Source: a virus
Reading direction: 5' to 3' (one strand)
DNA length: 23,406 bases
Virus record (IMG/VR): IMGVR_UViG_3300035216_000001
Span: 1-23,406 of that record
In this document: positions 1 through 23,406 of the stretch, piece after piece
Numbering within the stretch: the stretch's first letter is position 1
Layout of the letters: every line of letters begins with the position of its first letter
The notes under the pieces: model-generated
What the model was told of the DNA's origin: nothing
The model's input: only the letters and a program-made list of their open reading frames with translations
The model's database searches: none
Made by a program: the position numbers and the translations under genes

Positions 1-1385
1 ATTCTTCGTCTAAGAAAGCTAGCATGTCGAAGAAAGAACTTCGATCAGCTGACACAAGAAAGTCAAGACAAGATCCCGGACAACAACAAAAGTCTGGAGC
101 ATCCAAACCAACCTACGTTTCTACTGATAAACCCAAGAAGAAAATGAAAGAAGAAATCTTTAACGAAGCATCAGATAAGAAAGGTAAAGGTAGTGGGACT
201 AAAGACGCCTGTTATAGTAAGGTAAAGTCTCGTTATTCTGTATGGCCTTCAGCTTATGCCTCCGGTGCATTGGTAAAGTGTCGTAAGGTTGGTGCATCTA
301 ACTGGGGTAATTCCACTAAGAAAGAAGGATTTGAAGGTTTCTATGACCTTCCTGAGTTCACTGAGACTCAGATTGCAGCTATGAAGTATGCTGGTATTGA
401 AGTAGAAGTTATTGATGAAGCATGTTGGAAAGGATATGAGAAAAAAGGTATGAAGACTATGTTTGGTAAGAGATATCCAAACTGTGTCAAGAAAGAAGAA
501 ACTGAAGTTAAGGAGAGTCACAAGAATCCTGATAGTGTGAAAGGCATTGCCAAGGAACTTGATAAGGCTGTTGAGATGCACAAGAGTCAGGCAAAGAGAC
601 TCAGAAAATCTGGTGTATCTGAAGAGAGAGAAAGGGTTCTTGAGAGATTGTCAAATCAATCACCTCATATTGATGAAGACGTACTAGACGAAGCAACAAG
701 AATTAACGAGAATGGTAATGTTTATCTCGTCAATTTTTCTTGGAGAGGTAAATTTATGATGATCAAGTTGTTCTTCCCTGAAGTAAAGAAACCTACCAGA
801 CAGGAAGTAACAGCAGCTCTTGAGAAGATCTACCCCGGATGTATGGTTCAGAGATTTGATCTGGCTCTAAGACAACCTGGTGACACTATGTTAGTTGCTG
901 GTGGCGGCGACAGAGCTAAACCTGGTCCTAACAACAATTATGTCAAACCAATGGGAACATCCTATGAGGGTTATGCCCCTGGTGATATTGATCAGAAGGT
1001 AGGAGCTGTTACACCTATCCCCAAAAGTGATAGAGATGCAGCTAGAGATAGAATACTCGCTAAGGCTAAGGCCAAACGTGAGAAACTAAAGAAAGAAGGG
1101 TACGAAGTAAAAAAGTATGAAGAGGCTGACATCGAAGAGGGTTCAGCCTGGACAAAGAAATCTGGTAAGAATCAATCAGGAGGATTGAATGAAAAAGGTA
1201 GAAAGTCGTATGAACGTGATAACCCAGGAAGCGATCTTAAGGCACCTTCAAAAAAAGTTGGGAACCCTCGTAGAAAGAGTTTTTGTGCGAGAATGAAAGG
1301 TATGAAGAAGAAATTAACGTCTGCTAAAACTGCAAGAGATCCTGATAGTAGAATAAACAAATCACTTAGAGCTTGGAATTGTTGA
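1..1385 (+). CDS. Basic multi-domain virion-associated protein, 5' end cut by window
   Basis: The frame is open from base 3 to the window edge and no ribosome-binding site precedes the ATG at 24, so the gene probably starts upstream; from that ATG it is 453 residues. The protein is very rich in Lys and Arg. Three conserved-looking blocks are visible. Residues 57-100 (ACYSKVKSRY, WPSAYASGALVKCR, GASNWGN) plus 134-157 (WKGYEKKGMKTMFG, YPNC) resemble the DUF5872-like Cys/Lys modules of marine phages. Residues 232-282 (VYLVNFSWRGKFMMIK, YPGC) form a compact alpha/beta block. Residues 372-453 (AWTKKSGKN, GGLNEKGRKSYERDNPG, NPRRKSFCARM, LRAWNC) resemble DUF6321. Low-complexity linkers join the blocks. 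It lies 7 bp before gene 17, where T4 has gene 16, but it does not look like a short coiled-coil small terminase. Function unknown; a DNA-contacting or structural role is inference. Family names are from memory of motifs. Confidence 0.75.
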   Translation, partial: SSSKKASMSKKELRSADTRKSRQDPGQQQKSGASKPTYVSTDKPKKKMKEEIFNEASDKKGKGSGTKDACYSKVKSRYSVWPSAYASGALVKCRKVGASNWGNSTKKEGFEGFYDLPEFTETQIAAMKYAGIEVEVIDEACWKGYEKKGMKTMFGKRYPNCVKKEETEVKESHKNPDSVKGIAKELDKAVEMHKSQAKRLRKSGVSEERERVLERLSNQSPHIDEDVLDEATRINENGNVYLVNFSWRGKFMMIKLFFPEVKKPTRQEVTAALEKIYPGCMVQRFDLALRQPGDTMLVAGGGDRAKPGPNNNYVKPMGTSYEGYAPGDIDQKVGAVTPIPKSDRDAARDRILAKAKAKREKLKKEGYEVKKYEEADIEEGSAWTKKSGKNQSGGLNEKGRKSYERDNPGSDLKAPSKKVGNPRRKSFCARMKGMKKKLTSAKTARDPDSRINKSLRAWNC

Positions 1386-1392
1386 TTAATTT

Positions 1393-3051
1393 ATGGCTGA
1401 TAATGTATATCTTGGTAATCCCCTTCTAAAGAAGGCCAATACTCCAATTGAGTTTACACAAGAACAAATTGAGGAGTATATCAAATGTAAGGATGATCCT
1501 GTGTATTTTGCACAGAACTATGTTCAGATTGTGACTCTGGATCATGGACTTCAACCTTTCAAGACTTATGATTTTCAAGAGAAGTTAATTAATAGATTTC
1601 ATAATCACAGATTTAATATCTGTAAGATGCCACGACAGACCGGTAAGTCTACTACCTGTGTATCTTACCTTCTTCATTATGCAATTTTTAATGATAGTGT
1701 TAATATAGGAATATTAGCCAACAAAGCAACTACTGCTAGGGAGCTCCTATCAAGACTTGCAACTGCATATGAAAACTTACCCAAATGGATGCAACAGGGC
1801 ATCCTCGTTTGGAACAAAGGAAACATCGAGCTCGAAAACGGCAGTAAAATATTGGCAGCTTCTACATCTGCAAGTGCTGTCCGAGGCATGTCGTTCAACA
1901 TTCTCTTCCTCGACGAATTCGCATTCGTTCCAAACCATATTGCAGACGCCTTCTTTGCATCTGTTTATCCTACTATTACTTCTGGTAAATCAACGAAGGT
2001 AATTATAGTTTCCACCCCACATGGTATGAATCATTTCTACCGTATGTGGCATGATGCGGAGAGAAATAAAAATGAATATATTCCTACGGATGTTCACTGG
2101 TCAGAAGTTCCTGGTAGAGATGCTGTTTGGAAAGAACAAACTATTGCCAACACATCAGAACAACAATTTAAGATTGAGTTTGAATGTGAATTCTTAGGAT
2201 CTGTTGACACACTGATTGCACCTAGTAAGTTAAAATCTTTAGTATTTGAACGACCACGTAAGTCAAACGCCGGATTAGATATTCACGTAGCACCAGAAAC
2301 TGAACATGATTACGCGATGGCTGTTGACGTTGCACGGGGTGTTGGTAATGACTACTCTGCTTTTGTTGTTGTTGACATAACTACTTTCCCACATAAGGTT
2401 GTAGCGAAGTATAGGGACAACATGATCAAACCGATGTTGTTCCCTAGTGTCATCTATGATGTAGCCAAGAGTTATAATGAAGCTTTCATTCTATGTGAAG
2501 TCAATGATGTTGGTGACCAGGTAGCAAGTATTTTACAATACGATCTCGAATATCAGAACCTACTAATGTGTTCTATGAGAGGTAGAGCTGGTCAAGTTGT
2601 TGGTCAAGGATTTTCTGGGACAAAAACACAACTTGGTGTTAAAATGTCCAAGACAGTCAAGAAGATTGGGTCACTTAATCTGAAAACTATGATTGAGGAA
2701 GATAAACTCATCATGAATGACTATGAAATTATTTCAGAACTAACTACTTTTATCTCTAAACACAATTCATTTGAGGCAGAAGAGGGGTGTAATGATGACT
2801 TGGCTATGTGTCTTGTCATCTATGCGTGGTTAGTCGCTCAAGATTACTTCAAAGAACTTACAGATCAAGATGTTAGGAAACGACTTTATGAAGATCAGAA
2901 GAACCAAATTGAACAAGATATGGCACCCTTCGGTTTTATTAACGATGGACTCAATGTTGATTCTTTTGTGGATGATGAAGGAGACCGTTGGTTTACCGAC
3001 GAATATGGCGACAAAGGAGGAGGAATGGACTATATGTGGAACTACCTGTAA
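1393..3051 (+). CDS. 17: Terminase large subunit (gp17), DNA packaging motor
   Basis: This 552-residue protein is the ATPase-nuclease that cuts concatemeric phage DNA and pumps it through the portal into the prohead. The N-terminal ATPase has Walker A MPRQTGKST (79-87), Walker B ILFLDE (170-175, catalytic E175) and the coupling motif STP (207-209). The C-terminal RNase H-like nuclease shows VDVARG (D312), CEVND (E369, with D372) and CNDD (D468/D469), matching the three acidic positions of T4 gp17 (D401, E458, D542). The length is slightly under T4 gp17 (610). The start is the ATG 7 bp after the preceding stop; no clear Shine-Dalgarno is seen, so coupling to the upstream gene is likely. The stop overlaps the next start as TAATG. 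Identification is firm. Confidence 0.97.
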   Translation: MADNVYLGNPLLKKANTPIEFTQEQIEEYIKCKDDPVYFAQNYVQIVTLDHGLQPFKTYDFQEKLINRFHNHRFNICKMPRQTGKSTTCVSYLLHYAIFNDSVNIGILANKATTARELLSRLATAYENLPKWMQQGILVWNKGNIELENGSKILAASTSASAVRGMSFNILFLDEFAFVPNHIADAFFASVYPTITSGKSTKVIIVSTPHGMNHFYRMWHDAERNKNEYIPTDVHWSEVPGRDAVWKEQTIANTSEQQFKIEFECEFLGSVDTLIAPSKLKSLVFERPRKSNAGLDIHVAPETEHDYAMAVDVARGVGNDYSAFVVVDITTFPHKVVAKYRDNMIKPMLFPSVIYDVAKSYNEAFILCEVNDVGDQVASILQYDLEYQNLLMCSMRGRAGQVVGQGFSGTKTQLGVKMSKTVKKIGSLNLKTMIEEDKLIMNDYEIISELTTFISKHNSFEAEEGCNDDLAMCLVIYAWLVAQDYFKELTDQDVRKRLYEDQKNQIEQDMAPFGFINDGLNVDSFVDDEGDRWFTDEYGDKGGGMDYMWNYL

Positions 3052-3275
3052 TGAGTGAATTTATACAAGACATCGATAAAAAAGTAATACCCAAAGTAGA
3101 CAAGTGGGGTTTTACTATCAAACCAGAAATTAGTGATCATGATCATATTCTAATCTGTCTTAGAAATGCTCCCTGTGGCACAGATAGAAAACAATCCGAA
3201 CGTCTAATAAAAGAATACGAAAAACGTGATCGTATTGTTCCCTTCATCAATCGTCTTAGAAATGAATCTTCCTGA
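3051..3275 (+). CDS. Small hypothetical protein after gp17
   Basis: This 74-residue ORF begins MSEFIQDIDKKVIPKV. Its ATG overlaps the gp17 stop by one base (TAATG), which favours this start over an in-frame start 63 bases upstream inside gene 17 and suggests translational coupling. It is charged, ends with a Lys/Arg/Glu-rich helix-like stretch (SERLIKEYEKRDRIVPFI), and has a His/Asp cluster (ISDHDHILICL) and one Cys pair. I do not recognise the family. It is the first of three small ORFs wedged between the terminase and the sheath gene, a typical accessory insertion point in cyanophages. Confidence 0.6.
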   Translation: MSEFIQDIDKKVIPKVDKWGFTIKPEISDHDHILICLRNAPCGTDRKQSERLIKEYEKRDRIVPFINRLRNESS

Positions 3276-3531
3276 AATAATTAAACACCAGTGTTTTAAT
3301 TCTTTCTGTTTTTTAAATCAATCAGAAAGAGCAGTTATAATGATAGGTAATGATGCATATCGTGAATCATTAGATCTTGAGAATGATGATGCTCCCTGTT
3401 GGAATCTTCCGAGTAAAGAATCAAAAGGATTTGTTGGTTGGAATCCACAATGTGTTCCGACCATTGAATACATTTTATGGAAACTTGAAAAAATAAAAGA
3501 GGATGGTTATGGATCTGGATGGCCAGTTTAA
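3262..3531 (+). CDS. Small hypothetical protein
   Basis: An 89-residue product beginning MNLPEIIKHQCFNSF and ending YGSGWPV. The start is uncertain. The ATG at 3262 overlaps the previous gene by 14 bases and lacks a ribosome-binding site, while the ATG at 3340 (63 residues, MIGNDAYRES) is preceded by AGAAAGAG at good spacing. The 5' segment still reads as plausible coding sequence, so the longer form is given. No domain recognised; the Trp/Pro-rich centre (WNLPSKES, GFVGWNPQCVPTIEY) looks like a folded small domain. Its end overlaps the next gene. Confidence 0.45.
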   Translation: MNLPEIIKHQCFNSFCFLNQSERAVIMIGNDAYRESLDLENDDAPCWNLPSKESKGFVGWNPQCVPTIEYILWKLEKIKEDGYGSGWPV

Positions 3532-3739
3532 ATTAGGACACCTACTTTTATCTGATAGAAAATGCAGATCTTGTGGTGAGATTAAGAATTTGATAGATGG
3601 ATTTTATAGAACAAGAAAGGATAAGGGAGCGGTAGCATCATCATACTCGTACATTTGTAAGGAATGTACCATAAGGAAAGTTATTCTAGACAGAAAGAAG
3701 AAATCACCAATGAATGATTGGGAATATCCAGATTGGTAA
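3509..3739 (+). CDS. Small Cys4 zinc-finger protein
   Basis: A 76-residue protein, MDLDGQFKLGHLLLSDRK onward, with a zinc-ribbon pattern: CRSC, a basic spacer (GFYRTRKDK), then CKEC. This layout is the same as the N-terminal zinc module of phage HNH/endonuclease VII-like proteins, but no HNH or other catalytic motif follows and the protein stops soon after, so nuclease activity cannot be claimed. The start at 3509 is chosen over the in-frame ATG at 3503 because AGAGG (3498-3502) is 6 bases from 3509 but directly adjoins 3503. It overlaps the end of the preceding gene. Probably a small nucleic-acid or protein-binding factor (inference). Confidence 0.6.
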   Translation: MDLDGQFKLGHLLLSDRKCRSCGEIKNLIDGFYRTRKDKGAVASSYSYICKECTIRKVILDRKKKSPMNDWEYPDW

Positions 3740-3790
3740 TTACTTTGTCCTCGTTTTCGTCCCGTTTTACCCCCTGAAAATACACATAAC

Positions 3791-3798
3791 TCTAAATA
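3791..3798 (+). promoter_or_regulatory. Possible variant late promoter before gp18
   Basis: TCTAAATA differs from the T4 late consensus TATAAATA at one base and lies 41 bases before the gp18 start in a 99-base gap (3740-3838). The same TCTAAATAA occurs at the gp20/gp67 junction. The rest of the gap holds nothing recognisable except the gp18 ribosome-binding site. Confidence 0.25.
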
Positions 3799-3838
3799 AT
3801 TTTAGTTAAACTTGAGCACTTTAGGGAGAATCAAAAAC

Positions 3839-6019
3839 ATGGCGACTCCTCAATTATCTCCCGGTATTCTTACCAGAGAGATTGACTTAACAGTTGGAAG
3901 AGTTGATAATATTAGTGCCGCAGTTGGTGCTATTGCTGGACCCTTCCAACTCGGTCCCATTGACCAACCAATTGAGGTTGTCAATCAAGCTGAATTATTG
4001 GAGGGTTTTGGAAAACCTCTGTCTACAGATAGACAATACGAATATTGGTTGTCGGCTTCATCGTATCTTACATATGGTGGAGTTCTTTCGGTTATCAGAA
4101 CAGATGGCGCTGAACTGAAAAACGCAAACGCTGGTGTTGGTGTTGATAATGTTACAACACTGAAGATCAAAAACAACGACGATTACGAAGAGAATTATCA
4201 GGAAGCTGCTAATTACTACTACGCATCTAAGAACCCCGGAACCTGGGCTAACGGATTGAAGGTTGCTTTTATTGATAACGCGGCAGATCAAACACTGGGT
4301 ATCAATACTGTAGCACCGGGTGGTAGTCTTCACGTTGTTGTCGGTACTGCTGTTACAGCCTCTATCACTGGTGTTATCGCTGGTGCTGGCACGACATCAT
4401 CTTTCGATGGTTACATTAAAGGTATTGTTACTGGTGTTACCACAGACGCTGGTGGTTCTAGTTCGATTGACGTTAGAGTTCTTTCGAGAGTTGACACCGC
4501 TGGTACAGAGACTAATGTTAAGTACGCTAAGAATGACTCCACTAGAGCGTTCGCTGCAACTAATCAACTAATCTTTACAAACTCAACAGGTATTACAACC
4601 GGTTATACAGCCCCAGTCACGACAGCAGTTGACTGGTATGATCAACAAACAATTGGTACCAATAACCCAATCTTCTGGAACACAATCGCTGGTAAACCAG
4701 TTGATTCTAACTTTTCTGGTTCTAGAAATGGTGCGGGTGACTCACTCCACATTGTAGTTATTGACGACAGTGGTAGTATCACTGGTATTCAAGGTAATAT
4801 TCTTGAGAAACACACCTTCCTTTCTAAGGCATCTGATGCTGTAGCTGATGGTGAAGCACCAACTAGGACATATTATAAGAACGCGTTGGTTAACGGTTCT
4901 AGGTATATCTTCGCTGGTTATAGTCCTGCTAATGCTGAAGACTCAGTTCAAGGTACAAGTCCAAGAGCTATTAACTTTAGTTCTGGAACTTTACCAATCA
5001 CAATTGGTGGTGGAGCTTGGGGACAAATAGCACAAAATATTAGTTTCTCAGCCATTGGCAATAAGACATACACTCTTGGTGGTGGTCAAAACTATACATC
5101 AAATAGTGGATTCCCAGCAACACTTGGAGATCTTCAGACTTCTTATGAAGTCTTCTCGAATGATGCAGAAGTTACTGTTGACTTCCTCCTGATGGGTCCC
5201 GGTCTTCCTGATAAGATCAATTCCCAAGCTAAGGCTAACAAACTGATTCAAGTTGCCGAATCTAGAAAGGATTGTATAGCAGTTATCTCCCCGCACAGAG
5301 ATGACGTTGTCGGTCAGACTCTTGCTGCAACACAAGTACAGAATGTTCTTGAGTTCTATGCACCTCTGACATCTTCCTCCTACGCTGTATTTGACAGTGG
5401 TTGGAAGTATACTTTTGATAGATTCAATAATCAGTTCGTCTACATCCCATGCAACCCAGACGTTGCAGGAACAATGGTTAGAACTGACACTGAATCCTTC
5501 CCTTGGTTCTCACCAGCTGGTACCCAAAGAGGAGCTATCAATGACGCGGTCAAGTTGGCTTACAACCCAAGTAAGGCACAGAGAGACCAACTCTATAGTA
5601 ATAGAATCAATCCAATCATGAACAAACCAGGTGCTGGTATTGTTCTGTTTGGTGACAAGACAGCACTTGGTTATGATTCCGCTTTTGATAGAATAAACGT
5701 AAGAAGATTGTTCCTGACGGTTGAAAAAACCATCGAACAGGCAGCCAATTCAAGACTCTTTGAAGTCAACGATCAGACTACAAGATCTGGTTTCGTGAAC
5801 GCTGTTGAACCCTTCCTCCGTGATGTTCAAGCAAAGAGAGGTCTTTTTGACTTTGTAGTTAAATGTGACAACACAAACAACACTCCCGACCTCATTGATA
5901 ACAATGAGTTTAGAGCAGACATCTTCTTGAAACCTACGAAGTCTATCAACTTCATCACACTTACCTTTGTTGCCACCAGAACTGGTGTTGACTTCTCCGA
6001 AGTAGTCGGAACTGTTTGA
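3839..6019 (+). CDS. 18: Tail sheath protein (gp18)
   Basis: A 726-residue contractile sheath subunit that stacks as rings around the gp19 tube and shortens at infection. The N-terminus, MATPQLSPGILTREIDLT, and the C-terminal half (LMGPGLP, residues 450-470; KPTKSINFITLTFVATRTG near the end) match the T4 sheath family; T4 gp18 is 659 residues. An in-frame TTG 27 bases upstream is rejected because AGGGAG (3823-3828) is 10 bases before the ATG at 3839 and the family N-terminus begins there. The central part, about residues 150-330, is rich in Gly, Thr, Ser and Val and is likely the surface-exposed variable insertion. Gene 19 follows after 36 bases. Confidence 0.96.
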   Translation: MATPQLSPGILTREIDLTVGRVDNISAAVGAIAGPFQLGPIDQPIEVVNQAELLEGFGKPLSTDRQYEYWLSASSYLTYGGVLSVIRTDGAELKNANAGVGVDNVTTLKIKNNDDYEENYQEAANYYYASKNPGTWANGLKVAFIDNAADQTLGINTVAPGGSLHVVVGTAVTASITGVIAGAGTTSSFDGYIKGIVTGVTTDAGGSSSIDVRVLSRVDTAGTETNVKYAKNDSTRAFAATNQLIFTNSTGITTGYTAPVTTAVDWYDQQTIGTNNPIFWNTIAGKPVDSNFSGSRNGAGDSLHIVVIDDSGSITGIQGNILEKHTFLSKASDAVADGEAPTRTYYKNALVNGSRYIFAGYSPANAEDSVQGTSPRAINFSSGTLPITIGGGAWGQIAQNISFSAIGNKTYTLGGGQNYTSNSGFPATLGDLQTSYEVFSNDAEVTVDFLLMGPGLPDKINSQAKANKLIQVAESRKDCIAVISPHRDDVVGQTLAATQVQNVLEFYAPLTSSSYAVFDSGWKYTFDRFNNQFVYIPCNPDVAGTMVRTDTESFPWFSPAGTQRGAINDAVKLAYNPSKAQRDQLYSNRINPIMNKPGAGIVLFGDKTALGYDSAFDRINVRRLFLTVEKTIEQAANSRLFEVNDQTTRSGFVNAVEPFLRDVQAKRGLFDFVVKCDNTNNTPDLIDNNEFRADIFLKPTKSINFITLTFVATRTGVDFSEVVGTV

Positions 6020-6055
6020 TCATAATATTAACTAAACTAACGGAGAACAATTAAA

Positions 6056-6757
6056 ATGGCTTCAGTAAGAACATTATCATCTTTCAAAACACAATTGGCG
6101 GGCGGCGGCGCCCGTCCCAATCTATTTGAGGTATCAATTCCCTCATTTCCAACATCACTAACTGGTGCGGTCGATGCTACTGGCGGTGGCGAAGGTGGAG
6201 ATACAGATACCTCAGATCCATGGAGTTCTTACACAGATAACTTTAAGTTTCTGTGTAAAGCAGCTCAACTTCCAGCTTCAACAGTGAATCCAATCAGTGT
6301 TCCTTTTAGAGGTAGAACTCTGAAAGTCGCTGGTGATAGAACATTCGCTGAGTGGACAGTCACCATCATCAACGATGAGGACTTCACTCTGAGAACCGCT
6401 TTTGAGAAGTGGAGTGATGTTGTATCAAACCTAATTGATAACACTGGTGTCACTAATCCAAGTTCTTACATGACCAATGGTTTTGTTAAGCAATTGGGTC
6501 GTGGTAACAGTGCATTCTCACCAACTAATAATCCAGGAACTGTTAGTGTTCTGAGGAGCTATAAGTTCTATGACATTTGGCCTTCTGAGGTCAGTGAAAT
6601 TGCACTTAGTTATGACAGTGCTGACACAATTGAAGAATTCACTGTAACCTTCCAGGTTCAATACTTCACTATCGGTGAATCCGATGAGAGCGCAGCTGGT
6701 GAAGGTGTTAACACAGGTTCCATTAGTGAGGAATCTGCCGCATCTGGGGATGAGTGA
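6056..6757 (+). CDS. 19: Tail tube protein (gp19)
   Basis: A 233-residue subunit of the inner tail tube. The core FKFLCKAAQLPAS (63-75) followed by VPFRGRTLKVAGDR (82-95) and TVTIINDEDF (101-110) is the tube signature of T4-like phages. It is longer than T4 gp19 (163 residues): there is a Gly/Asp-rich insertion at about 35-60 and a Ser/Glu/Gly acidic tail at about 207-233, both likely on the outer tube surface or disordered. GGAGA (6042-6046) lies 9 bases before the ATG. It is followed by a perfect inverted repeat that separates it from gene 20. Confidence 0.95.
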   Translation: MASVRTLSSFKTQLAGGGARPNLFEVSIPSFPTSLTGAVDATGGGEGGDTDTSDPWSSYTDNFKFLCKAAQLPASTVNPISVPFRGRTLKVAGDRTFAEWTVTIINDEDFTLRTAFEKWSDVVSNLIDNTGVTNPSSYMTNGFVKQLGRGNSAFSPTNNPGTVSVLRSYKFYDIWPSEVSEIALSYDSADTIEEFTVTFQVQYFTIGESDESAAGEGVNTGSISEESAASGDE

Positions 6758-6766
6758 TTTTCGAGT

Positions 6767-6774
6767 TATAAATA
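6767..6774 (+). promoter_or_regulatory. T4-type late promoter before gp20
   Basis: An exact TATAAATA, the gp55-dependent late promoter element. If spaced as in T4 (element at about -13 to -6), transcription would start near 6780, inside the loop-side end of the hairpin at 6768-6799. This gives a leader of about 25 bases before the gp20 ATG. Confidence 0.7.
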
Positions 6775-6799
6775 CTAGGAGACAAATCCTAGTATTTAT
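6768..6799 (+). terminator. 13-bp perfect hairpin between gp19 and gp20, overlapping the late promoter
   Basis: ATAAATACTAGGA (6768-6780), a 6-base loop gacaaa, then TCCTAGTATTTAT (6787-6799): 13 perfect pairs. It is AT-rich with only two T's after the stem, so it is a weak intrinsic terminator at best. It may instead be a processing or translation-control structure. The stem contains the only Shine-Dalgarno-like string near gp20 (AGGAG, 6777-6781), which is 23 bases from the ATG. Confidence 0.6.
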
Positions 6800-6804
6800 T
6801 TGAA

Positions 6805-8475
6805 ATGGCGAGATTATTTGGTTTCTCAATTGAAGATAATGAAAAGACCTCGGAGAGTGTAGTATCTCCAGTACCACCAAGTAATAATGATGGTACGGAC
6901 CACTACGTCTCTTCGGGGTTTTATGGCAGCTATGTAGATATTGAGGGTGTATATAAAAATGAGAACGATCTAATTCGTAGATATCGATCAATGGCACTCT
7001 ATCCTGAGTGTGATGGTGCGATCGAAGATATTGTAAATGAAGCGATCGTAGCGGACACGAATGATAGTCCTGTAACGATTGACCTTCAAAACTTAAATGC
7101 CAGTGATGGCATCAAGAAAAAGATTAAGGAAGAGTTTAAATATATTCTTGAACTTCTTGACTTTGACAAAAAAGCTCATGAAATCTTCCGCAATTGGTAT
7201 ATTGATGGAAGACTATATTACAACAAGGTCATCGATCAAAAAGATCCTTCAGCTGGTATTCAGGAACTGAGGTATATTGATGCGTCGAAGATGAAGTTCA
7301 TTCGTCAAGTCAAAAAGAATCCAAAAGATTCACTGAACAATCTTGAAAGAGGTGGTAGGGACAACCCACAGAGTTATAACTTCCCAGATCTTGAAGAGTA
7401 TTTTGTTTATACTCCTGGCAATTCAAAGTCAGGTTCAATTGCCAGTGCCTTTACTGCTGGTAGTGCGAAGAGTATCAAGATGACTCGTGATTCTGTCACA
7501 TATTGTACTTCTGGTTTAGTAGATAGAAATAAAGGATCAACTCTATCTTGGCTTCACAAGTCAATTAAACCACTCAATCAACTAATGATGATTGAAGATG
7601 CTTTGGTCATCTACAGACTTTCAAGAGCACCAGAACGTAGAATCTTTTATATTGATGTAGGTAATCTACCTAAGGTAAAGGCAGAACAATATCTTAGAGA
7701 TGTGATGATGCGTTATAGAAACAAGTTGGTCTATGATGCAAATACCGGTGAGATCAGAGATGATAAAAAACACATGTCTATGATGGAGGACTTCTGGCTT
7801 CCTAGACGTGAGGGGGGTAGGGGAACTGAAATCTCCACACTTCCTGGTGGTCAAAATCTTGGGGAAATTACTGACATCCAATATTTCCAAAAGAAACTTT
7901 ATCGTTCATTGAATGTACCAGAGACAAGACTTCAGGGAGATAGTGGATTCTCCTTGGGTCGTTCTTCTGAAATCCTGAGAGATGAGATCAAGTTCTCCAA
8001 GTTTGTTGGAAGAATGAGAAAAAGATTCTCAGCAATGTTCAGTGACATGTTAAAGACTCAACTCCTCCTTAAGAATGTGATTACACCTGAGGATTGGAAC
8101 TATATGGGTGACCACATCCAGTATGACTTCCTCTATGATAACCACTTCTCTGAACTCAAAGAGTCAGAACTCTTTGAGAACAGACTGAACCTTGCTGGTT
8201 TGGCTGAACCTTATGTTGGTAAGTATTACTCTCAGGAGTACGTTAGAAGAAACGTCCTCAGACAGACTGATGCCGAGATTGAAGAACAGGATAAGATGAT
8301 GAAAAAAGAAATCGCTGATGGTACAATCATCGATCCTAAAGAAGTTCAGAATATGCAAATGGCATCTCAAGAACTTGATTTTCAAAGTCAGATGAATACT
8401 GCTGAAGGTGGTGGTGAGGGTCCAAAAGAACCCGAAGCAGAAGAAACCCCAAAACCCAAGGGTGGCGACATCTAA
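6805..8475 (+). CDS. 20: Portal vertex protein (gp20)
   Basis: A 556-residue portal subunit. Twelve copies form the ring at one capsid vertex that nucleates head assembly, docks the gp17 motor and later joins the tail. The sequence is colinear with T4 gp20 (524 residues): SMALYPECDGAIEDIVNEA near residue 60, APERRIFYIDVGNLPK near 275, and YRSLNVPETRLQ near 365-376 are family blocks. The last 30 residues are a Gly/Glu/Pro/Lys tail that is probably flexible. No ribosome-binding site lies close to the ATG; the upstream hairpin holds the only candidate. The gene ends 26 bases before gp67. Confidence 0.97.
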   Translation: MARLFGFSIEDNEKTSESVVSPVPPSNNDGTDHYVSSGFYGSYVDIEGVYKNENDLIRRYRSMALYPECDGAIEDIVNEAIVADTNDSPVTIDLQNLNASDGIKKKIKEEFKYILELLDFDKKAHEIFRNWYIDGRLYYNKVIDQKDPSAGIQELRYIDASKMKFIRQVKKNPKDSLNNLERGGRDNPQSYNFPDLEEYFVYTPGNSKSGSIASAFTAGSAKSIKMTRDSVTYCTSGLVDRNKGSTLSWLHKSIKPLNQLMMIEDALVIYRLSRAPERRIFYIDVGNLPKVKAEQYLRDVMMRYRNKLVYDANTGEIRDDKKHMSMMEDFWLPRREGGRGTEISTLPGGQNLGEITDIQYFQKKLYRSLNVPETRLQGDSGFSLGRSSEILRDEIKFSKFVGRMRKRFSAMFSDMLKTQLLLKNVITPEDWNYMGDHIQYDFLYDNHFSELKESELFENRLNLAGLAEPYVGKYYSQEYVRRNVLRQTDAEIEEQDKMMKKEIADGTIIDPKEVQNMQMASQELDFQSQMNTAEGGGEGPKEPEAEETPKPKGGDI

Positions 8476-8478
8476 ATA
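8471..8478 (+). promoter_or_regulatory. Possible variant late promoter at the gp20 stop
   Basis: TCTAAATA overlaps the gp20 stop codon (TAA at 8473-8475) and precedes gp67 by 23 bases. It has one mismatch to TATAAATA and is the same variant seen before gp18. Confidence 0.22.
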
Positions 8479-8501
8479 ACTAAAACATTATTATTAATAA
8501 T

Positions 8502-8696
8502 ATGGATGAACTTATGGATTTGTTGGTGAAAGATGAAAGTCCTTCCCAAATTAGTGATTCAATTAAAGATATTCTTTTTGCCAAGGCAGCAGGAAAAATT
8601 GAAAATATTCGACCAAACATCGCTGGATCCGTCTTTGATGATGAAGAAGAGGTAGGAACTGAAGTTTCTACTGAACTCGAAGGCGAAGTTGAATAA
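8502..8696 (+). CDS. 67: Prohead core protein (gp67-like)
   Basis: A 64-residue acidic protein, MDELMDLLVKDESPS onward, ending with a run of Asp/Glu (FDDEEEVGTEVSTELEGEVE). In T4, gp67 is a minor core (scaffold) component cut to small internal peptides by gp21. The match rests on size, acidity, and position between genes 20 and 21, which is the usual cyanophage position; there is no long motif to test. The stop codon lies within a late-promoter motif for the next gene. Confidence 0.7.
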   Translation: MDELMDLLVKDESPSQISDSIKDILFAKAAGKIENIRPNIAGSVFDDEEEVGTEVSTELEGEVE

Positions 8697-8699
8697 ATA
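8692..8699 (+). promoter_or_regulatory. T4-type late promoter overlapping the gp67 stop
   Basis: AATAAATA spans the gp67 stop (TAA 8694-8696). With T4 spacing the start would be near 8705, giving an 18-base leader that contains AGGG (8712-8715) for the ATG at 8723. Confidence 0.5.
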
Positions 8700-8722
8700 A
8701 AATCATACACTAGGGATTAACA

Positions 8723-8986
8723 ATGGCTAGGACATTAATTATTGGTAATGAGATTGCGGTCCCTACTACGTCTGGGACTGCTATTTCATTCACACAAGCT
8801 ACAGTGTTGAGAGTAATTAATGTTTCTGGTTCAGCTGCCACTGTCGGTGTCGCTACAGTAGTTGGTCAAACTGGACGTTTTATTACGATTCCTACAGGAA
8901 CTGTTGAATTTATTGAGAAAAAACCAAATGATGTTGTATATGGAACTGGCACATCCAGAGCCGCTAAAGTGGGTTACACAGGGTAA
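8723..8986 (+). CDS. Small beta-rich structural protein in the gp68 position
   Basis: An 87-residue protein, MARTLIIGNEIAVPTTSG onward. It is almost all Val, Thr, Gly, Ala and Ile in alternating patterns (VLRVINVSGSAATVGVATV, GRFITIPTGTVEFIEKKP), suggesting a compact beta-sandwich. It sits where T4 has gene 68, and cyanophage annotations may call it gp68. However, T4 gp68 is a larger prohead core protein, and this sequence lacks the charged helical look of a scaffold component. The pattern is more like small phage decoration or neck-type beta domains (inference from composition). AGGG lies 7 bases before the ATG. The gene ends 5 bases before gp21, whose ribosome-binding site overlaps its last codons. 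Confidence 0.6.
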   Translation: MARTLIIGNEIAVPTTSGTAISFTQATVLRVINVSGSAATVGVATVVGQTGRFITIPTGTVEFIEKKPNDVVYGTGTSRAAKVGYTG

Positions 8987-8991
8987 ATCTA

Positions 8992-9642
8992 ATGAAACTT
9001 ATCAGAGAAGAGATCGAATCAGTTGATTTTATCGTTGAAGAACGCAACGGTAAGAAAAACATGTTTATTGAAGGTATATTCCTTCAAGGAAACCTTAAGA
9101 ACAGAAATGGTCGTATGTATCCAATGGAGACTCTGAGAAGAGAAGTCCAAAGGTATACAGAAAGTAATGTCAATTCTGGGAGAGCTCTTGGAGAACTCGG
9201 ACATCCAGATGGACCAACTGTTAATTTGGACCGCGTCAGTCACAAAATTGTTTCACTCAAAGAGAATGGAACAAACTTCATTGGTAAGGCGAAAATTCTT
9301 TCTACTCCAATGGGTAAAATTGCAGAGTCCCTCATTAACGAAGGCGTTAAGTTGGGTGTTTCTTCAAGAGGTATTGGATCACTTAAACAAACAAGAGAAG
9401 GCATAAATGTCGTTGGTGATGACTTTATGTTGTCAACTGCTGCCGACATTGTGGCTGACCCTTCTGCACCAGATGCTTTCGTTGAAGGTATCATGGAAGG
9501 TAAAGAATGGGTATGGGATGGTGGTATTCTTCGCGAATCCCTAGCTAAAAAAACTTACCAACAAATCAATACTCTGGTAACACAGGGTGAACTTGATGAA
9601 AAGAAACTCGATGTATTCAATAATTTCTTGAATAACCTGTGA
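8992..9642 (+). CDS. 21: Prohead core protease (gp21)
   Basis: A 216-residue serine protease that digests the scaffold and trims capsid proteins after (Leu/Ile)-x-Glu during head maturation. The family signature is clear: GRALGELGHPDG with catalytic His71, then LGVSSRGIG with nucleophile Ser124 or Ser125, corresponding to His85 and Ser140 of T4 gp21. NRNGRMYP (38-44) is another conserved block. The length matches T4 gp21 (212). AGGGT (8980-8984) lies 7 bases before the ATG. The zymogen presumably self-activates inside the prohead, as in T4. Confidence 0.95.
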   Translation: MKLIREEIESVDFIVEERNGKKNMFIEGIFLQGNLKNRNGRMYPMETLRREVQRYTESNVNSGRALGELGHPDGPTVNLDRVSHKIVSLKENGTNFIGKAKILSTPMGKIAESLINEGVKLGVSSRGIGSLKQTREGINVVGDDFMLSTAADIVADPSAPDAFVEGIMEGKEWVWDGGILRESLAKKTYQQINTLVTQGELDEKKLDVFNNFLNNL

Positions 9643-9661
9643 GTGCTTAAAAATACTAATT

Positions 9662-9673
9662 TATAAATAAATA
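9662..9673 (+). promoter_or_regulatory. Tandem late-promoter motifs before gp22
   Basis: TATAAATA (9662-9669) and AATAAATA (9666-9673) overlap by four bases in the 65-base gap after gp21. With T4 spacing from the first, transcription would begin near 9675, 33 bases before the gp22 ATG, which has GGAG at 9694-9697. Confidence 0.6.
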
Positions 9674-9707
9674 TAGATTAAATACGGTTAATCGGAGTAG
9701 TTCAACA

Positions 9708-10781
9708 ATGTCTCGTGGAGATTTACAAGAAATGGAGCAATCTAAAACTGCTGTGAATGCGAACGCTAAACCTGCTGAGTCAATGCCTAAGTTGACTGAT
9801 CCAGGTACACAGCTCGGTAGTGTAGAAGATCTCGGTGGTCCAACCCCTGAGAACTACAAACCTGATGATGATTCGGCAAAGCTCAGAGAGCCTAAGATCG
9901 CAACTGTCAAGGATGTGGTTAACAGAGGTGCTAAAGCCGCAGATCAAATGAAGAAAATGGCCAAAGAAGAAGCTGAAGCTTCCGAAGAGGAAGTTGTAGC
10001 TGAGGCCGAGACTACCGAAGAGGAAGTCGTTTCTGAAGAGGAAACCAAAGAAGAGTATAACGTCGATGAAGATGTTAACGCTCTCCTTGGTGGTGAAGAA
10101 CTCTCCGAAGAATTCAGAGAAAAGGCTAAGATCGTTTTCGAAGCCGCACTTAATTCAAAAGTAAAAGAAATTCAAGAAACTCTCGAAGTTCAATACTCCG
10201 AGAAACTTGAAGAGGAGAAAGAAGGTCTTAAGGACGTTCTTACTGAAAGAGTCGATGCCTATCTTGAGTATGTCTGCGAAGAGTGGATTACCGAGAATGA
10301 ATTGGCTGTCGAACAAGGTCTTAAGACCGAAATGACCGAATCATTCCTTTCTGGAATGAAGGGTCTTTTTGAAGAACATTATGTAACAATCCCTGAAGAT
10401 AAATATGATGTGCTGGAAAGCATGGTAGAAAAACTAGATGACATGGAGACCAAGCTCAATGAGCAAATTGACAAGAATATCGATCTGAACAAGAGACTCG
10501 CTGAGTCCACTGCAGGTTCGATTCTTGATCAAATCTCTGAGGGACTCGCAGAGACCCAGAAAGAGAAGCTCGCTTCACTTGCCGAAAGTATTGAGTTTGA
10601 AAGTGATACAGAATATCGTGAGAAACTGGAAACCCTGAAGGAGTCATATTTCTCCGGTAAGGCACCAGCTCCAAAAGCAGCCCAACAACAGACTCTGTCT
10701 GAGGGTGTAGATACAACCGAATCTCCTGTTACAGGAACCATGGACGCTTATCTGCGTTCCCTGGGCGCTTTTAAAAAGTGA
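9708..10781 (+). CDS. 22: Prohead scaffold core protein (gp22)
   Basis: A 357-residue protein that forms the internal scaffold on which gp23 assembles and is then digested by gp21. It is extremely Glu/Lys-rich: residues 84-137 are a strongly acidic stretch, and two heptad-like helical regions follow (about 146-180 and 233-266), as expected of a coiled-coil scaffold. Several (L/I)-x-E tripeptides, such as LAE (264-266) and ISE (276-278), could be gp21 cut sites. The C-terminal segment (PVTGTMDAYLRSLGAFKK) is the part expected to contact the capsid shell. Position between gp21 and gp23 confirms the call. T4 gp22 is 269 residues, so this one is longer, mainly in the N-terminal acidic part. Confidence 0.93.
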   Translation: MSRGDLQEMEQSKTAVNANAKPAESMPKLTDPGTQLGSVEDLGGPTPENYKPDDDSAKLREPKIATVKDVVNRGAKAADQMKKMAKEEAEASEEEVVAEAETTEEEVVSEEETKEEYNVDEDVNALLGGEELSEEFREKAKIVFEAALNSKVKEIQETLEVQYSEKLEEEKEGLKDVLTERVDAYLEYVCEEWITENELAVEQGLKTEMTESFLSGMKGLFEEHYVTIPEDKYDVLESMVEKLDDMETKLNEQIDKNIDLNKRLAESTAGSILDQISEGLAETQKEKLASLAESIEFESDTEYREKLETLKESYFSGKAPAPKAAQQQTLSEGVDTTESPVTGTMDAYLRSLGAFKK

Positions 10782-10816
10782 TTTCAACATTAAATTCAAA
10801 CAAATAAGGTAAAGCA

Positions 10817-12241
10817 ATGTTTCAGTCCGAAAGATTGCAGGAAAAGTGGAGTCCACTTCTCGACTATGATGGTCTTGATCCAATCAAAGATTCTCATCGT
10901 AGAGCCGTAACCGCGGTCCTGCTAGAAAACCAAGAAAAATTCCTCCGTGAGGAGCAAGCATTCTCGTCAGGTATCAACCTGATGGAATCCCCCACCGTCA
11001 ACACCGACCCTGGAGCTACCGGAAACGCTGGCTTCTCTGGTAGTGCAAGTGGTACAGGTCCTGTTGCAGGTTTCGATCCCGTTCTGATCTCACTGATCAG
11101 ACGAGCAATGCCTAACCTGGTCGCTTATGACCTGGCTGGTGTTCAACCAATGAACGGTCCTACTGGACTCATCTTCGCAATGAGATCCCGTCTACAAGAT
11201 CAGAATGGTGCAGAAACGTTCTTCGACGAAGTAGATACCGCATTCTCTGGTCAGGACGCTAATTTCGATCTGACTGGTGGTATGTCCGATGTCCAAGCTG
11301 GTCTTGGTACAACCGCACAGTCTGGTAGCAACCCAGGTGTTCTGAACCCTGTTGGCACAGCCAATTCCGAAGGCTATGTCGTCGGTCAGGGTATGAAGAC
11401 CCAAGACTCTGAAGCACTGGATAGTGGCAATAACGCCTTTAACCAGATGGCTTTCTCGATTGAGAAAGTTACTGTTACAGCCAAGTCAAGAGCCCTGAAG
11501 GCCGAGTACAGCTTGGAGCTGGCACAGGACCTTAAGGCTATTCACGGTCTTAACGCTGAAGCCGAACTGGCTAACATCCTCTCAACCGAAATTTTGGCTG
11601 AGATCAACCGTGAAGTCATCAGAACTATCTACAAGGTAGCTGAACAAGGTGCTGTTTCTAACACCGCTACTTCCGGTATCTTCGACCTGGACGTTGACTC
11701 CAACGGTCGTTGGTCCGTTGAGAAGTTCAAAGGACTTCTTTTCCAAATCGAGCGTGACGCTAACGCGATCGCACAAAGAACTCGTAGAGGGAAAGGCAAC
11801 ATGGTTCTGTGTTCCGCAGACGTTGCTTCCGCACTTACGATGGCTGGTATCCTGGATTACACTCCAGCACTGAACTCCAACCTGAACGTAGATGACACCG
11901 GTAACACCTTTGCTGGTACCATCAACGGTAAGTTCAAAGTTTATATTGACCCATACGCCGCTAACCTGACCTCAGGTAATTCGTCTGGTGGTAACCAGTA
12001 TTACGTTGTTGGTTATAAGGGTTCTTCGCCTTATGACGCTGGACTATTCTATTGTCCTTACGTTCCCCTTCAAATGGTTCGTGCTGTTGGAGAGAACTCC
12101 TTCCAGCCCAAAATTGGCTTCAAGACCCGTTACGGGATTGTTGCTAACCCATTCGCCGAAGGTACTAACCCAGGTTTGGGTCGTCTTCGTGTCAACTCTA
12201 ACCGCTACTACAGACGTGTGGCTGTTAAAAACCTCATGTGA
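10817..12241 (+). CDS. 23: Major capsid protein (gp23)
   Basis: A 474-residue HK97-fold shell protein. Family blocks are visible: LISLIRRAMPNLVAYDLAGV (about 95-114) with QPMNGPTGLIFAMRSR after it, SRALKAEYSLELAQDLKAIHG (about 220-240), and the C-terminal GFKTRYGIVANPFAEG. In T4 the N-terminal 65 residues are removed by gp21 after an Ile-x-Glu type site. Here LME (55-57) or LRE (43-45) before the Gly/Ala/Ser-rich segment would serve. AAGGT (10806-10810) is 6 bases before the ATG. No good late promoter is seen in the 35-base gap before it, so it may rely on the promoters at 9662-9673. Its codons are more GC-rich than its neighbours, in keeping with high expression. A strong terminator follows. 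Confidence 0.97.
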   Translation: MFQSERLQEKWSPLLDYDGLDPIKDSHRRAVTAVLLENQEKFLREEQAFSSGINLMESPTVNTDPGATGNAGFSGSASGTGPVAGFDPVLISLIRRAMPNLVAYDLAGVQPMNGPTGLIFAMRSRLQDQNGAETFFDEVDTAFSGQDANFDLTGGMSDVQAGLGTTAQSGSNPGVLNPVGTANSEGYVVGQGMKTQDSEALDSGNNAFNQMAFSIEKVTVTAKSRALKAEYSLELAQDLKAIHGLNAEAELANILSTEILAEINREVIRTIYKVAEQGAVSNTATSGIFDLDVDSNGRWSVEKFKGLLFQIERDANAIAQRTRRGKGNMVLCSADVASALTMAGILDYTPALNSNLNVDDTGNTFAGTINGKFKVYIDPYAANLTSGNSSGGNQYYVVGYKGSSPYDAGLFYCPYVPLQMVRAVGENSFQPKIGFKTRYGIVANPFAEGTNPGLGRLRVNSNRYYRRVAVKNLM

Positions 12242-12242
12242 T

Positions 12243-12347
12243 ATGAGTGGATGTTGTGGGGCTGGATGTCCCACTTGTCCTTTCAGACCCCCATCTCGGG
12301 GGTCTTTTTTATGCCTACTGATAAATACTAAAAAAGAGTGCCGATAG
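12243..12347 (+). CDS. Cys-rich micro-ORF after gp23
   Basis: A 34-codon ORF beginning MSGCCGAGCPTCPFRPP, one base after the gp23 stop (TGAtATG) and ending directly against the gp3 ATG. The CCGxGCxxCP pattern is the kind of four-Cys knuckle found in small oxidoreductase-like or metal-binding proteins, which argues for selection. The ORF has no Shine-Dalgarno and would depend on coupling to gp23. Oddly, codons 15-23 encode the terminator hairpin, so terminated gp23 mRNA would lack a stop codon for it. It could equally be a chance frame; conservation in relatives would decide. Confidence 0.4.
   Translation: MSGCCGAGCPTCPFRPPSRGSFLCLLINTKKECR
12285..12310 (+). terminator. Strong intrinsic terminator after gp23
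   Basis: AGACCCCC (12285-12292), loop ATCTC, GGGGGTCT (12298-12305), followed at once by further T's to 12310. Eight perfect pairs, five of them G-C, with a T-run: a textbook rho-independent terminator closing the capsid transcript. Confidence 0.9.
12320..12327 (+). promoter_or_regulatory. T4-type late promoter before gp3
   Basis: GATAAATA lies 10 bases after the gp23 terminator. With T4 spacing transcription would start near 12333, and the 15-base leader would begin with AAAGAG, a usable ribosome-binding site 9 bases from the gp3 ATG. Confidence 0.55.
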
Positions 12348-12923
12348 ATGGCGACAAGAAGACCAATACAAGATCAAACTAAGAAGGCTCTTCCCTCAAG
12401 TCAACCTTCTAATAGAAACTTCCTGATACCAAATAGTTTTCAATTTTCTATCGAAAGAACTCCCACAGTTGGGTTTTTTGGTAGTATAATAAACGTACCA
12501 GGTATAACCTTGGGGGTTGTAAATCAATCCAATTATCTCAAGACTATCCCTAGACCTGGAGAGATCTTAGACTTTTCTGATCTAGAGTTAACATTCTTTG
12601 TTGATGAAGATCTTCAAAATTATCTTGAGATTGATAAATGGATGAGAGGACTGGGTTTTCCTGAATCTCTTGAGCAAATTTACAATCTTCAAAATGAAGG
12701 TGTAGGTACAGTTAGTTTGGATGTTTATTCAGATGCAACTCTTGTCATCAACAACAACCAACAAGAACCGGCTTTTAAAGTAAAATTTAAAGACATGTTC
12801 CCATACTACCTAAGTCCTCTAGAATTCAACTCTCAAGTAGGAGATGTTGAGTACCTACAAGCTAGAGTTGGTTTCAAATACCTTATATACAATATCACGC
12901 CCGGTGGTGGGCCCTGTTGCTAA
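12348..12923 (+). CDS. 3: Tail completion / sheath stabiliser protein (gp3-like)
   Basis: A 191-residue protein placed between gp23 and uvsY, the usual position of gene 3 in T4-like cyanophages. T4 gp3 (176 residues) caps the tail tube and stabilises the sheath end. The sequence shows a tube-family look: FLIPNSFQFSIE (25-36), FVDEDLQNYLEI and KWMRGLGFP (84-105), a pattern also found in tube and tube-initiator proteins (gp19/gp54-like). A related tube-type tail protein is therefore the main alternative. The C-terminus ends GGGPCC. The stop overlaps the uvsY start as TAATG. Confidence 0.65.
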   Translation: MATRRPIQDQTKKALPSSQPSNRNFLIPNSFQFSIERTPTVGFFGSIINVPGITLGVVNQSNYLKTIPRPGEILDFSDLELTFFVDEDLQNYLEIDKWMRGLGFPESLEQIYNLQNEGVGTVSLDVYSDATLVINNNQQEPAFKVKFKDMFPYYLSPLEFNSQVGDVEYLQARVGFKYLIYNITPGGGPCC

Positions 12924-13357
12924 TGATTGATTTACCTACGATTCAGAAGATGTGGGAGGAGGATTCAAAGATTGATCCTGATAACCTACACACTGAGTCA
13001 TTGAATATTCCCGTATTACATGCGAAATATTATGATCTATACAATAATCTGATTCTTTTGAGAAAGAAAGCAGAACAACAAAGAAAGAATATCCGTCATG
13101 AACGGTATGAGTACTTTGCAGGAAAGGCTGATCCTCAAGTTTACATTGATAATCCATTTCCTAAGAAGATTAGAGATAAAGATACTATGCAAAAATATCT
13201 TGACGCAGATGAAAAACTAGCAGGAATTTCATTAAAGATTGAGTATTATGATACAATGTTGAAATACATTGAAGAAATACTAAAACAAGTTACCAATAGA
13301 ACATATCAAATTAAAAATAGTATAGATTTTATGAGATTCTCTTCTGGTATGGGATAA
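12923..13357 (+). CDS. uvsY: Recombination mediator UvsY
   Basis: A 144-residue protein that loads UvsX recombinase onto gp32-coated single-stranded DNA in T4. It is highly charged and helical, MIDLPTIQKMWEEDSKID onward, with SLNIPVLHAKYYDLYNNL (about 27-44) and a basic region (RKKAEQQRKN) as in T4 UvsY (137 residues). The ATG that overlaps the gp3 stop (TAATG) is chosen over an in-frame TTG six bases upstream inside gene 3. It lies close to uvsW, as in T4. The stop codon is embedded in a late-promoter motif. Confidence 0.92.
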   Translation: MIDLPTIQKMWEEDSKIDPDNLHTESLNIPVLHAKYYDLYNNLILLRKKAEQQRKNIRHERYEYFAGKADPQVYIDNPFPKKIRDKDTMQKYLDADEKLAGISLKIEYYDTMLKYIEEILKQVTNRTYQIKNSIDFMRFSSGMG

Positions 13358-13370
13358 ATAAAATTATCCC
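13351..13370 (+). other. Hairpin around the late promoter at the uvsY stop
   Basis: GGGATAA (13351-13357), loop ATAAAA, TTATCCC (13364-13370): 7 perfect pairs. The left arm includes the uvsY stop codon and the start of the GATAAATA motif. No T-run follows, so it is not an intrinsic terminator. Confidence 0.5.
13353..13360 (+). promoter_or_regulatory. T4-type late promoter overlapping the uvsY stop
   Basis: GATAAATA contains the uvsY stop (TAA 13355-13357). With T4 spacing the transcript would begin near 13366, inside the right arm of the hairpin, and would serve the small ORF at 13418 and possibly uvsW. Confidence 0.5.
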
Positions 13371-13417
13371 CCATTCTCAAATCATTGAACGAGGAACAAG
13401 AACAGTTTGATTATACA

Positions 13418-13585
13418 ATGAATATCTCTATAAATGATGTGCGCCTAATGCATCATTGTGTTGTTGAGGCGATCAGAACATGGCCTGGTTCTCCTGCCAG
13501 ACCAGCTGAAGAACAAGAACACATGTGGCATTTAAGAGATCAATTTCAAAGAATGATGCTAGATTACTCTTTTAGAAATAGTTAA
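13418..13585 (+). CDS. Small hypothetical protein between uvsY and uvsW
   Basis: A 55-residue ORF, MNISINDVRLMHHCVVEAI onward, with a core RTWPGSPARPAEEQEHMWHL that looks like a folded helical domain. The frame opens further upstream to a TTG at 13385 (66 residues), but neither start has a clear ribosome-binding site, and the ATG is preferred because the conserved-looking part begins there. I do not recognise the family. Its stop codon overlaps the late-promoter motif of uvsW. Placement between two recombination genes suggests, but does not prove, a DNA-metabolism role. Confidence 0.6.
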   Translation: MNISINDVRLMHHCVVEAIRTWPGSPARPAEEQEHMWHLRDQFQRMMLDYSFRNS

Positions 13586-13591
13586 TAAATA
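13584..13591 (+). promoter_or_regulatory. T4-type late promoter before uvsW
   Basis: AATAAATA overlaps the preceding stop codon (TAA 13583-13585). With T4 spacing the start would be near 13597, producing a 16-base leader that begins at the AGGTGA ribosome-binding site and lacks the left arm of the hairpin. T4 uvsW is likewise expressed late. Confidence 0.6.
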
Positions 13592-13614
13592 CTTATAGGT
13601 GACCCTACAAGTAT
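13589..13614 (+). promoter_or_regulatory. Hairpin sequestering the uvsW ribosome-binding site and start codon
   Basis: ATACTTATAGG (13589-13599), loop TGAC, CCTACAAGTAT (13604-13614): 10 of 11 positions pair, with one A-C mismatch. The AGG of the Shine-Dalgarno AGGTGA (13597-13602) pairs with CCT, and the first two bases of the uvsW ATG (13613-13615) are in the right arm. Read-through mRNA would therefore hide the initiation region. Confidence 0.6.
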
Positions 13615-15076
13615 GGCTGATTTGACCATAGAGAAGGTAAACGAAGTTTACCTTAGGATCTCTACGGAACCACATATTGAATACGAACTCAGAGATAGAT
13701 TTACCTTTGAAGTTCCTAACATGAAGTTTATGCCTCAGTATAGAAGGAGGCATTGGAACGGAGAAATTCATTTGTTCGATACTAGAACAAAGAGAATCTA
13801 TGTAGGACTTCTTGATAAAGTTATTGCATTCTGTGAAAAATCTGAATATAGCTTTGAATTTGTAAATAATAAATTCTATGGACTTCCTTTTGAAGTCAAT
13901 GAAATGATCTGCAAAGAAGGTGTCAAAGACTTTATGGCATCTATTGCATCATTGAAACCAAGGGACTATCAGATAGATGCTGTTCATGATGCCCTAAGAT
14001 ATAATCGGAAGTTATTAATCAGCCCAACTGCATCAGGTAAGTCATTCATGATTTACTCTGTAGTAAGATTCCATGTTGGTCTGAAGAGAAAGGTTCTACT
14101 TGTAGTCCCCACCACATCACTTGTGGAACAGATGTTTAAAGATTTCCAGGACTATGGGTGGGATGCCGAGAATCACTGCCACAGGATCTATGCAGGTCGT
14201 GAGAGGGTCAACACTAATGAAGTAACCATCACTACCTGGCAGTCAGTTTATCAACTGGATAGAGTATTCTTTGAAGAGTATGATGTTATTATTGGCGACG
14301 AAGCTCATCTGTTTAAGAGTAAGTCACTTATAGGGATTATGGACAAGTGCCATCATGCTAAGTATAGATATGGGTTTACTGGCACTTTAGACGGGACACA
14401 GACCCATAAGTGGGTCTTAGAGGGATTATTTGGTCCGTCATACAAGGTAACAGGAACTAAGAAACTAATTGATGAGGGTTACCTAGCTAAACTTGATATT
14501 CAGTGTCTTGTTCTGAAACATAGTCCTCAAAAATTCGATACATATGAGGATGAAATCAAGTATCTCATATCCCATGAGAATAGAAACAAATTCATATCAA
14601 ATCTGTCAGTTGATTTGAAGGGTAATACCTTGGTTCTTTATACGAGAGTTGAGACGCATGGTGCCATACTTTATGACTTAATAAATAGCAAAGTATCAGA
14701 CGGTAGAAAGGTCTTCTTCATCCATGGGGGTGTGGATGCGGAGTCCAGAGAACAAGTTAGAAAGATTACAGAGGAAGAGAAAGACGCTATTATCGTTGCC
14801 TCCTTTGGAACTTTCAGTACAGGTATCAACATCAAAAACCTTCACAACGTAATATTTGCCTCTCCATCAAAGTCTCGTATTCGGAACTTGCAGTCTATTG
14901 GTAGAGTCCTAAGAAAAGGCAAAGACAAAGTGAAAGCTAAACTCTATGATATTGCAGATGATGCAACCATGGGGTCAAGGAAGAACTATACTTTGAATCA
15001 TTTTATTGAAAGAGTGAAAATATATGTTCAAGAACAATTCAATTATGAGATTATACCAATTAATTTAAAAGATTAG
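13613..15076 (+). CDS. uvsW: UvsW RNA-DNA and recombination helicase
   Basis: A 487-residue superfamily 2 helicase. In T4 UvsW unwinds R-loops and branched DNA, helping the switch from origin-dependent to recombination-dependent replication. Motifs in order: Walker A ISPTASGKS (136-144), GDEAH (228-232, motif II), FTGTLD (255-260, motif III), and QSIGRVLRKGK (427-437, motif VI with the arginine finger). The N-terminal domain has PQYRRRHWNGEIHLF (41-55), as in T4 UvsW. T4 UvsW is 503 residues, so this is full length. AGGTGA lies 10 bases before the ATG. The upstream hairpin probably controls translation. Confidence 0.96.
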   Translation: MADLTIEKVNEVYLRISTEPHIEYELRDRFTFEVPNMKFMPQYRRRHWNGEIHLFDTRTKRIYVGLLDKVIAFCEKSEYSFEFVNNKFYGLPFEVNEMICKEGVKDFMASIASLKPRDYQIDAVHDALRYNRKLLISPTASGKSFMIYSVVRFHVGLKRKVLLVVPTTSLVEQMFKDFQDYGWDAENHCHRIYAGRERVNTNEVTITTWQSVYQLDRVFFEEYDVIIGDEAHLFKSKSLIGIMDKCHHAKYRYGFTGTLDGTQTHKWVLEGLFGPSYKVTGTKKLIDEGYLAKLDIQCLVLKHSPQKFDTYEDEIKYLISHENRNKFISNLSVDLKGNTLVLYTRVETHGAILYDLINSKVSDGRKVFFIHGGVDAESREQVRKITEEEKDAIIVASFGTFSTGINIKNLHNVIFASPSKSRIRNLQSIGRVLRKGKDKVKAKLYDIADDATMGSRKNYTLNHFIERVKIYVQEQFNYEIIPINLKD

Positions 15077-15091
15077 AAAAGGAGAGTGTCT

Positions 15092-15487
15092 ATGGACATG
15101 GAGATACAAGATGATTTTTATGCTACAATCAAATTAAGATCTGGTGATGAAATATTTACTAAGGTAGCTGCTATGGAAGAAGATGACAGGACACTGTTGC
15201 TTCTTTCTAATCCAATTATCGTTGAAGAAATTATTCATAGAGGTAAGTTTCAAGGTTATAAAATGGAACCTTGGTTAAAGACCGCTAGTGATGATATGTT
15301 TATTATAAATATGGATCAGGTCATTACTATGTCTGAATCAGACAGTGTTGAGATGATTATATATTATCAAGATTATGTTCGTAAGCTTAATCAAACGAAT
15401 AACATAAAGTTAGATAGAAAAATGGGATTCTTATCTACAGTACATGAAGCTAAAGAGGTTTTGGAAAAACTCTATAATAAGAGCTAA
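15092..15487 (+). CDS. Small protein with an Sm-like beta-barrel pattern
   Basis: A 131-residue ORF. AAAGGAGAG (15078-15086) lies 5 bases before the ATG at 15092, so this start is chosen over a GTG at 15086 that falls within the ribosome-binding site. The N-terminal 75 residues follow an Sm/LSm pattern: FYATIKLRSGDEIFTKV, a charged turn (EEDD), LLLLSNPIIV, then EPWL, FIINMDQVITM. Sm-fold proteins bind RNA as rings (Hfq is the bacterial example), but the fold here is inferred from the pattern only. The C-terminal 45 residues look helical. It sits between uvsW and the promoter of gene 55. Confidence 0.65.
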   Translation: MDMEIQDDFYATIKLRSGDEIFTKVAAMEEDDRTLLLLSNPIIVEEIIHRGKFQGYKMEPWLKTASDDMFIINMDQVITMSESDSVEMIIYYQDYVRKLNQTNNIKLDRKMGFLSTVHEAKEVLEKLYNKS

Positions 15488-15535
15488 GGTTCCCTTTCAT
15501 CCTGGACAAACCTATTCTATTGTTAATTCAAGGTA

Positions 15536-15564
15536 TTGTCAACCTCTTATGAAAGTGGTATAAT
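15536..15564 (+). promoter_or_regulatory. Near-consensus sigma-70 promoter before gene 55
   Basis: The -35 box TTGTCA (15536-15541, 5 of 6 matches) is separated by 17 bases from a perfect -10 box TATAAT (15559-15564) with an extended -10 TGG (15556-15558). Transcription would begin near 15571, 17 bases before the first ATG of gene 55. It lies in a 100-base gap with no coding sequence, and should drive 55-47-46 early with host RNA polymerase. Confidence 0.75.
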
Positions 15565-15587
15565 AATATGAGTAATAATTATCGTTT

Positions 15588-16094
15588 ATGGCTGTCAATC
15601 ACAATTATGGAACTATGGCAAGACCTAAGAAATCTGAACACTATGTAAATAACAAAGAGTTTCTCAACGCACTTGAGAATTACTTTGCTGAGGTTGAACG
15701 AGCTAAACTCAATGATAAGCCCAAACCTAGGATTCCCAGATATATTGGTGAGTGTTTTTTGAAAATTGCTAATCATCTATCATATAAACCAAACTTCGTG
15801 AACTACATGTTCAAGGATGATATGATCTGTGATGGTATCGAGAATTGTGTAAGGTACGTTCATAACTTTAATCCTGAGAAATCCAAGAACCCATTTGCTT
15901 ATTTTACTCAGATTATCTATTATGCATTCTTGAGAAGGATTCAACAAGAGAAGAAACAACTTGAGATTAAGAACAAGATTTTAGAGAAAACTAACTTCGA
16001 TGAGGTCTTTGATGCCAACGAGCTTGACAGTGGTAACTATTCCGACTACAATTCCATCAAGGACGCAGTCCACATCAAACTTCGTAATCAATGA
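15588..16094 (+). CDS. 55: Late-transcription sigma factor (gp55)
   Basis: A 168-residue divergent sigma factor that lets RNA polymerase recognise TATAAATA late promoters. HYVNNKEFLNALENYFAEVE (about 18-37), ADGIE/CDGIENCVRYVHNF (about 83-97) and NPFAYFTQIIYYAFLRRIQQ (about 104-123) align well with T4 gp55 (185 residues), covering the sigma region 2-like part. Two starts are possible, 15588 and 15615 (MARPKKSEHYV, 159 residues); neither has a clear ribosome-binding site, and the second is nearer the T4 N-terminus. Its stop overlaps the gp47 start as ATGA. A sigma-70 promoter lies upstream. Confidence 0.93.
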   Translation: MAVNHNYGTMARPKKSEHYVNNKEFLNALENYFAEVERAKLNDKPKPRIPRYIGECFLKIANHLSYKPNFVNYMFKDDMICDGIENCVRYVHNFNPEKSKNPFAYFTQIIYYAFLRRIQQEKKQLEIKNKILEKTNFDEVFDANELDSGNYSDYNSIKDAVHIKLRNQ

Positions 16095-17146
16095 CAAAAG
16101 TAGCAGTAATCACTGATACTCACTATGGTGCAAGAAAGGGTTCTAAACTCTTCCATGATTACTTTGAGAAATTCTATCGTGATGTATTCTTCCCTACCCT
16201 AAAGAAAGAGGGTATCGATACCGTTCTCCACCTTGGGGATGCGTTTGACAGTCGTAGGGGAATTGAGTTCCAAACTCTCCAGTGGGCAAAAAGAGTGGTA
16301 TTTGACCCTCTCAAGGAGATGGGAGCAAAGATGCACCTGATTGTGGGCAATCATGATGCCTACTATAAGAATAGTAATAAAATTAACTCTATTGAACTTC
16401 TTCTCACGGAGTATGACAATATAACAAAATACTCTAAAGCTACTGAAGTCAATATTGAGGGATTAGACATCCTTTTTATACCCTGGATCTGTGAGGAAAA
16501 TGAGAAAGAAACTTATAACCTTATTAAAAAGACAACTTGCCCGTTCGCGATGGGGCACCTTGAGCTCAATGGATTTAGAGTTAATCGACAGATCGTCATG
16601 GACCATGGTAATGAGGGCGAGTTATATTCAAAGTTCTCCAAGGTCTTCACGGGGCACTATCATACTCGATCAGATGACGGAACAGTCTACTACATCGGTA
16701 ATCCTTACGAGATGTTCTGGACGGATGTCGGAGATGATCGTGGATTTACGATACTGGATGTGGAAACTCTTGAACACACGTATGTAAATAATCCATATCA
16801 GTTATTTCATAACATTTACTATGATGATACCAACTATCAGATGTTTGATACAACTCCTTATACAGGTAAGATTGTAAAGGTAATTGTCAAACAAAAATCA
16901 GATATCAAACAGTTTGAAAAATTTATTGACAAACTGTATGTCTCTGGTATTGCTGACCTGAAAATCGTTGAGAACTTTGAATTTGGTGGGTGGTATAACG
17001 AAAAAGATAATGTTGAAGGAATTGATACAGAAGATACTCTTTCTATTCTGAATAGATATATTGAGGAGTCTGAATCAAGTCTTGATAAATCTAAAATTCA
17101 AAAAGTAATTAGGGATGTATATCAGGAAGCGTGTGAACTAGTATAA
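16091..17146 (+). CDS. 47: Recombination nuclease subunit gp47 (SbcD/Mre11-like)
   Basis: A 351-residue metallophosphoesterase that pairs with gp46 to resect DNA ends for recombination. The metal-binding motifs are complete: DTHYG (D9, H11), GDAFDSRRG (D50), GNHDA (N87, H88), GHLE (H156) and GHYH (H189, H191). Length matches T4 gp47 (339). It overlaps gp55 by four bases (ATGA), and its own stop overlaps the next start (TAATG), so the series is translationally coupled. Confidence 0.96.
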   Translation: MTKVAVITDTHYGARKGSKLFHDYFEKFYRDVFFPTLKKEGIDTVLHLGDAFDSRRGIEFQTLQWAKRVVFDPLKEMGAKMHLIVGNHDAYYKNSNKINSIELLLTEYDNITKYSKATEVNIEGLDILFIPWICEENEKETYNLIKKTTCPFAMGHLELNGFRVNRQIVMDHGNEGELYSKFSKVFTGHYHTRSDDGTVYYIGNPYEMFWTDVGDDRGFTILDVETLEHTYVNNPYQLFHNIYYDDTNYQMFDTTPYTGKIVKVIVKQKSDIKQFEKFIDKLYVSGIADLKIVENFEFGGWYNEKDNVEGIDTEDTLSILNRYIEESESSLDKSKIQKVIRDVYQEACELV

Positions 17147-17418
17147 TGTTTATTCTCACGGTAGCAGGTCATGAAAAAGATGGAGCATATTCTGTAGTTG
17201 ATGATGATGGAGAACAAGTACTCTACATTTTTCAAGAAGAAGATGATGCTTTAAGATATTCCCTGCAACTAAAAGAGCTTGACTATCCTAAGATGCATGT
17301 GTTAGAAATAGAAGACGAGATAATGGTTAAGACCTGTGAGTTGCATGATCACAGGTATACGATTATAACACCCAATGACATTGTAATTCCTCCTGACAAC
17401 GCGCGTGATTACCTTTAA
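17146..17418 (+). CDS. DUF3110-like small protein between 47 and 46
   Basis: A 90-residue ORF starting at the TAATG overlap with gp47 and overlapping gp46 by 14 bases. The pattern FQEEDDALRYSLQLKELDYP (about 29-48) with a preceding YSVVDDDGEQVLYI matches what I recall of DUF3110, a family of small proteins common in cyanobacteria and cyanophages, with a ferredoxin-like alpha/beta layout. Function unknown. Being locked between the two subunits of the gp46/47 nuclease, it is likely co-translated with them and may act with them (inference). Confidence 0.7.
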   Translation: MFILTVAGHEKDGAYSVVDDDGEQVLYIFQEEDDALRYSLQLKELDYPKMHVLEIEDEIMVKTCELHDHRYTIITPNDIVIPPDNARDYL

Positions 17419-19138
17419 GACTATCTCCTGGAAGAATTTTCTGAGTACAGGAAATCAACCCACAACATTAAATCTGAATACTCATAATACCACTTTGGTC
17501 ATTGGTTCTAATGGAGCTGGTAAGTCCACTGTTCTGGATGCTCTAACCTTTGTCCTATATGGCAAGGCATTTCGTAAAATCAATAAGGCACAACTTATCA
17601 ACACTACCAACGAAAAAGGTACATTGGTTGAGATTGAGTTTGATGTTAACTCTACACAGTGGAAAGTTGTAAGAGGTATTAAACCAAATATCTTTAAGAT
17701 CTATAAAGATGGTGAAACTTTAGATCAAGATCACTCTGCTAATGATCAACAGAAGTGGTTAGAACAAAATGTTCTGAAGATGAATTACAAGTCATTTACT
17801 CAAATTGTTATCCTGGGTAGTAGTTCCTTCGTTCCCTTCATGCAACTCCCTTCCACAAGTCGCAGAGAGGTCGTAGAGGAACTCTTAGACATCAAGATCT
17901 TCTCCTCCATGAATATGATTATCAAGGATAAGATTCGTGGTCTGAAAGAACAAGCTAGAACATTTGAATTAAAGAGACAATCTCTTAAAGATAAGGTTGA
18001 TATGCAAAAGGACTTTATTAGACAAATTGAAGAAAAGAGTCAGGAAGATATTAGACACAAGGGACATAAGATTAGTTCTCTTCTTGTAGAAGAAAATAAC
18101 TACACAAATGAAAATATTGACCTGACCTTTAGTGTTCAAAAACTTCAGAGTGAACTCCAAAACTTTGGTGATCATAAAGAAAAACTTAAGGAATATGGAA
18201 ATATTAAAGGTAAGTTGTCCCAAAAGATTTCAACATTAGTTAAGGATCATAAGTTTTTTAAAGATAATTCGGTATGCCCTACATGTGAACAAACAATTGA
18301 AGAGGGGTTCAGAATAAATAAGATTAGGACTTCTCAAGATAAAGCCAAGGAATTGCAGAAGGGGTATGAACAACTCCTAGGGGCAATCAAAGATGAAGAG
18401 CTGAGAGAGTCCAATTTTACAACCACTAGTGGAGAAATCTCTAAACTACTTAATGGCGTCACTTCTAACAACACTCAAATTACTAGTTGTCAAAAACAAA
18501 TCAGACAACTGGAATCGGAAATTCAAACACTTACCAATCAAATTTCAAACAGAAATTCTGAACATGAGAAACTAGAAGAGTTTAGGGACAGTCTTCAGGC
18601 AACATACGAAAAACTTGTTGAGGTAAAGGAGAGCATTTCTTACCACGACTTCACTTATAGTCTTCTTAAAGACGGTGGAGTAAAATCTCAAATCATCAAG
18701 AAGTATCTTCCCCTGATAAATCAACAGGTCAATAAGTATCTGCAGATGATGGACTTCTACATCAACTTTAAGTTGAATGAGGAGTTTTCAGAAACTATCG
18801 AAACGCCTATTCACGAAGACTTTACCTACTCTTCCTTCTCTGAAGGAGAAAAAATGAGGATCGATCTAGCTCTCTTGTTTACCTGGAGAGAAGTCGCTAG
18901 GTTTAAGAATTCAGTAAACACAAATCTTCTCATCATGGATGAGGTCTTCGACAGTTCACTAGATGGATTCGGTACAGACGAATTCCTAAAAATCATCAGG
19001 TTCGTAATCAAGGACGCTAACATCTTTGTCATATCTCACAAGGGAGGTCTTGAGGACAAATTTGAAAGCGTCATATCCTTCTCTAAAGATAAAGGTTTCA
19101 GCCGTATGATACAAGGTACTTCAGTGGAAACACCATGA
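17405..19138 (+). CDS. 46: Recombination ATPase subunit gp46 (SbcC/Rad50-like)
   Basis: A 577-residue SMC-type ATPase, partner of gp47. The N-terminus ITFKTISWKNFLSTGN and Walker A GSNGAGKST (34-42) are typical. Coiled-coil arms flank a zinc-hook CPTC at 291-294. The ABC signature FSEGEK is near 479-484 and Walker B LLIMDEVFD near 508-516 (D512, E513). Length matches T4 gp46 (560). The start codon is GTG (17405), supported by the family N-terminus and the 14-base overlap with the preceding gene; no Shine-Dalgarno is evident, so coupling is likely. The stop overlaps the next ORF (ATGA). Confidence 0.96.
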   Translation: MITFKTISWKNFLSTGNQPTTLNLNTHNTTLVIGSNGAGKSTVLDALTFVLYGKAFRKINKAQLINTTNEKGTLVEIEFDVNSTQWKVVRGIKPNIFKIYKDGETLDQDHSANDQQKWLEQNVLKMNYKSFTQIVILGSSSFVPFMQLPSTSRREVVEELLDIKIFSSMNMIIKDKIRGLKEQARTFELKRQSLKDKVDMQKDFIRQIEEKSQEDIRHKGHKISSLLVEENNYTNENIDLTFSVQKLQSELQNFGDHKEKLKEYGNIKGKLSQKISTLVKDHKFFKDNSVCPTCEQTIEEGFRINKIRTSQDKAKELQKGYEQLLGAIKDEELRESNFTTTSGEISKLLNGVTSNNTQITSCQKQIRQLESEIQTLTNQISNRNSEHEKLEEFRDSLQATYEKLVEVKESISYHDFTYSLLKDGGVKSQIIKKYLPLINQQVNKYLQMMDFYINFKLNEEFSETIETPIHEDFTYSSFSEGEKMRIDLALLFTWREVARFKNSVNTNLLIMDEVFDSSLDGFGTDEFLKIIRFVIKDANIFVISHKGGLEDKFESVISFSKDKGFSRMIQGTSVETP

Positions 19139-19287
19139 GAGAACAAATCCGCCGTCCAGTTGACATTTCCAAAGAATTCAAACAAAATGGTATGACGCTA
19201 ATCACCGACCCTGCATCTGATAGGTATCTCAATGCATACTCCAAACTGGCAACATCACAGCAAAAAGGAACAGAAAAGGTCACTTAA
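19135..19287 (+). CDS. Micro-ORF coupled to gp46
   Basis: A 50-codon ORF starting with an ATGA overlap on the gp46 stop: MREQIRRPVDISKEFKQNG onward, ending in a polar tail (SQQKGTEKVT). The start arrangement is the same as between the other genes of this operon, which supports expression. No domain recognised. Its last 56 bases overlap another ORF in the +1 frame. Confidence 0.45.
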   Translation: MREQIRRPVDISKEFKQNGMTLITDPASDRYLNAYSKLATSQQKGTEKVT

Positions 19288-19384
19288 ACCTCATGCACTT
19301 AGACAATCTAAGTACAAACTACAGGCTCTTAAGAAGAAATTCAAAAGGGTTTCATTATGTGAAGAAATGATACTAAAATGTTAA
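19232..19384 (+). CDS. Basic micro-ORF overlapping the previous one in another frame
   Basis: A 50-codon ORF, MHTPNWQHHSKKEQKRSLK onward, with about a third Lys/Arg. AGGT (19222-19225) lies near optimal spacing before the ATG at 19232. After the end of the overlapped ORF at 19287 the frame keeps a reasonable amino-acid pattern (LRQSKYKLQALKKKFKRV), suggesting real coding. It could be a small nucleic-acid-binding protein. Alternatively the two ORFs are halves of one gene broken by a frameshift near the A-run at 19262-19266. Not resolved from sequence alone. Confidence 0.4.
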   Translation: MHTPNWQHHSKKEQKRSLKPHALRQSKYKLQALKKKFKRVSLCEEMILKC

Positions 19385-19449
19385 TTGTTAACCAAATGTC
19401 ATGAATTAAACATAAGTTGCCTAGATAATAAAGTGAGACAGAGGGTATT

Positions 19450-19617
19450 ATGCACAACTTGATATCAAGAAATGAATTATCATCTTGGAGGTGGGACGAA
19501 AAACACTCATCAGAAGAGAAATATGATCAAGTGTCAGATTATTTTCAATGTATTTCAGAATGTGGCATTATAGATCAAACAGCAAGGAGGTTTTGTAGGC
19601 ACATTCTTACAGAATAG
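19450..19617 (+). CDS. Small Cys-containing hypothetical protein
   Basis: A 55-codon ORF, MHNLISRNELSSWRWDEKH onward, with SDYFQCISECGI and RRFCRHILTE near its end, giving a C-x3-C plus later Cys/His pattern. GAGGG (19441-19445) sits 4 bases before the ATG. Composition and motif resemble small conserved cyanophage proteins of the form YF-C-x3-C, but I cannot name a family. The 65 bases before it hold no clear promoter. Confidence 0.6.
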   Translation: MHNLISRNELSSWRWDEKHSSEEKYDQVSDYFQCISECGIIDQTARRFCRHILTE

Positions 19618-19765
19618 TAAAATTAATTAAACTACTTATAGGAGTTTACACTAAAGTCCCGGTCCTTAGAGGCCGGGATTGGTCTGCAGACAGTTATCAA
19701 AGTGTCCTGGTTCTTTCCTCAGGACTCAGTTTTCATGTATTATAGTTATATCGATAAAACACCAT
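19618..19765 (+). other. Non-coding hairpin-rich leader before the VWA gene
   Basis: A 148-base stretch without a supported ORF. It carries three adjacent inverted repeats: TCCCGG/CCGGGA (19657-19662 / 19673-19678, with inner CCT/AGG and weak outer pairs to 19655 and 19680), the palindrome GTCTGCAGAC (19682-19691), and GTCCTG/CAGGAC (19704-19709 / 19720-19725). None is followed by a proper T-run. A -10-like TATTATAGT lies at 19738-19746 but no -35 box is recognised. It may be a structured 5' leader, a processing site or a small RNA. Confidence 0.45.
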
Positions 19766-21901
19766 ATGACAGTCAACTACGAAGTTAAGTCACAACTAGC
19801 TAAACTTCTAGCCACTGAGGACATTGTGGTTGAGAACCGTGAGGTGATGACAGCTCAGTTTGATGTGGAGAATCGTGTTCTAACACTTCCTATGTGGAAA
19901 CGTGCATCCAATGTTGTCTATGATATGTTGGTAGGGCATGAGGTAGGACATGCACTTTATACTCCAAATGTAGATCCCCCAGGAGATATTCCTCACTCGT
20001 TTGTTAATATTATAGAAGATGCTCGTATTGAGAAGTTGATGAAACGTCGTTATCCCGGACTTGCTAAGAGTTTCTTCAAGGGATATAATGAACTTTCCGA
20101 TCAAGACTTTTTCTGCATTGATGATCAGGATATTGAAAGAATGAACCTGGCTGATCGTATCAATCTGTACTGGAAGATTGGTAACTTTATTGATATTCCT
20201 TTTCAGGCAACTGAGATTGTTTTCCGCGATCGTGTTGGTCTGACTGAGACTTTTGGAGAAGTATGTAATCTAGCAAGAGAGATCTACTCCTACTGCAAGG
20301 ATCAACAATCTCAAACTAAAACTGATACTCATAATCCTGAACCTAAAGGAACTAACAATCAACAGGGTGATAATGTAGAAAACTCTGAAACTCCTGAATC
20401 CTCTAGTGATGATATGACTCATGAGGAGATGATTGAAGAAGCAGCTAAACGTGAGTCTGAGAACCAAGAATCAGACACTGGGAATGAAGTAAAACAGGAA
20501 AGTGGGGAACCTGAAGCTACCACTGATCGAACATTTGAGGATGGTATCTCTGAACTCAATGGTATGGATCGTGGTATCCAGAACATTTATGTAGAAGTTC
20601 CTGATGTAAATCTAGATAACATCATTATCGATCATGTTGAAGTTCAACGTCTTATTGATGAAGATTTTGCACGACAGTTGGTTCCTATGGAACATAAGTG
20701 TGAATTCACTGGTGAGGTAAAATATCAAGTTTCTGATTTTACTCGACCTGATGTCGAATACCAGAAGTTCAAGAGAGAATCACAACGTGAGGTGAATTAT
20801 CTGGTAAAAGAGTTTGAGTGCAAGAAATCTGCAGACGCATATTCTCGTTCATTCGTATCTAAGACTGGTGTTCTTGATTGTACTAAACTCCATACTTACA
20901 AGTACAATGAAAACCTATTCCGTAAGATCAATGTCCTTCCTGATGGTCAGAATCATGGTCTGATCTTTGTCCTGGATTGGTCAGGTTCTATGGGTGATTA
21001 CATTCTAGATACTGTTAAACAGTTAATCAATCTAGTCTGGTTCTGTAACAAGTGTAATATTCCCTTTGAGGTTTACGCATTTACTAACTCTTTTTATTGG
21101 AGAAGTGATGATGTAGAAATGGATTCAATGGAATGGGAAAATAGTAAGTTGTTTGTTCATAAGGACTTCAATCTTATCAACTTCCTGTCTAGTCGAACCA
21201 AACGTAATAATATGGAGAAGCAGATTCTCAACCTATGGAGAATTGCATACTACTTTAAAACCTGGGGTAAGTATGAAATCCCTCAAGGATTTGGTCTTTC
21301 TGGTACTCCATTGAACGAATCTTTGGTGTCTCTCTATAAGATCATTCCTCAGTTTAAGAAAAACAATGACCTTCAAAAAGTTCAGTGTGTGATACTGACT
21401 GATGGTGAAGCAAACTATCTTCCTTATTGTAACTATTGGGATTCTGAAAAGTATGGTATAAGAGAAGGTCATTCCAATCTTAGTCGTGGCCACTCTTATC
21501 TCCGCAATCGCAGTACTGGCCATACTTATAAGATTGGTGATTATTATTATCAATTTACTGAGACTTTATTGGCTGATATGAAAGAAACTTTTCCTGGAAC
21601 TAACTTTATCGGAATCAGGATTGCTGCAACTCGCGACGTAAATAGTATGATTAAACGATATGAAGAGTATGATATCGATAAGAAAGTCAAACAGGTTAAG
21701 AAGGACAAGTTCTTCTCTATTAACAACTCTGGATATTCTTCCTACTTTATTATGGTTGATCAGGCACTCAACAATGATGTAGATTTTCAAGTTGAGGAAG
21801 GTGCATCTAAAGCTAAAATCAGAACAGCCTTCGTTAAGAATTTGAAGGCTAAGTCTCTAAATAAGAAAGTTCTGAGTCAGTTTATGGATCTAGTTTGTTG
21901 A
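19766..21901 (+). CDS. VWA-domain protein with HExxH motif (CobT-like)
   Basis: A 711-residue protein. The ATG at 19766 (MTVNYEVKSQLAKLL) is chosen because the upstream frame crosses the hairpins and reads poorly; no Shine-Dalgarno is seen. Residues 54-66 contain GHEVGHAL (HExxH at 58-62), followed by NIIEDARIE (81-89), an arrangement suggesting a zinc site with an ED pair. A low-complexity Glu/Ser/Asn linker spans about 180-265. The C-terminal von Willebrand A domain has MIDAS LDWSGSMG (D404, S406, S408) and ILTDGEAN. This is the layout of CobT-like proteins that pair with MoxR/CobS AAA+ ATPases, and the next gene is such an ATPase. In cyanophages it is variously called peptidase or cobalamin-related; neither activity is shown by sequence. 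Confidence 0.85.
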   Translation: MTVNYEVKSQLAKLLATEDIVVENREVMTAQFDVENRVLTLPMWKRASNVVYDMLVGHEVGHALYTPNVDPPGDIPHSFVNIIEDARIEKLMKRRYPGLAKSFFKGYNELSDQDFFCIDDQDIERMNLADRINLYWKIGNFIDIPFQATEIVFRDRVGLTETFGEVCNLAREIYSYCKDQQSQTKTDTHNPEPKGTNNQQGDNVENSETPESSSDDMTHEEMIEEAAKRESENQESDTGNEVKQESGEPEATTDRTFEDGISELNGMDRGIQNIYVEVPDVNLDNIIIDHVEVQRLIDEDFARQLVPMEHKCEFTGEVKYQVSDFTRPDVEYQKFKRESQREVNYLVKEFECKKSADAYSRSFVSKTGVLDCTKLHTYKYNENLFRKINVLPDGQNHGLIFVLDWSGSMGDYILDTVKQLINLVWFCNKCNIPFEVYAFTNSFYWRSDDVEMDSMEWENSKLFVHKDFNLINFLSSRTKRNNMEKQILNLWRIAYYFKTWGKYEIPQGFGLSGTPLNESLVSLYKIIPQFKKNNDLQKVQCVILTDGEANYLPYCNYWDSEKYGIREGHSNLSRGHSYLRNRSTGHTYKIGDYYYQFTETLLADMKETFPGTNFIGIRIAATRDVNSMIKRYEEYDIDKKVKQVKKDKFFSINNSGYSSYFIMVDQALNNDVDFQVEEGASKAKIRTAFVKNLKAKSLNKKVLSQFMDLVC

Positions 21902-21979
21902 TCCACTTGAGGAACTGCCCTAAAGGGTCGTCCTGATCCCTTTCTATCCTTTATAATAACTTTGTTGAAACGAACCATC
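21902..21979 (+). promoter_or_regulatory. Intergenic region with a -10 box before the AAA+ gene
   Basis: A perfect TATAAT is at 21952-21957, 23 bases before the ATG, but no -35 box is found at 16-18 bases upstream. A small hairpin CCCT-AA-AGGG (21918-21927) and the pyrimidine-rich TCCCTTTCTATCCT (21937-21950) precede it. An activator-dependent or middle-type promoter is possible. Confidence 0.35.
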
Positions 21980-23074
21980 ATGTCACTCTCTGTCGAATAC
22001 GTCACTACCTCACTTAAATCTCTCTACGGTGAAACCATTACCACACCTGACGTTCGTGCCTGGTGTGCTATGAACGATTATAGTTATGTGACTATCTCCA
22101 AACGACTCACAGATTATAAAATTGGTCGTGGTAAGTGGAATCTGACTGTCCAGGAACAACTGGAAGAGACTTATGATTCTCCATCAGCACAATCATCTGT
22201 TGTTGAAAATCTTATCCCACAGAAAGATAATACTTTTGTCCAGTTTGGTAATTTTAAAGACGTTAAGAAAATTATTTCTTCCTATCTATTCTATCCTACT
22301 TTCATTACGGGACTCTCTGGTAATGGTAAGACGGTTAGTGTTGAGCAAGCTTGTGCTCAACTCAAGAGAGAATTAATTCGTGTCAATATCACCATTGAAA
22401 CCGACGAGGATGATCTTATTGGTGGTTTCCGTCTTATTAATGGCGAAACTGTTTGGCATAATGGTCCAGTCATCGAAGCTCTGGAACGGGGAGCTATACT
22501 TCTTCTAGATGAGGTTGACCTAGCATCTAACAAGATTCTATGTCTTCAATCAATCCTTGAGGGTAAAGGTGTTTTTCTTAAGAAAATTGGTAAATTTGTC
22601 CAACCCAAGAAAGGATTTAATGTTATTGCAACTGCAAATACTAAAGGTAAAGGCAGCGACGACGGTCGCTTTATTGGAACTAATGTTCTCAATGAAGCTT
22701 TCCTTGAAAGATTCCCCGTAACGTTTGAGCAGACCTACCCTACAGTTGCTATTGAGCAGAAGATTCTTGAGGGTGTCGCACTAGATTTGGGTATCGATGA
22801 TCGTTCGTTCTGTAGGTACCTGTGTGACTGGGCTGACATCATCCGTAAGACATTCTATGATGGTGGTATTGAGGAGGTTATCTCCACCCGTCGTCTAGTC
22901 CATATCATTCATGCTTATTCTATCTTCAATGATAAGAACAAAGCACTTCAAGTTTGTATCAATCGTTTTGACGAAGAGACCAAAACATCCTTCATGGAAC
23001 TTTATGACAAAGTGGATGTGGATTTTTCCATCGAATGCGAAAGTGAAACTGTTGACTTTGTCCAAGTATGCTGA
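21980..23074 (+). CDS. cobS: MoxR/CobS-type AAA+ ATPase
   Basis: A 364-residue AAA+ ATPase. The ATG at 21980 is chosen over an in-frame TTG 18 bases upstream. An N-terminal helical region (1-80) precedes Walker A GLSGNGKT (111-118), Walker B LLLDEVD (174-180), sensor 1 ATAN (217-220) and LERF (242-245, arginine finger). EDDLIGGF (143-150) and NGPVIEAL (161-168) are typical of the MoxR/CobS branch. Cyanophage genomes call it cobS, after the cobaltochelatase subunit. No cobN-like subunit or other cobalamin gene is in the window. The adjacent VWA gene suggests that the two form an ATPase-adaptor pair. Confidence 0.9.
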   Translation: MSLSVEYVTTSLKSLYGETITTPDVRAWCAMNDYSYVTISKRLTDYKIGRGKWNLTVQEQLEETYDSPSAQSSVVENLIPQKDNTFVQFGNFKDVKKIISSYLFYPTFITGLSGNGKTVSVEQACAQLKRELIRVNITIETDEDDLIGGFRLINGETVWHNGPVIEALERGAILLLDEVDLASNKILCLQSILEGKGVFLKKIGKFVQPKKGFNVIATANTKGKGSDDGRFIGTNVLNEAFLERFPVTFEQTYPTVAIEQKILEGVALDLGIDDRSFCRYLCDWADIIRKTFYDGGIEEVISTRRLVHIIHAYSIFNDKNKALQVCINRFDEETKTSFMELYDKVDVDFSIECESETVDFVQVC

Positions 23075-23103
23075 TAGAGTATGGTGTATCTAACTAAAAT
23101 AGT

Positions 23104-23406
23104 ATGGCTGAAAATACTTTCGTTGGAGGAGAGGGTACTGATAAAATTACCCTCTCTGACGAGAATCTCTATATGGGAAACTACATTGAGAATCTCGGTG
23201 ATTTCAGTACCCCAACAACTAAGGGTATGAGGAAGTACAATGAGGATGAAATTATTAAGGAACTCTCTGATTACATCAGTTCAACTTACAATCAACATTA
23301 TTCGTCTGGTAATGATAAAATCCAGACACTCGATCTGATTGAAGCCTGTGGTGATGGTGAGGCGTTCTGTCGTAGTAACATTCTCAAGTACGCATCACGA
23401 TATGAT
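23104..23406 (+). CDS. DUF3310 (SaV-like) domain protein, 3' end cut by window
   Basis: The first 101 residues are in the window, with no stop reached. The N-terminal 55 residues are polar and variable. Then comes the DUF3310 pattern: NQHY (63-66), IQTLDLIEA (73-81), FCRSNILKYASRY (88-100), matching the HY...Q..DLI...F...N..KY..R core found in many phages, sometimes called nucleotide kinase-like without proof of activity. It starts 29 bases after the cobS stop with no clear ribosome-binding site or promoter. Confidence 0.8.
   Translation, partial: MAENTFVGGEGTDKITLSDENLYMGNYIENLGDFSTPTTKGMRKYNEDEIIKELSDYISSTYNQHYSSGNDKIQTLDLIEACGDGEAFCRSNILKYASRYD

Follow-up and report, generated by a model that had tools for sequence, protein, structure and literature searches.

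A conserved cysteine-rich tail 3′ of the cyanophage major capsid gene and a candidate overlapping gene in its +1 frame

The locus downstream of gene 23

The stretch of DNA analyzed here (“the window”) comprises the 23,406 bases of a virus record. Best named matches over its gene 23 (gp23) region are Synechococcus and Prochlorococcus phages. T4-like cyanophages are much-sequenced marine viruses, and gp23 is a widely used marker gene for them. The window features described below lie on the plus strand. In the ORF list, gp23 occupies positions 10817–12241 and encodes a major capsid protein of 474 amino acids ending in KNLM-TGA; it matches PHROG 138 (major head protein) with an E value of 1.5e-168. 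The gp23 stop codon (TGA, 12239–12241) is followed one base further on by ATG 12243, from which a frame of 34 codons is translated as MSGCCGAGCPTCPFRPPSRGSFLCLLINTKKECR. This frame ends with TAG at 12345–12347 and adjoins ATG 12348. A first-pass annotation had proposed these limits for a free-standing micro-ORF (12243–12347), and the coordinates were confirmed; ATG 12243 itself is found in a minority of relatives. The next gene in the ORF list (12348–12923), whose ATG abuts the stop of this frame (frame A), is a putative gp3, placed as in ACG-2014g, where the gene beyond the gap is annotated as gp3.

The conserved core of the peptide, CCGAGCPTCPFRP, is encoded at 12252–12290. DNA matching the pattern CCGxGCxxCP occurs once in the window and in none of 100 shuffles. 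A 7-pair hairpin predicted by folding (12256–12274) lies inside the core, just 5′ of an intrinsic terminator recognized by sequence and folding. The terminator was correctly placed by the first-pass annotation inside the frame, ending at about 12310, with its stem at 12285–12305 and its T-run at 12305–12310; the arms encode part of RPPSRG. Within the 3′ end of the frame lies GATAAATA (12320–12327), which resembles the T4 late promoter consensus.

The extent given to the frame was right from 12243 onward and was understated at its 5′ end, where the frame is also open into gp23 as a 119-amino-acid ORF from GTG 11988 that contains ATG 12033. The proposed overlapping +1-frame gene, with ATG 12033 as its probable start and TAG 12347 as its end (12033–12347, 104 amino acids), is based on this open frame and on the depletion of +1 stops across roughly the final 70–80 gp23 codons of motif-bearing relatives. 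The sequence AAGGGT (12017–12022), 5′ of ATG 12033, is weak evidence for a ribosome-binding site, since it also encodes Lys-Gly of gp23.

Conservation and settings of the cysteine tail

A search of relatives for the motif after gp23, as the first-pass annotation had suggested, located it directly 3′ of that gene. Using the 34-amino-acid peptide as query, tblastn returned 109 phage records at E values up to 10. In 105 of these the name is Synechococcus phage or cyanophage; the remaining four (Caulobacter, Streptomyces) probably match by chance. No CDS is annotated over the motif in any of the 11 GenBank regions opened. Many of the rows listed name a feature under the match, and in the five opened this feature was the end of the upstream gene. 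The motif is directly 3′ of the capsid gene in S-RIM12, ACG-2014a, ACG-2014g and S-MbCM100, the gene being labelled head vertex precursor in the last three and not in S-RIM12. In ACG-2014c, d, e, g, h and j the motif follows a small hypothetical gene, with psbD, a SAICAR synthase gene or nrdC nearby in ACG-2014d, e, g, h and j. ACG-2014g has both a gp23-linked and a small-gene-linked copy.

Three settings were distinguished in viral contigs. In class I the motif follows gp23. In class II it comes after small genes with ends such as SREKLEKLYDKE or ERIEVIGKHF and takes the form RGCCGAGC[PYRH]DCPFRP; many of these copies have an ATG or GTG, and the ATG often overlaps the end of the upstream gene. 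Certain class II rows, such as L098, L122, L253, L256 and L285, lack both ATG and GTG within 7 codons; their nearest ATG is 19 codons upstream. In class III the motif follows a Cys/Gly-rich gene ending in KISYM, which is presumably tail-fibre-like; a Pfam search of this gene gave no match. One copy (L024) has its own ATG and, by eye, a Shine-Dalgarno-like AAAGGAG. In L404 (10480–12897), three Cys/Gly-rich genes stand in tandem, with the motif after the third in +1 phase and without a nearby start codon; another gene of the set also ends in YM. The +1 frame preceding the L404 motif is open for more than 130 codons. In L406 (1855–2600), two copies flank what by eye is a GIY-YIG homing endonuclease-like gene just 3′ of gp23. 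The frame of the first copy is closed 9 codons before the motif and has no start thereafter; the second, behind the GIY-YIG-like gene, has an in-frame GTG.

A search of a genome collection (84,980 species) for a bacterial home of the FRP form gave one exact-pattern match. This was L417 (NZVE01000039.1), filed as a Rhodobacteraceae MAG and carrying a class III gene and the motif; it is probably a phage contig. The tail family therefore appears to be phage-borne, as its sole match in the collection lies on a contig with a class III phage gene.

Judged from its codon-level variation, the cysteine-rich peptide CCGxGCPxCP[FY]RP is real, conserved and under selection. Six loci (L009, L016, L033, L043, L057 and L116) with the DNA pattern in another frame were excluded before substitutions were counted. 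Codons of the forms TGY, GGN and CCN were set in advance by the pattern scans, one of which also fixed codons 11–13. For frame A of the core, pN/pS was 0.13 among 34 distinct start-less cores of the gp23 type and 0.07 among 40 distinct cores from other copies, versus 0.73–2.8 for the other two frames; with several residues dictated by the collecting patterns, these values are biased low. Core codon columns in start-less copies vary mainly at third positions, with entropies of 0.15, 0.18 and 0.88 at positions 1, 2 and 3.

As a control on sampling, an anchor scan was performed outside the motif, in which nothing of the motif was specified except a shared AGACC. Of 120 stretches listed, 112 were examined and the remaining 8 were loci already in the set. 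Motif was carried by 12 of the 105 distinct anchor matches listed, not every one of which was confirmed as gp23. These twelve matched at 29–38 of 38 bases (next best 23), and all are in +1 phase. Eleven are intact and encode CCGxGCP[TD]CP[FY]RP; the twelfth (L515) has the motif with a whole-codon insertion. The pN/pS values of the core and this control uphold the earlier suggestion that CCGxGCxxCP is selected. The outcome that the first-pass annotation named as refuting it, unconserved Cys codons or a broken frame in close relatives, was not what the comparison showed. The motif is nevertheless confined to a minority of gp23 genes: none was found at 75 further distinct loci among the best 80 listed, three of which lie on motif-bearing contigs already counted. 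The six excluded loci have signal-peptide-like gene starts (MKK..AAAVALPALSDP, by eye) that mimic the motif DNA in another frame, and such starts are a trap for pattern scans.

Spacers from the gp23 stop to the core were tabulated for the 81 distinct gp23-linked copies listed, and were 7 (49 copies), 10 (30), 4 (1) and 17 (1). Spacers of 4, 7 or 10 place 80 of the 81 in +1 phase, a constant phase relative to gp23. The exception, L118, has its own GTG and a closed +1 frame. An ATG of the window type after the gp23 stop is present in 8 of the 81, the window included; 72 have no ATG, GTG or TTG between the gp23 stop and the motif, and one has GTG. The last gp23 codon is ATG in 81/81 copies with the motif and 76/76 without it, where one collecting scan demanded ATGTGA and the anchor scan demanded AACCTN before ATGTRA. 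This ATG was considered as part of the element and dropped, given the ATG-stop of motif-less gp23 genes and the YM ending of another L404 gene.

Depletion of +1 stops near the end of gp23

Stop codons were analyzed in 186 distinct gp23 3′ ends, of which 82 have the motif no more than 40 nt away and 104 lack it. L118 (from the 104) and L406 and L409 (from the 82) were set aside as classes of their own, leaving 103 and 80. Trees contained 71 motif-bearing and 98 motif-less genes (169). L515, if in a set, was counted as motif-less.

Over the last 76 codons, +1 stops occurred once in 6000 codons of motif-bearing genes versus 71 times in 7725 codons of motif-less genes; the +2 frame was similar in both. 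Expected numbers were obtained by resampling synonymous codons per gene. In the last 69 codons of the 80 motif-bearing genes, 1 stop in the +1 frame was seen versus 116.4 expected. Control windows further upstream gave 148 seen versus 133.9 expected for codons 95–163 (72 motif-bearing genes) and 65 versus 80.0 for codons 164–232 (69 motif-bearing genes), or 0.8–1.1 of expectation. Motif-less genes are partly depleted too, with 71 seen versus 170.4 expected in codons 1–69 from the end, perhaps because the motif was lost recently (losses make up 11 of the 18 inferred changes) or because another local constraint acts.

Shared ancestry was treated with a tree built from gp23 upstream of the last 85 codons, on which motif presence changes at least 18 times. 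Gains of +1 stops numbered 1 on motif-bearing branches, 40 on motif-less branches and 7 on branches with a change of presence. From third-position changes, 29% of the gains would be expected on motif-bearing branches (p = 1.1e-5, or 3.6e-4 without the Leu site described below). The control region (codons 95–162) gave 27 motif-bearing versus 69 motif-less gains (p = 0.31), and the +2 frame gave p = 0.08. In a GC3-matched set of 109 genes, 1 gain was observed per 633 third-position changes with the motif versus 17 per 626 without it. The GC3-matched sets are alike from codon 83 upstream, so protection fades somewhere around codons 70–90 from the gp23 end. A test on independent pairs, of which few were informative, favoured the expected direction by a mean of 4.3 to 0.0 of 14 pairs (median p = 0.125, not significant). 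Sequence comparison shows that the tail is selected, that it keeps its phase and that the +1 frame upstream is protected.

The Leu codon of NLM-stop is CTC or CTT in 80/80 motif-bearing versus 75/103 motif-less genes, and any other Leu codon there would close the +1 frame. Note that the AACCTN demand of the anchor scan works against this result, because it removes TTA and TTG codons from the motif-less genes.

A +1-frame ATG is found at codon 69 from the gp23 end, formed by TAT-GAY of Tyr-Asp (12032–12037 in the window). It is present in 77 of the 79 motif-bearing gp23 genes having a Tyr-Asp/Asn site (L129 and L218 are without it) versus 92 of 99 motif-less genes, and should not be considered established as a start, since it is nearly as common without the motif. 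At other Tyr codons before Asp or Asn, TAT is used in 61–66% of cases, versus these two proportions at the codon-69 site. Synonymous diversity in the overlap is not reduced (ratios of 0.92–1.02, as further upstream), and the amino acids of the overlap are therefore not visibly selected. Also against an overlapping gene, one motif-bearing locus, L216, has its +1 frame closed by a stop some 17 codons from the end of gp23, with no ATG, GTG or TTG after it.

Interpretation

On the evidence of sequence, we consider it probable (roughly 0.6) that the motif forms the C-terminal part of an unannotated +1-frame gene, which overlaps gp23 at its 3′ end and starts probably at ATG 12033. The gene would start within gp23, pass the stop codon of gp23 as well as the terminator, and end with the stop codon at 12345–12347; we infer its translation, start codon and function. 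L118 and L406, in which the +1 frame is closed, are exceptions in keeping with this reading, as each has a motif copy with a GTG of its own. Ribosomes on gp23 mRNA would enter the overlapping frame by internal initiation. The overlap of about 70 codons would need only to remain open, with amino-acid selection visible solely in CCGxGCPxCP[FY]RP. Read-through mRNA would yield the full protein, whereas on mRNAs ending at the terminator ribosomes would run off without a stop, as a mechanical consequence only. In out-of-frame overlapping genes of phages and other viruses, depletion of stops in the alternative frame is confined to one stretch of the host gene, and the pattern here is alike. Unlike such genes generally, the overlapped part here shows no amino-acid constraint, and solely the tail beyond gp23 is conserved.

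Concerning mRNAs ending at the terminator, the first-pass annotation had proposed that most gp23 messages lack the stop codon. Frame A is indeed without a stop before the end of the T-run in 80/80 motif-bearing gp23 loci. The other two frames are also stop-free there in 77 of the 80, so GC-rich stems suffice to explain the open frame A. Selection for a non-stop mRNA was dropped as a candidate for the same reason, there being no sign of it in these loci. A wider proposal is that cyanophages have a family of late proteins whose gene sits out of frame inside the capsid gene (in some phages, inside the Cys/Gly-rich tail-fibre-like gene). The four-cysteine tail, the one part conserved, would lie across the terminator such that the read-through fraction sets the ratio of finished to stalled stop-less product. 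We regard this as possible and rather doubtful.

If the overlapping gene is real, this conserved gene, concealed within the end of gp23, would add a late product, place a second constraint on the gp23 codons used as marker sequence, and be an unusual ORF that must be read through an intrinsic terminator. The reading is directly testable with isolates bearing the motif (S-RIM12, S-MbCM100, ACG-2014a and ACG-2014g).

The main rival is a programmed +1 frameshift in gp23, some 70–80 codons or more before its end, yielding a capsid variant with a Cys tail (CCGxGCPxCPFRPP), since this would leave the same marks as an overlapping gene: the near-constant +1 phase, the lack of a start codon by the motif and protection of the +1 frame. 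Shifting at the stop codon would leave the upstream frame unprotected, however, and the invariant final ATG of gp23, found with and without the motif, offers no CCC-type shift site. L118, the second copy of L406 and L024 also possess starts of their own. On balance, we think frameshifting improbable. Listeria phage PSA and T7 gene 10 are precedents for recoding in capsid genes, the terminator taking part in T7 gene 10, and in both, as here, a structural gene has an out-of-frame extension (PMC5009743). Unlike the PSA-type frameshift, the gp23 junction lacks a proline CCC shift site; unlike PSA and T7 gene 10, the +1 frame here is protected well upstream, the frame crosses the terminator and starts of their own exist in related copies. 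Also rejected was a +1 shift of the prfB kind at UGA, as TAA-ended gp23 genes (L406, L409, L412 and L414) carry the motif and the upstream frame is protected.

A free micropeptide from ATG 12243, as the first-pass annotation had in effect described, would perhaps be made by termination-reinitiation one base past the gp23 stop. It would account for the 8 of 81 gp23-linked copies that share this ATG and for the many class II copies in which ATG or GTG overlaps the end of the upstream gene. The 72 copies with no ATG, GTG or TTG at this place, and the protection of the +1 frame far upstream of ATG 12243, count against a free-standing micro-ORF, and we consider it quite unlikely in general; for the copies sharing that ATG, a micro-ORF from 12243 is possible.

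An RNA element or attenuator, in which the Cys codons before the terminator form a regulatory leader or an RNA hairpin is conserved, is very unlikely. Attenuator leader peptides have a Cys-rich short frame ahead of a terminator, and the frame here, with four Cys codons, likewise precedes one; the window RNA also folds better than shuffles (z = −2.64). However, not only the Cys codons but also those for Gly, Pro, Phe and Arg vary synonymously while keeping their residues, unlike in attenuator leaders, where the regulatory codons alone are conserved. Covariation was not detected: in 21 sequences, no compensatory change was seen at any of the 14 predicted pairs. Among the 85 copies that do not belong to the gp23-type set, 13 stop after the T-run, whereas 72 stop before it (51) or have no T-run within 100 nt (21), again unlike leaders of this kind. 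Finally, chance, with a neutral Cys-rich tail behind a gp23 end that happens to be open in +1 (probability 0.13 over 69 codons for the window alone), is scarcely credible given codon-level conservation and +1-stop depletion across relatives, together with conservation of the frame in the anchor-scan sample, which was not chosen by motif.

As to function, four cysteines, as in the DUF5522 motif, suggest from sequence a small metal-binding or redox tail that would be made together with the capsid. No match for the tail peptide was obtained in PDB and NCBIfam searches; in PHROGs, the window peptide matched nothing and the L024 peptide gave weak matches only (E values of 0.22 and 1.3). A literature search, which was incomplete and is not proof of absence, found no report of this peptide, and a search on DUF5522 found no paper. 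The closest profile is DUF5522 (Pfam PF17653), a family of unknown function, which shares with the cyanophage tail the Cys core CCGxGC-x-x-CP-[FY]-x-P. The L024 peptide aligned with profile positions 33–45 of 48 (E = 7.9e-4, 19.9 bits) and the window peptide with positions 34–45 (E = 0.17, 12.4 bits), both below the gathering cut-off of 25 bits. Profile positions 1–32 are unmatched by the cyanophage tail peptides. A match obtained with hhalign should be considered circular, because both sets were picked by the same motif. The cyanophage form has FRPP where longer DUF5522-like proteins mostly have a sequence like [EDF]PKHxKGN. These longer proteins, of the CCGNGCRHCPYEPKHxKGNT type, are frequent among the IMG/VR matches listed (L001, L006, L010 and others).

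Follow-up and report, generated by a model that had tools for sequence, protein, structure and literature searches.

The stretch of DNA analysed (the window, 23,406 nucleotides) is T4-like cyanophage DNA, in which genes 20, 22, 23 and 3, uvsY, an ORF of 66 amino acids, uvsW, a gene for an Sm-like protein, and genes 55, 47 and 46 all lie in one direction, an order that agrees with that of annotated relatives. The junction between the small ORF and uvsW reads AATAAATA-CTTAT-AGGTGACCCTACAAGT-ATG and begins with a T4-type late promoter box (Table 1). RNAfold predicts a hairpin here in which 13589-13594 pairs with 13609-13614 and 13596-13599 with 13604-13607, which makes 10 of 11 positions paired and leaves a single A·C mismatch, 13595 against 13608. 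The AGG of the uvsW Shine-Dalgarno sequence pairs with the CCU just 3' of it, and the AU of the AUG, the only part of the start codon that falls in the right arm, is paired as well, so both elements are sequestered in the predicted fold, as in a T4-type switch. The first-pass annotation had this AGG and the first bases of the ATG pairing with an upstream arm at 10 of 11 positions; its coordinates and pair count hold, but the AGG sits in the left arm itself and the right arm contains only the AU of the start codon. The overlap that it described between the late promoter and the upstream arm is present: the box shares 13589-13591 with the left arm, again as in T4-type switches, and the same placement is found in relatives.

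Table 1. Features of the uvsW start region and its upstream genes in the window.
Feature	Position	Strand	Basis
uvsY, co-directional, upstream of uvsW	12923..13357	+	Pfam UvsY 8e-42
Small co-directional gene, 66 aa, phrog_628; stop codon overlaps promoter by two bases	13385..13585	+	ORF, PHROG
T4-type late promoter box AATAAATA	13584..13591	+	Sequence
Hairpin left arm	13589..13599	+	Fold and covariation
Promoter bases -5 to -1, CTTAT; part of left arm absent from predicted late transcript	13592..13596	+	T4 boxes at -13 to -6 (PMC1524935); covariation concentrated here
Predicted late transcription start (+1)	13597	+	T4 spacing rule; A in 98/105 relatives' spacers
Shine-Dalgarno-like AGGTGA of uvsW, AGG in left arm	13597..13602	+	Sequence, RNAfold
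Hairpin loop UGAC	13600..13603	+	Fold
Hairpin right arm, reaching AU of AUG	13604..13614	+	Fold and covariation
uvsW, DNA/RNA helicase, 487 aa; ATG 13613-13615	13613..15076	+	ORF; Pfam UvsW_N 8e-12 and helicase domains; PHROG DNA helicase

The folding energy of the window hairpin is -8.0 kcal/mol (z -2.8), and 3 of 200 shuffled sequences are equally stable. The signal from the window sequence alone is thus modest, and it is the comparative data that put the hairpin far beyond chance. An Rfam search of 12200-14000 gave no match at E values up to 1, which places the hairpin outside the known RNA families.

Starts of uvsW were gathered from protein-similarity searches of viral contigs, from a DNA pattern search and from named phages, giving 303 starts; these represent 176 distinct contexts and, between box and ATG, 105 distinct spacers. 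Three or more of the promoter bases from -5 to -1 pair with downstream sequence, usually the bases ahead of the ATG, in 79 of these 105 spacers. Among the 232 locus entries found by protein similarity alone, which come from three sets with some contigs present in more than one, 230 have an NTAAATA box no more than 26 nt from the uvsW start and 172 have the hairpin. The pattern scan of viral contigs for AGGTGA with a late box gave 58 matches placed as uvsW by position and at least three more that are uvsW-like; as a general motif the combination was rejected, the non-uvsW matches being scattered and mostly at unrelated genes.

The arms differ widely in sequence, as in the spacers (promoter bases before the vertical break, here a slash) CCTAT/AGGTGAAACCTATAGGTT, CCCAT/AGGTGAAACTTATGGGTT, TGTGT/AGGTGAAATCCTACATGA and TCTTC/AAGTGAAGATATATT, and in ATAGT/AACTGAAAAGTTACATC, which has no Shine-Dalgarno sequence. 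The P-SSM2 clade, with the spacer ATCCT/ACATTGGTATAGGATT, represents a second design (ATCCT/A...TAGGATT-ATG), in which the arms are unrelated, the geometry is the same and the AGG lies in the right arm instead. Invariant across lineages are a left arm that includes the promoter bases left untranscribed and a right arm that adjoins the AUG or, where the stem is shorter, ends a few bases short of it. Class I has a long distance between Shine-Dalgarno sequence and AUG, and in several members the Shine-Dalgarno sequence is absent. Since the geometry is kept even where this sequence is lost or lies on the other arm, it is the start region that is guarded and not the Shine-Dalgarno sequence as such.

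The hairpin is genuine and evolutionarily maintained. Compensatory changes between the arms, which the first-pass annotation had named beforehand as the sign to look for in relatives and whose absence was to count against its reading, are frequent, and exchange of left arms between phages destabilizes the structure, from -6.53 for native arms to -3.37 (sd 0.17) for swapped ones, with none of 200 swaps matching the native value. Within the AGGTGA class the corresponding values are -8.98 and -5.57 (0 of 500). Covariation was also scored on 36 distinct arm pairs after alignment: the observed value is 0.387, shuffles give 0.200 (0 of 500 as high), and slid partners never exceed 0.107. Each row was set in the register with maximal pairing and the loop was cut to TGA, a set-up that favours structure, so the arm-swap test is the cleaner of the two. 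On a tree of the uvsW gene from 42 phages, 18 double changes fall at pairs of the bases -5 to -1, where covariation is concentrated, and 7 of 48 events break a pair. Other late-box/ATG junctions of the same contigs served as control (n=143): a fold of -5 kcal/mol or better with promoter bases paired occurs in 1.4% of them and in 58% at uvsW. A general property of late promoters was rejected on these control junctions, and gene 20 and one clade at gene 22 are the main exceptions.

The T4 late box occupies positions -13 to -6 (PMC1524935), a spacing that would put +1 at 13597, a position where A is almost always found (Table 1), and leave 13589-13596 outside the late RNA. An RNA with this predicted start would drop 7 of the 10 hairpin pairs and would retain the AGG, which lies in the left arm at 13597-13599. 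Computed late RNA is weakly folded whichever start is taken from 4 to 7 nt past the box. In the spacer analysis, mean fold energy is -6.5 kcal/mol with the promoter bases and -1.25 kcal/mol for the predicted late RNA. The comparison of both RNAs by computational folding, which the first-pass annotation had suggested, gives the same picture in the -60 to +60 context (120 nt): across the hairpin set, 11.1 kcal/mol is needed to open the start region of read-through RNA and 4.5 kcal/mol to open that of late RNA, the cost is lower in late RNA for 62 of 63 members, and the window values are 9.8 and 3.4 kcal/mol. The compensating bases lie 5' of the predicted start of the late RNA, which therefore cannot select them, and this makes the evolutionary evidence unusually clear.

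Read-through RNA would come from the co-directional genes upstream, and a terminator scan of 12200-16200 found none between these genes and uvsW. Of 172 relatives, 120 have a sigma-70-like site just 5' of uvsY; synonymous codon shuffling predicts 28. Its form is mostly TTKACA-N18-TATNNT (TTGACA or TTTACA), it is most often found inside the end of gene 3, and the TTGACA at Leu-Thr in this gene end is used far above the prediction from codon usage. A non-late promoter upstream of uvsY is thus likely in the group from these sequence comparisons, and it could supply the read-through RNA. The site is present in RN05-S and poor in the window, where the best match is 9/12. The relatives' site lies mostly within coding sequence, and its equivalent in the window is at about 12850-12900. 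Gene 3, further upstream, has its own late promoter (box 12320-12327), and RNA from this promoter would be silenced by the uvsW hairpin too. With a poor sigma-70-like site and a late promoter at gene 3, early read-through can only be conjectured for the window phage.

An inverted repeat that overlaps a promoter could also act at the level of double-stranded DNA, where a protein that controls late transcription of uvsW would bind it as a dyad operator or promoter element, and gene 20 likewise has a palindrome after its late box, in this case with no excess of G·T mismatches (1 G·T and 5 A·C). At uvsW, however, arm sequences vary widely and stay paired, which a sequence-specific protein would not tolerate, and the loop length is variable. 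Mismatches in strand-neutral helices of distinct arms are G·T in 25 cases and A·C in 4 (binomial P about 5e-5, one-sided, for related sequences that are not fully independent), an excess that fits selection on + strand RNA and not on DNA, so a role as a DNA element is unlikely. Termination of the upstream RNA just 5' of uvsW seems to be the solution of one lineage, S-CAM7, which has at the same place a long stem over the late box and eight T. The uvsW hairpin, though, is not a G+C-rich stem with a U-run: at least five T within the next eight bases are found in only 3 of 74 hairpins, GGCTGATT comes after the stem in the window, and nothing at 13589-13625 was picked up by the terminator scan, which makes a terminator very unlikely.

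The hairpin could also be a site of RNA processing or of protein binding, with the Sm-like protein from the gene after uvsW (Pfam 1e-8) as a conceivable partner, and affect RNA stability or translation by other means than simple occlusion. Loop and arm sequences are unconserved across lineages, where only the pairing and the position relative to +1 and AUG are kept, and nothing links the Sm-like protein to the hairpin; such a site is highly improbable. Chance complementarity in AT-rich sequence, which the single-sequence z-score of only -2.8 might allow, is scarcely credible, since the arm-swap, slide, shuffle, control-promoter and tree tests all give results beyond chance.

The reading of the first-pass annotation, a hairpin by-passed by the late promoter, is therefore supported by the covariation, the loss of stability on swapping, the control genes that lack the hairpin and the mismatch bias of the + strand. 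It is quite likely that the uvsW start works as an RNA switch set by promoter position, in which the hairpin forms in read-through RNA, is missing from late promoter RNA, and makes UvsW a late protein. RNA that enters from uvsY and the small ORF would carry the bases between the late box and the start point, which would pair with the stretch before the AUG and block ribosome loading, so that little UvsW would be made. Transcription of the gp55-dependent late type would begin inside the left arm, at or near 13597, and the resulting RNA, which would lack most of this arm, would be translated. On this reading the appearance of UvsW would await the switch to late transcription, a stage at which it could unwind origin R-loops and favour recombination-dependent replication, as it does in T4. 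The hairpin probably delays UvsW until late infection in many marine cyanobacterial viruses.

Hairpins by-passed by a late promoter are documented for T4 genes e, soc and 49 and for I-TevI (PMC3014915, PMC2988022), and the uvsW start apparently has this arrangement, with strong covariation, at a gene and in a phage group that are both new to it. In the open-access papers searched, a hairpin of this kind is described neither for uvsW nor for any cyanophage, which is weak evidence of novelty. In the leader of T4 gene e, the lysozyme gene, a hairpin likewise sequesters the start, its 5' strand contains the late promoter or promoters, and late RNA lacks this strand (PMC3014915). This leader belongs to a different gene and host group, its translation was measured where the effect at uvsW is predicted, and uvsW, in which some members have no Shine-Dalgarno sequence, would lose about five promoter bases and part of the box. 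The hairpins of I-TevI, mobE and segB also concern late genes within a unit transcribed earlier, with a ribosome-binding-site hairpin that the late promoter by-passes (PMC2988022), but these genes encode selfish homing endonucleases, whereas UvsW is a core helicase of replication and recombination. The split Shine-Dalgarno hairpins of T4 genes 25 and 38 (PMC3014915) likewise lie between promoter and AUG; theirs stand between the Shine-Dalgarno sequence and the AUG and aid translation, whereas at uvsW the AGG is in the stem, unlike in a split-site enhancer. The orthologous uvsW of T4 is transcribed from a late promoter, and its product unwinds origin R-loops (PMC3016281). In the T-even Shigella phage CM8, by contrast, the gene before uvsW points the other way, so that no co-directional read-through is expected, and the structure predicted at its AUG is weak (-2.1 kcal/mol). 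With the uvsW start, a T4 device seen chiefly at lysis, capsid and homing-endonuclease genes would reach a core replication and recombination helicase of abundant marine phages. It also yields a hypothesis, open to testing, on how cyanophages set the moment of passage from origin-dependent to recombination-dependent replication.

The arrangement is restricted to certain lineages and not universal in cyanophages. About a quarter of the relatives that have the promoter lack such a hairpin; the box occurs without this stem in S-SM2, Bellamy and some contigs. Where uvsW overlaps the upstream gene, as in S-ShM2, S-CAM4, P-TIM68, S-SCSM1 and S-CAM9, neither box nor hairpin is found, and the S-ShM2 type includes many cyanophage isolates. 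A sigma-70-like site precedes uvsY in P-TIM68 despite the absence of a uvsW promoter or hairpin, and phages with such an overlap argue that late-only UvsW is not a general need, which suggests that its timing is important in some lineages and not in others. A wider reading is tentative and somewhat doubtful: cyanophages may have repeatedly built RNA locks with unrelated arms, mainly from the five untranscribed bases between box and start, that keep UvsW silent until late, while in other lineages the promoter may have come to lie under a terminator (S-CAM7) or the control may have been given up through overlap of uvsW with the upstream gene.

Two further structures lie before uvsW in named phages. 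ACG-2014f (L371) has a strong TAATAGG/CCTATTA stem before uvsW at 344, with no recognisable late box, and in S-CAM7 (L373) the long terminator-like stem that encloses the late box, followed by eight T, lies upstream of uvsW at 347.

Inverted repeats are also found at other genes of the window. At gene 20, which encodes the portal, the region 6767-6799 has a late box and, immediately after it, the inverted repeat ATAAATACTAGGA-GACAAA-TCCTAGTATTTAT. A comparable stem is present in 32 of 51 distinct relatives and usually ends 6-11 nt before the ATG; swapped arms are less stable, and with no G·T excess this repeat may act differently, perhaps in DNA. The gene 22 starts of one clade (L113, L199, L092, L100, L177) have TAGATT...AATCTA directly after the late box, and gene 22 of the window has GATTAA-ATACGG-TTAATC before GGAG, at 9662-9710. 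The gene after uvsW, at 15086-15487, is usually annotated as 'methylamine utilization', and its Sm_like match (Pfam 1e-8) makes it a possible phage RNA-binding protein. Just upstream of the small ORF, at 13351-13370, the inverted repeat GGGATAA-ATAAAA-TTATCCC contains an ATAAATA and the uvsY stop codon.
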